A stretch of 64,000 nucleotides of DNA from Thermoplasmatota archaeon (GTDB taxonomy: Archaea; Thermoplasmatota; Thermoplasmata; Thermoplasmatales; Thermoplasmataceae): NCBI GenBank assembly GCA_023381355.1, contig JAMCUL010000008.1, positions 1 through 64,000 of the forward strand. Reading direction: 5' to 3'. The notes under the pieces are model-generated. The model ran no database searches. It was not told the origin of the DNA and saw nothing but the letters and a program-made list of their open reading frames with translations. Shown in pieces: positions 1 through 64,000 of this stretch; position 1 is the stretch's first letter; each line of letters begins with the position of its first letter. The position numbers were made by a program, and so were the translations under genes.

Positions 1-651
1 AAATGATTATGATGAGCCAGTTCACCGTTTAAGCAATTTGGAGTGCATAAGTGAAATGATCTCCTACGAATAACCATAATTACAAACAATAAAGGGTTAC
101 TGAGAGCATTTAAACAAGCAACTGCAAGTGGCACCTCCAATTGGAACATTTTAGATACTTTTCGATGAGCGTTTACAATGATCCCGTTATCAACAACCAC
201 TGCTGTATCACCATCATCCCTCATGGTGAATGATGAGTTGGGTCTTCCTCTTCTCGTTGAAGGTCCCTCACTGGAATCATTCCTGTAAAAACTGCACCTT
301 GAGATATGAAGGATATTCGCAACATCACTCACCCTTAACCCCCCGTGTCTATGTATTCATTAGCCATGCTCATTATTTCCTCACTATCTGTTTTTAAAGC
401 ATCACTTAGCAGTGCATTCTCCAGCTTTTTTTCAGCAAGCAGCCTCTTCAGCTTCTCATTCTTGGTTCCATCCTCCTGTAGTGTGGTTTCAGGCCATCCA
501 GGCCAAAGGAATCATAAGATTCCTTCCATCTGTAGTACATTCCAGGATCTATGAAGTATTTCCTGCATGTCTCAACAATCCTGCCATTCTCCTTTGCCTC
601 CTTTATGATGACAATCTTCTCTTCCGCCTTCCATCTTCGCAGTTCTGTCAC
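1..651 (-). pseudogene. Decayed IS3-like transposase (runs off the left edge)
   Basis: On the minus strand an N-terminal helix-turn-helix segment (448-651; begins MTELRRWKAEEKIVIIKEAK, with a WKESYDSFGLDGLK stretch) resembles IS3-family OrfA. The continuation lies in a second frame (about 345-450; EKLKRLLAEKKLENALL, the usual OrfA leucine zipper). A further shift near 330 leads to an OrfB-like start in a third frame (RVSDVANILHISRCSFYR, followed by a degraded RKVSK segment). At least two frame changes are needed, so the gene is very probably dead. A programmed frameshift could explain one join but not both. No terminal inverted repeats were identified. The family assignment is from motif recognition only. 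Confidence 0.72.
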
Positions 652-971
652 TGTTCCCCCCTCAGACCCCTTTCAATTCGTCATTTAATATATATCTATT
701 ACTATTGGACAACTTTGTCTCATTATTTAAGGGGGCAGACCAAGAGTATACAAAAAAATATAGAACTGATATCCGACAACGAATATACACGATAAACTTC
801 ATTTGGAAAAAACCTGGAATAACAAGGTTGTTTGGGGTAACATTTTCGATCAGGACAGATAAATGTAGAATCTTTTACGAAGGAACCTGCGACTATATTG
901 AGAAACTCAATATTGCGACAAACTATGAGGAAATTTACATAAATAGGACAAATATCGTTATCTAAGCCGGG
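652..971. other. Intergenic stretch with no recognisable gene
   Basis: Between the transposase remnant and the next coding relic. An 86-codon open frame (705-965, plus strand) exists, but its translation matches no family I recognise and has no convincing promoter. It may be flanking debris of the insertion sequence. Confidence 0.4.
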
Positions 972-1091
972 ATGGATGCAGGGAGACTTACAGATGATCT
1001 TGCAAAAAAGGACTTTTAAAGATTTGTCGAAAGCGTTTCAAAAAATGGAATAAAGGACATTGAGACGATAAAAGTGACATGGGATTCCTGA
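972..1091 (+). pseudogene. 3' remnant of an unidentified gene with an in-frame stop
   Basis: In one plus-strand frame the sequence reads MDAGRLTDDLAKKDF, then TAA, then RFVESVSKNGIKDIETIKV and a final TWDS before TGA. Both halves look like ordinary charged protein with sense-like codon use, so a nonsense mutation in a former gene tail is plausible. No family is recognised. The distance to the aconitase start (about 80 nt, with its own TATA box) argues against co-transcription. Because the stretch is short, chance cannot be excluded. Confidence 0.35.
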
Positions 1092-1144
1092 AAATTGAAG
1101 AGAGGAAAATAATTCATACATATAAACATGAAAAATCCTTTCAA

Positions 1145-1156
1145 AATTTATAAAAT
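1145..1156 (+). promoter_or_regulatory. TATA box of the aconitase gene
   Basis: An AT-rich TTTATAAAAT-like element is centred about 26 nt upstream of the ATG at 1175. That spacing puts the transcription start at or next to the start codon, so the mRNA is probably leaderless. Confidence 0.6.
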
Positions 1157-1174
1157 AAAATGCAATCATGAGGC

Positions 1175-3862
1175 ATGAAATCAGAGGAATTTGAAGATGA
1201 ATTTATCCTTAACGGGAAGAAATACAGGTATACATCACTCAAGAAACTTTCCGGATATGGCAAGAATCTGGATAAGCTTCCACTTTCAATAAGGATAACC
1301 CTTGAAAGTCTCGCAAGGAACCTGGATGGTGAGACTGTACGTGAAGAAGACCTCAAGAATCTCTTGTCGTGGAGTGGCTCAACCCAGGGTGATTTTGAGG
1401 TTCCACTGACAGTATCCAGGGTTCTTATGCAGGATTTCACAGGTGTTCCTGCAGTGGTTGATCTCGCATCCATGAGAGACATATTCAAGAAGATGGGAAA
1501 AGACCCTGAAGATATTGAACCAAGAGTCCCGGTTGATCTTGTTATTGACCATTCAGTCCAGGTTGATTATTATGGCACAAGTGACGCATTAAGGCTGAAC
1601 TCAGAAAAGGAATTTGAGCGCAATGGAGAAAGGTACAGGTTCCTGAAGTGGGCCCAGGGATCCATGAAGAATCTTCGCATAGTTCCACCATCCACAGGGA
1701 TCGTTCATCAGGTCAACCTTGAGTATCTTGCAACTGTGGTTCATACGAAGGAGTTGGAAGGAGTTGTTCATGCCTATTTTGATACTCTTGTCGGCACAGA
1801 TTCCCATACCACCATGGTGAATGGCATGGGCGTCCTGGGTTGGGGTGTTGGGGGAATAGAGGCAGAGGCTGCCATGCTTGGGCAACCCGTTACATTTCTG
1901 GCCCCAAAGGTAGTTGGTGTGAACATACACGGAAAACTTAAGGAAGGAGTAACTGCAACCGATGTTGTTCTTACTCTAACAGAACTTCTGAGAAAAAGTA
2001 ACGTTGTCGGAAAATTTGTGGAATTCTTTGGAGATGGTGTCTCCTCACTTTCACTTACAGACAGGGCAACGCTTTCCAACATGTGCCCTGAATACGGGGC
2101 TACCTGTGCACTCTTCCCTGTAGATGAAGAAACACTTAACTATCTCAGGCTAACGGGAAGAAGTGAAGATCACGTTGCACTTGTGAAGGAATACCTTACA
2201 AGGCAGGGAATGTTTGGCAATCAGAAGGGACTTGACTATAGTGAATTGATAGATTTTGATCTTTCATCCATTGAAAGTACAATTGCAGGTCCAAAATTGC
2301 CCCAGCAGAAAGTTTCCCTCAGTGATAGCGGGAAGAGCTTTCTCAAATTCATGGAAGAAAATGATCAGAAATTCCAGGACGGGAGGAATTCACCAGTTCA
2401 GGTTTCCCTGAAGGCAACCAGAATAAAACTTGAAGGAAAGGAAGAGACAATCAGGGATGGGGATGTGGTTATCGCTGCGATTACAAGCTGTACAAACACA
2501 TCAAATCCAAGGGTTATGGTTGGAGCTGGACTTCTTGCAAGGAAGGCTGTCGAATATGGGCTGACAGTGAATCCAAAGGTTAAGACCAGTCTTGCCCCTG
2601 GTTCAAGAGTTGTGTCGCAGTATCTCACAGACAGTGGACTCCAGAAATACCTTGATAAACTTGGCTTCGAGGTGGTTGGTTATGGATGTACTACATGCAT
2701 AGGAAATTCAGGCCCTCTGAAAAGTGAAATAGAGAATGCAATAGTTGACAATAACCTGTTTACCGTCGCAGTACTTTCTGGGAACAGGAACTTTGAGGCA
2801 AGAATACACAGGAATGTAAAGGCGAACTATTTGATGTCTCCCCCTCTTGTTGTCGCCTTTGCAATAGCTGGAAGAATCGATATTGACATGGAAAAGGAAC
2901 CTCTTGGAGTCGGGAGGGATGGCAAGAAGATATTCCTAAGGGATATATGGCCCTCAAATTCCGAGATTGACAATATAATTCAGAAGAACGTCACCGAGAA
3001 ACTCTATACGGATAACTACTCTGACGTAAACAGGTTCAGCACTCTCTGGAACAAGATGGAATCTCCTTCTGGAAGCCTTTACAGATGGGACGAAGACAGT
3101 ACATACATCAGAAATCCCCCATTCTTCCAGGATTTCAAGGATGCTGTTCCTGCATATAAAGGCAAAATTGAAAATGCCCATGTCCTTGCAGTTTTTGGAG
3201 ATTCTGTAACGACTGACCACATATCTCCAGCCGGGTCAATCTCCAAGGGAAGCCCGGCCGGAAAGTACCTGATGGATCATGGAGTAAAACCTGAGGATTT
3301 CAACTCCTTTGGGTCAAGGAGGGGAAACCACGAAGTCATGATGAGAGGTACGTTTGGGAACAACAGGATCCGTAACAGGCTTGTTGAGAAAGAAGGTCCC
3401 TACACACGAGCGGAAAGGAATGGAGAAGAGGAATGGATCTTTGATACTGCCATGAACAACATAGCCGCTGGTGGGTCTATTGTCTTTGCGGGAAAGGAAT
3501 ATGGAACTGGATCATCAAGAGACTGGGCAGCAAAGGGTCCTTATCTTCTTGGCGTGAAAGCGATCGTGGCAAGGAGTTATGAGAGGATACATAGAAGCAA
3601 TCTTATAGGAATGGGCATACTTCCACTTCAGTTCAGGGAAGGGAGTACCTTTGACAGCATAAATATAGATCCATACAGCCCCATCAATATACTTTTGCCT
3701 GAAGACATTAAACCACATCAGCAAGCGAAACTTGTATTCCACCACGTTGATGGAAAAGAAGCGACAGAAGATGTTGACATAAGACTTGACACCCCTGTGG
3801 AAGTCCAGTATTACAGGAATGGCGGGATACTTCAGTATGTGATGAGAAGGATGAAAAAATAG
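1175..3862 (+). CDS. acnA: Aconitate hydratase (AcnA/IRP1 type)
   Basis: Converts citrate to isocitrate via cis-aconitate in the cytoplasmic TCA cycle, using a [4Fe-4S] cluster. The 895-residue length fits the AcnA/IRP1 class rather than AcnB. Visible signatures are GTDSHTTMVNGMGVLGWGVG near residue 208, SCTNTSNPR with cluster Cys439, and YGCTTCIGNSGP with Cys505 and Cys508. This is the expected three-cysteine pattern. The C-terminal swivel domain carries FGDSVTTDHISPAG and KEYGTGSSRDWAAKGP. The ATG at 1175 is chosen because a TATA box lies about 26 nt upstream. A DUF2250-like regulator gene follows after a few bases and is probably co-transcribed. Confidence 0.97.
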   Translation: MKSEEFEDEFILNGKKYRYTSLKKLSGYGKNLDKLPLSIRITLESLARNLDGETVREEDLKNLLSWSGSTQGDFEVPLTVSRVLMQDFTGVPAVVDLASMRDIFKKMGKDPEDIEPRVPVDLVIDHSVQVDYYGTSDALRLNSEKEFERNGERYRFLKWAQGSMKNLRIVPPSTGIVHQVNLEYLATVVHTKELEGVVHAYFDTLVGTDSHTTMVNGMGVLGWGVGGIEAEAAMLGQPVTFLAPKVVGVNIHGKLKEGVTATDVVLTLTELLRKSNVVGKFVEFFGDGVSSLSLTDRATLSNMCPEYGATCALFPVDEETLNYLRLTGRSEDHVALVKEYLTRQGMFGNQKGLDYSELIDFDLSSIESTIAGPKLPQQKVSLSDSGKSFLKFMEENDQKFQDGRNSPVQVSLKATRIKLEGKEETIRDGDVVIAAITSCTNTSNPRVMVGAGLLARKAVEYGLTVNPKVKTSLAPGSRVVSQYLTDSGLQKYLDKLGFEVVGYGCTTCIGNSGPLKSEIENAIVDNNLFTVAVLSGNRNFEARIHRNVKANYLMSPPLVVAFAIAGRIDIDMEKEPLGVGRDGKKIFLRDIWPSNSEIDNIIQKNVTEKLYTDNYSDVNRFSTLWNKMESPSGSLYRWDEDSTYIRNPPFFQDFKDAVPAYKGKIENAHVLAVFGDSVTTDHISPAGSISKGSPAGKYLMDHGVKPEDFNSFGSRRGNHEVMMRGTFGNNRIRNRLVEKEGPYTRAERNGEEEWIFDTAMNNIAAGGSIVFAGKEYGTGSSRDWAAKGPYLLGVKAIVARSYERIHRSNLIGMGILPLQFREGSTFDSINIDPYSPINILLPEDIKPHQQAKLVFHHVDGKEATEDVDIRLDTPVEVQYYRNGGILQYVMRRMKK

Positions 3863-3867
3863 GAGAA

Positions 3868-4359
3868 ATGAAAGAAGAAGAGATCCTGGAAGAGCTCCTT
3901 GAAGACGTAAACAACATGAGGATACTCAGGCATATGGAAACCGCAAAGGTTGATTATGCCAAAAATATTATGCGTTATACTGAGATCGATAAACTCATAG
4001 TTTTTCAGTACCTTAAAAAATTTCAGGAAATGGGGCTGCTTGAGATATACGGGAACACTTCAATAAAGAGAACGGATGCGAAGCTCAAAAAAAGCGCTGA
4101 GGTACATAAACACCACACGTATTTCAGGATAACCAGGCTTGGCGAGATAATCCTGAAAATGGCTGATTGTAGATCCTATCTCAGTCTTCTGAATGACAGT
4201 TGCATTGAGAGGCTTTATATTAGAAGATACAGGATTATTGAACCTGAGGATTGTGACAGGAGGATAGTGAAAATGGGGCTGATAGACAGGCATGGAAAAC
4301 TTACTGAAACTGGACAGAAAACACTCAATCTTGCCATCAGAAGGGGCTTCGGCAAATAA
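3868..4359 (+). CDS. DUF2250-like winged-helix protein
   Basis: A 163-residue protein starting 5 nt after the aconitase stop, with an AGGAG just before the ATG, so it is very likely the second gene of the acnA operon. Residues about 10-95 look like an archaeal winged helix (DVNNMRILRHMETAKVDYAK, then a MGLLEIYG wing-like segment and HHTYFRITRLGEIIL). This resembles the DUF2250 family. The C-terminal half repeats a helix-rich pattern ending in KLTETGQKTLNL, which looks like a second winged helix. A DNA-binding regulator is the natural guess but no target is known. The family name is from memory of the pattern and was not checked by search. Confidence 0.75.
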   Translation: MKEEEILEELLEDVNNMRILRHMETAKVDYAKNIMRYTEIDKLIVFQYLKKFQEMGLLEIYGNTSIKRTDAKLKKSAEVHKHHTYFRITRLGEIILKMADCRSYLSLLNDSCIERLYIRRYRIIEPEDCDRRIVKMGLIDRHGKLTETGQKTLNLAIRRGFGK

Positions 4360-4403
4360 TTTTATACATGTGATCTTTGAACAATGAATGAGCGTGTTAC
4401 AAT

Positions 4404-5039
4404 CTACTTAATCAGCTGTCCACTGGCAATCTTCCACATGTAAAGATCCAGTATTCCGGGCTCAATCCCGAATTCATTTGCCCTCTTCTTTATAGCCTTC
4501 TCATACTCGTAATATTTTTTTCTTGTGATTGGTTTTCCTGACATTGCCATATCAGGTTCAATAAGTCTTATTATGTGGATATCAAGAATTGCAAAATCGA
4601 ACATCCCGCAGTTTCTGAGAAAATGAGATGCCTCCTTATATCCAATTCCAACGCAATTCTCGACAAGAAATTCCCTTGCAGTCCATGGATCAGGATGATT
4701 AAGGAGGGCAGGAAGCTCATCCATGATCCACCTGTTGCTCACAATGTAGCTGGATCTTGTATTATAGAACCTGTATTTTGCCAATTTAAGAGAATCCCTG
4801 AGCTGATCTCTGCCATAATATATAAATGGATAGGGCCCAAGTTCCTGCTGCATTTTTATTCCGAGAACAGCAGATGTATTTGCGGTAAGAATGCAGAAAC
4901 ACAGCTCAAAGAAAATATTTTCAGGCGACTCGTCCCTGAATCTCAGGAACTCATTCTTCTTCTTTTCAACCTCACATCTGAAGCCTGAATTGATCAGGGA
5001 TTCCACCTCAAGCCACCATTCCTTTTCTCCCTGCTTCAT
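4404..5039 (-). CDS. ogg: 8-oxoguanine DNA glycosylase/AP lyase (archaeal Ogg type)
   Basis: Excises oxidised guanine from DNA and nicks the abasic site. The 211-residue length matches the short archaeal Ogg2 class. The helix-hairpin-helix/GPD core reads CVGIGYKEASHFLRNCG, with catalytic Lys135, followed by FDFAILDIHIIR with catalytic Asp153. The N-terminal ILTANTSAVLGIKM segment also fits the family. The enzyme ends in MWKIASGQLIK; archaeal Ogg2 enzymes use their C-terminal region to recognise the oxidised base. It is monocistronic and convergent with the upstream aconitase operon. No odd features were seen. Confidence 0.88.
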   Translation of the reverse strand: MKQGEKEWWLEVESLINSGFRCEVEKKKNEFLRFRDESPENIFFELCFCILTANTSAVLGIKMQQELGPYPFIYYGRDQLRDSLKLAKYRFYNTRSSYIVSNRWIMDELPALLNHPDPWTAREFLVENCVGIGYKEASHFLRNCGMFDFAILDIHIIRLIEPDMAMSGKPITRKKYYEYEKAIKKRANEFGIEPGILDLYMWKIASGQLIK

Positions 5040-5090
5040 ATATTACGCCGTATTTGAAAAGATTTAATAAAAGGCACGTATAAGCTTATC

Positions 5091-5987
5091 ATGATCATAT
5101 ACTCTGAACCTGATGCCGGAAAAGAACCACTGCTGGAATTCATAAGAAACACCCAGAAGGAACTGCACATAAACTCCTATCTTATCGATGATCCGGATAT
5201 AATGACCGCAATCTCAAATACAGTTTCCCGAAAGATCAGCGTGAGAATAATAGTAGACGGCCACCCATATGATGGCTCAGGAAGGGAAAGCCTCGAGGCT
5301 TTGAGAAGAACCGGCGCACAGGTCAACATAGCCCCAGGAAGATTCGAGGGAGCAGATGTTTTTGATCACGCGAAATACATGCTTAACGAGAAAGAGTTTA
5401 TTGTTGGAACAATGAACCTTACGGACGCAGCCTTCAAGAAGAACAGGGAATATTTTGTAAGGGGGGATGAAAGGAAGATTCACAAGTCCCTGATGAATAT
5501 ATTCAACTCTGACTGGGAGGGAAAGAGGGCAGGCCAGCATGACAGGAAGCTGCTCATGGTTTCTCCTGATTCTGAGAACAGAATGTTCGATTTCTTAAGG
5601 AACAGCAAAAAAATGTCTATTGAGACTGAGGAGATAGGGGATGACAGTATCCTTCTGGAAATCCTGAGCACCAAGGGCAGGAAACTCAGAATGATACTGC
5701 CCTCAAGCATATCTGAAAATGATGTGAAGAATGCTGAATCCCTAGTCTCACGTGATGTACAGGTAAGAATAATGCCTGCCAATGCCAAATATATGCACGC
5801 AAAGATGATACATAATAAGAAGTCAGTATTCATTGGTTCCCAGAATTTTACTGCGACAAGCCTGATGAAAAACAGGGAGGTTGGAATTTTAATAAAGAAG
5901 GGAAAAGACAAGAAGATTTTCATGGAAAAGTTCACCGAGGACTGGAAGGCATCACAGGAATTCAGGAAATGGAAGAAGAACAAATAA
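5091..5987 (+). CDS. Phospholipase D-superfamily protein with two HKD-like motifs
   Basis: A 298-residue protein with two half-domains, each carrying an HxK core: DHAKYML (His93, Lys95) followed by GTMNLTD, and MHAKMIH (His236, Lys238) followed by GSQNFTA. The acidic residue of the classical HKD motif is not Asp in either copy: Glu occupies the place in the first, and Lys in the second. The conserved Asn of each GxxN element is kept. Two HxK sites are enough to form one active site in this superfamily, so nuclease or phosphodiesterase activity is plausible, but the substrate cannot be told. No signal peptide or membrane segment is visible, so it is probably cytoplasmic. Confidence 0.8.
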   Translation: MIIYSEPDAGKEPLLEFIRNTQKELHINSYLIDDPDIMTAISNTVSRKISVRIIVDGHPYDGSGRESLEALRRTGAQVNIAPGRFEGADVFDHAKYMLNEKEFIVGTMNLTDAAFKKNREYFVRGDERKIHKSLMNIFNSDWEGKRAGQHDRKLLMVSPDSENRMFDFLRNSKKMSIETEEIGDDSILLEILSTKGRKLRMILPSSISENDVKNAESLVSRDVQVRIMPANAKYMHAKMIHNKKSVFIGSQNFTATSLMKNREVGILIKKGKDKKIFMEKFTEDWKASQEFRKWKKNK

Positions 5988-6068
5988 CCTCTAATTGAAA
6001 TATTATAACCAAAAACTCACACAAAATCGGTTAATTACAATATATCAAAATCTTGATCACCTGACCAA

Positions 6069-6077
6069 ATTTAAATA
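6069..6077 (+). promoter_or_regulatory. TATA box of the acyl-CoA synthetase gene
   Basis: An ATTTAAATA element is centred about 27 nt upstream of the ATG at 6100, which supports a leaderless transcript and this start codon. Confidence 0.6.
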
Positions 6078-6099
6078 ACATAAATTACATAGTAAAAAT

Positions 6100-7797
6100 A
6101 TGAAAGAGCTTTATGACATGTATCCAGGCATTAATCTACAGGGGTTCAAGGTACCTGAATATTATAACTGGTCCATGGACTGGATTGATTATCTTGCAAA
6201 GACCCAGGGTGACAGGAATGCCCTTATATTTTATTATGAGGGGAAGAGGCGTGATTTCTCATTCAGGGAAATATCTGATCTTTCCTCAAGATTTGCATTT
6301 TATCTGAGTGAGAAGGGTGTCACGAAAGGTGACAGGATATTGCTTATGCTCGGGAATGTTCCAATGATGTGGATCTCTGTTGTAGCAATATTGAAAATTG
6401 GTGGCGTAATAGTTCCGACTGCAACCTCAATGACTTCCGATGATGTGAAATACAGGATAGAATCCGCAGATATCTCTGGCGTGATTACAGATGATATAAA
6501 TATTTCCAAGTTCAGTGGAATGGAAAGCAGGCTCAAGGTCACAGTCTGTGCTTGGGGAAATGACGGAAAATGGGATACCATTGATCATAATTCGTTATCC
6601 AGTATAAGGAAACTTGAAACGGGCGAAAAAACCAGATCAGATGAACCGGCCCTGATATATTTCACCAGTGGGACAACAGGGCTCCCCAAGATGGTTCTTC
6701 ACACACACTCCAGTTATCCACTGGGTCATTACAGCACAGCCATGTGGATTGGCATTGAAAAGAACGGTGTACACTGGAATATTAGCTCCCCCGGATGGGC
6801 GAAGCATGCATGGAGTTCCATTTTTGCGCCATGGAATGTCGCTGCAGCAACCGTTGCCTTTCATTATGAAGGGAGATTTGATCCTGCAGAGCATCTGAGG
6901 CTGATTGGAGAACTTGGAATATCTTCAATATGTGCCTCTCCCACAGTCTGGAGAATGTTCATAATTCAGGATATGACAGCAGTGAACCTGAAATCGCTGA
7001 AGACAGCCGCTAGTGCAGGAGAGCCTCTGAATCCTGAAATTATAGCAAGATTCAGGGATGTGAGCGGAACAGAGATCAGGGACGGTTACGGGCAGACTGA
7101 AACTGTTCTCATGGTGGGAAATTTCCCCGGAGTAAAGATAAAGCCAGGCTCAATGGGGAAACCATCGCCATTCTTCAGGATGTCCATCGCGGATGATGAT
7201 GGGAAAAGGCTTGGTAATAATGAGGAGGGTAACATTGTTGTTGAGACCGATCCAGAAAGACCTATCCCGCTCATGGTAGGATACATGAATGATGAGGAAA
7301 AGAACAAAGAAATTTTCAAGGAAGGCCTTTATTTTACTGGGGATAGAGCGTTCAGAGATGATGATGGCTATTACTGGTATGTGGGCAGGAGCGACGATGT
7401 GATCAAGAGTTCGGGATACAGGATTGGCCCTTTTGAAGTAGAAAGTGCACTTATGGAACACGGTTCTGTTGTTGAATCAGCCGCCGTCGCCTCCCCTGAT
7501 CAGGTCAGGGGAGCTGTTGTGAAATGTTTCGTTGTCCTGAAGAAGGGAATTGAGCCCTCACAGGAACTTGCTGACAGACTCAGCCAGTATGTGGCTGAAA
7601 AAACAGGTCCTTACAAACACCCGAGAAAGATACAGTTCATAGATTCCCTGGACCAGGTAAAAACGATTTCAGGAAAAATAAGGAGAAAAGATCTGAAAGA
7701 GATGGAATACGGAAAGAGGAAAAATAATCTTGGGGGCATTGAATTTATAACAAGACCTCTCAGGGAGGCTAAAGAGGAGGATGAGGAGGATGAATGA
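6100..7797 (+). CDS. AMP-forming acyl-CoA synthetase (medium-chain type)
   Basis: Activates a carboxylic acid to its acyl-CoA through an acyl-adenylate, in the cytoplasm. It is 565 residues long, with the adenylate-forming signature YFTSGTTGLPKM at residues 187-198, DGYGQTET near residue 328, YFTGDRAFRDDDGYYWYVGR in the hinge region, and the C-terminal catalytic KTISGKIRR with Lys526. The overall pattern (short N-terminus, SPGWAKHAWSS segment) is closest to medium-chain or acetyl-CoA synthetase-like ACSM enzymes, but the acid cannot be named. A run of Glu/Asp forms the last ten residues. Its likely role is activation of fatty or amino-acid-derived acids for oxidation. Confidence 0.88.
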   Translation: MKELYDMYPGINLQGFKVPEYYNWSMDWIDYLAKTQGDRNALIFYYEGKRRDFSFREISDLSSRFAFYLSEKGVTKGDRILLMLGNVPMMWISVVAILKIGGVIVPTATSMTSDDVKYRIESADISGVITDDINISKFSGMESRLKVTVCAWGNDGKWDTIDHNSLSSIRKLETGEKTRSDEPALIYFTSGTTGLPKMVLHTHSSYPLGHYSTAMWIGIEKNGVHWNISSPGWAKHAWSSIFAPWNVAAATVAFHYEGRFDPAEHLRLIGELGISSICASPTVWRMFIIQDMTAVNLKSLKTAASAGEPLNPEIIARFRDVSGTEIRDGYGQTETVLMVGNFPGVKIKPGSMGKPSPFFRMSIADDDGKRLGNNEEGNIVVETDPERPIPLMVGYMNDEEKNKEIFKEGLYFTGDRAFRDDDGYYWYVGRSDDVIKSSGYRIGPFEVESALMEHGSVVESAAVASPDQVRGAVVKCFVVLKKGIEPSQELADRLSQYVAEKTGPYKHPRKIQFIDSLDQVKTISGKIRRKDLKEMEYGKRKNNLGGIEFITRPLREAKEEDEEDE

Positions 7798-7941
7798 TAT
7801 TGAATAACACTTTTCATCCTTTTTTCTTGAAATTATATATTTTGAATTTTTCCATAAAGATTAACTCCCGACACTAAATATTTATATTTACCTATAATGA
7901 GCGAAATTTAATTAATAAGTTGTGATACTCATTCGATTTGA

Positions 7942-8316
7942 ATGAGCGTCCTTAGAAGAAATGTTCTGATAAAAGCCCTTCAAAACGTATATGGGAGCAA
8001 GGGAGTTAGCAAGGCAGATGTTGTGGAGCTGGGGGACTTTCTTTTGGCGTTCTTTGGATATGAGGATTATGTCCTGGACAACGTTCTTTCATCACCTGAA
8101 AGAGATGCATTCTATGATCTTGAGGAAAATGGATTTCTGAAGACGCACAGGGAGGAAATAACACTTCCAAAGGGAAAAGTATGGAGGGTTAACCAGTGGA
8201 AGCTCCGGAAGAACAAGATTGAAGAATTTTCCAAGAATGTCAGGGAGGAAGAAGAGATAGAGAAAAAATATGAGGAGATTTTCAAGATGATTGAACATCA
8301 GGGAACTGTTCAGTAG
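7942..8316 (+). CDS. Conserved hypothetical protein (possibly DUF6015)
   Basis: A 124-residue soluble protein: an N-terminal helical region (MSVLRRNVLIKALQNVYGSK) resembling a small helical or winged-helix domain, a PKGKVWRVNQW segment, and a Glu/Lys-rich C-terminal helix predicted to be a coiled coil. It resembles a short Thermoplasmata family I associate with DUF6015, but that link is from memory. A TATA-like TTTAATTAATAA about 26 nt upstream supports the ATG at 7942. Its stop overlaps the end of the convergent TauE-like gene by a few bases. No function is assigned. Confidence 0.7.
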   Translation: MSVLRRNVLIKALQNVYGSKGVSKADVVELGDFLLAFFGYEDYVLDNVLSSPERDAFYDLEENGFLKTHREEITLPKGKVWRVNQWKLRKNKIEEFSKNVREEEEIEKKYEEIFKMIEHQGTVQ

Positions 8317-9077
8317 AGTGCCCTGAAAAATTCACTAAACGCAACCAGAACAAATACAGAACCAAGGAAAAGATATATTGTGCGTGGCTTAAGTTCATTT
8401 GCCTTTCTTCCGAATACATAACCGGATATAAGCCCGACAATCCCTATTATGAATGCTGCCTCTATGTCAACTGTTCCTGATATTACATAGGCTGAAGCAC
8501 CACTTCCGGCGGAAAGAAACATTGCCAGGGTTGCTGTTCCAACCATCTTCTTGACTTCCATTCCCCTGAAGAGGTACATCATCACTGCTATGAACATGAT
8601 TCCACCGCTCGCCCCCATCGTCCCTGTAACAATTCCTACAAATATTGACAGGACACCAGCAACGAGATACCAGATTCTGCTCCTCTGTGTATCTTCTGAT
8701 TTATCGCTTATGGGTTTGTTTCCCTTCCCTGATCTGAATGCCCTTACAGCCATAAGGAGGGTGAATATTGCAAATGCTATCTCCAGGGGAACTTCAGGCA
8801 GTGAGAGCGCGATGAGGGAACCAATCTGCGCACCAAGGACCGCCCCTGCCCCGAGGCTGAGGCCCAGGTAGATCTTTACATTTTTCTTCCTGAAATAGGC
8901 ATATGTGACGGATACAGTTGTAATCACGTCAACCAGAAGGCTTGTGCCCACAGCCTGCTGAAATGTGTGACCAAGGAATGATAGCGCAGGCACTACAATT
9001 ACAACACCACTGCTACCAGTAATGCCGGTAAGAATACCTGTAATTATGCCAATTATTGCATAGATGAGTATAAGCAT
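8310..9077 (-). CDS. TauE/SafE family membrane transporter
   Basis: A polytopic membrane protein of about 255 residues with the two-fold repeated TauE/SafE pattern: GIITGILTGITGSSGVVIVV in the first half and GIVTGTMGASGGIMFIAVMM in the second, giving roughly eight membrane segments. Family members export sulfite, sulfoacetate or other organosulfur anions, so the substrate here is open. I prefer the ATG at 9077 (MLILIYAIIG), which begins directly with the first helix, over an in-frame TTG at 9116 that would add a hydrophilic leader. It lies downstream of an MFS gene on the same strand, about 70 nt away, so co-transcription is possible. Confidence 0.85.
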   Translation of the reverse strand: MLILIYAIIGIITGILTGITGSSGVVIVVPALSFLGHTFQQAVGTSLLVDVITTVSVTYAYFRKKNVKIYLGLSLGAGAVLGAQIGSLIALSLPEVPLEIAFAIFTLLMAVRAFRSGKGNKPISDKSEDTQRSRIWYLVAGVLSIFVGIVTGTMGASGGIMFIAVMMYLFRGMEVKKMVGTATLAMFLSAGSGASAYVISGTVDIEAAFIIGIVGLISGYVFGRKANELKPRTIYLFLGSVFVLVAFSEFFRALY

Positions 9078-9144
9078 CTGTGGTAAATTGCATGATCGAA
9101 GATGTATTTTTCCCAATTATGTATACATTTTGAACATTAATGTT

Positions 9145-10311
9145 TTATTTATAGAAAACCTGTCTGTTTCTTGAAAACTTTGCATATATGAGGATCAGGC
9201 TTGCAAATGATATTATTGACAGCGAAATGAAGGATATTGTAAAACCTATTTCTCCTGACAGATACCCAAACAGGGGAGGAACTGCCAGGAACAGTATGTT
9301 GTTGAAGGATGTGAAATATGAGTTTGCCGCGTTGAGTCTTTCCCTTGGGGTGCCTCGTGAGATGAGTATTGTGGATATTGGGAATATCCCACCATGAGGT
9401 ATTCCCATAATAGCAATGAGTGCAAAATAAAGGTAGATGTTATTGACAAAACCGATAACAAGAAATGTTACGACTGTGATCGAGATGAAAAAAGTAAGTG
9501 GGATTCGGAGATGCCTGAATGGTCGAATTTGCATGTATATCCTCGTAAGAAGTGAAGCCCCGAAGAAGAATATGAAGACATAATATGCAAATGAGGAGCT
9601 GACCCCGAACTTCTCCTTTGTATAGATATCCATGAAAACAGTGAAGGCTGCAAATGGAACATTGTATGACGTTATGGATATTATTGACGCTAGAAATCCC
9701 GGGGTGTTTACAGCACCACGGACGTCCCGTTTCTCCGTTATCTCTGGAGCCCTGATTTTGAAGGAAAGAACCGAAGCTATGAACATCATCGGAAGAAATT
9801 CAATGAATATTCCGTAATAACCCACAATAGGCAGCGAAAATCTTTCTATGACTGGCCCTATAAGGAGGGAGAGAGAAAGGGCCATTGAGTATGCGGCAAG
9901 TCCCCTCTCCCTTGAGACTCCCTCAACGTTTGTAGAAATTGAGGTGAGGATATTTGTGAAAAGAAAGCCGGTGAAAAATCCAAAAACTGAAAGGAACAAC
10001 CAGAAGAGTACCACGTCTTGAAAGTACAGGCCGATCAGCGAGATGGATGTTGCAAACATCGAGATTATGAAGACTCTCTTCTTTGCAAGCCCCTGGAGTC
10101 TTGGATTTACGAAGGCTGTGGAAATGAGAGTTGCCAGGTAGATTACAGTTCCGGTAAGACCAACGTCCGTACTGTTCAGTGTGTATGTATATTTGGCCAG
10201 AATTGGAGCGGTAGTGTTGACCATGTTGTTTGTCATTCGAATGAAGAAAGCCAGGGTAATCGCAACAAGTATTATCCTGGTCTGTTCCTTAAAGCTGGAT
10301 CTGCTTATCAT
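9145..10311 (-). CDS. Major facilitator superfamily transporter
   Basis: A 388-residue membrane protein with about 12 predicted helices in two six-helix halves. FIRMTNNMVNTTAPILAKYT in helix 1 and PHGGIFPISTILISRGTPRE in the second half are typical of MFS drug/metabolite exporters. Its start codon overlaps the stop of the preceding 149-residue protein by four bases (ATGA), so the two are translationally coupled. The substrate cannot be read from the sequence. The start at 10311 is fixed by that overlap. Confidence 0.85.
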   Translation of the reverse strand: MISRSSFKEQTRIILVAITLAFFIRMTNNMVNTTAPILAKYTYTLNSTDVGLTGTVIYLATLISTAFVNPRLQGLAKKRVFIISMFATSISLIGLYFQDVVLFWLFLSVFGFFTGFLFTNILTSISTNVEGVSRERGLAAYSMALSLSLLIGPVIERFSLPIVGYYGIFIEFLPMMFIASVLSFKIRAPEITEKRDVRGAVNTPGFLASIISITSYNVPFAAFTVFMDIYTKEKFGVSSSFAYYVFIFFFGASLLTRIYMQIRPFRHLRIPLTFFISITVVTFLVIGFVNNIYLYFALIAIMGIPHGGIFPISTILISRGTPRERLNAANSYFTSFNNILFLAVPPLFGYLSGEIGFTISFISLSIISFASLILIYAKFSRNRQVFYK

Positions 10312-10757
10312 TTGCCCATTAACCTTTTCAGGATTGAGATAGAAATTATTGAGACGCCAGTTAAGACGGCCCCATATATTGGGCTATCATACAGGAGATG
10401 TTCCACTGGCTTCTTGTAAGGATCGAACCTGTCAACATGGACCTCATAATGGTCCCTGAATTCGACAACGTGGATTCCTTTTGTTGAACCATCTAATGAA
10501 GCTCTCCAGTCTGACATCTGGCCTCTAATTTCTCCAATCGATCGTTTGAACAACCCTGAATCCTCTGGCCTAGGAATTTCTTCTCCATACCTGTCAACCT
10601 TGTTCAGGTTTATCTTTCCCCGTGAAAGTACGTCGGAAATTGCTTTTTTCCAGAATATCCTGGGATCATATGTCATATATAGTCTGGGTATTTCTTCTAT
10701 AATGATAATTGTTTTCAGTGGCTTGATTATGTGCAGCCATGTCTCCAGTAATGACAT
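10308..10757 (-). CDS. Hypothetical protein with a C-terminal membrane anchor
   Basis: A 149-residue protein: a soluble N-terminal region with a conserved-looking HVVEFRDHYEVHVDRFDPYK beta segment, then one predicted membrane helix near the C-terminus (AVLTGVSIISISILKRL). The tail-anchored layout puts the soluble domain in the cytoplasm. It is the first gene of an apparent operon with the overlapping MFS gene, and a TATA-like ATAATATTTAC lies about 26 nt upstream of the ATG. I do not recognise the family. The tight coupling suggests a role tied to the transporter, which is inference. Confidence 0.7.
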   Translation of the reverse strand: MSLLETWLHIIKPLKTIIIIEEIPRLYMTYDPRIFWKKAISDVLSRGKINLNKVDRYGEEIPRPEDSGLFKRSIGEIRGQMSDWRASLDGSTKGIHVVEFRDHYEVHVDRFDPYKKPVEHLLYDSPIYGAVLTGVSIISISILKRLMGK

Positions 10758-10821
10758 GCAAGATTTTTTCCTTCGATGTAAATATTATCTGAATTCCCAT
10801 GAAAATTGAAATTGCCTGTTA

Positions 10822-10900
10822 ACGATTCCTCACTGGGCGTTTGAAAAGATGCACTTAGCAGAGATATTCTCCAGCTGGTGCGTTGGATGAAAACAGGAGT
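10822..10900 (-). pseudogene. Short relic of the same transposase family as 1-651
   Basis: The DNA aligns with 371-436 over the OrfA zipper region: it shares TTCCTCACT, a GTTT..AAA stretch, CACTTAGCAG and ATTCTCCAGCT in the same order and spacing. On the minus strand this corresponds to LLSASFQTPSEES versus LLSDALKTDSEEI in the larger copy. No longer coding capacity remains. It is evidence of a second, older insertion. Confidence 0.6.
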
Positions 10901-10920
10901 GGGTATTAGACCTGCTGGAA

Positions 10921-11847
10921 TTATCGCTCTGGCTGCTTAAATATTTCTTTAAGGGCATCACCTATTTTCCCATACCTGATTTCATATCCAAGTTCATCCA
11001 TTCTTTCACTCTTTATGATCTGGCTCTGGAGAACAAGATCTGAGGCTTTGCCAAACATTGCACGAATGATTACCTTCGGTATTGGAAGCCTGGAACCCCT
11101 GCCAAGAGCCATCCCAATCTGGCGGGAAAAATCTCTTGATGTTATGGTGCCACCAACGCAATTTACTGGACCCCGGAACCTGTCATTTTCAATTGCTTTC
11201 ATTATTATGCCTACCTCATCATCTATATGAATCCATGGAAAAACCTGGTCACCTGGTGACACATAACCTCCAAGGCCTTTCCTGAAATATGGCTCCAGAA
11301 CCTTCAGGGCTCCCTCGCCTCTCATGAGGACAAGAGTTGTCCTTATCAAGACAGTCCTCAGGCCTGATTTTTCCGCCTGCAACGCTGCATTTTCCCAGTC
11401 TGAAACCAACTTCCCCCAGAAATCCTTTCCTGCAGGGGAGCTCTCAACAGCCTCCCTGTTTCCTTCATACCCATAAAATCCGGCAGCTGATGCGTTGATA
11501 AGCACCTCCGGCTTTTCCTCGCAGTTCTTTATTGCCTCCACGACATACTTGGTTCCCTCAACCCTGCTTGAGACTATCTCCTTCTCGTAATCCCCCTTCC
11601 ATTTTGTAAGAAGAGGGGCTCCGGTCAGGTTTATGACAGCTCTGCTTCCCTCCGCAATCGATGATAATTCATCGGGCCTGTTGATGTCCCATTTAATACA
11701 CAATGACATTCCATTGACCATGGAATTTGCTTTTTCTGGGTCCCGGGCAACTCCATAAACATCATATCCTGCGGAAATAAGGCTCCTTGCCACCACTGAT
11801 CCAATCGCCCCAGTTACACCAGCCACCACAACTTTTTTGGCATCCAT
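10921..11847 (-). CDS. TIGR01777-family NAD(P)-dependent epimerase-like protein
   Basis: A 308-residue extended short-chain dehydrogenase. The Rossmann glycine motif is near the N-terminus (VVVAGVTGAIGSVVARSLIS), with the TIGR01777/SDR39U1 signatures INLTGAPLLTKWKGDYEKEI, ASAAGFYGYEGN, FPWIHIDDEVGI and GPVNCVGG. A C-terminal DUF1731-like tail is present (LVLQSQIIKSERMDELGYEI). The catalytic Tyr lies in the GFYGYEG segment. Family members are cytoplasmic, NAD(P)-binding, and lack an agreed substrate; some are linked to cell division phenotypes in bacteria. It is monocistronic here. Confidence 0.88.
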   Translation of the reverse strand: MDAKKVVVAGVTGAIGSVVARSLISAGYDVYGVARDPEKANSMVNGMSLCIKWDINRPDELSSIAEGSRAVINLTGAPLLTKWKGDYEKEIVSSRVEGTKYVVEAIKNCEEKPEVLINASAAGFYGYEGNREAVESSPAGKDFWGKLVSDWENAALQAEKSGLRTVLIRTTLVLMRGEGALKVLEPYFRKGLGGYVSPGDQVFPWIHIDDEVGIIMKAIENDRFRGPVNCVGGTITSRDFSRQIGMALGRGSRLPIPKVIIRAMFGKASDLVLQSQIIKSERMDELGYEIRYGKIGDALKEIFKQPER

Positions 11848-12171
11848 ATATGAATATAGTAAAGTGAGGTATTATATTTTAGTGGCAATTTCTCCAGCAA
11901 ACTTATGGTGCTCCATCTCATAGTTGAGTCTGGAAATTTTGAATGAGATTTGACGCCCACGAAAAAATACTGAAAGCAATGAATGGGTTTTGCCAGTCAC
12001 CAAGAATGCACTTCTGGAAGATATTTCTTAAACTGCATATTCCTGTCTTATTCCCACAAATATTGCTTTCACGAAATTCAGGCAATGGTCCATGATGCTT
12101 CTTTATCTTGAATGATAATGTATATCCAAAGACACGAATAACGTCATTCCACAAAGAATATCTGATTGGGA
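11848..12171. other. Intergenic region, possible decayed coding DNA
   Basis: A 78-codon open frame on the minus strand (11918-12154, starting MWNDVIRVFGYTLSFKIKKH) is the only notable content. Its composition (many Ile, Phe, Asn, with two Cys) and lack of a promoter look more like a fragment of a mobile-element gene than a working gene. No family is recognised. Confidence 0.35.
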
Positions 12172-13956
12172 TTAAAGGGGATCAGAATCAGTTTTGCCAT
12201 AAAGGATGTTATACATATTGTAAAAAAGGCCCTTCTTCTCCATCAGCTGTTCAAAAGTTCCATTCTCCACTATTCTTCCAGCGTCCACAACCGCTATCTT
12301 GTCCACGAGTGATATCATAGAGAACCTGTGAGTTATCAAAATGAGCGTCCTGTTCTTTGCAAATTTCCCAAGACTCATGAATATATCCCTCTCGGAGAAA
12401 GGATCTATGTTTGAAGTTGGCTCATCCATTATTATGATATCGGGTTCCCTGATCAGTGCCCTAAGTATAGCAATGGCCTGTTTCTGTCCCTCTGAAAGAT
12501 TCCTTCCGAGTTCACCCACATCAGTCTCCATTCCATCAGGAAGTCGCGAGAATATTCTCGAAAGGCCAAATTCCTTTGCCTTTTCTCTTATTTCTTCATC
12601 AGTGGCACTCTTTTTTGCAATCCTTACATTCTCATATATTGAACCACGAAACAGGAATGGCTCCTGCAGCACTGGAACGATTATGTCTCTGTAGGATTTG
12701 GTCATTATCAGTTTCGTGTTGACCAGATCGAGATCTATCTCCCCATCTTTCGGCAGGTACAGTTTCAGTATAAGATTGGAAAGAGTTGTCTTTCCTGCTC
12801 CCGTATGTCCAACAATGCCGATTTTGTCGCCCCTCTTGATTTCCATGTTTATTTCCTTTAATGTATCGCCCATTCCGTAGGTGAAATCAACATCCTTAAG
12901 TGATAGATCCGTTGTGAAATCTTCCTTGTCTCTTGACCCTTCAGGTACCTCCTCCTTTTCACTGTCTATTATTCCATATATCCTTCCTGCACCAACGATA
13001 GAGGACTGGTAGGCATTATACAGCTGTGATAGCTGAATGACAGGATCGAAAAATTCCTGAACATAAAAAATAAACGCCACGAGTATACCAATCGATATCA
13101 GGCTTGACTGCAACTGCAGCGCCCCCGCATAAATCACGATCACGATCCCAAGGAATTCTATGACTCTTACAACTGCACCATAGAAAGAAGACAGCCTTGA
13201 GGCTTTTATATTGGCTCGCAGGTTTTCCTCATTGAGTCCATCAAATCTCTCCTCCACATACCTTTCAACATTGAAGGCCTTGATACTCCTGACTGAGCCT
13301 ATATTTTCCGCAAGATTTCCTGTTATCGCAGCTATTGTTTTCCTGGTTTTCAGATAGTTAGCCCTGACCTTACCCTGCAGGGAAATCGTAAAAAGGGAAA
13401 GGAATGGAAGGACTATAAGGGCATAAAGTGTGAGATTGAAATCCAGATACAGCATTATTGCTATAGACATAATGACAGTCGTGAAACCCGATACCACCTG
13501 GGGAATCTGGAAGGTGAGGAAGTCACCTATTGTTTCACCATCGTTGGTTATCCTGCTTATCAGGAATCCTGATTTCACAATGCTGAAGAATGATACTGGA
13601 ACTTTATGTATACTCTTGAAGGCGTTATCCCTCATATCCTTCACGGTCTTCTGTGAAACTTCTGTAGAACTTATGGCACGGAATCTATTCGAAGCAAACT
13701 GCACCATTGCAAGCCCCAGGAAAATGGAGGCGAATAATATGACTCCTGTTATACTCCTGTTATTCACACTATTAACTGCTTCGCCGATTGTGAGTGGAAT
13801 GAAAGTGCCTGCCACTGCAGTGGTAATGACAGAAATTACCAGAATTGAAAGTCCTCTCCTGTTTTTCGCGATATCACTGACCATCCTGAATAGGGCTTTC
13901 CTGCCCTTCAGTGTCCGGATTACCCTTTCCTCTGCATTCTCATAACTTTCAGTCAC
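12172..13956 (-). CDS. ABC exporter half-transporter, catalytically complete NBD
   Basis: A 594-residue half-transporter with six membrane helices (residues about 35-320) fused to a nucleotide-binding domain. The NBD has Walker A GHTGAGKTTLSN, a Walker B with catalytic Glu (IIIMDEPTSNID) and switch His (ILITHRFSM), but the signature is LSEGQ (Glu489) instead of LSGGQ. It overlaps the upstream half-transporter by four bases, so the two are made together. In heterodimeric exporters an altered signature in one subunit faces the degenerate Walker B of the partner, which is what is seen here. It probably exports a lipid, drug or peptide; substrate unknown. Confidence 0.92.
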   Translation of the reverse strand: MTESYENAEERVIRTLKGRKALFRMVSDIAKNRRGLSILVISVITTAVAGTFIPLTIGEAVNSVNNRSITGVILFASIFLGLAMVQFASNRFRAISSTEVSQKTVKDMRDNAFKSIHKVPVSFFSIVKSGFLISRITNDGETIGDFLTFQIPQVVSGFTTVIMSIAIMLYLDFNLTLYALIVLPFLSLFTISLQGKVRANYLKTRKTIAAITGNLAENIGSVRSIKAFNVERYVEERFDGLNEENLRANIKASRLSSFYGAVVRVIEFLGIVIVIYAGALQLQSSLISIGILVAFIFYVQEFFDPVIQLSQLYNAYQSSIVGAGRIYGIIDSEKEEVPEGSRDKEDFTTDLSLKDVDFTYGMGDTLKEINMEIKRGDKIGIVGHTGAGKTTLSNLILKLYLPKDGEIDLDLVNTKLIMTKSYRDIIVPVLQEPFLFRGSIYENVRIAKKSATDEEIREKAKEFGLSRIFSRLPDGMETDVGELGRNLSEGQKQAIAILRALIREPDIIIMDEPTSNIDPFSERDIFMSLGKFAKNRTLILITHRFSMISLVDKIAVVDAGRIVENGTFEQLMEKKGLFYNMYNILYGKTDSDPL

Positions 13957-15677
13957 CGGGAATCACCATAACCAAATATGTCAAGGCTTTCGAGATCTTC
14001 CAGGATTTCTGCCTGTCCATCTTTTATTATATAAGTCTCATTCGAATATTTCATGGCTGAATATCTCAGTGATACTAGGATTACAGTTATCCCTTTTACA
14101 TTCTTTACAATTTCAGAAAATATGTTTAGCTCGGTCTCAGGATCAACACTTGAAGTGACGTCATCAAGGATCAGTATTGAGGGAGTTGTTACAATAGCTC
14201 TTGCTATGGCCATCCTCTGTCTTTGTCCGCCTGAAAGGGTCAGGCCCCTCTCCCCAATCAATGTCTCATATCCATCTTCAAGGGAATCTATAAAATCGTC
14301 AATCCTGGCTATCTTTGCAGCCTTAATAACAGCCTCATGGCTTATAGCCGATCTTCCAAAAATTATGTTTTCCTCAATTGTTCCTGAGAGGAGGTTGATT
14401 TCCTGAGGTACAATGGAGACATTTTTCCTCAGGGTATCGAGTGGTATTTCCCTGACGTCAATTCCACCGATGAAAACTTCACCTGCGGTTGGCTCCTCCA
14501 GTCGTGGTATGAGATTGACTATACTGCTTTTTCCACAGCCGGTCTCCCCAGTTATGCATACAAAACCTCCCCTGGGTATCTTCATATTAAGATTGCTGAT
14601 TATTTCCTTCTTTCCCTTTATAATCTTTATATTTCGCAATTCAACGTCATTCTCTCCAGGGAAATTTCCTGATGTTGTTAATTCCTCGTCCATATCATCC
14701 TTGAGGACTTCATTTATTCTTCCAATGCCAGCCCTTGCATTCTCTGACCATACTATCAGCCTTCCCAGGAAACTTATAGGCATTGTCACCAGATTGAATA
14801 TGTTTACAGCCGCCACAAGATTTCCCACCTGGGACCTTGCAATTATAGAAGTGTAGCCTCCATAGAGAATTACTCCTGTTGCTGCAAGACTGATGATGAA
14901 CGGCATCAGGTTGTTATAGAACCCCCTGAGATGCGCTATTTCCATATATTCGTTGAAATAAGAGTCGGTGGTATCCTGGAATTTGGCTATCTGGCTATCT
15001 TCAAGAGAATACGTCCTTACGGTTCTCTGTCCATTTATATCTTCCTGAAGTCTTTCCGTCATCTCTCCATACTGTTTTCTTATATTCATCCAGTGTTTTC
15101 TTTGCTTTCTCTGGAAGATTATTCCTATATAGACAAGTACAGGAACCGTAAATAGAAAGAACAGGGCATAAAAGAAATTAAGAAATGAAAGATAGATGAG
15201 CGCAAAAATAATGATCATTATTGTGGGTATCAGCTGGGAAAGCGTGTTCATGAGGAAATTTCGCGTTGCATCAACATCCATTGTCGTCCTTGACAGGAGG
15301 TCACCTGACGAATTTCCCTGAAAGAACTTTACCTTCTTCTTCGTAAGACTGTTTACCAATTTCTTCCTCAAATTGTAGGCATATATCTGGCTTGAGTATT
15401 GTGATCCAAAATTGGTTATGAATGTAGAGACTGCGGACACGCCTGCCAGAAGCATTATCAGTTCGATCGCCGGTAGAATGGCACTGAACGCTTTTGCTTC
15501 AAGAGAATCAATAATAAGACCGATAACGATTGGGACATACAACCGACTTGCTGTGGACAGTGCAGCGGAAATAATCAGAATATATATTATCCATCTCTTG
15601 CCCTTGAGGTATTTAAGCGAAAAGATGAGAGGCTGGAGTACCCCAGTAATTTTACTGAAAAAATTATTGTGTGACAA
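13953..15677 (-). CDS. ABC exporter half-transporter, degenerate NBD
   Basis: A 574-residue half-transporter: six helices, then an NBD with Walker A GETGCGKSSIVN and a canonical LSGGQRQRMAIARA signature. The Walker B reads LILDDVTSSVD, so the catalytic Glu position holds Asp506, and the switch region reads LVSLRYSAM, with Leu537 where His is expected. Both changes mark a non-hydrolysing site, as in TM287/288-like heterodimers. The start is TTG at 15677, with a TTAAAAATAAT TATA-like box about 26 nt upstream, so the transcript looks leaderless. It is the first gene of the pair. Confidence 0.92.
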   Translation of the reverse strand: MSHNNFFSKITGVLQPLIFSLKYLKGKRWIIYILIISAALSTASRLYVPIVIGLIIDSLEAKAFSAILPAIELIMLLAGVSAVSTFITNFGSQYSSQIYAYNLRKKLVNSLTKKKVKFFQGNSSGDLLSRTTMDVDATRNFLMNTLSQLIPTIMIIIFALIYLSFLNFFYALFFLFTVPVLVYIGIIFQRKQRKHWMNIRKQYGEMTERLQEDINGQRTVRTYSLEDSQIAKFQDTTDSYFNEYMEIAHLRGFYNNLMPFIISLAATGVILYGGYTSIIARSQVGNLVAAVNIFNLVTMPISFLGRLIVWSENARAGIGRINEVLKDDMDEELTTSGNFPGENDVELRNIKIIKGKKEIISNLNMKIPRGGFVCITGETGCGKSSIVNLIPRLEEPTAGEVFIGGIDVREIPLDTLRKNVSIVPQEINLLSGTIEENIIFGRSAISHEAVIKAAKIARIDDFIDSLEDGYETLIGERGLTLSGGQRQRMAIARAIVTTPSILILDDVTSSVDPETELNIFSEIVKNVKGITVILVSLRYSAMKYSNETYIIKDGQAEILEDLESLDIFGYGDSR

Positions 15678-15844
15678 ATTAATAGTTTATTGCTTTATTA
15701 TTTTTAATGTTTGCTTACATCTGTTATATATCCTGACAAAACCGGGATTGGGTTTCATTTTCATAAAGTGCGTCCGGGAAGGCAAGAAGAAATGAAAATA
15801 TCCAGTGAAAAATAGAAAATAAATTTCCTTTATATCACCTGAAT

Positions 15845-15862
15845 ATCTATATATATCATATG
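15845..15862 (+). promoter_or_regulatory. TATA region of the MFS gene at 15877
   Basis: A run of alternating TA (CTATATATATCA) is centred 24-28 nt before a GTG start at 15877, so it supports both the non-ATG start and a leaderless transcript. Confidence 0.5.
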
Positions 15863-15876
15863 CTACTTTACGTCCC

Positions 15877-17184
15877 GTGTCAACTTCAAGATATAATTTC
15901 AGTGCCGCATTTCAGGTACTCTCGGCATTCAGCGGATGGCTGATGGATGGCTATGTTTCGATTGGTTATGTGATCGTGGCTCCAATACTTGCGAGTATTT
16001 TCTTCCCGTCAACCTTTTCGCACACGTATGCCCTACTGCTTATCTTCCTTGGGCTGGTTGTGGGGGCAATTGCGAGATTCATTGGATCGATAATCCTTGG
16101 AAATTTCCTTGGAGACAAACTGGGAAGAAGAAAGATGCTTGTCTATTCCATAATGGGATTTTCCGTGTCGTCCTTTTTCATCGGTTTTCTTCCAGTTTAT
16201 TCCCAGGTTTCCTACCTTGCACCTGTGCTCCTTTATTTTATTCTTTTCATAGTGGGACTTTTTGCCGGTGCTGAGTATTCGGGAGGCGCAACACTCTCCA
16301 TGGAAGCCGTCCCGCAGAAGGCAAGACTTCCGGTGGGTGCTTTTGTACAGAGTGGCTACGGTGTTGGGTTCTTCATAATGCTACTTGTACTCGCTTATCT
16401 AAAATCTGTTTTTGGAATTGCGCAGTATGATGATCTTGTGTGGAGAGTCATGTTTTTCACAACTATAATCCCTGGAATTGTGGCGCTCATCATAAGGCTC
16501 TTCACCACTGAGAGCGAGGTATTTGTTGATATGAGTGAAAAAAATGAAATAGAAAATGTACCCGCCAAGGGCATATTGAAACAGATAGACTCAACCGTTG
16601 CCTCCTTTATCCTTCTCACAGGCCTTTTACTCCTCAACAATGTTACATTAAGTTTCTATCCAACTTTCCTCGGGGATCTATATGCATCACTTGCCAACAG
16701 CCCTCTGATAGATGACTACAATGCAGAAATCAACCTGATATCCCTTGTCGGAGTGTGGATCGGAGGAATAGTTGCATATTTCATATTCAGGAGGAAATTA
16801 ACCCTTGGAGTGTATTCTGTTATATTCATAGTAATATTATATCCAATATATCTCCTGACCACTTCCAATACCCTCTTCTTAACTCTGGCGGCCTTCTCTG
16901 CAATTGCTTTTGTTGAAGCCGCCATCTTTTCAAGTATACCTGCTTATCTCGCAGAGATTTTCAGCAAATCCCACAGGACGACAGCAATGGGAACCATTTA
17001 CAATGGTGCCGCAATACCAGCAAGTTTTGGCATATCGGCCATATACTTCATAAGTTCGTTTCATTCTGTATCGATGTCAGCAGCTTGGTTCCTGATCATG
17101 GTGGTTAGCTCCATTCTCCTGATTCTCGGTATAGTACTGTCATCTGAGACAGGGATTGGAGGGAAAGATCCAATTACAAAATGA
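15877..17184 (+). CDS. MFS transporter of the metabolite/sugar-porter type
   Basis: A 435-residue, 12-helix membrane protein. The loop 2-3 motif GDKLGRRKMLVYS and the PVGAFVQSGYGVGFF segment fit the general substrate transporter branch (metabolite:H+ symporters such as sugar, dicarboxylate or benzoate carriers). ATMGTIYNGAAIPASFG-like residues in the second half are also typical of this branch. An acidophile would drive it with the inward proton gradient. The start is GTG at 15877, chosen from the TATA box spacing. The substrate cannot be assigned. It is monocistronic. Confidence 0.87.
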   Translation: MSTSRYNFSAAFQVLSAFSGWLMDGYVSIGYVIVAPILASIFFPSTFSHTYALLLIFLGLVVGAIARFIGSIILGNFLGDKLGRRKMLVYSIMGFSVSSFFIGFLPVYSQVSYLAPVLLYFILFIVGLFAGAEYSGGATLSMEAVPQKARLPVGAFVQSGYGVGFFIMLLVLAYLKSVFGIAQYDDLVWRVMFFTTIIPGIVALIIRLFTTESEVFVDMSEKNEIENVPAKGILKQIDSTVASFILLTGLLLLNNVTLSFYPTFLGDLYASLANSPLIDDYNAEINLISLVGVWIGGIVAYFIFRRKLTLGVYSVIFIVILYPIYLLTTSNTLFLTLAAFSAIAFVEAAIFSSIPAYLAEIFSKSHRTTAMGTIYNGAAIPASFGISAIYFISSFHSVSMSAAWFLIMVVSSILLILGIVLSSETGIGGKDPITK

Positions 17185-17292
17185 ATCCTGACGCTTGCAG
17201 GACTCATTCCATTCCTATTTTTTAAAAGGTGCAGATGGAATTTGAGCATTTTTCCTCAATATCTTAAAATCCTTTCATTTAATTCTGGCTTC

Positions 17293-17865
17293 ATGAGTGA
17301 AATAGAGAAAATAGTACCCGAGAAAACAGCACTGGTGATCATAGATTTACAGAAGGGAATTGTAATGATGGATGCGAAACCAAATCCCGCAAGCGAGGTA
17401 ATAAAGAACGCATCAATTCTCGCATCCAGATTCAGGGAAAAGCACATGATTGTTTTTCCGGTACACGTCATTTCATCACCGGAGACCGGGTTACATCCGA
17501 AGAGTGACAGCAATATGCTCAGATCAGGACCAATGCCTGATGACTGGGCTGATTTTGTGCCTGAGTTAAATGTCTGCAGTGATGATGTGGTAATCACAAA
17601 AAGACAATGGGGGGCTTTCTACGGTACTGAACTTGATCTTCAGCTAAGGCGCAGGGGAATAGATACAATTGTACTTTGCGGCATAGCGACAACATATGGG
17701 GTTGAAAGTACAGCCCGTTTCGCCTATGAATATGGGTATAACCAGGTATTCGCCTCCGATGCAATCAGTGACATTTCTGAGGAAAGCCATAATGTTTCGG
17801 TAAATCATGTGCTCAAAAGGATTGGAAGAGTCCTGACAACTGAGGAAATTATAAAATTGCTTTAA
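17293..17865 (+). CDS. Isochorismatase-fold hydrolase lacking the nucleophilic Cys
   Basis: A 190-residue protein of the cysteine-hydrolase/isochorismatase superfamily: ALVIIDLQKG with Asp18, VITKRQWGAFYGTEL with Lys103, and VLCGIATTYGVESTARFAYE. The superfamily nucleophile normally sits just before VESTAR, but here it is Gly136. YecD/YwoC-like and isochorismatase members share this lack of Cys, so a cysteine-independent hydrolysis, or no amidase activity, is expected. I choose the ATG at 17293 over one at 17242 because it precedes the conserved fold directly and has a TTAAAAT box about 26 nt upstream. Confidence 0.85.
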   Translation: MSEIEKIVPEKTALVIIDLQKGIVMMDAKPNPASEVIKNASILASRFREKHMIVFPVHVISSPETGLHPKSDSNMLRSGPMPDDWADFVPELNVCSDDVVITKRQWGAFYGTELDLQLRRRGIDTIVLCGIATTYGVESTARFAYEYGYNQVFASDAISDISEESHNVSVNHVLKRIGRVLTTEEIIKLL

Positions 17866-17929
17866 CTTGTATACTGCCCAACTATTAATTATTCAGATAT
17901 ATTTATATGGGTTATTTTTTTATCCCTAT

Positions 17930-18679
17930 ATGGACAGTATTGACTCGACAAGCGGAATGCAAAAGGTTCTGAACACGGGACCCGACTCCAATAGCATAGC
18001 ATCCTATTACCTCCTTATCGGGATAGGAGTCCTGATAACTGTTGTCCCCATTATAGGGCTTTTAGGATATTTTATAGTTTTTATAGCTTTCATCCTTCTT
18101 TTCCTTAAGAGACACGCTATGGGTGACCTCCAGCGCAGGTTATTAACCTTTGATATTGTGATTTTCATAGTTTCCCTGATAGTAATCATGGTCGGGTTTG
18201 TGGCCATTATTTTTACCACGATATTCAGCCAGACATTCCCATCAGGCTCAAGTAGTTCTTCGGTGTCACCAGCACTGATTGGTTCAATTCTAGGTGATTT
18301 GATGGGTCTCGCTATAGCCATAGAGATAGTCCCCTTCGGGATATGTTACCTGCTGATGGGCGTTGGTATTGTCGAGGATATTGAAAGAAGGATATTCTCA
18401 CTCCTGATTCTCGCAGGGATTGCTGTTTCTGTAATTGGAACTTATATCAGTATTTCAGGGATCAACATAACATCCATTGTTCAAAATTCATCGAATGGCA
18501 CTTCCATAAACTCTACCGGTACCATAGACAGCGGCATATATGGATCTGTAACACCCTTCGGCATTGCCAGGGTGGTCCTAATCGGCGTTGCGTTCATATA
18601 CCTGTGGAAGGTCGTAAAGGAGGGCCACGGGGATATCCAGAACATTACATCCCTGGGCAGCTCAGGTGAACCATATTAA
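17930..18679 (+). CDS. Uncharacterised polytopic membrane protein
   Basis: A protein of about 249 residues with a short soluble N-terminus (MDSIDSTSGMQKVLNTG) and five or six predicted membrane helices; the loop near residues 175-200 is rich in Ser, Thr and Asn, typical of outward-facing archaeal loops. It ends in a short cytoplasmic tail. The layout recalls DUF973-type proteins, but I cannot confirm it. An ATATATTTATATGG element about 26 nt upstream supports the ATG at 17930 rather than an in-frame ATG at 17867. No function is assigned. Confidence 0.65.
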   Translation: MDSIDSTSGMQKVLNTGPDSNSIASYYLLIGIGVLITVVPIIGLLGYFIVFIAFILLFLKRHAMGDLQRRLLTFDIVIFIVSLIVIMVGFVAIIFTTIFSQTFPSGSSSSSVSPALIGSILGDLMGLAIAIEIVPFGICYLLMGVGIVEDIERRIFSLLILAGIAVSVIGTYISISGINITSIVQNSSNGTSINSTGTIDSGIYGSVTPFGIARVVLIGVAFIYLWKVVKEGHGDIQNITSLGSSGEPY

Positions 18680-18779
18680 TTACATCATTTTCCTTTTTCA
18701 AGCAGTGTTGGGAAAATCGAATTTTTAGAGTTTCCAAGATTTTCTTGTCTTCATGGAAATTTCCATGGTTTAAACTAAT

Positions 18780-20672
18780 TTATTTATCACTCTCATTCAA
18801 ATGATCCTTCCCTGTTTTCCTTACTTCATCAAGGACTTCACCATTGTCAAGACCTGTAACGTCCCCGGTCTCTGCATTCAGGAATGCTGATTTTAGAAGT
18901 CGCCTCATGATTTTTCCATTCTTTGTTTTCGGGAGAGAATCTATACAGAAAACATATTTCGGCCGGAATGACTTACCCAGAAAATTTTCAACGCTTTTGT
19001 ATATGTTGCTCTTAACCTTTTCATCGTTCGCCCCAGTGTAAAATATCACCACGGCTTCACCCTTTATCGGATCCGGAATACCGAAACTGGCACTTTCAAC
19101 AACTCCCTCCACCCTGTTGGAAGCATCTTCAATTTCACCTGGCCCCAACCTCTTTCCAGCTACCTTGATCACATCATCAGATCTTCCGAGAAGTGTGAAG
19201 TAGCCTTCATCATCCTGTATTGCCCAGTCTCCCTGTACCCAGTAGCCCCTGAACTGGCTCCAGTAGGTGTCAATATATTTCCTTTCATCCTTCCAAATTC
19301 CTCTCGTCATTGACGGAAGATGCTCCCTTGTTGCAAGGAGTCCAACTTCATTTACGACTTCCTTTCCGTCCTGGGAAAGAACGGTAACATTCATTCCAAG
19401 TCCTCTGTATAAACACCTTGGTTTTAGAGGGATTACAGGAGTGGAGGCTACAAAACAGCCTATTATATCGGTTCCTCCAGAAACATTGCATATGGGAATT
19501 TCTTTCCTGCCAAATTTCTCAAAGAGATACATCCATGATTCAGTGTCCCAGGGCTCTCCTGTAGATGCAAATGCTCTGACACCCCTGAACACCCTATCAA
19601 CACCCTTCGACTTTGCCGTTCTTACAAATGTGGGAGAAAGCCCAAGGACCGTTACTTTATTTCTTTCAGCCATGTCCCAGACTCTTTCCATGTTGGGATA
19701 ATCCACGGCGCCAGGATAAATAAATACTGAGGCACCTATGCAGTTTGCCCCAATAATTTCCCAGGGCCCCATCATCCAGCCGAGATCTGTTATCCAGTAA
19801 ATGGTCCCATCCTCCTTCAGGTCTGTATAATAGTATACCTCCTTCGTTATGTTTACAAGTGCGCCACCATGAACGTGGACTGTTCCCTTTGGTTTGCCAG
19901 TTGTTCCTGATGTGTAAAGCATAATTGCCGGATCCTCAGATTTAGTATGTACGCTGCTGACGTAATGACCCCCATCAAGAAGATTGCCAAAATTATATTT
20001 CCATCCTTCTCCTCCAACAACAATCAGCTCCGTATTCTTTATGTCTTTAATGGACTCTGCCATTTTTATGTTCTTTCCCTTTCTTGTGTAAGAATCAACT
20101 GTAAATATGAACCTGATATCTGCGTCTCCTGCCCTCACCTCCACACTCTCCTTTCCGTAACCTGAGAACATGGGAACCGCAACAGCTCCGATGCGCATTA
20201 TTGCATACATTGCTATTATTGCCTCGGGAATCATGGGCATGTATATCCCCACCCTTTCACCCTTTTCTATGCCAAGGTCGATGAGGGCTCCCGCGAGTTT
20301 TCCTGTTTTTTCATCGAGATCCCCGAACGTAAGGCTACCCCTGACGCCTTCCTCAGTCTCCCACTTGACCGCATCTTTCTTTCGCTGCTTATGCCTTTCA
20401 ACACAGTCAAATGAAATGTTTATCTCACCACCAGTGAACCATTTGGTAAATTCCTTTCCACCCTCTCTATCCCTCACTTTTTCATATTTTTTAAAAAACC
20501 AGATGCCCATGTGTGTTACAATACCATCATAAAACTGTTCCATGTTCTTATCGGCATAATCATAAAGATCCGTGAAGCTGTCCAGATTAAGATACCGTCT
20601 GAGTGAATCAAGATTGCTCTTCTCGATTGACTCTTTGGTTGGGAAATAAACAAATTCATCCTCACTTTCCAT
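18780..20672 (-). CDS. Acetyl-CoA synthetase-like AMP-forming ligase
   Basis: A 630-residue adenylate-forming enzyme. Signatures are LYTSGTTGKPKGTVHVHGG (ATP-binding), DLGWMMGPWEIIGANCIGAS, STGEPWDTESW, the SGGTDIIGCF segment, GDWAIQDDEGYFTLLGRSDD and the C-terminal KTKNGKIMRRLLKSAFLN with the catalytic Lys. Length and motifs fit acetyl-/propionyl-CoA synthetases or the related acetoacetyl-type group; the substrate is not fixed by the motifs. A TATA-like AATTATAG about 26 nt upstream supports the start. Its acyl-CoA product would feed the TCA cycle with aconitase, encoded elsewhere in the window. Confidence 0.9.
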   Translation of the reverse strand: MESEDEFVYFPTKESIEKSNLDSLRRYLNLDSFTDLYDYADKNMEQFYDGIVTHMGIWFFKKYEKVRDREGGKEFTKWFTGGEINISFDCVERHKQRKKDAVKWETEEGVRGSLTFGDLDEKTGKLAGALIDLGIEKGERVGIYMPMIPEAIIAMYAIMRIGAVAVPMFSGYGKESVEVRAGDADIRFIFTVDSYTRKGKNIKMAESIKDIKNTELIVVGGEGWKYNFGNLLDGGHYVSSVHTKSEDPAIMLYTSGTTGKPKGTVHVHGGALVNITKEVYYYTDLKEDGTIYWITDLGWMMGPWEIIGANCIGASVFIYPGAVDYPNMERVWDMAERNKVTVLGLSPTFVRTAKSKGVDRVFRGVRAFASTGEPWDTESWMYLFEKFGRKEIPICNVSGGTDIIGCFVASTPVIPLKPRCLYRGLGMNVTVLSQDGKEVVNEVGLLATREHLPSMTRGIWKDERKYIDTYWSQFRGYWVQGDWAIQDDEGYFTLLGRSDDVIKVAGKRLGPGEIEDASNRVEGVVESASFGIPDPIKGEAVVIFYTGANDEKVKSNIYKSVENFLGKSFRPKYVFCIDSLPKTKNGKIMRRLLKSAFLNAETGDVTGLDNGEVLDEVRKTGKDHLNESDK

Positions 20673-20799
20673 AATGGGATAACCAAATGATCTATAATTT
20701 AATTATTCAATTTAAAAACTGTTTGGCTTCAAAAGATTGTGTGTGTGATCTGACATCACCAGGCTAAATATTTCTATACAGTGATGATCTAAGGCTTCA

Positions 20800-21315
20800 T
20801 TGAATGGAAGCATATATGAACGGGAGCTTGTAGGAATTCTCTCTGGAAACAGCAAGATTATTGAGAGGATAAGCAAGAAGATGGACTTCCTGGCCAGGGA
20901 ATCCCTTGAAGATCTGATAAAATATCCTTTCTATGTAACAAGGGCGGCCGGATCGAAGGGAGCAGATCTTGTTGCAGTGAGATTTGACATTACTTTTGTC
21001 ATAGAGATAAAGAGTTCTGTGAGTGATGTACTAGCCTTTTCTGCATCTTCAGGAAAGAACCAGGAACAGGCAGAAAGACTTGCTGAAAAATGTAGCAATG
21101 CTGGCCTGTTTCTTACCTACGGATTCAGGTTGAAAAACGCTGTTGGCGATCCCTGGAGAATATTCAAGGTTCCTGGGGAACCTAAGGGAAGATTCAGAAA
21201 TATTTATTCTATAATACCGGGAATTGAAATAAGCAAAAATGAAAATTTCGTTATGAAATGGAAGAATGGCCTTCCACTCCACGATCTTCTTTCCTATCTG
21301 AAGGAATCACATTGA
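20800..21315 (+). CDS. hjc: Hjc-type Holliday junction resolvase
   Basis: A 171-residue nuclease that cuts four-way DNA junctions during recombination. The core reads SIYERELVGIL (Glu7), AAGSKGADLVAV (Asp56) and FVIEIKSS (Glu69, Lys71), the archaeal Hjc catalytic set. Compared with the 120-140 residue Sulfolobus and Pyrococcus enzymes there is an insert of about 25 residues after the first helix and a C-terminal extension. The start is TTG at 20800, with a CTAAATATTTC box about 26 nt upstream. The gene end overlaps the convergent aminotransferase gene by nine bases. Confidence 0.85.
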   Translation: MNGSIYERELVGILSGNSKIIERISKKMDFLARESLEDLIKYPFYVTRAAGSKGADLVAVRFDITFVIEIKSSVSDVLAFSASSGKNQEQAERLAEKCSNAGLFLTYGFRLKNAVGDPWRIFKVPGEPKGRFRNIYSIIPGIEISKNENFVMKWKNGLPLHDLLSYLKESH

Positions 21316-22668
21316 CTGTTTTATTCCTTTTTCGAATGCTTCCATTCCCTCATCTATCTGTTCATCCGTTATGATTAGAGGAGGAATGAGCCGGATAGCA
21401 CTCTCGCCTGTTCCGAGTACAATCACTCCATTCTTGAAGGCATTCATTTCGACTGAGTCCCTGAATTTTGCAAACGGCTCCTTGCTCCTTCTGTCCTTTA
21501 CAAAGTCCACAGCCTGCATCAATCCTATTCCTCTCACGTCTCCGATCACATCATACTTCTCCTTAAGTTCCTCCATCCTCTTCCTGAGATGAAGCCCCCT
21601 CTTGGCAGCATTTTCAACAGCGTTCTCCTTCTTCATTGCCTCTATTGTTGCAGAGCATGAAACTGATGCAAGGAGATTCCCGCCATATGTATTTGAGTGG
21701 AGACCCTGTTCAGGAAAATCAATCTCTGACTTAATAACCACTGCCCCCATTGGTATTCCATTTGCTATGGCTTTTGCGAGCGGTATGATATCAGGTTCAA
21801 CCCCAAAGTGTTCAGATGCAAACCATTTTCCGGTTCTTCCAAAGCCTGCCTGAACTTCATCCATTATAAGAAGCATGTCGTTGTCATGAGCAAGTTTTAT
21901 CAGCTTCTTATGGAAGTCCATCGGAGGGACTATATATCCCCCCTCTCCCTGGATTGGTTCAGCCATAATTGCTGCAACATTTTCAGGAGGCATGTACATC
22001 TTTAAAGTATATTTCTCAATGAAGTCGAGAACTGCGTTTGTCAGTTCTTGAGGGTGCTCATATCCATCTATTCCGAAGACGTTCCTATAAGGATTGGGAA
22101 AAGGTACATGTTCCACCCCGGGCATCGTCGGGAAAAGCCATTTCTTCTGGATACCTTTGGAAGCGGTAAATGAAAGAGAACCCTGGGATCTCCCGTGAAA
22201 TCCACCGATGAAGCTTATGAACTGCTGTTTTTTCTTGTTCACCTTTGCAAATTTTATGGCAGCTTCATTACTCTCTGTTCCACTGTTTGTGAAGAAGACC
22301 TTTTTTGAGAACCTGCCAGGAGTTATTTCCTCAAGTGCTCTGGCTGCGTCTACCTGTTCCCTGTAATAGAAATCAGTACCTGCGAAATGCCATAGTTTCC
22401 ATAGCTGTTCCTGTACTTTCCCGGTTATGTAAGGGTGGATGTGTCCCATATTGCTTACACTTATACCAGCTGCAAAATCAATAAACACGTTGTCATCTAC
22501 ATCCTCTACGTATACTCCTTTCCCCCTTTTTGCTACAACAGGGAGCGACTTTGTACTTGTAGCCAGATACTTTTCATCATCTGCCACTATCTTCTTTGCA
22601 TTTGGTCCAGGGGGAGTTACTTTTATTCTGACTCCCGGCTTGAAACTTTCTTCATAATTTTCCTGCAT
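21307..22668 (-). CDS. Class III PLP-dependent aminotransferase
   Basis: A 453-residue fold-type I enzyme: FFTNSGTESNEAAIKFAK (phosphate loop), GGFHGRSQGSLSFTASK, LLIMDEVQAGFGRTGKWFA and the PLP lysine in PLAKAIANGIPMGAV (Lys299). It fits the archaeal acetylornithine/4-aminobutyrate aminotransferase-like group, some members of which are amino-acid racemases or ornithine aminotransferases, so the substrate is left open. Upstream, TATA CTATATATTT lies near 22706 and AAGGTG precedes the ATG by five bases, so this gene, unlike most here, has a short leader with a ribosome-binding site. Confidence 0.9.
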   Translation of the reverse strand: MQENYEESFKPGVRIKVTPPGPNAKKIVADDEKYLATSTKSLPVVAKRGKGVYVEDVDDNVFIDFAAGISVSNMGHIHPYITGKVQEQLWKLWHFAGTDFYYREQVDAARALEEITPGRFSKKVFFTNSGTESNEAAIKFAKVNKKKQQFISFIGGFHGRSQGSLSFTASKGIQKKWLFPTMPGVEHVPFPNPYRNVFGIDGYEHPQELTNAVLDFIEKYTLKMYMPPENVAAIMAEPIQGEGGYIVPPMDFHKKLIKLAHDNDMLLIMDEVQAGFGRTGKWFASEHFGVEPDIIPLAKAIANGIPMGAVVIKSEIDFPEQGLHSNTYGGNLLASVSCSATIEAMKKENAVENAAKRGLHLRKRMEELKEKYDVIGDVRGIGLMQAVDFVKDRRSKEPFAKFRDSVEMNAFKNGVIVLGTGESAIRLIPPLIITDEQIDEGMEAFEKGIKQSM

Positions 22669-22794
22669 AAAATCACCTTATTAACTATGTGTACTGTAAA
22701 TATATAGATTATGCAATGAAAATCGAAAATGAAATACGAAAATCGTAACAATCATCATGCATAGAAATTTATCATTAAAGGAATTACACTTCCA

Positions 22795-23787
22795 ATGGAA
22801 AGTGGTCCCGAAATAAAACTCATCAAAGAATTTTATAGAGATGAGGTTACTGACAGAGAGTTTTACAGGAGGCTTTCTGTAAGGATAAAGAACGATAAGA
22901 TAAAGAAGAGCCTGAAACATCTTTCAGAGGTTGAGGATTATCATGCGGATTACTGGGCGTCAAGATTATCTATGCTAGGCCAAGAGAGCAAACAACTTTT
23001 TCCTTACAGGTTCAAATTAGTATTGCTTCTTTTTGTTACGAGGATAATAGGTTTGAATCTGACCATAAATCTGATGGAAAGGGGCGAGGTCGAAAGTATC
23101 ATAAAGTACAGGGAATTTTTGAAACGAATAAATGACAGTGAGCTCGCGGAAGGACTCAACAGGATAATAGAGGATGAAATCAGTCATGAAAATCTTTTCA
23201 ATGACATGAATGAAAGGAGGGAGAAATTCCTGGACAGGATACAGTCTTTCATATATGGCATGAGCGACGGTCTGGTGGAAGTCCTGGCAGCCATTGCAGG
23301 ACTGACTGCCATCATACAGAACAATTTCATCATAGCTATGAGTGGCCTCGTTATAGGTATAGGAGGGACTATAAGCATGATGCTTGGTGCTTATCTTTCC
23401 AAGGCTTCTGAAAGCGAGTTCAGGATATCCACAATAAAGAGGGAAATGCTTGTTGATGAAACAGTGGAAGGATCGAAAAAGTCTGAGATAAATGCGCAGG
23501 CAGGCAGATCTAAGGATTCAGCCGTGACAACAGGTCTTTCCTATGTGTTTGGAGCTATATTCCCGATAGCCCCGTTCTTGTTTCCGCTTGGCTTTTTATC
23601 ACTGCTCATAGCAGTTGCCCTGGTGGCCATAGTACAGGCAATCAGCAACGGTCTGATTGCCATTGCACTGAATACCTCAATATTGAAATCATCCTCACGG
23701 GCTGCACTGCTCTCCCTCCTGGCTGCGACAATAACATTTCTGGTGGGATTTGTTTTTCATACATACTTCCATCTTTACATAACATGA
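22795..23787 (+). CDS. Ferritin-like/VIT1 fusion, probable Fe/Mn membrane transporter
   Basis: A 330-residue fusion. Residues about 1-145 form a rubrerythrin-like four-helix bundle with metal-ligand candidates (FYRDEVTDREFYRR, VEDYHADYW, DEISHENLFN). Residues about 155-330 are a VIT1/CCC1 membrane domain (YGMSDGLVEVLAAIAGLTAI, SMMLGAYLSKASESEF, and three further helices). Bacterial MbfA proteins share this layout and export iron or manganese; the ferritin part binds the metal at the inner face. It is monocistronic, with a TATA-like ATTTATC 26 nt upstream. Divergent from the aminotransferase gene. Export of excess iron fits an acid, iron-rich habitat (inference). Confidence 0.9.
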   Translation: MESGPEIKLIKEFYRDEVTDREFYRRLSVRIKNDKIKKSLKHLSEVEDYHADYWASRLSMLGQESKQLFPYRFKLVLLLFVTRIIGLNLTINLMERGEVESIIKYREFLKRINDSELAEGLNRIIEDEISHENLFNDMNERREKFLDRIQSFIYGMSDGLVEVLAAIAGLTAIIQNNFIIAMSGLVIGIGGTISMMLGAYLSKASESEFRISTIKREMLVDETVEGSKKSEINAQAGRSKDSAVTTGLSYVFGAIFPIAPFLFPLGFLSLLIAVALVAIVQAISNGLIAIALNTSILKSSSRAALLSLLAATITFLVGFVFHTYFHLYIT

Positions 23788-23794
23788 GGGGAGA

Positions 23795-23845
23795 ATTACC
23801 AAAATTTTTCATACATCGGTGCCTGGCACAACTTTGTGTGGTAAT
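23795..23845 (+). terminator. Structured element after the ferritin/VIT1 gene
   Basis: ATTACCA (23795-23801) can pair with TGGTAAT (23839-23845), enclosing a short GTGCCTGGCAC hairpin (23819-23829). It begins eight bases after the stop codon. It may be a 3' end signal or a processed RNA structure. Only base pairing supports it. Confidence 0.3.
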
Positions 23846-23950
23846 ATGAAGACAGCCATCGTGATATGTGTTCAACCTTGTGGGTGGTTTTTGGGATAAA
23901 GATGAATTCATAATATTTGAAAACTATTATAAGTTGAAAAACATTCTTTT

Positions 23951-24733
23951 ATTACGGAAAGAATCGAACTTTTTGATGTCTCAAAAAAATACGGCAGCAA
24001 AACTGCTCTGTCTGGTCTCAATCTGACATTTAGCAGTGGAATTGTTGAAGGAATAATAGGTCCTAATGGATCCGGCAAGACGACTGCATTGAGAATTATT
24101 TCCGGGATTATCAGGTATGATTCAGGAACAATCAAGATTGACGATCAGAATGTTGAGAATTATGACAAATTCGCAAGGAAGAACATTTCATATGTCCCAG
24201 AAACCCCAATACTGTATGAGACACTTACAGGAAATGAATACTGCGATCTGTATGCTAATGCAAGAAACGCAGATCGTGATGATTATGACGAAAGAAAAAC
24301 AAGGATTGCTGATGCGCTTGATCTTGTGGAGGTAATGGATAGACCGATAGGAATGCTTTCGTTTGGGACAAAGCAAAAAGTGTCAATACTTGCTGCACTT
24401 TCTTCCGACCCGCAAGTGCTGATACTGGACGAGTCCTTAAATGGGCTTGACCCTACATCCATAATAGTTGTGAAGGAAATAATGAGAGAAATGGTAAAAG
24501 CCGGTCATTTTGTAATTTTCTCCACTCACCTTCTTGATATTGCTGAAATCATTTGCCAGAGAGTCCAGATACTTGACTCTGGAAAAAAGGTCCTCGATGG
24601 CAATATGGACGAACTGAAGGAAGATGAGGAAAACGGATTTCTTGAAAAATTATTTCTTGCGATAACAGGAAAGGAAGATGTTCTTGACAAGGCGAAAAAA
24701 TTGGGTGATTCATTATTTCAATCAGACAGGTAA
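23951..24733 (+). CDS. ABC transporter ATPase with no conventional start codon
   Basis: An ATPase of about 260 residues driving the adjacent permease. Homology begins at ITERIELFDVSKKYG, and Walker A (GPNGSGKTTAL) lies at about 24060-24095. The first in-frame ATG, at 24089, falls after Walker A, so it cannot be the true start. A stop at 23930-23932 closes the frame, and no ATG, GTG or TTG occurs between. ATT at 23951, 20-26 nt after an ATTATAAG box, is the best candidate. Downstream signature FGTKQKVSILAAL and Walker B VLILDESLNGLD are intact. A broken 5' end is the alternative. Confidence 0.8.
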   Translation: MTERIELFDVSKKYGSKTALSGLNLTFSSGIVEGIIGPNGSGKTTALRIISGIIRYDSGTIKIDDQNVENYDKFARKNISYVPETPILYETLTGNEYCDLYANARNADRDDYDERKTRIADALDLVEVMDRPIGMLSFGTKQKVSILAALSSDPQVLILDESLNGLDPTSIIVVKEIMREMVKAGHFVIFSTHLLDIAEIICQRVQILDSGKKVLDGNMDELKEDEENGFLEKLFLAITGKEDVLDKAKKLGDSLFQSDR

Positions 24734-24846
24734 TTTATGAGTCAAACCTGATCAACATTGAGTACAGGTATCAGGCAATCAAATCATCAGAAAGATTTAA
24801 TAATGAATTTGAGAAAAGATCGTTTTCAAGAAAATATATCCAGAAT

Positions 24847-26325
24847 ATGGTCCTCCGCTCCGGCATTATCTATGGGGCCATTTTTCTGGTATTTTCAACA
24901 CTTCTTTCACTTAGCGGCAGGAACGTGCCCTCAACTGGAATTTATGACAGCGGTTTTTCTATTTTTCTCTACCAGTTTGGAATAAATACGTTCGGAAGCT
25001 TCATGTGGCTTCAGACACTGAGAAACGAGAGAGTCATTGATCCGGTAAAGATCATGTTTACAGAGGATAGCGGAATTGCACTTCCGGTATCATGGTTTCT
25101 CAGCACCGGGTCGTACACACTCCTGCTGGATGTGCCTCCTATTGTATTTTATTACTATATTAACAAGAATCTTGATGATGTTTTCCTCCAGATGATCTGG
25201 GGTGGCGCGTGCATAGTCCTGGGATTTTCCCTCGGTTCCGCCATGTCAATAATAACACACAACGGAAGGTGGAGTGGCAGGATCGGATCGGGAGTCTATA
25301 ACTCCCTGAAAATGATCGGACTGATAGGCATTTTCATAATATTCGATCTTACAATTTTCTTTCCGGGATATATTTCCATTTTTTCATTTGCAGTTGACTA
25401 TCCACTGAATTACATTTTTCCTGTTCTTAATATTGGCTTCATAGCCTTCACATTGCATGCTACAATAGATTCCTTGATCGCCTCATTTTCCTGGAGTATT
25501 TTCTATCTCATTTCCTCTGTTTATCTGGCGTACTTTCTGTCTAAGAAAATAATGGCAGATCTTTTTGAAAGAAATATGGATACAGGGAAGAGGATGAGGA
25601 GTAACCTCTTCAGAAACCATTACAGCTCAATATTTTCGCTGGCCTCCAAAGATTTGAAAATTGCCACAAGGGACATAACAAATCTTTATACCTTCTTCTT
25701 TCCGGTCTTTTTCAGCCTTCCTGCCCTTCTTGAGGTCTTTGTGAATAAGAAATTCGGGACCTTCCCCCCACTCTACACTTTTGCTGCCGTATTTGTCCTC
25801 ACATCAGTTTCCGTATCATTCTATTCACTGCAGTCACTGATCATGGAGGGGAAGAGCTTTGTCAACATGAGGATATGGCTCATCCCAAAGAGGGAAATTA
25901 TCCTTTCAAAGACGCTTTCCTCATTAATAATTTTCATGTTCTTCGCCATACCTATTGTTTTTGTAATGATCGGTGCAAATATAGGGGATCTTCCATATGC
26001 AGCCATAATAATAGTGGACGCTGGGTTGGCATTTTTCTTCTCTTCCCTGCTAACACTGTCATTCATGATGACCCGGATTCCTGAGGAGGCTTCCAGCGTC
26101 AATATCTATTCCTTTGATGGGATCATTGGACTCATAATAATTTTCGCGATATCTGCCTTTTCCGGGGCATTTGCCCCTATCATTTCTTTCACTGTGAGCG
26201 CTTTTCTCGTCGTTCCTGGAATAGATTTCCCGTCCATATTTCTGGGAATTATTCTAATATTAAGCCTGATTCTCATCAGATTGAGTCTTTCATACCTTTC
26301 AGGGAACGATAAGGCAAAAGTATAA
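24847..26325 (+). CDS. ABC-2-like permease
   Basis: A membrane protein of at least 492 residues with about ten to twelve predicted helices, encoded directly after the ATPase, so the two form an exporter. The first ATG is at 24847, but the open frame extends back to 24709, overlapping the ATPase end. That extension encodes a hydrophilic, protein-like segment (ending EKRSFSRKYIQN) which would suit the cytoplasmic N-terminus of such permeases, yet it holds no ATG, GTG or TTG, only ATT codons. The substrate is unknown. Confidence 0.75.
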   Translation: MVLRSGIIYGAIFLVFSTLLSLSGRNVPSTGIYDSGFSIFLYQFGINTFGSFMWLQTLRNERVIDPVKIMFTEDSGIALPVSWFLSTGSYTLLLDVPPIVFYYYINKNLDDVFLQMIWGGACIVLGFSLGSAMSIITHNGRWSGRIGSGVYNSLKMIGLIGIFIIFDLTIFFPGYISIFSFAVDYPLNYIFPVLNIGFIAFTLHATIDSLIASFSWSIFYLISSVYLAYFLSKKIMADLFERNMDTGKRMRSNLFRNHYSSIFSLASKDLKIATRDITNLYTFFFPVFFSLPALLEVFVNKKFGTFPPLYTFAAVFVLTSVSVSFYSLQSLIMEGKSFVNMRIWLIPKREIILSKTLSSLIIFMFFAIPIVFVMIGANIGDLPYAAIIIVDAGLAFFFSSLLTLSFMMTRIPEEASSVNIYSFDGIIGLIIIFAISAFSGAFAPIISFTVSAFLVVPGIDFPSIFLGIILILSLILIRLSLSYLSGNDKAKV

Positions 26326-26342
26326 GGAAAATTTATTAATGG

Positions 26343-26367
26343 TATATAAATGCACTCAGACTGAGTG
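26343..26367 (+). promoter_or_regulatory. TATA box and adjacent perfect palindrome before rps19e
   Basis: TATATAAA (26343-26350) is followed at once by CACTCAGACTGAGTG (26353-26367), a perfect inverted repeat with seven-base arms and a one-base centre. It occupies the space between TATA box and the predicted start of transcription at about 26372-26375. In this position a bound repressor would block RNA polymerase. It could also be transcribed as no hairpin if the mRNA is leaderless, so a protein site is more likely. Confidence 0.55.
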
Positions 26368-26374
26368 ATAATTC

Positions 26375-26827
26375 ATGGTAAATGTCAAAGAAGTACCTGC
26401 AGACCTACTGGTAAATGAACTGGCGCTGCAGTTTGGGGATATGAAGAATATTGAGATTCCAGAGTGGACACTTTATACAAAGTCTGGAGTTCACAGGGAA
26501 AAAGGCTGGACTCAGGAGGACTGGTATTACAGGAGACTGGCATCAACCCTGAGAAAAGTGTACGTGAATGGGAATATTGGGATTCAGAGACTTAGCGAGG
26601 AGTATGGCGGAAAGAAAGATGGAGGATCAAAGCCATATCATCCTGCTTCAGGAAGCAGATCTATTGTAAGGCACATGTTCAATAAGCTTGAGGAACTCGG
26701 ACTTGTTAAGAAATCGGAAAACGGGAGAGTAGTGACTCCTAATGGCCAGGCAATGCTTGATAAGGCATCTAAGAAAGTAATGGAAAGACTGGCTGAGGAA
26801 AGACCTGAACTTAAGAAATACCTTTAA
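26375..26827 (+). CDS. rps19e: Ribosomal protein eS19
   Basis: A small-subunit ribosomal protein, 150 residues, present in archaea and eukaryotes only. Hallmarks are VPADLLVNELALQ, PEWTLYTKSGVHREK, DWYYRRLASTLRKVY, IGIQRLSEEYGG and SIVRHMFNKLEELGLV. It is the first gene of the rps19e, PDCD5-like, rpl39e, rpl31e, aIF6 operon. Its stop TAA shares its last A with the ATG of the next gene. The start is fixed by a TATA box 26 nt upstream. Confidence 0.96.
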   Translation: MVNVKEVPADLLVNELALQFGDMKNIEIPEWTLYTKSGVHREKGWTQEDWYYRRLASTLRKVYVNGNIGIQRLSEEYGGKKDGGSKPYHPASGSRSIVRHMFNKLEELGLVKKSENGRVVTPNGQAMLDKASKKVMERLAEERPELKKYL

Positions 26828-27183
26828 TGGAGATGGTTTTGATGGAAGGGGACAGAGAACTTGAGGAACTCAGAAGGAGGAAGATGGAGGAACTTCAAAG
26901 GTCCCAGAACGAATCGCAGCTTGAGAACGAACAAAGGGAACAGCAGGATGCCGAGAGGGCAAGGAGGTTGCAAATACTGAGACAAATCCTTGATCCCGAA
27001 GCGAGAGAAAGATTGGCAAATGTAAGGCTTGTAAGACCTGACATAGCCGACAACGTTGAAAATCAGCTGGTCCAGCTATATACCATGGGCAGGATAAATA
27101 GAATAATTACAGACCAGGAAATTAAGCAGATACTGTCTAAAATGACAGAAACTAGAAGAGAAACACATATTGAGAGGAGATAG
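26827..27183 (+). CDS. PDCD5/TFAR19-family DNA-binding protein
   Basis: A 118-residue small helical protein (113 if the second ATG at 26842 is used). [14 protein letters not shown], then a Gln/Arg-rich linker and the conserved [19 protein letters not shown] and [13 protein letters not shown], typical of the archaeal PDCD5 family. Archaeal members bind DNA and interact with the chaperonin system in eukaryotic relatives; its exact role in archaea is not settled. The gene overlaps the rps19e stop by one base, so it is translationally coupled. Its usual genomic partner is eS19, as here. Confidence 0.93.
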
Positions 27184-27185
27184 AA

Positions 27186-27341
27186 ATGAGTAGAAATAAG
27201 GAAACGGGAAGAAAAATCAGATTGATGAAGAAGACTGTACAGAACAGAAGAGTACCGGGATGGGTAATAATGAGAACCGACAGGAAGGTGTCTCAAAACC
27301 CTGCAAGAAGAAACTGGAGAAGGAATAATTTAAAACTTTAG
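27186..27341 (+). CDS. rpl39e: Ribosomal protein eL39
   Basis: A 51-residue, very basic large-subunit ribosomal protein lining the exit tunnel. The translation begins [20 protein letters not shown] and contains [11 protein letters not shown] and the C-terminal [14 protein letters not shown], which match eL39 throughout at its standard length of 51. It starts three bases after the PDCD5 stop and is followed nine bases later by the ATG of rpl31e. Confidence 0.95.
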
Positions 27342-27350
27342 GTGTTTCAA

Positions 27351-27620
27351 ATGGCAGACGATGAAATAAGTAACGAGATATTGATGAACATTCCCCTCAG
27401 GAAAGCTTTCAGGAGCTCAAAGAAGAGAAGAACAGATACCGCCATAAGGATGATACGTGAGCATGTTTCAAGATATACAAAAACCGAGCTTTCCCAGGTC
27501 TGGATCGACGGAAAAATAAATGAAGAGGTCTGGAAGAGGGGAAAATCAAAGATCCCAGGGAGCATTCAGGTAAAAGTCTTAAAACTCCAGAACGGCGAAA
27601 CAGAAGTTCTAATGCCTTGA
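27351..27620 (+). CDS. rpl31e: Ribosomal protein eL31
   Basis: An 89-residue large-subunit protein near the tunnel exit. Conserved parts are NIPLRKAFRSSKKRRTDTAI, the MIREHVSRYTKTE helix, VWIDGKINEEVWKRG and IPGSIQVKVLKL. A GTG at 27342 would add three residues; I prefer the ATG at 27351 as the family normally starts just before this helix. It lies between rpl39e and the aIF6 gene with almost no spacing. Confidence 0.94.
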   Translation: MADDEISNEILMNIPLRKAFRSSKKRRTDTAIRMIREHVSRYTKTELSQVWIDGKINEEVWKRGKSKIPGSIQVKVLKLQNGETEVLMP

Positions 27621-27621
27621 A

Positions 27622-28275
27622 ATGATAAGAAAATTTTCTATTTTTGAAAGTGAATTCATTGGGCTTTATTGCAGGGCCTGGGATGACATTGCAATTGTAC
27701 CAGCAAATATGGACGGGTCTTATAGAAGCACCATAAGCGAGGTTCTTGATGTGAAAGTGCTTGATAGCCGGATAGACCCATCAGGAATGTATGGCGTTTT
27801 TTCAGTGATGAATTCAAATGGCATCATCATTGGAGGAAATGCAGGTGGCAAGGATCTTGACTTTGATCCTGGAAACAGAAGAGTGCTTTACCTGAAGGAT
27901 ACTATAAATGCTGTAGGCAATGATATTGTTGCTAATGACCATGGAGCAATGGTTCATGAGCATTTTGACAATAAGAACGTCAGGATGATTGAAGATGCGC
28001 TTGGAGTTGAAACTGTGAAGGGGATGATGGGAATATTCCTGACAGTCGGCTCAGGAAGCGTTGCCACAAACAGGGGAATGATCGTGAATCCTGAGGTTTC
28101 AGATGATGATATTGAGATCCTCAGGGACTTATTCAAGGTTCCAGTAGGCGTGGGAACCGCAAATTTTGGAAGTCCAATGGTTGGGGCAAGTTTGATTGCG
28201 AACACCAAGGGGGTCCTTGTTGGGGAAAAGACCACCTCCATTGAGATAGGTGGTATAGACGATGTTCTTTCTTAA
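27622..28275 (+). CDS. eif6: Translation initiation factor aIF6
   Basis: A 217-residue anti-association factor that binds the large ribosomal subunit and keeps it from joining the small subunit too early. The five-fold pseudosymmetric propeller shows in repeated segments: FIGLYCRAWDDIAIVP, NSNGIIIGGNAGG, NDIVANDHGAMVHEHF, GSVATNRGMIVNPEV and NTKGVLVGEKTTSIEI. Last gene of the ribosomal cluster, starting one base after rpl31e. It ends in a four-base overlap with the convergent pyrE. Confidence 0.95.
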   Translation: MIRKFSIFESEFIGLYCRAWDDIAIVPANMDGSYRSTISEVLDVKVLDSRIDPSGMYGVFSVMNSNGIIIGGNAGGKDLDFDPGNRRVLYLKDTINAVGNDIVANDHGAMVHEHFDNKNVRMIEDALGVETVKGMMGIFLTVGSGSVATNRGMIVNPEVSDDDIEILRDLFKVPVGVGTANFGSPMVGASLIANTKGVLVGEKTTSIEIGGIDDVLS

Positions 28276-28769
28276 AGAATCTCCTTTATTTTAAGGAGGG
28301 AGACCAGTTCAACCCCAGATCTGCTGAGGAGTTCCTTCCCCCCTTCCTCCCGATCGATTACCGTGATCACTTTATTCACTTCCATGCCTTCATTGCGAAG
28401 TATTTCTATTGCCCTCATCACAGATCCACCAGTAGTGACAACATCCTCAATGAGATCTATCTTCGAACCCTTTGAGATGTTACCGATTATTATCTTCTTC
28501 AAGCCGTGTTTTGCCTCTTTCCTTATGATAAAATAAGGGATCGACTCTGAATAGGCGACAGCAACAACAATTGGTACCGCACCTAGCTCTACCCCTGCTA
28601 CTGCATCTCCATCTATCTTCTTAGATATTTCATTGACTATTTCCCTTAATATTTCCGGTTTAGCACAGGCATCCTTGATATCTGCATAATATTCTGACTC
28701 CTTCCCAGAGGTCAGAACAAAGTGCCCTCGCTTTACTGCACCTTCCTTTATGAGCAAATCCCTAAGCAT
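28272..28769 (-). CDS. pyrE: Orotate phosphoribosyltransferase
   Basis: Joins orotate to PRPP giving OMP, the fifth step of pyrimidine synthesis, in the cytoplasm. The 165-residue length is short, as usual in archaea. The PRPP-binding loop reads DLIEDVVTTGGSVMRAIEIL, the catalytic loop contains RKEAKHGLKK, and the N-terminus has GHFVLTSGKESEYYADIK. pyrF, the next enzyme of the pathway, is at 58520-59161, so the two are not in one operon. It is convergent with the aIF6 gene and overlaps it by four bases. Confidence 0.92.
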   Translation of the reverse strand: MLRDLLIKEGAVKRGHFVLTSGKESEYYADIKDACAKPEILREIVNEISKKIDGDAVAGVELGAVPIVVAVAYSESIPYFIIRKEAKHGLKKIIIGNISKGSKIDLIEDVVTTGGSVMRAIEILRNEGMEVNKVITVIDREEGGKELLSRSGVELVSLLKIKEIL

Positions 28770-28832
28770 GAACCAGTATTTCCTTTACTCTTATTAAAAT
28801 GTCATGTATAAGTAAATGGCAGAAGTGATTAT

Positions 28833-29438
28833 TTAATCCGGGTCATATGGTGAATATTTCTCACCCCCACACGCCGGTTTTTCCATATCCTTTATGTGAG
28901 TAAATAGAGAATAACAGAAGAGGCTTTTTGGAACGAAGAAGGCACATGTCGGACAGATTCGCTGAATATTTTCAACCTCTCTGCTCTGAGTTTCAGCATC
29001 ACTTCCAGATCTCTTACTTATATATGCCGATATTCCATTGTTTATTAAGCCTTCAACAAATCCCATGAATTCCTCCTTGCCAAGGACATTCGTAAGGAAG
29101 CCTGGGTCAATTTTCGCATCCAGGCTTATAGAGGTGACTCCTTCGCTTATTATTTTAATGTGGAATACAAATTTCATAGATACTTTTGAATCCTTTGTAC
29201 TTTCATAAATTATCTGATCCATTATCCTTTTGACTGAGATATTCAAAGGTATCTTTCTTGTAACGCCGAGTTTTTTCATAACGAGCACTATATTATATGT
29301 ATTTGGTGAAGTTCTGGCGGCGTATGAAGTGTGAGGATCGTTCCTAAAAAAGATATCTGGATTGGTGAGTGCTTCAATGGCTTCATCCATACTTACATCA
29401 GCAGAAATTTCAGATATATGATGCAACAACTTTGTCAA
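28833..29438 (-). CDS. Hypothetical protein with a C-terminal zinc-ribbon-like part
   Basis: A 201-residue soluble protein. The first about 145 residues are an alpha/beta domain (HISEISADVSMDEAIEAL, then alternating strands) that might be a START-like fold, which is only an impression. The C-terminus carries CPTCAFFVPKSLFC, then a later PACGGEKYSPYDPD, offering four Cys as possible zinc ligands. The start at 29438 would be TTG; an internal ATG (near 29390) is another choice, so the N-terminus is uncertain. It lies divergent from ftsZ. No function is assigned. Confidence 0.65.
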   Translation of the reverse strand: MTKLLHHISEISADVSMDEAIEALTNPDIFFRNDPHTSYAARTSPNTYNIVLVMKKLGVTRKIPLNISVKRIMDQIIYESTKDSKVSMKFVFHIKIISEGVTSISLDAKIDPGFLTNVLGKEEFMGFVEGLINNGISAYISKRSGSDAETQSREVENIQRICPTCAFFVPKSLFCYSLFTHIKDMEKPACGGEKYSPYDPD

Positions 29439-29581
29439 TTATTTAAGAATAGTTAATATTTGAACATTACGGACTAATATATTGAAAACTTATCATATAA
29501 ATCAAGCAGAGCATCGATTCTAATATCACCTGCTGCATGGAATAACACAATATTAAAATACCTCAATGACAATTGTCATAC

Positions 29582-29586
29582 AGGTG
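29582..29586 (+). promoter_or_regulatory. Ribosome-binding site choosing the ftsZ start
   Basis: AGGTG six bases before the ATG at 29593 pairs with the 16S rRNA tail. A TATA-like TATTAAAATA at 29551-29560 puts transcription initiation near 29580, downstream of an in-frame ATG at 29566, which therefore is probably not in the mRNA. Confidence 0.5.
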
Positions 29587-29592
29587 TCCAAC

Positions 29593-30645
29593 ATGGAAAG
29601 TGTAATGGAAGATGACGAAATCGATAGATTAGCGGAGCAGGCAAGCATCAAGATCAGGGTGATAGGATGTGGAGGAGGCGGGTCCAACACTGTGACAAGT
29701 CTCAAAAGAAGTGGAATGCAGGGAGCTGCAATTATTGCAATTAACACTGATGCTTCCCATCTGCGGAAGGAAACCGACGCAAACGCAAAAATACTCATCG
29801 GAGAAAAAGTAACTCACGGATACGGGGCGGGAAATGATCCGGAGAAGGGGAAGGAGGCCGCCATGGACACACAGGAGGTCCTGAAGAAGGCTACCTCCAG
29901 CTCCGACATAATTTTTCTTGTAGCAACCCTTGGTGGAGGGACTGGAACAGGCAGCGCACCTGTTGTCGCTAAATTTGCAAGGGAAAACAAGGCTATGGTT
30001 TTTACTTTTGTAACTCTACCATTCAAGGAGGAGGGTGAGGCAAAGATGATGAACGCTAAGAACTGGCTTCCCTATCTTGCAGAAAATTCAGATACCATAA
30101 TTGTCATTCCAAATGATAGGCTAAAATCACTTTCCCCTGATTCTAATCTTCAGAAATCCTTTGAGATTACAAATAAATTCATAATGGAGCAAATTACCGG
30201 GCTCGTTGGAACCATAAACGAAAGAAGCCACATAAATATTGATTTTGAAGATTTGAAGAAGGTTCTTTCAAAATCAAAGGCTGCATATATAGCAATAGGT
30301 GATTCAACAGGCGGTGACAATAGAATAGACTTCGCAATTGAGAAGGCATTGAACAATCCACTGATTGATGTTGACATATCAAAAGCGAAAGGATGCCTGA
30401 TGAGGATCATAGGTGGGGATATCAAAATGAAGGAATTTGATAGGGCGCTAACAAAGGTTCACGAGATGATGAATGAAGACTGCGAAATTATTGCAGGAAT
30501 TGAGAACAAAGAGCAAATGGGAAGCAACATAAAAATATTCTTTGTCTTCACTGGAGTCGATTCCCCATATATAATTGGATCTGGTGAACGAATGACGGGA
30601 AAGCTCTTTGGAGAAGATGAAGAAGGTATAGAACCCATTCAGTAG
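29593..30645 (+). CDS. ftsZ: Cell division GTPase FtsZ
   Basis: A 350-residue tubulin-like GTPase that assembles the division ring at mid-cell. The N-terminus reads IRVIGCGGGGSNTVTSLKRS, the tubulin signature LGGGTGTGSAPVVAKFAR, and the T7 loop region contains INIDFEDLKKVL. The protein stops soon after the C-terminal domain, with an acidic tail instead of a long linker, typical of archaeal FtsZ. The start at 29593 is preferred over 29566 because of the Shine-Dalgarno and promoter positions. No partner such as SepF is next to it. Confidence 0.95.
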   Translation: MESVMEDDEIDRLAEQASIKIRVIGCGGGGSNTVTSLKRSGMQGAAIIAINTDASHLRKETDANAKILIGEKVTHGYGAGNDPEKGKEAAMDTQEVLKKATSSSDIIFLVATLGGGTGTGSAPVVAKFARENKAMVFTFVTLPFKEEGEAKMMNAKNWLPYLAENSDTIIVIPNDRLKSLSPDSNLQKSFEITNKFIMEQITGLVGTINERSHINIDFEDLKKVLSKSKAAYIAIGDSTGGDNRIDFAIEKALNNPLIDVDISKAKGCLMRIIGGDIKMKEFDRALTKVHEMMNEDCEIIAGIENKEQMGSNIKIFFVFTGVDSPYIIGSGERMTGKLFGEDEEGIEPIQ

Positions 30646-30964
30646 TTTGAATCAACCGAAACCATGGGCTCCTTCTTCCGTGGTTCTATCGATTTCATAT
30701 TTGGAATGGCCTGGAACCAATTCCACTTTAATGGGTGGTCACTACGTGAATCTCACAAGGTTTAAGGATCCAAAGGATTTTTATCTTCATTTATGACCTC
30801 GCTGATAGAAATGCATTCTGGAGTCTTGCATAACTCAGTCAAAAAAACATTATTGTATCTTTGATTGTCATTTTGAAAGTCTGAAGAGCCATTTTTAGAT
30901 TTTTTTCACTTGCCAAATTCTTTCATGAACAATCCATCAAATTAGGAAAGGTTTTAATTCGCAT
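30646..30964. other. Intergenic region after ftsZ
   Basis: Apart from the hairpin at 30660-30685, I see no gene. A 31-codon frame from 30664 (plus strand; contains GSIDFIFGMAWNQFHFNGWS) looks faintly transposase-like but is too short to call. The last 60 bases hold the AT-rich promoter region of the next gene. Confidence 0.4.
30660..30685 (+). terminator. Hairpin just after ftsZ
   Basis: AACCATGG (30660-30667) pairs with CCGTGGTT (30678-30685), one T-G wobble, across a ten-base loop, 14 nt after the ftsZ stop. There is no clear T-run after it, so it may be a 3' end structure rather than a classical terminator. Confidence 0.35.
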
Positions 30965-31468
30965 ATGGAATTACAAGTTCCGTTGGCAATAGAAAACTTC
31001 CTGAATCAGACCGTTACGGTTGTATATGAAGGGAATACCGGGCAGCTTATTTGCACCCTCATTGGATACGATGATATGGGGATAATTGTTGCTTACAGGG
31101 ATCATAAAAAATTCATCCCCTGGAGACACATAGAAGAAATAAGGGAGGTTAACGAATCAGACAGGCTTGAGGACCTGAAAGTCAAGAAAGAGGAAAGAAG
31201 GAGGGAAGTAAGCCCTCTTGTGATTTTCTCCCTTACCATGCTTTCCATCGGTATCATTTCAACTTACCTCAGTTTTCATTTCATTCAGTACATACCAGAA
31301 TATGGAGCAGAGAAGAGTTATTCGGCGGCAGCAATGTCTCCTTTAATTGTAATAGGAATCCTTGGCGCATTTCTGGCAATACTGACTGGGAGAGCGAGAA
31401 TAGCCACATTTCTTTCCGTTATTTCCGTCATAGGGATAGTCGCAATATTAGTCCTGTTCGGGTTCTGA
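30965..31468 (+). CDS. Membrane protein with an N-terminal Sm-like domain
   Basis: A 167-residue protein in two parts. Residues 1-60 read like a small beta barrel (PLAIENFLNQTVTVVYEGN, TLIGYDDMGIIVAYRDHKKF, then IPWRHIEEI), resembling the Sm/Lsm fold, where a GxLxGYDxxG-type strand and a final IPW/IP strand are usual. After a charged linker, residues about 78-167 hold three predicted membrane helices. I know no named family with this layout. The stop overlaps the convergent membrane gene by about 20 bases. The Sm-like assignment is by eye. Confidence 0.65.
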   Translation: MELQVPLAIENFLNQTVTVVYEGNTGQLICTLIGYDDMGIIVAYRDHKKFIPWRHIEEIREVNESDRLEDLKVKKEERRREVSPLVIFSLTMLSIGIISTYLSFHFIQYIPEYGAEKSYSAAAMSPLIVIGILGAFLAILTGRARIATFLSVISVIGIVAILVLFGF

Positions 31469-32146
31469 TTTTTCAGATACGAGATTTCCAAGTCCATAAA
31501 TGGAGTATTCATAAACAAGAACGAAGAATAACAGAAATATAGGAATGAGATAGATGTCATTTATCACAATTACAGACTCAATGAACCAGAACAGGGAAAA
31601 TGTCAGTAGAAGGGAAGCAACAACGACCTTCATTATTGCCTGCTTGATCTGCCTTATTTTTGTTCTCAGTATAAATGAACCGAGTATAACTATGATGCCT
31701 CCAAATATTGCACCATAAATAGTCGATATGAAACCCTGCGGATAAAGCGCAACAAGCACAATGGCAGCTTCAAAAGCCTCCGTTGCTCCCACAAGAAATG
31801 CTGTGGTATTCACACCTTTTTCCCTCGGTTCTTCCTTCTGGGACTTTGGAAAATGTTTCAGGTATTGAAATTTCATTGATCTCCTGGCGCTCTTCATCAA
31901 TCTCTGGCCAAAATAAAGAAGCAGTACTGCAGAAGCAAGCCTAATATAGAAAATAGGAAACACGGCAATTTCCTTTCCCAGCACAGTTGCCGGTCCGAGA
32001 ACAACGAAGATTCCAAGAATGGCAGCGACGAAAGGCCTGGCACTTCTGGCATCTGCGGAAAGCGCCATTGATACCGCTGAAGCTTCTGACATCTCTAGTA
32101 GCATGATTCCCATGGCGGCCAAAAATATTCCGGGATTTACCATCAT
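31448..32146 (-). CDS. Uncharacterised LysE/GDT1-like membrane protein
   Basis: A 232-residue protein with six or seven predicted membrane helices in two repeats. Each repeat has an acidic helix: MGIMLLEMSEASAVSMALS near the N-terminus and AFLVGATEAFEAAIVLVAL in the middle. Paired Glu-rich helix motifs occur in the GDT1/UPF0016 cation exchangers and in related LysE-superfamily proteins. A charged cytoplasmic loop (KSQKEEPREKG) separates the halves. A role in divalent cation transport is a guess. An AT-rich promoter (AATATATAATATAAAATG) lies upstream on the minus strand. Confidence 0.6.
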   Translation of the reverse strand: MMVNPGIFLAAMGIMLLEMSEASAVSMALSADARSARPFVAAILGIFVVLGPATVLGKEIAVFPIFYIRLASAVLLLYFGQRLMKSARRSMKFQYLKHFPKSQKEEPREKGVNTTAFLVGATEAFEAAIVLVALYPQGFISTIYGAIFGGIIVILGSFILRTKIRQIKQAIMKVVVASLLLTFSLFWFIESVIVINDIYLIPIFLLFFVLVYEYSIYGLGNLVSEKSEPEQD

Positions 32147-32261
32147 AATCGAAATAGATTCATTTTATATTATATATTCTAATTAAAAATCTGGCGTGTT
32201 TAAGAAAAATTGGGTACGATGGAATACACACACTTTTATATTATTTATGCATTGTAATCCG

Positions 32262-32381
32262 ATGTGTTCTGATTGTTTTGAAGATAACTGTGAATGTGAT
32301 GAATGTTACCGGTTCAGGCACAATCCTGCATGTCCCCGATGTGGCCACACTATTTTTCTGGACTGTTGCCAGGGTTTTTGA
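32262..32381 (+). CDS. 39-residue protein with nine cysteines
   Basis: Translation: MCSDCFEDNCECDECYRF followed by RHNPACPRCGHTIFLDCCQGF. Nine Cys and two His in 39 residues suggest a small zinc- or iron-binding knuckle (CxxC at residues 2-5, 12-15 and 24-27, and a final CC). The start is placed at 32262 because a TTTTATATT box is centred about 26 nt upstream; an in-frame ATG at 32247 would add five residues. The K+ channel gene begins 75 bases downstream on the same strand. No family is recognised. Confidence 0.5.
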   Translation: MCSDCFEDNCECDECYRFRHNPACPRCGHTIFLDCCQGF

Positions 32382-32455
32382 TATTACCATAATAAGACTG
32401 AATCGTTTAAAAAAACATTGGAAAGGATTAAAAACGCCTCTCCAATTAGTGATCG

Positions 32456-33475
32456 TTGGTCGATCTAAGGACTCTTGTCAGCAGTTTCAAGAATATTTTG
32501 AGGAAAAATGTGGGAAGAACCACATTGCTAGCATTTGGGGTGGTGCTATATAGCGTAATTTCTGAATATCTCATTGAGAATCCAATAAAATCTGCAGGCA
32601 TTCATTCCCTCTTCGAATCCCTGTGGTGGACAATGCAGACAATAACCACCGTGGGATATGGCGATGTTGCCATTGTTGGATTTTACGGGAAGGTGAATGC
32701 GATGGTTATCATGATCATAGGAATCGGGACATTCAGTCTTCTTCTTGTGACCGTTGCAGCAGAGATAGTGGATGCCAAGCTTCTAAAAAGATTAGGGAGG
32801 ATAAGAACAAAGATGGAAAAGCATGCAATTGTTTGTAATTATACAGAAAAGCAGTCGACGATAATTAAGAGACTTATGGAGGAAAAATTCCCAATCCTGA
32901 TACTTGGGAATGAGGAGTCCCGTGAAATAAAAGACAAGGGAGAATTTGTCAAGGGAAACCCCCTGAATTCTGAAGACTTGAAAATGGCGGGAATAGAAAG
33001 GGCCATCTCCATGATAATATTTCCGAACGAGAGATATGGTTCTCAGGATTCTCTTGCGCTCGACGCAGAGTCGATACTTATACTGCTAACAGCCAGAAAA
33101 ATGAACAGGAATCTGAAGATAACCATTGAGCTCCTTAACGAAAGCAGCAGGATTCACGCAGAAGAAGCAGGCGCTGATAACATCATAGTTAGGGGTGATT
33201 TAAGTTCAGCTGCCATCATCTCAGCCCTGACAAAGCCTGAGGCCGGGATGTTTCTCAGCAAGATGTTGATTTCATCTGGAAAATTTATGGTTTCCCAGGA
33301 CAGTTTTCAGGATATGCAGGGAAAACCCTATGAGGAGGTATTCAGCAGAATAATCGCCAAAGGAGGAATACCTCTTTCAGTATATTCAAATGGCAGCTTC
33401 CAGAATCCATATGAAACAAAAGGAATTCATAACGACGAGATTATTATATTCCTCATGAAAGGCCAGCAACAATGA
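32456..33475 (+). CDS. Potassium channel with RCK (TrkA-N-like) domain
   Basis: A 339-residue channel: helix 1 (LLAFGVVLYSVISEYLIE), pore helix and selectivity filter TTVGYGD at residues 64-70, helix 2 (MVIMIIGIGTFSLLLVTVAA), then a cytoplasmic RCK module (KHAIVCNYTEKQSTIIKRLM) and a C-terminal TrkA-C-like part. This is the MthK-type two-helix layout. The Rossmann motif is altered: NYTEKQS stands where GxGxxG is usual. The start appears to be TTG at 32456, as a stop lies just upstream and the next ATG is inside the pore region. It likely sets membrane potential and K+ balance. Confidence 0.9.
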   Translation: MVDLRTLVSSFKNILRKNVGRTTLLAFGVVLYSVISEYLIENPIKSAGIHSLFESLWWTMQTITTVGYGDVAIVGFYGKVNAMVIMIIGIGTFSLLLVTVAAEIVDAKLLKRLGRIRTKMEKHAIVCNYTEKQSTIIKRLMEEKFPILILGNEESREIKDKGEFVKGNPLNSEDLKMAGIERAISMIIFPNERYGSQDSLALDAESILILLTARKMNRNLKITIELLNESSRIHAEEAGADNIIVRGDLSSAAIISALTKPEAGMFLSKMLISSGKFMVSQDSFQDMQGKPYEEVFSRIIAKGGIPLSVYSNGSFQNPYETKGIHNDEIIIFLMKGQQQ

Positions 33476-33512
33476 CAAATTAGATAAGCCTTGCTTAATT
33501 TCAGATATGAAG

Positions 33513-33597
33513 GCAGAGGTTGTCGAGATTGGTCAAAGGCGCCAGATTGAGGGTCTGGTTCCGTAGGGATACGAGGGTTCAAATCCCTCCCTCTGCA
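33513..33597 (+). tRNA. tRNA-Leu (anticodon GAG)
   Basis: Acceptor GCAGAGG (33513-33519) pairs with CCTCTGC (33590-33596), discriminator A at 33597. Anticodon arm CCAGA-TTGAGGG-TCTGG gives anticodon GAG. A long variable arm of 14 bases (class II tRNA) and a T arm GAGGG-TTCAAAT-CCCTC are present. No intron; CCA is not encoded. Confidence 0.97.
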
Positions 33598-33613
33598 TAG
33601 ATATAAATGTCAG

Positions 33614-33631
33614 GGAACATGTTTATGTTCC
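33614..33631 (+). terminator. Terminator-like hairpin after tRNA-Leu
   Basis: GGAACAT (33614-33620) pairs perfectly with ATGTTCC (33625-33631) across GTTT, then GTTTTC follows. It begins 16 nt after the tRNA 3' end. Confidence 0.5.
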
Positions 33632-33724
33632 GTTTTCATTGCTTTATTTTAACTGATTTACAGGTGTTTTATATGGATTATTCATTTCATTTTTCAGCAA
33701 GATCTTGAAAGGTTGTGGAGTTTA

Positions 33725-34360
33725 CTACATCATTTTGAAGGTCCCATCTGCTGCCCATCTTTTTGAAAAACTGTAGAGGGTAATGATAACCAGGAGATCT
33801 ATTACCAGCACACCAAAAATTTCATCCTCCGCAACAGACTGCCAGGGAATAACGGAATATGCAATCCATGAAAGAAGATTGATGCCTATCAGAGCTATCC
33901 CAAATCTATAATATTTCTTCGATAAAGACGCAATTCCAACAACAAAAAATGAGATGGAACTTATTATGAAAAACCATATTGACACAAAGTCATGAGGATA
34001 TGTGCCTTCATGATAAATGCCTATGAGTGCAAGAAACAGGCCTCCAATGATGAAGAAAGAAAATCCTATTATCTCCCCCTTGTTCTGAACTTTTTCAATC
34101 ATGGAAAGTGAAAAAAACCCTATCAGGACTCCTGTAATGATCATTCCATAATTATAAATTTCAGGGTAAGCAGGGGATGGATGTCCATTATTAATAAGGT
34201 TTCCACCTCCAAGATCACTCAGGGCATTGGAGGTTAATCTGAACCATGGATTCACTGATATTGCAAGTATTATTGTGATCCATGCAGCAATTATGGCAAG
34301 GATTCCAAGGAGGGATGGAAGGTTTTTCATTGCCCTGATTCTCTGTCTCAAATCATTCAC
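33725..34360 (-). CDS. DUF998-family membrane protein
   Basis: A 211-residue protein with six predicted membrane helices. The first outward loop carries SVNPWFRLTSNALSDLGG, the usual DUF998 signature (a helix end followed by LSDLG), and the second pair of helices has GIYHEGTYPHDFVSIWFFI, with conserved acidic and His residues. The family has no known function. A second, more distant DUF998 protein is at 40909-41484. It is monocistronic. Confidence 0.75.
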   Translation of the reverse strand: MNDLRQRIRAMKNLPSLLGILAIIAAWITIILAISVNPWFRLTSNALSDLGGGNLINNGHPSPAYPEIYNYGMIITGVLIGFFSLSMIEKVQNKGEIIGFSFFIIGGLFLALIGIYHEGTYPHDFVSIWFFIISSISFFVVGIASLSKKYYRFGIALIGINLLSWIAYSVIPWQSVAEDEIFGVLVIDLLVIITLYSFSKRWAADGTFKMM

Positions 34361-34463
34361 AGTTTCAAAATTGTCAAGAACCTATATAATATTTGCACAA
34401 AATCAACAAGATATTTATGAAGATTATCAGAAATATTTATTTTGTAGGTGAAAATACATACAC

Positions 34464-34616
34464 ATGGGGCTGAGCAAGAGAGACCTGACCAGGAAGAAGA
34501 AGAGCCTGGAGGGAAAAATGGAAGAACTGGAAGCAAAGATAAAGAAGAACCCGATGAATAAGCAGTTACAGGAAGAACTTGCAGACCTGAAAAAGAAGCT
34601 AGATAAGATCGAATGA
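34464..34616 (+). CDS. 50-residue Lys/Glu-rich coiled-coil peptide
   Basis: Translation begins MGLSKRDLTRKKKSLEGKME and continues as one long charged helix (heptad-like ELEAKIKKN, then LQEELADLKKKLDKIE). The ATG at 34464 has an AAATATTTAT box about 28 nt upstream, so it is likely expressed as a leaderless message. No family is recognised; the size and charge pattern suggest a small scaffolding or nucleic-acid-associated protein. Confidence 0.5.
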   Translation: MGLSKRDLTRKKKSLEGKMEELEAKIKKNPMNKQLQEELADLKKKLDKIE

Positions 34617-34647
34617 ATGTTCCAGGGCCCGGTCTCACGACAGGTAA

Positions 34648-34665
34648 CATGATTTATAAATCATG
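34648..34665. promoter_or_regulatory. 18-base perfect palindrome over a TATA box
   Basis: CATGATTTATAAATCATG is its own reverse complement. Its centre TTTATAAA (34653-34660) lies 21-28 nt before the ATG at 34681, the position of a TATA box. A dimeric protein binding here would compete with TBP, so this is a candidate operator, possibly for autoregulation of the downstream gene. Confidence 0.6.
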
Positions 34666-34680
34666 AAATGATATTTAGGC

Positions 34681-35235
34681 ATGCCTCCCGGGAAACTTAC
34701 AAGAAGCCAAAAAAATTTTATTGATAAATTAAGTGAAGAATCGCCCGACAAAGTCGAAGCTGTACAGCATTTTCTTGTTGAAAAAGGTTTTGGGTCAATC
34801 GATGAACTGTCAGTTGGTGACGCCTCTGTCCTGATTGAAAAATTAAAGTCTACCGGTTCTCCTGCAAATTCACGGAGAGTATCAAACGCTACAAAGAAAC
34901 AGATAGCATTCATAAAGAATTTACAGAGTTCGGGGGAGAGACTTGAATTCACTGAAAAATTTTTGAAGGAACATGGAAAGGGAACTCTTGATGAAATTTC
35001 TATGGAGGAAGCATCTATTCTTATAGACGGGTTGAAAAACATAAGATCCGGTGAAAATACGTCCCCAGTTTCAAAACCAGCCTCGCCTAAACAGATAGAT
35101 TTTATTGAAAAACTGCAGTCTACAGAAAGGGAAAAGAAGATCGTATCTGAATATCTTGGGAAACTCAAAAAGGATAGCATAGATGATCTATCGTCCAGTG
35201 AAGCCAGCACACTTATAGAAAAGCTGAAACAGTAG
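34681..35235 (+). CDS. Protein of three tandem repeats (KQ..FI...EAS.LI..LK)
   Basis: A 184-residue protein made of three repeats of about 50-60 residues. Each has SQKNFIDKL / KKQIAFIKNL / PKQIDFIEKL, then a middle helix (FLVEKG / FLKEHG / YLGKL), then ELSVGDASVLIEKLK / EISMEEASILIDGLK / DLSSSEASTLIEKLK. Similar units appear singly as C-terminal tails in phage and plasmid DNA-handling proteins (the KQ...I..L / EAS.LI pattern, related to DUF3072-like tails). A free-standing triple array is unusual. The promoter has an 18-base palindrome over its TATA box. A DNA- or RNA-binding role is inference. Confidence 0.7.
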   Translation: MPPGKLTRSQKNFIDKLSEESPDKVEAVQHFLVEKGFGSIDELSVGDASVLIEKLKSTGSPANSRRVSNATKKQIAFIKNLQSSGERLEFTEKFLKEHGKGTLDEISMEEASILIDGLKNIRSGENTSPVSKPASPKQIDFIEKLQSTEREKKIVSEYLGKLKKDSIDDLSSSEASTLIEKLKQ

Positions 35236-35286
35236 AACCGCAAAAACCGGGAAAAAAATAATCTATGAATAAAACATAATTATACC

Positions 35287-35883
35287 ATGGAAGAAAAGGA
35301 TCTTTATGAGAAAGGTGAAGAAAAATTTGGTTTCTTTACATCACGGGGATATTCAATATCGCGAATTGTCCCAACAATGCGTCATTTTTACCGTTTTGTG
35401 CTTAACGATCTGAAGAAGTTTGAATTTGAAACCCTTATCGATATCGGCTCTGGTGATGGTTATGTACTGTCGCGTATGGCTTCAATTGATAAGGGGAAGA
35501 CCCTCGTAGGGCTTGATCCGTCTCCGCACATGGTATATGTCTCATCGAGAAAGTGGAGGAACGTTTCACCAGGAAGATTGAAATTTGTTGCTGGATCGAG
35601 CAGGGAAATTCCCGAGACATTGAAGGGCGATCTCATATATACGACGCTTTCATTTCACCACTGGAAAGACAGGGAAAAATCAGTTCCATACGTAATGGAA
35701 CATCTCAACAGTGGCGGAGTCTTCAACATATATGAGGTTGAATACAACGGGGAGCTGAGCAGGAGATTTGTCAGGTCTCATACCGTCAAAAGAGAGTTGT
35801 TTGAAAAAATAGGAAAGGAACTGAATGTAAAATACGAGATAGTGGAAGATAATGGATTCATAAGATGTTCTTTTAAAAAATAA
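35287..35883 (+). CDS. Class I SAM-dependent methyltransferase
   Basis: A 198-residue methyltransferase: motif I TLIDIGSGDGYVLSRMA, then TLVGLDPSPHMVYVSSRK and the FVAGSSREIPE segment, DLIYTTLSFHHWKDRE (motif IV-like), and GGVFNIYEVEYNG. It fits the methyltransferase domain 11/25 type, acting on a small molecule. Substrate unknown. The start ATG follows an AT-rich stretch. It ends convergent to a rhodanese gene, with a shared hairpin between them. Confidence 0.82.
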   Translation: MEEKDLYEKGEEKFGFFTSRGYSISRIVPTMRHFYRFVLNDLKKFEFETLIDIGSGDGYVLSRMASIDKGKTLVGLDPSPHMVYVSSRKWRNVSPGRLKFVAGSSREIPETLKGDLIYTTLSFHHWKDREKSVPYVMEHLNSGGVFNIYEVEYNGELSRRFVRSHTVKRELFEKIGKELNVKYEIVEDNGFIRCSFKK

Positions 35884-35893
35884 AAACTATTAT

Positions 35894-35914
35894 AAACTCA
35901 CTTCCTGTGAGTTT
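35894..35914. terminator. Shared bidirectional hairpin between convergent genes
   Basis: AAACTCAC (35894-35901) pairs perfectly with GTGAGTTT (35907-35914) across a five-base loop. It sits between the methyltransferase stop and the rhodanese stop, overlapping the last codons of the latter. On the minus strand a T-rich tail follows, so it looks like a terminator for at least the rhodanese gene. Confidence 0.5.
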
Positions 35915-36251
35915 CAATTTTCTTGTTTGCAGCCTTCCAGGCTCCCATCCCACCTGAAAGATGCGATATATTCCTGTATCCTTTTCTATTGAGGATCCAG
36001 GCGGCCTTCCTGCTTCTGTGTCCGGTAGCGCAAACAAACAGGTAATTCTCATCTGTTCCGAGGTCCTTCAGCCGCTTCTTGATCTCAGAGAGCGGAATAT
36101 GTTCAATATTTGGTATATGTCCACTCCTGTATTCCATTTCCGTCCTAACATCAATCACTTTTGTTGAACCTTCCTGCATTATTTTTTCTACATCTTCAGG
36201 AGTCAGGTTTTTTAGGCCTGGAGGCTCCCTGAAATAATCCATTAAACTCAT
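35898..36251 (-). CDS. Rhodanese-like sulfurtransferase
   Basis: A 117-residue single-domain rhodanese, cytoplasmic. VIDVRTEMEYRSGHIPN opens the domain and LFVCATGHRSRKAAWIL holds the active-site Cys74 with the six-residue loop CATGHR, followed by LSGGMGAWK. The loop resembles single-domain sulfurtransferases of the GlpE/PspE group rather than phosphatases. Sulfur acceptor unknown. The start ATG at 36251 fits the family, with PEDVEKIM starting the usual N-terminal helix. Confidence 0.88.
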   Translation of the reverse strand: MSLMDYFREPPGLKNLTPEDVEKIMQEGSTKVIDVRTEMEYRSGHIPNIEHIPLSEIKKRLKDLGTDENYLFVCATGHRSRKAAWILNRKGYRNISHLSGGMGAWKAANKKIETHRK

Positions 36252-36290
36252 TATTTAACATCATGAGTCAGTGTTTAAATTTTTTCCCGG

Positions 36291-36626
36291 TTATTTCCTG
36301 AAACTCTTTCTTATAAAGTACCTGATACAATCCATATACCTGTCATGATGGTCTGATGCTTTCAGGCAGATATAATCAATTATATCCTGTTCATTCAAAA
36401 TTCTTTCGAGACTCATTTTTTCGGGGGCAAAATCGATCAAATTCATGGTCTTGAATGATCCAATCCTTCCCCTGCTCTCTATCAATCTTTTAATGAAATC
36501 GTCTGTTTGCCTTATGTTCCTTTCAATTTCCCTTTCAATATCCGAAACCCGCATTCCTGTTTTCCTGGATATATACTTCACCGATTTATTCCTGCAGCGA
36601 AGCTCAAAGATCTCATCCAGATCCAT
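36291..36626 (-). CDS. Hypothetical protein with helix-turn-helix-like N-terminus
   Basis: A 111-residue all-helical protein. Residues 10-36 (RCRNKSVKYISRKTGMRVSD, then IEREIERN) have the spacing of a helix-turn-helix as found in sigma-like or phage repressor domains. The rest is a charged helical domain with DIIDYICLKASDHHDRYMDC. A DNA-binding role is only a suggestion. It is upstream of the rhodanese gene on the same strand, 39 nt away, so they may be co-transcribed. Confidence 0.6.
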   Translation of the reverse strand: MDLDEIFELRCRNKSVKYISRKTGMRVSDIEREIERNIRQTDDFIKRLIESRGRIGSFKTMNLIDFAPEKMSLERILNEQDIIDYICLKASDHHDRYMDCIRYFIRKSFRK

Positions 36627-36771
36627 ATGGCTCTATATTGAAGAATTGAAGTTAAATATAGCTCGTTTTTTAAAGGACAGGAGAGGATTGTGAAAGTTAT
36701 TAGATCTGGAGTACCGTGGATCACTGACAGTTAAGCTACCGGTTTTATTCCTTCAAATTTAATTTGAAATC

Positions 36772-37131
36772 ATGAAAGTAGCAATTCCAGCAGAAAACGG
36801 ATATGTGGGGGGCCCAGGCGAGTCACCGGAGGTTGAGGTTTTCCAGGTAACAGACGGCAGGTTGGATCTCATTGAAAAATACAGGAATCCGGCTTTGACG
36901 GCTGAGCACACAAAGGGAATATTCATGATAAAGTCAGCAATGGAGCGTGGTTGCGAGGCTCTGATACTTGGAGAAGCTGGTGCTCCAGCATTTAATTACA
37001 CAAAGGGAAGGATAAAAATTTACAATGGAAATGGGATGAAGACGGAGGATGCCATGAATAAATTCGTCGCCGGTGGGCTTCCGGAAATGACAGGGCCCTC
37101 GGAACAGGGACATCACCATCATTCCATTTAG
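36772..37131 (+). CDS. NifX/NifB-like (MTH1175-type) protein with His-rich tail
   Basis: A 119-residue protein of the dinitrogenase iron-molybdenum cofactor biosynthesis fold: MKVAIPAENGYVGGPGESPE, FQVTDGRLDLIEKYRN, IKSAMERGCEALILGEAGAP and VAGGLPEM. The tail ends with GHHHHSI, a plausible metal-binding site. The organism shows no nitrogenase in this window, and such stand-alone proteins are common in archaea; a role in binding an iron-sulfur or other metal cluster is likely. A TTTTATT box lies about 26 nt upstream. Confidence 0.82.
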   Translation: MKVAIPAENGYVGGPGESPEVEVFQVTDGRLDLIEKYRNPALTAEHTKGIFMIKSAMERGCEALILGEAGAPAFNYTKGRIKIYNGNGMKTEDAMNKFVAGGLPEMTGPSEQGHHHHSI

Positions 37132-37185
37132 ATCAGAACCTGTAACACGCAGTAATATGGTAAAGAATTCCCCTGGAGATATAGC

Positions 37186-37443
37186 TTACTCTATGGAATA
37201 TTCTTCAATCAGGAGTATCAGGTATCTTTTCATTTCTTCCGAAGGATGTTCCATAGATCCCATGTCAATGCGCATGTCATACAGGTCTGCATACAGTTTT
37301 CCGAAGTCTGTATGAAAGTGAAGGATTCCCTTTCCTTTGAAATAGAAATGACCTGGTGTCTTTTCCCTGATATTTCGAATTTTTCTGATATTATCGAGGA
37401 GATCCTCCAGGTTTTTAAGATCCTCAATAGATGCATGCCTCAT
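37186..37443 (-). CDS. Small conserved hypothetical protein
   Basis: An 85-residue protein (MRHASIEDLKNLEDLLDNIR start) with a helical first half, a strand-rich GHFYFKGKGILHFHTDFGKL centre and a C-terminal helix. An in-frame TTG at 37464 is possible, but the ATG at 37443 has an ATTAAAT box about 27-30 nt upstream, supporting a leaderless message. It is divergent from the M13 peptidase gene. No family is recognised. Confidence 0.6.
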   Translation of the reverse strand: MRHASIEDLKNLEDLLDNIRKIRNIREKTPGHFYFKGKGILHFHTDFGKLYADLYDMRIDMGSMEHPSEEMKRYLILLIEEYSIE

Positions 37444-37463
37444 ATTTACATAAGAAGGCGTCA

Positions 37464-37477
37464 AGATTTAATAGAAT
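37464..37477. promoter_or_regulatory. Overlapping divergent TATA region
   Basis: A single AT-rich core (AGATTTAATAGAATT) lies about 24-26 nt before the ATG of the peptidase (37494, plus) and about 27-30 nt before the ATG of the small protein (37443, minus). It can act as TATA box in either direction. Confidence 0.45.
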
Positions 37478-37493
37478 TTACCCATGTTATATG

Positions 37494-39485
37494 ATGGAAA
37501 AGGAAGGAAAAGGAAACGCATCAGTCGGGAAAAACATAGGGTTTTCAGGATCATATATGGATACAACCGTGGATCCGTATGTAGACTTCTACAGGTATGC
37601 AAATGGAAAATGGCTGGACTCAAACCCAATACCTCCAGACAAAACCGGGTGGGGTGCATTCTCCGAACTCAGGGACATGAATCTTCAGCGAATGAAGGAA
37701 ATTCTTGAAGAATGTTCAACGAAATGTACAGACGAGGGCAAATCAAACACTGATTTAGTGGGAAGATTCTACAAGTCTGTGATGAATACTGCAGAAATTG
37801 AGAAGAGAAGATTTGACGATGTCAGTCCATACATTGATAAAATTGAGGGCGCAACATCGATGGAGGCACTTTTTAAGGAGATTGTACATCTGCATCAATC
37901 TGGAATATTTCCATTTTTCAGCACATTTTCCAATAACGATGAAAAAAACAGTTCAGTATATGCATTTTATTTTTATCAGGGTGGACTCTCTCTTCCTAAC
38001 CGGGATTATTATCTTGAAGAAAAATTCAGGGAAGTAAGGGATTATTATAAAGAGTATGTAATAAAGGCATGGGAGATGTATGGCCACAGTAGGTCTACTG
38101 CTGAGGAGGAAGCATCATCTATAGTGAAAACTGAAACGGAAATAGCAAAGGCCAGCAGAAAACAGGAGGATCTGAGGGATGCAGAAAGAAATTACAATAA
38201 ATTAACCGTGGTGGATTTCAACAGCCGGTACAGCTCCCTGAACCTTGAAAATTACCTCGCAGGAATCGGTGTCAGGAAAGCAGATTATGTAATAGTGGGG
38301 CAGCCTGAATACCTTGATTTTGCATCCAGATTCCTGAAGGAAGGGGAAATTGAGGAGCTGAAAATCTATGTTAAGTGGATTGTTCTGAACAGTTTCATGC
38401 CAATGTTGCATAAGGAGGCTGAGGATCTTCACTTTGACATGTTTTTCAGGAAAATAATGGGCCAGAAGGAACCTGAGGATAGATGGAAAAAAGCAGTTCG
38501 TACCGTAGACACGTCAATAGGCGAAGCCCTTGGTGAACTTTACATGCAAAAATACTTCGGGGAGGATTCAAGGAAAAAAATGAATGTCATGATAGAGGAA
38601 ATAAAGGATGTATTCAGGGAGAAGATAAAATCACTGGACTGGATGAGTGATGGAACCAGGGAAAAAGCACTTCAAAAATTCTCCAGGTTCAGGGCCAAGA
38701 TAGGCGGGCCGGTCAGGTTCAGGGATTATACATCTGTGGAAATACTGCCTGATGATTATGCTGGAAACGTTATGCGTGCCAGCAGGTTTGAGATACGAAG
38801 ACAGGCAGAAAGAGTGGGAAATGAGGTCGACAGGGAGGAATGGTACATGACTCCTCCAACTGTCAATGCTTATTTCAATCCCACAGAAAATGAGATAGTA
38901 TTCCCAGCTGGGATCATCCAGCCACCGTTCTTTGATCCATCTGCGGATGATCCGGTTAACTATGGAGGTATTGGCAGTGTTATATGCCACGAAATAACCC
39001 ATGGATATGACGATCAGGGCAGGCGATATGATGATGCAGGAAACTTAAGAGACTGGTGGACGGAAGAGGACGCGGCAAAATTTACGGAAAAGGCAAAGCA
39101 GATTTCTGATCTGTATGGTTCCCTTGAGTCGGTTCCCGGCTTCAGGGTAAATGGGCAGCTGACTCTGGGAGAAAATATTGCTGACTTTGGCGGAATAAGT
39201 ATATCCTATGCAGCCCTGCAAAAACATCTTGCGAACCATCCTGAATTAAGGAGGGAAATAGATGGGTTCACACCTGAACAGAGGTTCTTCCTTTCCTGTG
39301 CACAGATATGGAGGCAGAACATAAGGGAGGAGATGGCCAGGATGTTAATATCCATCGATCCCCACTCACCTGGAAAGTTCAGGGGAATGGTTCCATTGTA
39401 TAACCATCCGGAATTTGTCAGGGCATTCAAATCCACCGGAGGTCTGAATAAGCCGGTTTACTGCAGGGATATAATCATATGGTGA
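37494..39485 (+). CDS. M13 family zinc metallopeptidase (neprilysin-like)
   Basis: A 663-residue endopeptidase acting on short peptides. The zinc site reads VICHEITHGYDDQG (His499, Glu500, His503), with third ligand Glu560 in GENIADFGG and Asp564. The substrate-binding NAYFNPTENEIVFPAG and the N-terminal DPYVDFYRYANGKWLDSNPI are family marks. Human family members end in CxxW; here the end is CRDIIIW. No signal peptide is seen, so it should act in the cytoplasm on imported peptides, consistent with the peptide transporter in this window. The start at 37491/37494 is chosen for the promoter spacing over 37431. Confidence 0.93.
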   Translation: MEKEGKGNASVGKNIGFSGSYMDTTVDPYVDFYRYANGKWLDSNPIPPDKTGWGAFSELRDMNLQRMKEILEECSTKCTDEGKSNTDLVGRFYKSVMNTAEIEKRRFDDVSPYIDKIEGATSMEALFKEIVHLHQSGIFPFFSTFSNNDEKNSSVYAFYFYQGGLSLPNRDYYLEEKFREVRDYYKEYVIKAWEMYGHSRSTAEEEASSIVKTETEIAKASRKQEDLRDAERNYNKLTVVDFNSRYSSLNLENYLAGIGVRKADYVIVGQPEYLDFASRFLKEGEIEELKIYVKWIVLNSFMPMLHKEAEDLHFDMFFRKIMGQKEPEDRWKKAVRTVDTSIGEALGELYMQKYFGEDSRKKMNVMIEEIKDVFREKIKSLDWMSDGTREKALQKFSRFRAKIGGPVRFRDYTSVEILPDDYAGNVMRASRFEIRRQAERVGNEVDREEWYMTPPTVNAYFNPTENEIVFPAGIIQPPFFDPSADDPVNYGGIGSVICHEITHGYDDQGRRYDDAGNLRDWWTEEDAAKFTEKAKQISDLYGSLESVPGFRVNGQLTLGENIADFGGISISYAALQKHLANHPELRREIDGFTPEQRFFLSCAQIWRQNIREEMARMLISIDPHSPGKFRGMVPLYNHPEFVRAFKSTGGLNKPVYCRDIIIW

Positions 39486-39657
39486 TCCATTTGAATATTC
39501 AGCCCTGATATTCTGGGCGAAGTGAAAGAGAATTGAATCAGGTAAATCTCATGAGTTCTCTTAAAATTCCCTGACATTTTGCTTTTTTCTCATTGCTGTG
39601 CACATTACAGTTTAATAATGGTCAGAATTTGAAAACGACTAAAAATAATTTATCACT

Positions 39658-39677
39658 CTGGATCAGGGTCTATCCAG
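39658..39677 (-). terminator. Terminator-like hairpin after the 3-hydroxyacyl-CoA dehydrogenase gene
   Basis: CTGGAT (39658-39663) pairs with ATCCAG (39672-39677) across eight bases. On the minus strand it starts three bases after the stop codon and is followed within about 15 nt by TTATTTTTAG. Confidence 0.5.
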
Positions 39678-39680
39678 ATG

Positions 39681-40637
39681 TCATTTTTCCCTGTGATCAT
39701 AGAAACCTTTCCCTGACTTCATGCCAATCCAACCAGCATCCACAAGCTGCTTGATTGTTCTTGGAGGCATGTAGAAATCTCCCAGATCTCTTCTGAAGCT
39801 TTCCATCACATGATACAGTATATCAATGCCAACATAATCGGCAAGCTCAAATGGACCCATGGGCATTCCAGCACCCTTCTTCATCCCTATATCGACGGTT
39901 CTGTAATCAGCAACTCCAGACTCAACCACCTTCACAGCCTCGGTTATCATGGGTATCAAAATTCTGTTTACAACAAACCCTGGGGATTCCCTGGCTCTTA
40001 TGGTTACAATATTCTCCCGGTTGTTTCTCTTTCCACTGAAGAATTCCATGACGCTGGTCACGACGCTCTCATCAGTCTGAAGTGCAGGGACAACCTCCAC
40101 GAGAGGCATAAGGTATGCAGGATTGAAGAAGTGGATTACAATTGCCTTCTCAGGGTGTTTATAATGGGATGCCATTTCAGTAATGTTAAGCGAGGAAGTG
40201 TTTGAGGCCATTATTGCATTGTCTTTTAGAAAATCAGATATTTCCCTGAAGAGTTTATTTTTTACTCCCTGATCCTCAAATACTGCCTCTATGACCAGAT
40301 CCACATCCCTGAAATCTTCGAAAGTATCCGTAACCTTCAGTTTCTCAATTAATTTTTCAACATCAGGAGGTGATGGAAACGATTCCCTCAGTTTTTTCAC
40401 CTGATCCGGAGATAAATCAACACCAAATCTTTCCATCCTCTTGATTTCCCTTTCCGGAAGATTCCTGGTGTAATTTTCCATTTCCTTCAGGTACTTCCTT
40501 ACATTCTCCCTTCCTTTTTCTGCGAGCTGTATATTCTGATCCTTAATGATGACCTGGACTCCATTAAGAATTAATACTTCTGCAATTCCAGAACCCATCG
40601 CTCCTGCACCTACAATTCCCACCTTTTTGATCTCCAT
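39681..40637 (-). CDS. 3-hydroxyacyl-CoA dehydrogenase
   Basis: A 318-residue NAD-dependent enzyme that oxidises L-3-hydroxyacyl-CoA to 3-ketoacyl-CoA, in fatty or amino acid oxidation. The NAD fold begins VGIVGAGAMGSGIAEVLILN; SNTSSLNITEMA, HFFNPAYLMPLVEVV and the GFVVNRILIPMITEA helix hold catalytic residues, and the C-terminal domain has GPFELADYVGIDI. There is no enoyl-CoA hydratase fusion. An imperfect 20-base palindrome sits between its TATA box and the ATG, suggesting a repressor. It is monocistronic. Confidence 0.93.
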   Translation of the reverse strand: MEIKKVGIVGAGAMGSGIAEVLILNGVQVIIKDQNIQLAEKGRENVRKYLKEMENYTRNLPEREIKRMERFGVDLSPDQVKKLRESFPSPPDVEKLIEKLKVTDTFEDFRDVDLVIEAVFEDQGVKNKLFREISDFLKDNAIMASNTSSLNITEMASHYKHPEKAIVIHFFNPAYLMPLVEVVPALQTDESVVTSVMEFFSGKRNNRENIVTIRARESPGFVVNRILIPMITEAVKVVESGVADYRTVDIGMKKGAGMPMGPFELADYVGIDILYHVMESFRRDLGDFYMPPRTIKQLVDAGWIGMKSGKGFYDHREK

Positions 40638-40657
40638 AATATTGCGATTGCAACATT
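40638..40657 (-). promoter_or_regulatory. Imperfect palindrome between TATA box and start of the dehydrogenase gene
   Basis: On the minus strand, AATGTTGCAATCGCAATATT matches its own reverse complement at 16 of 20 positions (core TTGC-N4-GCAA). It fills the gap between a TATA-like ATAATTATAA (40656-40668) and the ATG at 40637, where a bound regulator would prevent initiation. Confidence 0.5.
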
Positions 40658-40908
40658 ATAATTATCTGTTTTCACACTTCCTATCCCTTTAATATGACAT
40701 GAACTCACCGCTGTTTTTTAGAAATCATGTTTTTAGTAAAAATAGCCTGCGCCAAAAGAAGGCCAGTTTAGAAGATTCTAATAAGGAACCTGGTTTGATC
40801 ATCAGATGATAATGGATGTGGATGAGAAGTCGTTCCAGGAAATTCAATGGCTTATAAGTTTACAACATAATGTGAAAAGTATAAGAAACATAATTATAAT
40901 TGGCTACA

Positions 40909-41484
40909 ATGAATGAAAATTCTGAAAAGAAAATGGGAGCATTTCTGATACTGATTGGCCTGCTGGAATTTTATATTTTTACGAATATTGCAGAATTTGT
41001 TCAGCCGGTATACAGTGTGTCACACAACTCCATAAGTCATCTGGGCATAGCAACTGACCCTTATATTTTCAACGGCGCAATAATTGTTCTAGGAATTTGT
41101 GAAATTGTGGGTGGATATTTCTTCCGGAAGTACAGCATGGCATTTTTCATATTCATGTTCCTTGCTGGCATCGGTTCAGCGGGTGTGGGAATCTTCAACG
41201 AAAACTATGGGTACATACACTTTGTGTTTGCTGTATTTGCATTCCTTCTGGGAGCTGCAGCATCTTACATAATCCTGTATAGGGAGAGGAAGCCGATCAC
41301 CGTAATCTGGGCAATTCTGGGAACAATCTCCATTATTGCACTGATACTATTTGGAATAGGAATACTCGGAAAGGATACCTTCTTCTACTTTGGTCTGGGA
41401 GAGGGAGGGATGGAGAGGATGATACTAATACCTGACGTAATGTGGGCTCTGGGGTATACCTCATCAGTCATGTACAGTGATTGA
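40909..41484 (+). CDS. DUF998-family membrane protein (second copy)
   Basis: A 191-residue protein with six predicted helices. The first outward loop reads SHNSISHLG, corresponding to the LSDLG position of the copy at 33725; a GIFNENYGYIHFVFAVFAF helix matches the second signature of the family. It is only distantly similar to that copy. The ATG at 40909 (a TTG at 40900 is possible) is favoured by a TATAAGAAA box about 26 nt upstream. Function unknown. Confidence 0.7.
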   Translation: MNENSEKKMGAFLILIGLLEFYIFTNIAEFVQPVYSVSHNSISHLGIATDPYIFNGAIIVLGICEIVGGYFFRKYSMAFFIFMFLAGIGSAGVGIFNENYGYIHFVFAVFAFLLGAAASYIILYRERKPITVIWAILGTISIIALILFGIGILGKDTFFYFGLGEGGMERMILIPDVMWALGYTSSVMYSD

Positions 41485-41690
41485 ATGAGGACAATTTCTC
41501 ACCCATCTTTATCGTCATCTCATTTACTGGCAGTATCTGGAAAGATAGATCGTGTAATCATCAATCCACCATATTGAGTTTAAGACAAATGCGATTTGCC
41601 ATGGTTCATTATAGGGCAATAATTTCACATTTCTGCCTGATGGAATTCCAGCCGTCAATCCGATTACATAGTCTTCTTGCTTATACCATC

Positions 41691-44096
41691 TTAGGCACCT
41701 GATTTATTAAGTTTATCGTAAATTAATCTCAATCCATCCTCGACCAGGAACCATATGAAGGAATAGGCAACAATTAACAGGGCTATGAGGTTTCCAATTG
41801 GTGCAACTCCAAGTCCGAATGCTGTCAGCAAATACCCAACAACCATGGTTGACATCAGTGCAAGGAAAAGCTGAATGCTTGGCTTTACCTTCCAGAACGG
41901 CTTCCTTGTTCTGGTTACAAACATGGTCAGATGCCCTGAAACGATCAACTTGAGGAATACAAGGGATAAGATTTCAGGTATTCCAAGATGGAAAACAGAG
42001 AGCCCTATGAATACCAGCAGTAGAGTCTCAAAGGCTCCCATGGTACCCAGGACCGCGGATAGTCCTCCTATGTATTTCATCCTCCACCGTTCAGGCGTGT
42101 GGTGGTAAATCACATTATCTGTTGATACTGCTATTATCGGGATATCATTGAGGAGAGACAGAATTATAAGCATAAAGGCAGAGACAGGATAAAAGTGCCA
42201 CAGGACTATTGCAACAGTAACAAACAAAAGTATCCTCAGTGTTTCCGTTACCCTGTAAAGAACATAACTCTGCATTCTCTGGAAAATTCTCCTGCCTTCT
42301 TCCACCGCGGTAATTATGGTAGACAGCCCAGAATCTGTAAGAACTATATCAGCTGCTGCCCTGGCTGCGTCAGTTGCTCCCTGAACAGCTATTCCCACCT
42401 GGGCTTCCTTTAGTGCGGGAGCGTCATTGACACCATCTCCAGTCATTCCTGTAATGTGGCCCAGCTTTTCCATGCCCTTCACAATCAGGTACTTGTCCTC
42501 TGGATATACTCCTGCAAATGTGCCAGCTTCTTCTATTTCCTCCCATTTTCCACTTCCTACGGCTTCTTTTATGTCCTTAGACTTTAACACTCTTGGCTTC
42601 AGCCCAAGCTCCTTAGCAACCTCGGTGGCTATAGCCTCATTATCTCCCGTTATCATTTTTATGTCTATGCCCATCTGCTCAGCCCGGGCAACAGTCTCCT
42701 TCGAATCCTCTCTCAGGGGGTCAGAAAGAGGTATAAGACCGGCAAACTGGCACCCTGTCTCACTCTCCTTAGCAACGGCAATGATCCTGTATCCCATTTG
42801 CCCGTACTCATTTACTTTTGCAATTATCAAGTCCTTCTGGTCTGGCTTGCAGATGGAAAGAATAGTGTTGGGCTCTCCCTTCATAACCTTGAAGTTTTTA
42901 CCATTCAAGGATACAGTTGCCTCAGTTCTTTTATTAGCAGGATCAAAGGGAATGAATTCTTTCCTCTCATATTGTTTATCCGGTGTTCCATTAAGGGAAA
43001 CAAATATTGCCTGGTCTATAGCATCAGCATCCTCACGCGTAGAAGCAAGAGATGCATACAGAAGAACATCATTCCTGCTGAACTCGCCAAATGACGTAAT
43101 TTCTCCTACCGTAAGGGAATTCTTTGTCAGGGTTCCTGTCTTGTCTGAGCAAAGGACATCCATGCTCGCAAGCTCCTCGATTGATACGAGCCTTGTCACT
43201 ATTGCTTTTTTTTCGGCAAGAGAGATCGCTCCCAGTGCCATGGTGACCGTTAAAACAACTGGAAGCGCAATAGGGATGCTTGCGACCAGGAGGATGAGGA
43301 AGAAAAGCAGGTCGCTGAGCAAGGGATATCCCAGATGAACACCATAATAAAATACGAACGCACCAAGGACCAGTGAAATTCCAACCAGAAAGTAAACAAT
43401 CTTTGAAACAATCTTTGATAGGCCGGTCACATTGGATGCCGTTGCAACCAGGTGGGTTGTCTTCCCAAAGAATGTGTCTTCCCCTGTTGCGGTGACAACT
43501 GCACTCATTTCTCCCTGCTTTATTATTGATGCTGAAAACACCACATCTCCGAGGTGAGCCTCAACCGGAAGAGATTCTCCCGTAAGTGCAGATTGATCAA
43601 CTGATAAGAATTTTCCATCAATCAGTTTACCATCGGCAGGTACCACATCGCCCATTCTAAGCCTGATCACATCTCCCCGGACAAGATTCTTAGCCTCCAA
43701 AGTCTGCCATGTACCATCCCTCAGTACCCTAGACTTTAACGCAAGTTTCTGCATCAGCTGTTTGACTGCATTGCCAGCACTCCGCTCCTGCAGGAAAGTG
43801 ACTATGATATTCGTAATAAGCAGGATCAGGATCAGTGCAAAATCATCCCAGTGGCTAATAATTGCAGAAACAATCGCCGCAGCCTCTATAGCTGCAGGCA
43901 TAGGCCCGTAAAAATAAAGAAGGAATTTCTTTACCGGGTTCACCTTCTTTTCAGATATATCGTTATACCCTTCATTTGCTATTCTGTTGCTTGCCTCAGT
44001 GGTCGTAAGACCTTCACGGCTGGAACCAAGTTCCCTGAACGCATCATCCGTCCCGATCTTCGCAAAATCTATGTTTTTTTCAGCATTCAAGCTCAT
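41691..44096 (-). CDS. P3A-type plasma-membrane H+-ATPase
   Basis: An 801-residue P-type pump that exports protons using ATP. The phosphorylated Asp318 lies in LCSDKTGTLTKNSL; other marks are LTGESLPVEAH, the ASIPIALPVVLTVTMALGA helix, FIPFDPANKRTEATV in the nucleotide domain and MTGDGVNDAPALKEAQVGIA. It has about ten helices and no C-terminal regulatory extension of the plant/fungal kind. In an acidophile it helps keep cytoplasmic pH near neutral, though reverse or other-ion use is conceivable. A small PH-like gene lies just upstream on the same strand. Confidence 0.93.
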   Translation of the reverse strand: MSLNAEKNIDFAKIGTDDAFRELGSSREGLTTTEASNRIANEGYNDISEKKVNPVKKFLLYFYGPMPAAIEAAAIVSAIISHWDDFALILILLITNIIVTFLQERSAGNAVKQLMQKLALKSRVLRDGTWQTLEAKNLVRGDVIRLRMGDVVPADGKLIDGKFLSVDQSALTGESLPVEAHLGDVVFSASIIKQGEMSAVVTATGEDTFFGKTTHLVATASNVTGLSKIVSKIVYFLVGISLVLGAFVFYYGVHLGYPLLSDLLFFLILLVASIPIALPVVLTVTMALGAISLAEKKAIVTRLVSIEELASMDVLCSDKTGTLTKNSLTVGEITSFGEFSRNDVLLYASLASTREDADAIDQAIFVSLNGTPDKQYERKEFIPFDPANKRTEATVSLNGKNFKVMKGEPNTILSICKPDQKDLIIAKVNEYGQMGYRIIAVAKESETGCQFAGLIPLSDPLREDSKETVARAEQMGIDIKMITGDNEAIATEVAKELGLKPRVLKSKDIKEAVGSGKWEEIEEAGTFAGVYPEDKYLIVKGMEKLGHITGMTGDGVNDAPALKEAQVGIAVQGATDAARAAADIVLTDSGLSTIITAVEEGRRIFQRMQSYVLYRVTETLRILLFVTVAIVLWHFYPVSAFMLIILSLLNDIPIIAVSTDNVIYHHTPERWRMKYIGGLSAVLGTMGAFETLLLVFIGLSVFHLGIPEILSLVFLKLIVSGHLTMFVTRTRKPFWKVKPSIQLFLALMSTMVVGYLLTAFGLGVAPIGNLIALLIVAYSFIWFLVEDGLRLIYDKLNKSGA

Positions 44097-44115
44097 TGTT
44101 TACGTCCTCCCCTCT

Positions 44116-44421
44116 CTAAAATGTAGTGGGAAACGATTCTGAAACATGCGTTATTGAACTTGCTATGATACTGATCTCATCATCCTCTCCTTCACTAGCG
44201 CTTCCTGCAATTCGTGATGTCAAAAGGTAATCAACTTCATATTTATCAATTCCTGCGATCATTATGATATGCTCAGTATTTCCCGTTATTATTAAGACCT
44301 TAGTTTCATGAGGTTTATAAAAATACCGTGGAAAATAATAGTATCTGGCAATCTGAATTGAGTTTATCAGGGGGTAAATGAATGAACGATTGTCATTGAC
44401 ACACAACAAATTCCATTTCAT
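44116..44421 (-). CDS. Hypothetical protein, possibly PH-like
   Basis: An open frame of about 101 residues (from MKWNLLCV) located 19 bases before the H+-ATPase gene on the same strand. The alternation of strands (SFIYPLINSIQIARYYYF, KVLIITGNTEHIIMIAG) followed by a YEVDYLLTSRIAG helix recalls small PH-domain-like proteins. The start is uncertain: ATGs at 44436 and 44499 are also in frame, and the promoter is unclear. It may be the first gene of the ATPase operon. Confidence 0.45.
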   Translation of the reverse strand: MKWNLLCVNDNRSFIYPLINSIQIARYYYFPRYFYKPHETKVLIITGNTEHIIMIAGIDKYEVDYLLTSRIAGSASEGEDDEISIIASSITHVSESFPTTF

Positions 44422-44526
44422 CCTGCCATTCGCCATATAAATCCCAACACCCTCTAGCACCCGAAAAGATCTGATCCAGAATATAAGTGTCTTTAACAAT
44501 GTAAGGAATCAATATCCTGCAATATA

Positions 44527-44599
44527 AGCCACTGGAGGGATTTGAACCCCCGACCTGCTGATTACAAGTCAGCTGCTCTACCACCTGAGCTACAGTGGC
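44527..44599 (-). tRNA. tRNA-Thr (anticodon TGT)
   Basis: On the minus strand: acceptor GCCACTG pairs with CAGTGGC, D arm GCTC...GAGC, anticodon arm GCTGA-CTTGTAA-TCAGC with anticodon TGT, T arm GGGGG-TTCAAAT-CCCTC (one G-U pair). The discriminator at 44527 is T (U), usual for archaeal threonine tRNAs. No intron, no encoded CCA. Confidence 0.97.
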
Positions 44600-44673
44600 G
44601 ATAAAGGGTTAATCATTCTTATTAGAAATACTTTAAGACTAAGGCCTTGGTGAGTTACTCACCTGTATCCGGT

Positions 44674-45057
44674 TTAAAACAGTGAAAACACAAAATTCAT
44701 GATTAATCCAATGACTATGTAGAGAATTCCAACTCCAGCATAAATGACCGTCATTATTAGTTGTTCCCTGTTTATCTGTGTTATATCCCCTTCCCTCAGG
44801 GGAGCCTTTGCAATGAAAACATTTTCCAGATATTTGTTCGCACCAAAATCATAAAATGCACCGAAGAAGATTACACCTATGCCGAGAAGTACTAGCGCAA
44901 GAGGAAAAATATCTGCATATCCCCTCCGGTTTGCAATGTAAAGGAGTATTGATGCAAGAATCAGTGAAAGGAGGATCGCAAGAAGAGGGAGTGTAAGTAA
45001 GAATCTTGTTCTCCTGACCTCATCGATCCTTGTGGACCTGTCATCGTCCATTATCAT
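44674..45057 (-). CDS. Small membrane protein at the end of the peptide ABC operon
   Basis: A 127-residue protein with a charged N-terminus (MIMDDDRSTRIDEVRRTRFL) and four predicted membrane helices. Its ATG follows the stop of the ABC ATPase gene immediately, so it is translated with the transporter. No family is recognised. Its constant coupling to the transporter, if found elsewhere, would suggest an accessory subunit. The tRNA-Thr gene follows downstream on the same strand. Confidence 0.65.
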   Translation of the reverse strand: MIMDDDRSTRIDEVRRTRFLLTLPLLAILLSLILASILLYIANRRGYADIFPLALVLLGIGVIFFGAFYDFGANKYLENVFIAKAPLREGDITQINREQLIMTVIYAGVGILYIVIGLIMNFVFSLF

Positions 45058-45058
45058 T

Positions 45059-47512
45059 TCACTTCTCGTCTTCCAGTTCTCCCTCTTCCAGATGTTCTAT
45101 TTCTCCCATGGTATTATTTGGGGTCAGTTCATCCTGGTTGAAATGGCACAGGTAATACCTGCCCTCTACATTGAGCATTGGCGGGTTCTCTTCCTTACAG
45201 ATATCCTTTCTGAAGACACACCTCCCATAGAACCTGCAGCCCTCTTTTGGGTTTATTGCACTGCCAATCTCTCCCACGATGGAAAGTTGCTTGTTTACCC
45301 ATGAGGGATCGATGCTCGGTACTGCTGAAATTAGTGCCTTTGTATAGGGATGGAGCGGATTCCTGATTATATCCTCGGATTTCCCGAATTCAAGTACCTG
45401 GCCGAGGTACATTACTACGATATAATCCGAAACATATCTCGCTGAGGCTATATCATGTGAAATGTAGAGGACCGATATACCCTTCTCGTTCTTGAGATCA
45501 ATCAGGAGATTCATTATATTGGCCCTTATGGAAACATCAAGCATGGAAATAGGCTCATCGGCTACCAGGAATGACGGATTCAGGGTTATGGCTCTTGCTA
45601 TTGACACTCTCTGCCTCTCACCGCCGGAAAGCTCATGCGGAAATCTCTCAGCGTAAGTTTCGGGCGGACTTAAATTGGCAATTTTAAGTGCGTTGTAAAT
45701 TTCCTGTTTCAGATCGAACTTTTCATCAGTCATATAGCTTCCACCCTGATGATCGATGGCACTTCCAGACGTGCTTCTTCTCCTGGCCTGTATTTCTTTT
45801 GCCTGGATTGAAAGAGGCTCAGCCACTATGTCAAATATGGACATCTTTGGATTTATTGAATCAAATGGATCCTGGAAAATCAGCTGTGCCTCCTTCCGGT
45901 AAGTTCTATAGTCTGAGCCGTACCTGCTAACCTTGCCCAGATCAATCTGGAACTCTTCGCCATTGCTTCTTAGGATCGAGAATTTGATCTCGCCATTCGT
46001 TGGTGCTATGGAATCAACCAGCAGGCGACCAAGTGTGGTTTTCCCGGAACCACTCTCTCCCACCACACCTATTATTGCCTTTCGAGGTATCCTTAGATTA
46101 ACATTATCCACTGCGTGGACAATGGGTTTATTTGGACCCCCAAATAGATTTGTAGAAAGAGTTGAATGGACTGTAAAAAACTTCGTAAGATTCTTTACGT
46201 CAACGAGTATCCCCTCCAGATCTTCCACGCCAGGTAGTTTAGCAGAATCTTCTATGTTCTGTGAAGAGTTATATGTTTCCTCCCTTACCACATCGAAATG
46301 ACAGAGTGAATAGTGACTGGAATCAAACATCTTTGGTTCGGGCTTCTTATCAAAGCATATGCTCTCAGCCATGAAACACCTGTTTGCGAAATAACAGCCT
46401 TTTGGAGGATCTATGAGATCTGGCACCGATCCGGGAATGCCTCGAATTCTTTTCTTGGTCATTTCAATGGAAGGGTAACTGTGCATAAGCGCATAAGTAT
46501 AGGGATTTCTCGGATTAAGGAAAATATCTTTCGGCTTTCCATACTCCATTATTCTGCCTGCATACATGACAGCAACAAAGTTGGCAAGCTGGGAAACTAC
46601 CCCGACATCATGCGATATCACGATCATGGATTTTATTGTCCCGTTATCCTTCAGATTCTTCAATTCCTTTATAATTTTGGCCTGCGTAATCACATCAAGG
46701 CCTGTTGTTGGTTCATCTGCAATCACAACCTTTGGTTTTAGAGCGAGGGCCATCGCAATAATTCCTCTTTGCTTCATTCCTCCACTCAGTTCATGGGGAT
46801 ACGAATCAAGAAATTTCCTGTTGAAACCAGCAAGTCTGCAGCTTTCTTCAATCCTGTTCTTCTCAAGTAATTTCTTCTTTTGAGTTGCACTCATTGTGGG
46901 TATTCTGGCCTTTAGATCATTCAGTAACCTGTTGAATATTTCCTGCCTGAGGCTCTCGAATTCAAGACCCTCCTCAACCTCCATCTGCTCGAGGGCCAGT
47001 TCATAAGCATCCGCCCTCAGATTGTTTTCATCAATAAGATCGCTATCAGAAAATTCTGAAAGGTCAGAGAATGTACCGTGGATGTCAAAAACTTCTGACA
47101 GCTGGGATCTTATAGTATGCACTGGATTGAAGGCATTCATTGCGCCCTGAAATATCATGGAAATCTCTTTCCATCTAATTTCAGCAAGTCTCTGATCAAG
47201 ATCTCTCCTGTACTTCTTTCTCATTTTTTGTTCTTTGGGGTATTCCTTTGAGTTGATGATCTCCTTGTCAAGATATTCTATCTCTCCCTCGGTTTCAGCA
47301 TTGTCAGCCAGAAGGCCCAGGAGGGCAAGGGCAGTTGTAGACTTTCCAGAGCCACTTTCACCTATTATGCCCAGTATTTCTCCCTCCTTCAGATCAAGAT
47401 TTACCTGATCAAGAGCCTGTACCCTGCCATCCATGGTCTTGAAATGAACCGAAAGGTCCTTGATTTCAATAAGTGTTTTTCTGTTTATTACGTCAAATTC
47501 CTGGTGTTGCAT
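45059..47512 (-). CDS. Fused double ATPase of a peptide ABC transporter (DppD-DppF type)
   Basis: An 817-residue protein joining two oligopeptide-type ATPases. NBD1: Walker A GESGSGKSTTALALLG, signature LSGGMKQRGIIAMALALKPK, Walker B VVIADEPTTGLDV; its insert of about 100 residues before the signature is long. NBD2: GESGSGKTTLGRLL, LSGGERQRVSIARA, FLVADEPISMLDV. Each is followed by an oligopeptide/dipeptide C-terminal Cys motif (GCYFANRCFMAESICF; GCRFYGRCVFRKDIC), expected to hold an iron-sulfur cluster or zinc. Both halves keep their catalytic Glu. It starts two bases after the permease stop. Confidence 0.93.
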   Translation of the reverse strand: MQHQEFDVINRKTLIEIKDLSVHFKTMDGRVQALDQVNLDLKEGEILGIIGESGSGKSTTALALLGLLADNAETEGEIEYLDKEIINSKEYPKEQKMRKKYRRDLDQRLAEIRWKEISMIFQGAMNAFNPVHTIRSQLSEVFDIHGTFSDLSEFSDSDLIDENNLRADAYELALEQMEVEEGLEFESLRQEIFNRLLNDLKARIPTMSATQKKKLLEKNRIEESCRLAGFNRKFLDSYPHELSGGMKQRGIIAMALALKPKVVIADEPTTGLDVITQAKIIKELKNLKDNGTIKSMIVISHDVGVVSQLANFVAVMYAGRIMEYGKPKDIFLNPRNPYTYALMHSYPSIEMTKKRIRGIPGSVPDLIDPPKGCYFANRCFMAESICFDKKPEPKMFDSSHYSLCHFDVVREETYNSSQNIEDSAKLPGVEDLEGILVDVKNLTKFFTVHSTLSTNLFGGPNKPIVHAVDNVNLRIPRKAIIGVVGESGSGKTTLGRLLVDSIAPTNGEIKFSILRSNGEEFQIDLGKVSRYGSDYRTYRKEAQLIFQDPFDSINPKMSIFDIVAEPLSIQAKEIQARRRSTSGSAIDHQGGSYMTDEKFDLKQEIYNALKIANLSPPETYAERFPHELSGGERQRVSIARAITLNPSFLVADEPISMLDVSIRANIMNLLIDLKNEKGISVLYISHDIASARYVSDYIVVMYLGQVLEFGKSEDIIRNPLHPYTKALISAVPSIDPSWVNKQLSIVGEIGSAINPKEGCRFYGRCVFRKDICKEENPPMLNVEGRYYLCHFNQDELTPNNTMGEIEHLEEGELEDEK

Positions 47513-47514
47513 AT

Positions 47515-49785
47515 TTATCTCCTCCTGAGTCTCGGGTTCACGACTTCATCCATCCCACGTGATACAAATATCAGCGAGAATATGAATGCGGAAAGTGCAA
47601 TCGCGGGTGGAATGATCCACTGCGGTTCAGTTATCAGGTAAAACTCATCCTTGAGAACTGCGTTTAGCATGCCTCCCCATGTCGCGGTATTCAGTGGAGC
47701 AAGACCGAGAAATTCAAGGCCAGATACTGCTCCAATACCGCCGCCAATGGACAGGGCAAGGAGATACAAGAGCAGGGGACCTATATTTGGAAGGATATGC
47801 CTCCTCATTATGGATGAATCCCTTGAACCGAATAATCTGGCAGCTTCCACAAAGGACCTTGATGAAACTCCCCTCACGACTCCAATCAGTGTAAACGCCG
47901 CAAACGGCCATCCAGTAAGGCTGACGATCAGAATCAGGTCAATGAAGTTGGCATTGCCTGGAATAACCGAAGAAAGAGCTATCAGAAGGGCCAGAGTCGG
48001 GACAAGAAAGAGGGCAAGAGACATTGTCTCTATGATCTGGCCACCTAGCCCTCCCTTATAACCAACGTACATGGCAACGGCGAGAGAAATAACTATGGAA
48101 AAGAATCCTATGGTTATTCCGAAGATCCAGTCGTTGTAAAAGCTCTGCAGAAATCTTGACCAGAGATCGGCCTTCGTATAGAAAGTGGTGCCAAAGGGAT
48201 AGGACTGACCTGTTGGGGTCTTGATCATGGGAGGCAGAGGTGCATAAGATGAAGCAGTTGAGCTGATGACATAAACATAACCCGCACTTGTGGTAAAGGC
48301 AATTGCACCCTTTCCTGTATTGCTGTTTGAGAAGTACAGTATTGAGGACACGTTTGTTGGAGTAGGTGAGACAGTATAACTCCACAGGAACGCAGTAGCA
48401 GATGAGTTCGCTGAGTCGTTGAACGAGATAGCAACACCTTTCTGGGCCACAAATATAAGCGAGTTTGTTACAGCATCATAAACACCATGAGTCAACACCC
48501 TTCCTGAAATTGAGGAGGAAAATGGAACTTCATAGAAATCATACTTTCCCTGGGTTAAGTTGTAAGCAAGTATCTGGAAATAGTTTGCTGACATTCCTAT
48601 TATATATGTAGGTGGTCCGTATAATCCCTGGCTTGTTGAAATAGAATATGTAACATATGGGAACTTATAGATGAGGCCTGGCCTTCCAGTCTCGATGTTA
48701 ATAGCATAAACATCATGATTGTTGGAAATAAGATATACTGAATTATTGGTATTAAGTGAAACCTGGTAAAATGATGGAACAATGAGACCATTCTGCGTGT
48801 TTATGTTAGTGAAATTGTCTTCCCACATAAGCGTTCCATTGAATGATGAATATGATACAACCGATGTATCATTATATATCAGGATTCTGGAATAATTCTC
48901 CGCCTTATTAGAAAGTAGCTGCTTGCCATAGAATTTTACTCCTGAAATATGTTTCATGCCTATTTTGAAGGAAAGATAGTGTGAAAGTGGAAACACCCCA
49001 AACTCATTCATGTATATGCCAGTTGCATTTTGGGTAATGACGTATATCTGTCCATTAGGAAAACCTGCCACACTGTTAAAACAGTATTCAGGCATTGGAG
49101 TACTTGGAGTGCTGTCAAAGGCGATTGCATTGGAGGTTATGTTGCCTATTATTGTTCCGTTTAATTTCTCGTTGTAAAGGAATACAAAATGAGGTGATGA
49201 ATACCCTTCAGATCTGTATTCGATCTCACCCACGGTGAAAGAATTGTTTGTATAGGGAAGCACCACGAATCTATGTATAACCACATCACTGCCCTGCGAC
49301 GTATTTAGAATTTTCCCGTTTATCAGATCGAAAATCAATGGTTGAAGCATCCTTTCTCCTTTTACGGCAAAATTGGAACTGTAAATATTCCCAACAGATC
49401 CAAGTGGAGTTCCCGGTTCTCCAAGACCCACGTAATATATCGATCCGTCTGTGCTCCCAACGTAAATTGCTCCAGTATAACCTTCACCTGCTACAGAGGA
49501 TGACATTGGTCCATAGAAGATTCCGCCACTGCTGTGGGTCTGATTATACAGACTTACATTTGCGATCGGGCTTGCGAGAGTTGAATCAATCGCAGGTGCT
49601 GATGTATAATAACCCACATTTCCACCAACAAATGGTGCTATCATCGAAACAATTGCGAATGCGAGGAGGATGTAAAACCCTGCCCTTCCGTATTTGCTCT
49701 TGTAGAATATTGTGAACTGCTTATACAGCCTTTTCCAGTATACAGGAGGGTTAATTATAGCATATTTATTTTTTTTATTAATCAT
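47515..49785 (-). CDS. DppC-type permease with a large beta-propeller-like extracellular insert
   Basis: A 756-residue permease. After a cytoplasmic N-terminus and helix 1 (YILLAFAIVSMIAPFVGG, near residue 40), residues about 56-535 form an outward domain rich in Ser, Thr, Asn and aromatic strands, with PQQ-like repeats (AIYVGSTDGSIYYVGLG, VYAINIETGRPGLIYKF, SAGYVYVISS). The normal DppC part resumes at YPFGTTFYTKADLWSRFL, with five more helices and the EAA loop EAARLFGSRDSSIMRRHILPN. Usual DppC proteins have a loop of only about 50 residues there. The propeller may hold peptides or the binding protein outside the cell (inference). Confidence 0.88.
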   Translation of the reverse strand: MINKKNKYAIINPPVYWKRLYKQFTIFYKSKYGRAGFYILLAFAIVSMIAPFVGGNVGYYTSAPAIDSTLASPIANVSLYNQTHSSGGIFYGPMSSSVAGEGYTGAIYVGSTDGSIYYVGLGEPGTPLGSVGNIYSSNFAVKGERMLQPLIFDLINGKILNTSQGSDVVIHRFVVLPYTNNSFTVGEIEYRSEGYSSPHFVFLYNEKLNGTIIGNITSNAIAFDSTPSTPMPEYCFNSVAGFPNGQIYVITQNATGIYMNEFGVFPLSHYLSFKIGMKHISGVKFYGKQLLSNKAENYSRILIYNDTSVVSYSSFNGTLMWEDNFTNINTQNGLIVPSFYQVSLNTNNSVYLISNNHDVYAINIETGRPGLIYKFPYVTYSISTSQGLYGPPTYIIGMSANYFQILAYNLTQGKYDFYEVPFSSSISGRVLTHGVYDAVTNSLIFVAQKGVAISFNDSANSSATAFLWSYTVSPTPTNVSSILYFSNSNTGKGAIAFTTSAGYVYVISSTASSYAPLPPMIKTPTGQSYPFGTTFYTKADLWSRFLQSFYNDWIFGITIGFFSIVISLAVAMYVGYKGGLGGQIIETMSLALFLVPTLALLIALSSVIPGNANFIDLILIVSLTGWPFAAFTLIGVVRGVSSRSFVEAARLFGSRDSSIMRRHILPNIGPLLLYLLALSIGGGIGAVSGLEFLGLAPLNTATWGGMLNAVLKDEFYLITEPQWIIPPAIALSAFIFSLIFVSRGMDEVVNPRLRRR

Positions 49786-49806
49786 TTTTAAACACCTAAA
49801 TAAGTA

Positions 49807-50793
49807 TCACACCTTTATCCTTGGATCAAGCCATGCATGAATATAGTCAATCATGGAATATGCAAGTATGGTAAGAAGTGCAATAATAAAAGTAGACGCC
49901 TCACTGAGGGGATAATCTTCATGTAGGACTGCCTTGTAAAGAAGTGGACCCATACCCGGCCAGTTAAAAATTATGGCAACAATAAGTGAACCACTCATCA
50001 GGAATGCTATTTGCAGTGCAAGCCTGGTAGTCACAGGTATTACCGCTATACGTGCTGCATGTTTCCTCAATATACTTTTTTCTGGAACTCCCTTGGCCCT
50101 GGCAGTTGTAATATGGTCTTCTCCGAGAGTGGAGACCATTGCTGCTCTCATAGTTATCATATGTCCCGCAGTTTCAATCAGGAGCAGGGAAAAGAATGGA
50201 AGCGCCATATCATACAGCAATGTGAGGAATGTGGATGGCGTAGGAGATTCAATATAGGATAACGGTATCTGAGCTTTAATCGGAAACCATCCTAGGGCAA
50301 CTACGAAGTAAAGGAAAAGAAAAACTCCTATGATGAAGTAAGGAATTGAATTGATGATAAGTGACAGTGAAAGTATAACCCCCTCCTTCTTTCCTCCTCT
50401 TATCCGGGATACCCAAATTCCCAAAGGTATCCCAAACGCAAAAGAAAGAATTGCTGTTGTTCCTATTAAAACTAAGGTATATGGAAGCGCCTGGGCGATT
50501 TCGGTTGAAACAAGTTCACCCTGATTCACATAATCCTTTCCCCAGTTGAAAGTAAACATTTGATAGACATAAGTTTCAAAGTCTGTGAGGGAATACTTTC
50601 CATTTTGTAAACCTAGTTGAACAAGCCTGTTATGGTAAGCGTTTGGACTTGTATATCCTGTTCTTGATACCGTAATAAATAATTCAGCAGGATTCCCTGG
50701 CATCAACCTAAAAACAATAAAGATGATGACCGTCATTATCAGAACCAAAGAAACGTCCTGAATGATTTTTCTCATAAGTAAATACACGTTCAT
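49807..50793 (-). CDS. DppB-type permease of the peptide ABC transporter
   Basis: A 328-residue permease with six helices. FRLMPGNPAELFI in the first outward loop and LPYTLVLIGTTAILSFAFGI are DppB marks, and the EAA-type loop reads TTARAKGVPEKSILRKHAAR. It pairs with the DppC-type protein to form the membrane channel. It lies 51 bases after the binding-protein gene and 21 bases before the DppC-type gene, so it belongs to the same operon. Normal size. Confidence 0.92.
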   Translation of the reverse strand: MNVYLLMRKIIQDVSLVLIMTVIIFIVFRLMPGNPAELFITVSRTGYTSPNAYHNRLVQLGLQNGKYSLTDFETYVYQMFTFNWGKDYVNQGELVSTEIAQALPYTLVLIGTTAILSFAFGIPLGIWVSRIRGGKKEGVILSLSLIINSIPYFIIGVFLFLYFVVALGWFPIKAQIPLSYIESPTPSTFLTLLYDMALPFFSLLLIETAGHMITMRAAMVSTLGEDHITTARAKGVPEKSILRKHAARIAVIPVTTRLALQIAFLMSGSLIVAIIFNWPGMGPLLYKAVLHEDYPLSEASTFIIALLTILAYSMIDYIHAWLDPRIKV

Positions 50794-50844
50794 AGCAATC
50801 TCCTTATATCTTAAAAAATAAAAATAAAATATTATTTAAAAATT

Positions 50845-53800
50845 TTATGCTGCCTTATTCTTCTTTTTGTAGAACATGAAGTAGTATGCAGCTCCAGCAA
50901 CCACAACAACAGCAACAACAAGCCCGGCTATTACTATAAGATCATAGTTGCTTGATGGAGTAACGAAATTGGCAAGGCTTATTGTTGGCTGTATTGTGAA
51001 GTTATTTATTGAAGTGTTGTGCGGATTTATTGTTGCTGTAACAGTAGTGTTCTTCAGTGCTCCAAGCAGCGAAGTGGATGAAAGATCGCCTTGGTTTACG
51101 GTAAAGTTAAAGACAGCCAGTCCTGCTGAATTCGTGTTTGTGCTGAGAGAGGCAAAGCTAACTCCAACCAAAGAAGTTGTGTTCAACGTGACAGTGGCTC
51201 CGCTGTATGCTGTTCCGTTGTAAGTAACATTGAACACAATCTGTCCATGTCCAGTACTGTAATCCAGATTTTTGAAAGAGTATGTTGACTTCAAGATTGG
51301 TCCGTTTATGATTGATAGATCAGTTGATCCAAAGCCGGGTCCGGTTTCAGTTGCATGAGGCTGTGAAGCAGATGCCACGATTTCCATTGTTTCATTATGC
51401 ACATAATATGTAGCATTAGTTGTTGAATTTGTCCCTGTGAAGAGTGCGCTAAGATATGAATTAGTCTTAAACTCCCATATGGCCTGTCCCGCTGAGTTTG
51501 TTGTTAGCTGGTTAGGAGTTATGTTCACAAGACCCCCATAGGTGGATGAATCGCCTATGAACAGAGTTACCCCGCTTGCAGGTGATGTGCCGTTCATTAC
51601 TGTAAAGGTTATATTTCCGTATTCATCGCCGTTGAAAGTGTTTCCATATGTCAGGGACTGGGAAACTGTAAGATTGTATTTATCAACAACATGTACCACA
51701 GAGCTGTTCTTGTATATTGTTGTGTACTCCCAGAACCAGTACAGGTAAGTAGCGGCTGAGTACGTGGTTGAATAGTTTGAGAATGCATTTGACAGAGGTA
51801 TTAGATCTGTTGCGTATCCTGTTGCTATTACTGGGTCCTGCTCAATTATGAGTGAATCCAGCCTCTTTGCAACCTGGGATGCCACTGCAAAACTGTCCGT
51901 GCTTATTGATTCGTTTATGAGAGTGCAGTAGAGTTGCTGTACCTGTGAGCCGGTAAGCATCTTGCCATTAACTTCCATGGAGGAGAATGGTCCAAGGTAG
52001 CTTTTATCCGGTATTCCGACGATTGGAGACAGGTGAGCCAGGCAGTCCAGAATTGGATTGCTAAGTGCAGTGCTCTCTCCTTCGGAGGCTATATCGAATT
52101 CGTTGTTCTTATGATGGCTCAATATGGTATTATCCACATTGGATTGCAAGGTTGTGAAAGCTTCCTGCTTGAGAACCGTTTTTATTCCAAGCTCATTCCA
52201 GTACTGGAATGTCTTCTCTATTGCCGCAACTCCTGTTGGATTTTCAGCACCAGTCGTTATCTGAACTGTCAGAGTAACCTGGGCTCCATTGTACATCAAC
52301 TGTCCAGATGAGGAATAGGTCATCCCTGGGATGCTGTCGATGAGTGACTTGGCTTTTGCCATGTTAAAGGTGTATTCAGGAGCACTGGCATTGTAATACA
52401 AGGTGTTACCGGGGTTTATCGGGCTTGATGAGGGATATCCAAGACCATCCAGAATAACCTGATTTATGTAGTTGTATGGAACCGCGTATGAAAGTGCCTG
52501 CCTGAACGCAGTGATGTTAAGTGGAGTTACTGCGGTATTCAATTCCCAGTATCCGTATGCACTTGACAGCTTTTTGTATATGAAGCTGTTTGGAGTAGCG
52601 CTCAACTGTGGGAGGAAGTTCGGTGGTGGTGCAAGTGTCATTGTGTCAATTTCACCCTTCTGGAATGCAGCAACCTCGGACGAGACAGAATCATATATTG
52701 GCATGTAAATTTCGTAAATCTTTGGTGTAAATTGTCTCAACCCGCTTGATGCATTGGTGTATTGCGTGAAGTAATATGGGTTTACATATAGAGTTTCGTG
52801 CTGACCTGTTATGATCTGGCCCTGAGGCATTCCAAAACCGTTCGTTACCATGAATGCACCTGCTCCAACCATGCCTGGAACTGCTCCAGTGGTTGGATTC
52901 CAGCCAAGGTTCCAACCGCAATATCCATAACCTGGAACTGCGGTATGAACGAATGGGCTTGAAGTATTGGACACATTGGTCCAGTTGAAATCTCCTACGC
53001 CAGTTGTTGTGTAGTCGTGATGTACCCATATGTGATATGGAATGATATCACAGGCGAGAACATCGGAAAAGAACAGAAGTGTTTTCTGGGTTACGAAAAA
53101 CTTCACTGAAAGATTTCCGTTTGGAACTACATTAACCACATTTGGGAAGTCACCGAAGTAGCTCTTTATCCTGTAGTTCAGAACAACATCGGCTGACTGA
53201 AGATAATACTTCTTCATGACGGTTGGCTTGTATGATTTGTAAGTATGGTTTACAAGCTGCCCATTATAGCAGAATTCTGTGTGGTTTGAGAAGACATATG
53301 TCTGGCTGTTGTTTGCAGGGGACCAGTCAGTCCATCTTACATATGGTCTTATATTGACTGTATAAACGTATGAATAGTTCTGGTAACTGTTTGTTGTTAT
53401 GTCGTATGTCTGACTTCCGGGTGCTGCTGTTGCTACGGTATATCCGCTGGCCATCCATGGAACATTTGTTCCGTTCGGAAGAGTTTCGAACAATGCTGTT
53501 GCACCCCATATCTGACAGTCAACGAATGCATCACAGTATGTCGTTTCATCAAAGGGACTCATTGATCCTGCGTTTCCTATCTGGCCTATCTTGAAAACTC
53601 CACCTGTATAGTGCGGCTCAGTCGTGGCATTATCGGTTGGATACAGCCATGGCGTTGAGCTGGATGCTTGAGACTGTACAAGGTCGTTGACCTTAAGATT
53701 AAGGCCACCTACATTAGCACTTAAAATATTCGTGCTTTTTGCATTTCCTGCTACTCCCGTCGCATTTCCCAGGACCGCAAATGCTGATCCTACCATGATC

Positions 53801-53850
53801 AGGGCTAGAAGCAAGGCTACCAAAATTCTTTTCTTGTTCATTGAATCCAT
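50845..53850 (-). CDS. Membrane-anchored peptide-binding protein with Ig-like domains
   Basis: A 1001-residue extracellular solute-binding protein (family 5). An N-terminal signal (RILVALLLALIMVGSAFAV) leads to the binding domain (about 80-700; PYHIWVHHDY, LSYAVPYNYINQVILDGLGY, VQITTGAENPTG). Two Ig-like beta domains follow (about 725-830 and 870-965; TTNSAGQAIWEF, TNTNSAGLAVFNF), then a C-terminal helix (LIVIAGLVVAVVVVAGAAYY) and a KKKNKAA tail that anchor it in the membrane. Many N-x-S/T sites could be glycosylated. The Ig-like stalk would lift the binding domain to the height of the propeller of the DppC partner (inference). First gene of the operon. Confidence 0.92.
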   Translation of the reverse strand: MDSMNKKRILVALLLALIMVGSAFAVLGNATGVAGNAKSTNILSANVGGLNLKVNDLVQSQASSSTPWLYPTDNATTEPHYTGGVFKIGQIGNAGSMSPFDETTYCDAFVDCQIWGATALFETLPNGTNVPWMASGYTVATAAPGSQTYDITTNSYQNYSYVYTVNIRPYVRWTDWSPANNSQTYVFSNHTEFCYNGQLVNHTYKSYKPTVMKKYYLQSADVVLNYRIKSYFGDFPNVVNVVPNGNLSVKFFVTQKTLLFFSDVLACDIIPYHIWVHHDYTTTGVGDFNWTNVSNTSSPFVHTAVPGYGYCGWNLGWNPTTGAVPGMVGAGAFMVTNGFGMPQGQIITGQHETLYVNPYYFTQYTNASSGLRQFTPKIYEIYMPIYDSVSSEVAAFQKGEIDTMTLAPPPNFLPQLSATPNSFIYKKLSSAYGYWELNTAVTPLNITAFRQALSYAVPYNYINQVILDGLGYPSSSPINPGNTLYYNASAPEYTFNMAKAKSLIDSIPGMTYSSSGQLMYNGAQVTLTVQITTGAENPTGVAAIEKTFQYWNELGIKTVLKQEAFTTLQSNVDNTILSHHKNNEFDIASEGESTALSNPILDCLAHLSPIVGIPDKSYLGPFSSMEVNGKMLTGSQVQQLYCTLINESISTDSFAVASQVAKRLDSLIIEQDPVIATGYATDLIPLSNAFSNYSTTYSAATYLYWFWEYTTIYKNSSVVHVVDKYNLTVSQSLTYGNTFNGDEYGNITFTVMNGTSPASGVTLFIGDSSTYGGLVNITPNQLTTNSAGQAIWEFKTNSYLSALFTGTNSTTNATYYVHNETMEIVASASQPHATETGPGFGSTDLSIINGPILKSTYSFKNLDYSTGHGQIVFNVTYNGTAYSGATVTLNTTSLVGVSFASLSTNTNSAGLAVFNFTVNQGDLSSTSLLGALKNTTVTATINPHNTSINNFTIQPTISLANFVTPSSNYDLIVIAGLVVAVVVVAGAAYYFMFYKKKNKAA

Positions 53851-53861
53851 AGTTAAATTAT

Positions 53862-53880
53862 ACTATTTAAAAATTTTTAT
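53862..53880 (-). promoter_or_regulatory. Promoter of the peptide transporter operon
   Basis: On the minus strand AAATTTTTAAATAGT is centred about 24-26 nt upstream of the ATG at 53850: a purine-rich BRE-like stretch and a TTTAAATA TATA box, the best-formed promoter of the window. The message should be leaderless. Confidence 0.6.
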
Positions 53881-53973
53881 GTCATTCGTTACTTATTATG
53901 CAAAATTCTCATAATAAAATAGCCATATGACGAAAAATTGAATCTATGCCTAGCAATATCATGATGTCCACAG

Positions 53974-54004
53974 CATGCTACTGCCTGTTAAGGCAGATGG
54001 CATT
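53974..54004. other. Hairpin upstream of the peptide operon
   Basis: CTGCCT (53981-53986) pairs perfectly with AGGCAG (53991-53996) across GTTA, and the flanking ATGC and GCAT can extend the stem across a small internal loop. It lies in the 260-base gap before the operon promoter. It may be a small RNA, a 3' end signal of the gene at 54112, or a protein site; nothing decides. Confidence 0.3.
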
Positions 54005-54111
54005 TCTTGCTTTATACCAATATTCTTTTGACAAACCTTAGTGGTCTCTTATCAGGACTCTTTTTAATGAAATAATAAAAAGGATTGGTATCCGTTTCAA
54101 ATAATGGAGAA

Positions 54112-54366
54112 TTATTCAGTGAGTCCAAGAACTATTGCCAGTTTCTTCAAAGCAAAGATTATGACCTGTAAAATAAGGGTAACTATTGAAAAGACAAAGG
54201 CAACGAACGCCATTGAGCCGTCAATTTGTATGGGTGAACCGAAAGCAGTCAGTTCCTTTGTCGTGATGGAGTTATAGATGTCCTGATATACTAGGTACAG
54301 CAATAAGGAAATAATTGCGTTTAGAGCCAAACCCAAGTAAGTTCGGTTAATCTTGATCTTAAACAT
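54112..54366 (-). CDS. Small membrane protein
   Basis: An 84-residue protein (MFKIKINRTYLGLALNAIIS start) with two predicted helices separated by a DIYNSITTKELTAFGSPIQI loop. The frame extends upstream to 54447, but the ATG at 54366 has a TTTTATTA box about 28 nt upstream on the minus strand and starts next to the first helix. No family is recognised. Divergent from hutU. Confidence 0.55.
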   Translation of the reverse strand: MFKIKINRTYLGLALNAIISLLLYLVYQDIYNSITTKELTAFGSPIQIDGSMAFVAFVFSIVTLILQVIIFALKKLAIVLGLTE

Positions 54367-54498
54367 TAGTTGGATGTAAACTAAATTCATGTAATAAAAT
54401 TTTTCCATGATATAAAGGCCAATATGAATTTTTTTTGAAAAAACCAAAATTCGGTTGATTTAAAATATGAAAAGATTGTTAAACCCATTTTCATTATT

Positions 54499-56172
54499 GT
54501 GCCCATGCCTGAAGAAAGAATTATACATGCACCCAGGGGGAAGGAGCTTAACACTAGAGGCTGGCAACAGGAAGCTGCAATGAGACTGTTAATGAACAAT
54601 CTTGATCCAGAGGTTGCAAAGGATCCTAAAAATTTAATTGTTTACGGAGGAAAGGGAAAAGCCGCCAGAACATGGAAGGATTATGATGAGATAATTGCGA
54701 TGCTTAAAGAGCTTTACTCTGACGAGACTCTTCTAATTCAATCTGGAAAACCGGTGGGAGCATTCAGGACCACAAAGTTTTCTCCCAGGGTTCTTATAGT
54801 AAATGCCCAGATAGTCCCAAGATGGGCTACTGATGACATATTCTGGGATCTCGAGAAGAGAGGTCTTACGATGTTTGGCCAGATGACAGCTGGCAGCTGG
54901 ATATACATAGGTTCTCAAGGCGTTCTGCAGGGAACTTATGAAACCCTGTTCGCACTTGCAAGGAAGGAGTTTCACCAGCCTGATCTTTCAGGAAAATGGG
55001 TTCTGTCAGCTGGACTGGGTGAAATGGGTGGTGCCCAGCCGCTCGCGATAACCATGAATAATGGTGTCGGAATCATAATAGAAGTAGATCAGGAAAAGAT
55101 CGACAGACGACTGAAAGGAAAATACCTTGATCTGGAGGCAAAAGATATAGAAGAAGCGCTTAAAATCAAGGACGAATATATTGGGAAAGGTAAGCCAGTA
55201 TCAATAGGGGTACTTGGGAACGCAGCAACGGTATATGACTATCTGGCCACAAGAAAAATAGTTCCTGACGTAGTTACTGACCAGACGGCTGCGCACGATC
55301 TTAACCTTGGATACATACCGGAGGGATATGACGTTAAGACTGCTGAAATTTTCAGAGAAAAGGACCTGGAAAACTACATCAAAGAGGTAAGAAAGAGTAT
55401 AGTAAAGGAAGTAAAGGCAATTCTCAAATTCAAGGAAATGGGTTCAAAGGTATTTGATTATGGAAACAACCTTAGGACCAGAGCTAAAGAGTCTGGTGAA
55501 GAGCGGGCTTTTGAAATAACGGGTTACGTTCCTGCATATATAAGGGATTTGTTTTCAGTCGGATCAGGTCCGTTCAGGTGGGTGGCTCTATCTGGAGAAA
55601 CTTCTGATATTTATAAAATAGACGACGCAATCATGTATCATCTTGGATATAATGATCATCTTGTGCAGTGGTTGAAACTGGCCAAAGAGAAGGTAAAGTT
55701 TCAGGGCCTACCGGCAAGAATATGCTACGCTGCATATGGTGAGAGGGAAAAAATAGGACAGATCATTAATGATATGGTTCATGACGGAGAATTAAGTGCT
55801 CCCGTTGCAATAGGAAGAGATCATCACGATACAGGCTCGGTGGCTTCTCCATTCAGGGAGACTGAAGCAATGAAGGATGGAAGTGACGCGATTGCGGACT
55901 GGCCAATCCTCAACGCACTCCTGAATGTTGCTTCAGGTGCTACGTGGGTTTCTGTACATCATGGTGGTGGTACTGGAATAGGAAACGCTATTCATGCGGG
56001 TTTCGTTCTCGTGGCAGATGGTACAAAGGAAGCAGACGAGAAGATAAAGATGGTTCTGAATGCAGATCCAGGGATCGGCGTAATAAGGCACGCAGATGCA
56101 GGCTATGAGAGTTCAAAGGATCTGATCAGGAAAGGAGTAAGATTCAAGACACCTTATTATAAGAACGAATGA
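54499..56172 (+). CDS. hutU: Urocanate hydratase
   Basis: Second step of histidine degradation: turns urocanate into imidazolone propionate using a tightly bound NAD. The 557-residue length equals the bacterial enzyme. Signatures are [86 protein letters not shown] and [24 protein letters not shown] and, two codons later, an ATG can serve as start. An ATTTAAAATATG TATA box is upstream. No other hut gene is adjacent, so the pathway is dispersed. Confidence 0.95.
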
Positions 56173-56251
56173 AAATTCTTATTTTTCAAATCTCATTTTT
56201 TAAACATATGTCAATTGTAAAGATTTTAAAACCCATTATTGCTTACTGATT

Positions 56252-57343
56252 ATGACAATTAAAGGAGTGTTGATGGCAGGGGGAAAGGGAACAAGGCTAA
56301 GGCCCATTACGTATGCAATCCCAAAGCCATTGGTTCCAATTGCAGGTCTTCCCTGCATTGAATATTCACTGAGGTCATTCCACGAGGCTTCCATAGACGA
56401 TGTTATTATCACAACCGGATATAAGTTTGAGTCGTTAATAAATGGTCTCATTAAACAGGAAAGAAAGGGAGGTCAGAAGGTTCTTTTCTCTGTGGAGAGA
56501 GAGCCAGCAGGAACTGCTGGAAGCGTCAAGATCATAGAGAATTTTCTAGAAGATACATTTGTCGTGGGAAGCGCGGACGTACTGGCAGATTTTAATATAT
56601 TAAACGCTCTCCAAAATCACAAGGACAGTGGAAACATTGCAACAATTATATTGACGGAAGTTGAGGACCCAACTCAGTTCGGAATAGTTGAAACAGAGAA
56701 TGGGAAGGTAACGAAATTTCTCGAGAAGCCGACAAGAGACCAGATCTTCTCAAATAAGGTAAATTCGGGAATCTATATCCTGGAACCTGCAGTTTTGAGG
56801 CATATCCCTGAAGGGATTCAATATGATTTTGGGAGGGACCTGTTCCCGAAGCTCCTGAAGGAAGGCATAGTGATCAATACCTATGAAGGAAAGGGAACCT
56901 GGCTTGACACAGGGAGACCTAAAGAACTGATTCTGGCCAACGATCTCATAGTTTCAAAATATGGAAGAGAGATCAGGAAGGATTCAATTAACGGAAAGAT
57001 GATAATGAAGGAGGAACCCATAGGCGATAACTATAAAATAGAAGGCAACTGTTATCTCGGAGAAAACATCAAAGTTGGAAAAAACTCAAACGTCAGGAAC
57101 TGTACAATCTATGAAAACGTGGTAATAAATGAGAATGTTACGCTTGAAGATTCGATTATATTTGATGGGTGCTCAATAGGAAGCGAGAGTCATGTTTCAA
57201 AGTCAGTAATAATGAAGAACACGAACATTGGCAGCAAATGCATAGTGTCAAATAGTGCACTATCATCAAATCTCAATATACAGAATGGCTCAAGGATATA
57301 TGATGTCAGCCTATCTTCAGAAACAACCAATAACTACGATTGA
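56252..57343 (+). CDS. Sugar-1-phosphate nucleotidyltransferase
   Basis: A 363-residue enzyme making an NDP-sugar for glycans or glycolipids. The N-terminal Rossmann domain has GVLMAGGKGTRLRPITYAIP with KPLVPI, VVGSADVLADFN, TQFGIVETENGK, LEKPTRDQI and WLDTGRP. From about residue 245 a left-handed beta-helix follows (IKVGKNSNVRNCTIYENVVI type hexapeptides). It resembles GDP-mannose pyrophosphorylase or glucose-1-phosphate nucleotidyltransferase; the sugar is not fixed. A GATTTTAAAA TATA box lies 26 nt upstream of the ATG. Confidence 0.9.
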   Translation: MTIKGVLMAGGKGTRLRPITYAIPKPLVPIAGLPCIEYSLRSFHEASIDDVIITTGYKFESLINGLIKQERKGGQKVLFSVEREPAGTAGSVKIIENFLEDTFVVGSADVLADFNILNALQNHKDSGNIATIILTEVEDPTQFGIVETENGKVTKFLEKPTRDQIFSNKVNSGIYILEPAVLRHIPEGIQYDFGRDLFPKLLKEGIVINTYEGKGTWLDTGRPKELILANDLIVSKYGREIRKDSINGKMIMKEEPIGDNYKIEGNCYLGENIKVGKNSNVRNCTIYENVVINENVTLEDSIIFDGCSIGSESHVSKSVIMKNTNIGSKCIVSNSALSSNLNIQNGSRIYDVSLSSETTNNYD

Positions 57344-57457
57344 CCCCTTGCACGAAACCGCCCCAAAATTAACCTTTTTGACAAGCAAAGATGAGAACAA
57401 CAAACAATTCAAATAAAGTTTCTAACTAATAAAAGATTTATGGGTTTTCTAAAAAAC

Positions 57458-58345
57458 TCAGAGGAAACCGGCTTTCTGGAGGATAAGTAGATCTTCTGTT
57501 GTAAGCTGTTCTCCCTTCTTAAACTTCTCAAACAGGTCATTCGCTTTATCCTGTAATTCCCCTTCCTTCTCCTTCTTCCTGGTTGCTCTGGTTTTAGCCC
57601 TGACTCCGCCCAGCATTTTTTCTATATCCCTGAGTTCGTTTTTTGCCTTTATGAACTCTTCATGTTCCTTTTCAGATTCTTTGTTGTATTTTATGAAAAG
57701 CTCGTGAAATTCATCTGCTTTCTTTCTTGTTTCATCCAGTTCCTGGAGGCCTTTATTTATCTCCTCACCAATGGAATTGATCTTGTTTGAGATTTCATCT
57801 ATTTCCTTCTTTTGCTGATCGACCACCTTCTTCTTTTCATTTACCCTGGCCGATATCTCCTTCACCTGCTCATTCTCCTTAATTTCACTTTCCATTTTTT
57901 CTCTGGATTTCCTTATCTCGTTAGTCAGCTTACGGATATCGAGTACAATTTTCTGTTCATCCTTCTTTTCCAGAGGTTGGGTCTGCTGGACTTTTTCAAG
58001 CCTCTGAAGTTCTCGCTCCTTCCTCTTCAGTTCAGCAGGATCTATTCCGATGGACTTGAAATTTTCCTTATTTTTCCTAAGTTCCTTTCTCAAGTCGGAG
58101 AATTCCTTATAGTTGGCTTCCTTTTCATCCCTCATCTTCTGGATTTGCTCTATAAGTTGCCCCTTCTCATCTATCTTTTTCATAACAGCTTCTCGCATGC
58201 TCTTGGATTTCTGGTTCAGCTTATCTCTTTCTTCAGCATAATAATGGCTCTCCTGAGAAAGGTCATCTCGCTTTTTTATATGATCCTCTACCAGATTTCG
58301 CAAAAGCTCTCTTTTTTGTTCAAGGTCAGGAAGAACGTCACTCAT
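57458..58345 (-). CDS. Archaeal long coiled-coil protein
   Basis: A 295-residue protein, nearly all one charged coiled coil (residues about 8-265) with heptads of Leu/Ile and many Lys/Glu. The last 30 residues (NDLFEKFKKGEQLTTEDLLI, then LQKAGFL) form the conserved tail of a family found widely in Euryarchaeota and often misnamed phosphoserine phosphatase. No phosphatase motif is present. Its function is unknown; the tail suggests an interaction site. It is monocistronic. Confidence 0.85.
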   Translation of the reverse strand: MSDVLPDLEQKRELLRNLVEDHIKKRDDLSQESHYYAEERDKLNQKSKSMREAVMKKIDEKGQLIEQIQKMRDEKEANYKEFSDLRKELRKNKENFKSIGIDPAELKRKERELQRLEKVQQTQPLEKKDEQKIVLDIRKLTNEIRKSREKMESEIKENEQVKEISARVNEKKKVVDQQKKEIDEISNKINSIGEEINKGLQELDETRKKADEFHELFIKYNKESEKEHEEFIKAKNELRDIEKMLGGVRAKTRATRKKEKEGELQDKANDLFEKFKKGEQLTTEDLLILQKAGFL

Positions 58346-58519
58346 AATGATCAGACATCGCAGTGATTACAACCCTTATTTTTCCTTATAATATATAACT
58401 TTCGTATTGTTTCACTTTCACAATCCCGTTATTCTTCCCGCAATCTAAATTCTTCATGAGCCCATTTTTCTGTTTTTGTCAGACAAATGATTGTCTTCAG
58501 AAATCATTTTCTATTGAAT

Positions 58520-59161
58520 TCAATTTGAAATCTTTTCAATCTCTTCATTTATGGTCCTGACATAGTTCACCGGTTCAGTAGAGTTGTAAATACTTCTTCC
58601 GATTATAACATAATCTGCTCCATTCACCAACGCGGATACCGGAGAACCTCCCTGGGCCCCAATTCCAGGTGAAAATATTTTAAGGCCATCCTTATTTTTT
58701 GCAATCTCTCCAAGTAATTCATAATCATTGCCTGGAGCTATTATTCCATATACAGAAACCTCTTTTAGATCATTCAGGATCCTATCATGAAGAGGATTCA
58801 GATATCTGCTGGCACCCTGATTACTCATTGAAACAACCCCTATCACCTTAACACTTTCTGATGCGTCCATAAGAGCCTTTATAGAATCCATTCCCTGAAA
58901 AGAATGCGCTATGACTGCAAATGGACCTCTTTCTCTTATTATTTCCATAATCATTCGGTTTGTGTTGGGTATATCAGCAATCTTAAGGTCGCATATAACC
59001 CTCGCATATTGTGAAAGATCACTGATGACGTCTACACCGCAGGAGAGTATCGTAGGCCAGTTTATCTTTACCGCAAAAATTTCATTTTTTATTTTTTTTG
59101 TCAGGTTAAGGAGATTTTCTCTGTCAGTTAAATCCAGGGATGCAACTACTTTTTTTTCCAT
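58520..59161 (-). CDS. pyrF: Orotidine-5'-phosphate decarboxylase
   Basis: Decarboxylates OMP to UMP, the last step of pyrimidine synthesis. The 213-residue TIM barrel has the catalytic set DLKIADIPNT (Asp58, Lys60, Asp63), VVASLDLTDR at the N-terminus, and the phosphate-binding end GADYVIIGRSIYN. SPGIGAQGG matches the phosphate loop region. A TTAATTATTAA box about 26 nt upstream supports the start. It works with pyrE at 28272, which is unlinked. Confidence 0.94.
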   Translation of the reverse strand: MEKKVVASLDLTDRENLLNLTKKIKNEIFAVKINWPTILSCGVDVISDLSQYARVICDLKIADIPNTNRMIMEIIRERGPFAVIAHSFQGMDSIKALMDASESVKVIGVVSMSNQGASRYLNPLHDRILNDLKEVSVYGIIAPGNDYELLGEIAKNKDGLKIFSPGIGAQGGSPVSALVNGADYVIIGRSIYNSTEPVNYVRTINEEIEKISN

Positions 59162-59670
59162 AAGGGTGAGATATCTGCTTAATAATTAATTTTGGCTCTT
59201 CATACTTTCAATTGGAAAATGAAGATACGTTTTTTTGACTGGGTTATATGCGACTTCTAGAACGCCCTTTTATCTGCGAAATCCTCAATGTGTAGAAAAA
59301 ACCCTTGCATCCTTAACTCTTGTGAGTTTTCTATAGTAATTACCCGCACAAAAATGTAATGATGAGATTCAAATGCTGGGCCTACAACTGAAACAAAATA
59401 CATTATACTTCCTACTAAAAAATTAGCAATAAAAATTACAAAACCGTTCAAAGAATCCAGTATACAATTTCTCATGAAACCAAAAATTACCAGTTTTTTA
59501 AATTTGAATCTAACCGGGTTACAATATTATGATCTGTATGAATTCATATACAATAGATTTTTAAACATCCTAATACTTTGACTCATCAAGGAAAAGTTTT
59601 TCCATATCTTCGTGAAGTAAACTTTATAGATATGAAAAAAACTTTTGTATAAGAAAGGAATATAACTGAG
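59162..59670. other. Intergenic region before the ribonucleotide reductase gene
   Basis: About 500 AT-rich bases. The one candidate gene is a 72-codon frame on the minus strand (59257-59475), listed separately. The remainder holds only promoter-like AT tracts; no RNA gene is recognised. Confidence 0.4.
59257..59475 (-). CDS. Doubtful small ORF
   Basis: A 72-residue frame with one hydrophobic helix (GFVIFIANFLVGSIMYFVSV) and a polar tail. In its favour, an AAATTTAAAAAAC box lies about 26 nt upstream of the ATG. Against it, the region is otherwise gene-poor and the protein matches nothing I know. Listed as possible only. Confidence 0.3.
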   Translation of the reverse strand: MRNCILDSLNGFVIFIANFLVGSIMYFVSVVGPAFESHHYIFVRVITIENSQELRMQGFFLHIEDFADKRAF

Positions 59671-62028
59671 GTGAAAAGATTGATACAGAACAAAATTGCA
59701 AAAATAATAAAAAGAGACGGTTCTACTGCAGATTTTGATAAGACAAAGATTACAAGGGCAATATACAAGGCTATGTTAAGTGTAAAACTTGGAACAATGA
59801 AAGACGCAGAAGTTGTTTCTGATAAAGTAGTCGAAATACTTGAGAATGACGGGACAACTCCTACTGTTGAAAAAATACAGGATACCGTAGAATCTGTTCT
59901 AATGTCAACAAGTTTCGATGGAAAGAAATTTAATGATGTTGCGAAGGCATACATATTATACAGGGAGAAGAGGAGATTCATCAGGGAAGAGAAACAGAGA
60001 CTTGGAGTTAATGATGATTTGAAACTTTCACTCAACGCAGTCAAGGTTCTTGAGGCAAGGTATCTTCTCAAGGATGAGGAGGGTAAAATCATAGAGACAC
60101 CAAGCCAGATGTTCAGGAGGGTTGCAAATCATGTCGGGATCATTGATGCACTTTATGATTATGCAAAATTCCAGAAGAAAGGAACAATTCCAAAGGATGG
60201 TAAGAAGCTTTCCAACATATCCAACACCCAGATAGAGGTCCTTGAAAGGGCATTCAATAAGCTCAAGGATGATGGGACTCTTACAGGAACCTTTGGCCAG
60301 TTCATGGACTTTATTTATACAAAGCCAACAACCGCCGAGGATACAATTGAGAAGATGCACAGGATGATGACAAGACTGGAATACGTGCCAAATTCTCCCA
60401 CATTGATGAATGCTGGAGCCAGACTTGGCCAACTTTCAGCATGTTTCGTCCTCCCAGTTGGAGACAGCATAGAAGAAATCTTTGAGGCAGTCAAGCAGAC
60501 AGCAGAGATCCATAAATCTGGAGGGGGTACTGGATTTTCATTTTCAAGATTGAGAAACAAGGATGATATTGTTGGATCAACAAAGGGAGTTGCCTCAGGT
60601 CCAGTTTCATTCATGAAAATCTTCGACACAACCACTGAAGTGATAAAGCAGGGTGGAAAGAGGAGAGGAGCCAACATGGGAATACTCAGATATGACCATC
60701 CTGACATAATGGAATTCATAACAAGCAAGGATTCTGAGAACACAATACTGAGAAATTTCAACATATCTGTTGGGATGGAAGATGATTTCTTTGATAAATT
60801 AGATAACGATGGCTATGTTGAACTCAAAAATCCAAACACCCACAAGGTTGTATCAAGGATAAAAGCAAGAACGATGTGGGACACAATAATTACACAGGCA
60901 TGGAAGACAGCAGATCCAGGCTTGATCTTCCTTGATGAAATCAACAGGGCAAACCCTGTTAAAAACATAAGCGAAATTGAAGCAACAAACCCATGTGGAG
61001 AGCAGCCACTCATGCCATACGAGTCCTGCAACCTCGGGTCAATAAACCTAAGCAAATTTGTGGTTGGAAACACCATAGATTGGAATTCGTTGAGGGATGT
61101 GATCAGGTTATCGGTGAGATTCCTGGATAATGTAGTGGATGCAAACAAATTCCCAGTTATACAAATAGAGGAAATGACCAGGAAGACCAGGAAGATCGGT
61201 CTTGGTGTCATGGGTTTTGCAGATATGCTGATAATGCTTGGAATTCCATATGATACCGAGGATGCATTGAAACTTGCAGAGCAGGTGATGTCTTTTCTGG
61301 ATGATGAATCTCACAAGGAATCTCAGAGACTTGCTGAAGAAAGGGGTGTTTTCCCTGGATGGTACGGTTCAGAATACGAGGCAAGAGGAATCCTTATGAG
61401 AAATTCAACAACCACAACAATTGCACCAACTGGAACCATATCAATCATAGCTGGATGCTCATCATCAATAGAACCGTTGTTTGCAATAGCATTCATGCGA
61501 CATGTACTCAATGGACAGGAGCTTATAGAAGTGAATCCACTATTTGAGGAGATTACAAAGAAGAGGAACATATATTCAGAAAAACTCATGCAGGAAGTTG
61601 CAAAGACAGGAAATCTTGAAGATGTACAAATAGAAAGTGACATCAAGCGGATTTTTGTAACTGCACACGAAATAGATCCGGAATGGCATGTCCTCATGCA
61701 GGCAACCTTCCAGAAATTCTGTGACAGTGGAGTCTCAAAAACAATAAATCTTCCACATGATGCAACACCTGATGATATCAGCAAGGCGTACCGCCTGGCT
61801 AAGGATCTCCATTGCAAGGGAATTACCGTTTATAGGGATAGAAGCAAGTCGGAGCAGGTCTTATATTCCGGCACAGAAAAAAAGGAGAAGAAGGAAAAAC
61901 CAACAGTCGCAATAGTTGAAAAGATAGCATCAGAAACAAAGGAAAGGAAGGAAAAAGTTTCAACGAAATTCCTGAAACTGGAGGCCACGTTTGATCCGGC
62001 ATGTCCTGATGGAAAGTGCGATAAGTAA
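59671..62028 (+). CDS. nrdJ: Adenosylcobalamin-dependent (class II) ribonucleotide reductase
   Basis: Reduces ribonucleotides to deoxyribonucleotides without oxygen or iron. It is 785 residues long: an N-terminal ATP cone (KIIKRDGSTADFDKTKITRA), then SACFVLPVGDSIEE, GGGTGFSFSRLR, NPCGEQPLMPYESCNLGSIN with active-site Cys residues, APTGTISIIAGCSSSIEP, and a C-terminal CPDGKC redox pair that re-reduces the active site. Start: GTG at 59671, or TTG at 59680, which has GAGGTG about six bases before it. The enzyme needs B12. A small hypothetical gene overlaps its stop. Confidence 0.95.
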   Translation: MKRLIQNKIAKIIKRDGSTADFDKTKITRAIYKAMLSVKLGTMKDAEVVSDKVVEILENDGTTPTVEKIQDTVESVLMSTSFDGKKFNDVAKAYILYREKRRFIREEKQRLGVNDDLKLSLNAVKVLEARYLLKDEEGKIIETPSQMFRRVANHVGIIDALYDYAKFQKKGTIPKDGKKLSNISNTQIEVLERAFNKLKDDGTLTGTFGQFMDFIYTKPTTAEDTIEKMHRMMTRLEYVPNSPTLMNAGARLGQLSACFVLPVGDSIEEIFEAVKQTAEIHKSGGGTGFSFSRLRNKDDIVGSTKGVASGPVSFMKIFDTTTEVIKQGGKRRGANMGILRYDHPDIMEFITSKDSENTILRNFNISVGMEDDFFDKLDNDGYVELKNPNTHKVVSRIKARTMWDTIITQAWKTADPGLIFLDEINRANPVKNISEIEATNPCGEQPLMPYESCNLGSINLSKFVVGNTIDWNSLRDVIRLSVRFLDNVVDANKFPVIQIEEMTRKTRKIGLGVMGFADMLIMLGIPYDTEDALKLAEQVMSFLDDESHKESQRLAEERGVFPGWYGSEYEARGILMRNSTTTTIAPTGTISIIAGCSSSIEPLFAIAFMRHVLNGQELIEVNPLFEEITKKRNIYSEKLMQEVAKTGNLEDVQIESDIKRIFVTAHEIDPEWHVLMQATFQKFCDSGVSKTINLPHDATPDDISKAYRLAKDLHCKGITVYRDRSKSEQVLYSGTEKKEKKEKPTVAIVEKIASETKERKEKVSTKFLKLEATFDPACPDGKCDK

Positions 62029-62339
62029 TGGGAATAAACGAAATAAGGGAAGAAATAATATCGAGGAAACTCCTCTTTCTTTCCGATGAAGTTTTCAGGG
62101 AGAACACACCACTTCAATATCTACTCCTTGCATTGGCCAAGAATAATCCGTTCCTTTCAAATGTATCGGGTTTTGCAGACAGATTTGATGAAGCTAAATT
62201 TTCTGAGTTTATTAAACATAAAATAATAGATAAAATTCCAGGAAATGATGATGAAAAGATAACATATATAGAACAGAATTTTGAGAATATCAGAGGGTTG
62301 TGCCAGGAATATCTAAAAGGACTTATCAAGCCAACCTGA
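62028..62339 (+). CDS. Hypothetical protein coupled to nrdJ
   Basis: A 103-residue helical protein (MGINEIREEIISRKLLFLSD start). Its ATG shares a base with the TAA of nrdJ, so translation is coupled. No known domain is visible; there are no Cys residues other than one near the C-terminus (GLCQEYLKG). A role in nucleotide reduction is suggested only by position. Confidence 0.6.
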   Translation: MGINEIREEIISRKLLFLSDEVFRENTPLQYLLLALAKNNPFLSNVSGFADRFDEAKFSEFIKHKIIDKIPGNDDEKITYIEQNFENIRGLCQEYLKGLIKPT

Positions 62340-62355
62340 ATAGTATCATAGTATT

Positions 62356-62377
62356 GTGATCGTGTATCACGCTTTTT
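62356..62377 (+). terminator. Terminator-like hairpin after the nrdJ operon
   Basis: GTGAT (62356-62360) pairs with ATCAC (62366-62370) across five bases, followed by GCTTTTT. It begins 17 bases after the stop of the small gene. Confidence 0.45.
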
Positions 62378-62511
62378 ATATAAATATCGTATGATTGAGA
62401 AATTCTGCATATAATATAAGTTTTAATATCTATTATATGTAAATCATAAATTTCAGGACTCGTTGTTGATGATCTTAGAAAGATATTTGATGGAATTATC
62501 AATTAACCATC

Positions 62512-62679
62512 ATGCCAGTCATTGATAGACAGATGAAAATGAAGTTACAGGCAGAAATGGCTTATGTAAGTGAAAGGCTTGAACAGATAAAACAGAACAG
62601 GGATTCACAGGGAATAAACAGGGAAGAGGAAGAGGTATTGCAGAAGAGGAAGAAAGATATTATGAATCAATTATACTGA
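62512..62679 (+). CDS. 55-residue charged helical peptide
   Basis: Translation begins MPVIDRQMKMKLQAEMAYVS and continues ERLEQIKQNRDSQGINREEE, then a Lys/Glu-rich end. The whole chain is predicted helical. An AGATATTTGATG box about 26 nt upstream of the ATG at 62512 supports expression. No family recognised. It ends 30 bases before the convergent gcvT stop. Confidence 0.5.
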   Translation: MPVIDRQMKMKLQAEMAYVSERLEQIKQNRDSQGINREEEEVLQKRKKDIMNQLY

Positions 62680-62709
62680 GGGGAGAGGGGGGTATGTTTC
62701 CACTGGAAC

Positions 62710-63756
62710 TCATGGAACCATACGCGGTCTTGAAACTTTGAATGGATGTGTTGAGTTTCTGATTATTATATTCACTTTATTTCCAGGTTTGGAGAATTCT
62801 CTATCTATATATCCAAGCGCAATACCCCTCTTCAATGTTGGCGATATAGAACCGCTTGTTATTATTCCAGATTCTTTTCCATTGCCTTCCACTGTGTTTC
62901 CATGTCTTGGAATTACTTTTTCCTCATCAGATATGAAACCTCTAAAAACGTATTCTGGTTTTGTATTATTCATAAGATTTTCTTTTCCAATATATTCATG
63001 ATCAGATGTTATTATGAATGAGATTGATGCTTCATAAGGATTCCTGTCGGAATCGAAATCCTGGCCAGAGAGAAGCATCCCCTTCTCCATTCTCAATGTG
63101 TCTCTTGACCCAAGACCACATGGTCCATATCCCTTCTTTCTTAATGATTTTATTATCATATTCCATATTAGAATTATATCACTGTTACGAGCTATGATTT
63201 CACAGCCTTTTTCTCCAGTATATCCCGTTCCTGAAACTATGATGGAATCCTTTTCGTAAAATTTAAAGAAATCCGGGAACTTAAAACCAACTTCATTCAT
63301 TATTTCACTTGATTCTGGGCCCTGAACAGCTATGCATCCAAGCCTGTCAGAATAATCACTTATACTTGCATTTCCCACATTATTGTCAACTATGTGTTTC
63401 AGTATCCTATCCTTGGTTGCTGCATTTGGAACACATAAGAACTTTTCTTTATTGAATCTATATATTATTGTATCATCAATCATGTTTCCTTCATTATTAA
63501 GAAACGCTGTATAGACACATTCTCCATCATTGATCTTTTCAACGTCTGTTGGGAGTATATGCTGTAATGTTTTCAAAGAACCGGTTCCCTCAATAAATAT
63601 ATCTCCCATGTGAGAAACATCAAAAACACCACAACCATTCCTTACATAATTATGCTCTGTAATTATTGATTCATAATATAACGGCATTTCCCATCCATGA
63701 AAATCAACCATGTTCCCATTCAACTTTAAATGTTCTTCATAAAGTGGAGTTCTCAT
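62710..63756 (-). CDS. gcvT: Aminomethyltransferase (glycine cleavage T protein)
   Basis: Takes the aminomethyl group from lipoylated H protein and transfers the methylene to tetrahydrofolate (or an archaeal pterin), releasing ammonia. It is 348 residues: LNGNMVDFHGWEMPLYYESI, GVFDVSHMGDIFIEG, VQGPESSEIMNEV, GYTGEKGCEIIA and LGSRDTLRMEKGMLLSGQD are family marks. The C-terminal beta domain ends in KVSRPRMVP. Its ATG overlaps the stop of pdxT by four bases (ATGA), so the two are translated together. Confidence 0.94.
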   Translation of the reverse strand: MRTPLYEEHLKLNGNMVDFHGWEMPLYYESIITEHNYVRNGCGVFDVSHMGDIFIEGTGSLKTLQHILPTDVEKINDGECVYTAFLNNEGNMIDDTIIYRFNKEKFLCVPNAATKDRILKHIVDNNVGNASISDYSDRLGCIAVQGPESSEIMNEVGFKFPDFFKFYEKDSIIVSGTGYTGEKGCEIIARNSDIILIWNMIIKSLRKKGYGPCGLGSRDTLRMEKGMLLSGQDFDSDRNPYEASISFIITSDHEYIGKENLMNNTKPEYVFRGFISDEEKVIPRHGNTVEGNGKESGIITSGSISPTLKRGIALGYIDREFSKPGNKVNIIIRNSTHPFKVSRPRMVP

Positions 63757-64000
63757 GCCATCACCCCAACTGCAGATGCTCCACTGGAAATGGACCCCTC
63801 TCTCTCTATCATTTTAATGAAATATTCATGAATCCTTGTATCATCTGTCAATTCCGGATGGAATGTAAGACCGAGAACGTTTTCCTCTCGCACAATTACT
63901 GGTTTGTCTCTAACTTTTCCCATGATTTCAGCACTTCCTGAATTCTCAATAACCGGGGCTCTTATAAAGACGGCCGTATATTTTCCAATTCCATTTATAT
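63753..64000 (-). CDS. pdxT: Pyridoxal 5'-phosphate synthase glutaminase subunit (3' part)
   Basis: Only the last 82 codons are in the window. The translation has AVFIRAPVIENSG and VLGLTFHPELTDDTRIHEYF, the PdxT C-terminal signature with catalytic His and Glu of the glutaminase triad (the HPE of TFHPE). It provides ammonia to PdxS for PLP synthesis. It lies upstream of gcvT with an ATGA overlap. PLP is the cofactor of the glycine decarboxylase P protein, so pairing with gcvT makes sense. The gene runs off the right edge. Confidence 0.92.
   Translation of the reverse strand, partial: INGIGKYTAVFIRAPVIENSGSAEIMGKVRDKPVIVREENVLGLTFHPELTDDTRIHEYFIKMIEREGSISSGASAVGVMA

Follow-up and report, generated by a model that had tools for sequence, protein, structure and literature searches.

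A predicted extracellular beta-propeller inserted in a peptide-importer permease of Thermoplasmatales archaea

The usual picture of a type I importer is that of a compact permease served by a separate binding protein, to which large ectodomains such as MalF-P2 of the maltose transporter are exceptions; MalF-P2 is inserted elsewhere in the helix order than the domain reported here and has a fold other than a propeller. In the DppC/OppC family of peptide permeases, the loop that follows helix 1 is extracellular. A segment of the P2 region, which comprises residues 91-271 of MalF, directly contacts MalE (PMC3150292). We analysed a 64,000-nucleotide stretch of an archaeal contig (hereafter the window) that encodes an importer with the same subunits, EAA loop and two ATPase sites as the oligo- and dipeptide ABC importers (OppABCDF, DppABCDF; M. 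tuberculosis OppABCD, PDB 8j5q-8j5t), but which differs from them in carrying, on the first extracellular loop of one permease subunit, a predicted propeller about 465 residues long, in the fusion of its ATPases, in the long C-terminally anchored tail of its binding protein and in an extra small membrane protein (Table 1). Like MalF-P2, the insert is a large extracytoplasmic domain within one permease subunit; its position after helix 1 and its predicted fold are different, and no homology is claimed. The parts are of known kinds, and in the open-access papers searched no propeller-bearing peptide permease and no account of their combination was found.

Table 1. Features of the importer operon and of its permease, in window coordinates.
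Feature	Position	Strand	Basis
Small membrane protein, 127 residues, predicted to have three helices; final gene of the operon	44674..45057	-	Hydropathy
Double ATPase, DppD and DppF fused in a single chain, 817 aa	45059..47512	-	Nucleotide-site motifs; two oligo_HPY stretches
DppC/OppC-type permease with extracellular propeller insert (predicted), 756 aa	47515..49785	-	Single ATG-to-TAA frame; BPD_transp_1
Permease transmembrane core, residues 521-756, resuming at PFGT	47518..48225	-	Identity to orthologues
Extracellular beta-propeller insert (predicted), residues 56-520, about 465 residues	48226..49620	-	AF2 model; Foldseek; homologues; sequons
Most conserved insert loop, (I/V)P-x-x-Y-Q, residues 336-341	48763..48780	-	37 divergent inserts
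Transmembrane helix 1, permease residues 31-54, OppC_N-like	49624..49695	-	Hydropathy and AF2 model
DppB-type permease, ordinary size, 328 aa	49807..50793	-	BPD_transp_1, 113 bits
Family-5 solute-binding protein, 1001 aa; signal helix, long tail, C-terminal anchor 971-989	50845..53850	-	SBP_bac_5, 116 bits; hydropathy

The five minus-strand genes follow one another in the order binding protein, DppB, propeller-bearing DppC, ATPase and small protein, with gaps of 51, 21, 2 and 1 bases, and the same five-gene set recurs across the order at loci with a homologous insert (type A). The preliminary description of this locus had proposed a fused double ATPase and a membrane-anchored binding protein, and both proposals stand: the single ATPase chain carries two Walker A motifs (residues 51 and 485), two LSGG motifs (242 and 628) and two Walker B motifs (262 and 649), and hydropathy places a helix at the C-terminus of the binding protein. 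For its Ig-like tail on the binding protein, the window protein gave no Pfam match and homologues gave weak Big_1 matches, and its extra 'four-helix' gene is predicted to encode three helices. The small three-helix protein matched nothing in NCBIfam and nothing above cut-off in Pfam; at almost every insert-A locus of sufficient length, the gene that immediately follows the fused ATPase encodes a homologue of it. A small conserved hydrophobic protein is encoded on the operon strand just upstream of the binding-protein gene (window 54112-54447, minus strand), and its counterpart at another locus, also upstream of the binding-protein gene, is on the strand opposite to the operon (L068:4997-5257, minus strand).

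The transmembrane part of the permease is of the DppC/OppC type. BPD_transp_1 scores 66.1 bits on residues 568-755 (Pfam cut-off 26.4), the EAA coupling loop (VEAARLFGSRDSSIMRRHILPN) starts at about residue 646/647, and the core matches M. tuberculosis OppC both in sequence (Rv1282c, E 2.4e-14) and, as a model, in Foldseek (E about 1e-8). On helix 1, OppC_N reaches 12.2 bits against a cut-off of 23.9 in the window protein, and 26.4 and 26.7 bits in the orthologues from G020 and G072. Hydropathy and the AF2 model agree that the first extracellular loop is not short, holding about 465 extra residues, and that the next membrane helix begins at about residues 541-554. The reading of the gene as an intact permease with an insert between helix 1 and the resumption at PFGT was thus borne out; a short first extracellular loop is the usual trait of DppC/OppC proteins, and the family does not require it.

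The insert is rich in S, T, N, Y and G and has no membrane helix by hydropathy. An AF2 model built from 14 orthologues gave a compact, nearly all-strand domain at residues 69-514 with pLDDT mostly between 70 and 93, and comparison of the insert with the PDB by Foldseek returned BamB (E about 1e-8; TM 0.63-0.68, normalised to BamB) as well as WD40-type propellers. The predicted fold is a beta-propeller, whose approximately 29 modelled strands would be compatible with seven or eight blades. BamB and the PQQ-like propellers are the best interpretable structural match, although BamB is a free lipoprotein whereas the window propeller is embedded in a membrane transporter, and sequence scores for PQQ_2 are weak: on the window insert they remain below cut-off (E=0.03-0.1; 14.5 bits against 27.6), and some homologues give 0.0035 for PQQ_2 and 3.8e-05 for Beta-prop_ACSF4. 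The insert contains 16 N-X-S/T sequons where shuffling predicts 7.6 (p 0.0006), and the remainder of the permease contains none; together with the topology of helix 1, this sequon distribution points to an insert that faces the outside.

Of 117 genomes of the order, 38 carry a homologous type-A insert that matches at E 1e-24 or better, a count that leaves out four weaker partial matches; single-contig genomes are included, and the frames are intact in nearly all copies. Two genomes from another family of the class also carry the propeller-permease architecture. In a scan of GTDB species, the insert-covering matches among those listed all belong to Thermoplasmata, with the exception of one 3-kb contig labelled 'bacterium'. 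All 33 insert-A proteins form one clade in the permease-core tree (100/100), and the insert-less paralogues of the order, unlike the propeller permease, have fewer than 100 residues ahead of the core match. Among orthologues, identity to the window protein is 22-77% for the insert (22-38% once close relatives are set aside) and 47-96% for the permease core, suggesting that the insert has diverged fast while its fold was kept. An origin of the insert as an assembly join or gene-fusion artefact, to which a split copy of the permease in the I-plasma metagenome might lend colour, has virtually no chance of being right given dozens of genomes with intact frames, single-contig ones among them, and a coherent tree. 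The I-plasma copy itself (L073 and L101, G030:C4) consists of a 454-aa and a 333-aa frame that overlap, possibly through a frameshift, a sequencing error or a real split. Long DppC frames from Chloroflexota, Actinomycetota and Pseudomonadota (L116, L131, L132, L133, L145, L150 and L157) were rejected as run-on GC-rich frames rather than inserts.

These results bear on the remaining points of the preliminary description. The compact domain that it expected from structure prediction was obtained, and the search of DppC homologues that it named ruled out an assembly join of two genes. Its recurring PQQ-like units are supported at the level of the fold, through the BamB match, but not as membership of the PQQ_2 family. 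Model, topology, conservation and gene order agree with its proposal of an extracellular module added to a type I peptide importer, and equally with that of a specialised importer, which the conservation of the operon bears out. Its proposed function, peptide capture or docking of the binding protein, draws indirect support from the giant binding proteins of insert-bearing operons and from the modest excess of shared evolutionary rate, both described below.

A second insert type, 470-550 residues long, occupies the same site as type A in another 20 genomes of the order from four families (loci L061-L067 and L182-L201; Aciduliprofundum-like genomes and other families of the order), one of which is presumably Aciduliprofundum boonei. 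Its model (pLDDT 80.7, pTM 0.85) also matches propellers, dipeptidyl peptidase IV among many, and the two types share the flanks AP..D and LPP..LGTD; at the second-type loci, however, the ATPases are separate and the small membrane gene was not found. Homology of the two types is not claimed: core against core, the comparison gave E about 0.02, and the whole-profile alignment at E about 1e-8 used a global option and included the shared flanks. Insert-less Thermoplasmatales paralogues fall between the two insert clades in the permease-core tree, for which long-branch warnings were raised, so that either one gain followed by loss or two gains would be possible.

Further extracellular additions were observed among related permeases. 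A third DppC class, 619-673 aa in length, is present in three f5 genomes (L177, L179 and L180 in G028, G032 and G035); its insert spans about 350 residues and bears PQQ-like motifs, and an additional ectodomain at the N-terminus lengthens the DppB partners (542-546 aa) by about 200 residues. Beside the second insert type, two DppB proteins of 496-594 aa (L062:6938-8425 and L065:9411-11192) have a first extracellular loop that is longer by about 150-250 residues. Smaller extra loops were seen in DppC at L176:5365-6792 (about 190 residues) and in a Thaumarchaeota genome at L121:6083-7681 (about 240 residues), and a Thermoplasmata DppC at L103:5906-7687 gains its outside module in another way, through a PKD-like ectodomain at the N-terminus and one more membrane helix.

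Binding proteins were compared between operons with and without the insert. Wherever one was found, insert-bearing operons encode binding proteins of 872-1729 aa, whereas in 11 of 13 insert-less operons from the same genomes the binding protein measures 528-684 aa (Fisher P 3e-8 for 27 versus 13 loci, in a test that ignores kinship). The other two insert-less operons have long binding proteins of 968 and 1178 aa, so that a long tail can occur without the propeller, and the association, though strong, has exceptions. Several of the short binding proteins are also C-terminally anchored, and anchoring is thus not specific to insert-bearing operons. The 1729-aa binding protein (L076:13784-18970) shows weak NHL/propeller and Big_1 matches in its tail. 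Evolutionary rates of the insert covary with those of the binding-protein core at a partial r of 0.30 after removal of the permease and ATPase signal, compared with correlations of 0.35 for the permease, 0.31 for DppB and -0.01 for the binding-protein tail; the excess shared with the binding-protein core is modest and no stronger than that with the permease subunits.

By analogy with MalF-P2, we propose, at roughly even chances, that the propeller serves the tethered binding protein as a docking platform. On this reading, the first extracellular loop of a DppC subunit has gained a BamB-like propeller about 465 residues long; rigid and placed above the outer mouth, the propeller would hold the tethered binding protein during docking and peptide hand-over, a role functionally comparable to that of MalF P2 in contacting MalE. 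The fixed operon with a giant tethered binding protein and the rate variation shared with the binding-protein core speak for it. Against it stand the two long binding proteins of insert-less operons, a rate correlation that is no stronger than with the permease subunits and is absent for the tail, the fast divergence of the insert and the small number of invariant residues on its surface.

Alternatively, the propeller might capture or filter peptides above the pore, the permease then sharing in substrate selection as when a prolyl oligopeptidase-type propeller gates access. The predicted location of the insert at the outer mouth would suit such a role, as would the resemblance of the second insert type to dipeptidyl peptidase IV, although this is one of many propeller families matched. 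Conservation within the insert can be read both ways: P337 is present in 37/37 and Y340 in 95% of the divergent inserts (n=37), making the (I/V)PxxYQ loop the best candidate functional surface, one that could line a face, but conserved positions are mostly P, G and W, with no conserved charged or catalytic cluster. Since a dedicated family-5 binding protein is moreover co-encoded in the great majority of loci, we regard capture by the propeller as unlikely. We judge the same of a glycosylated spacer or shield that would make no specific partner contacts and would protect the outer mouth in very acidic surroundings or lift the docking site through the surface glycan layer. The sequon enrichment and the fast divergence of a conserved fold agree with it, as does the finding that these archaea have N-glycosylated surface proteins and no S-layer (PMC12448462); against it, the propeller is absent from other peptide permeases in the same genomes, and a mere spacer would not need a near-invariant loop.

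It is very improbable that the propeller couples protein digestion to uptake by recruiting a further surface protein, for example an extracellular acid protease or the small membrane protein of the operon. Propellers are common protein-docking scaffolds, and the host archaea scavenge peptides and secrete acid proteases (PMC5155288), but at the insert-A loci compared the conserved operon showed no protease gene, and the small operon protein is nearly all membrane helices.

The propeller operon can be tentatively placed in a cultured organism with published expression data. In genome G010, which we take to be Cuniculiplasma divulgatum S5, the gene order is GAPDH, RadA, three small genes and then the propeller operon, the GAPDH and RadA ORFs being assigned by eye. 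GAPDH is CSP5_0332 in C. divulgatum, and CSP5_0340, a PepT-family ABC transporter ATPase, is reported from the proteome of actively growing C. divulgatum (PMC7285479). Counting along the gene order from GAPDH as CSP5_0332, the operon ATPase would be CSP5_0340 and the propeller permease CSP5_0339.

A broader and rather doubtful reading would set the Thermoplasmatales importers apart as their own kind of type I ABC importer. A propeller carried by the permease, gained in at least two separate events, and a stalked, tethered binding protein would together make a permanent antechamber outside the pore, where peptides are selected and fed into it. A predicted propeller head recurs on one permease subunit across an acid-loving, peptide-eating archaeal lineage, with giant tethered binding proteins as its apparent partners. 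The genes of the operon are apparently present in cultured organisms (Cuniculiplasma, Ferroplasma and Thermoplasma), and these importers would offer a testable case of substrate hand-over without a periplasm or S-layer.
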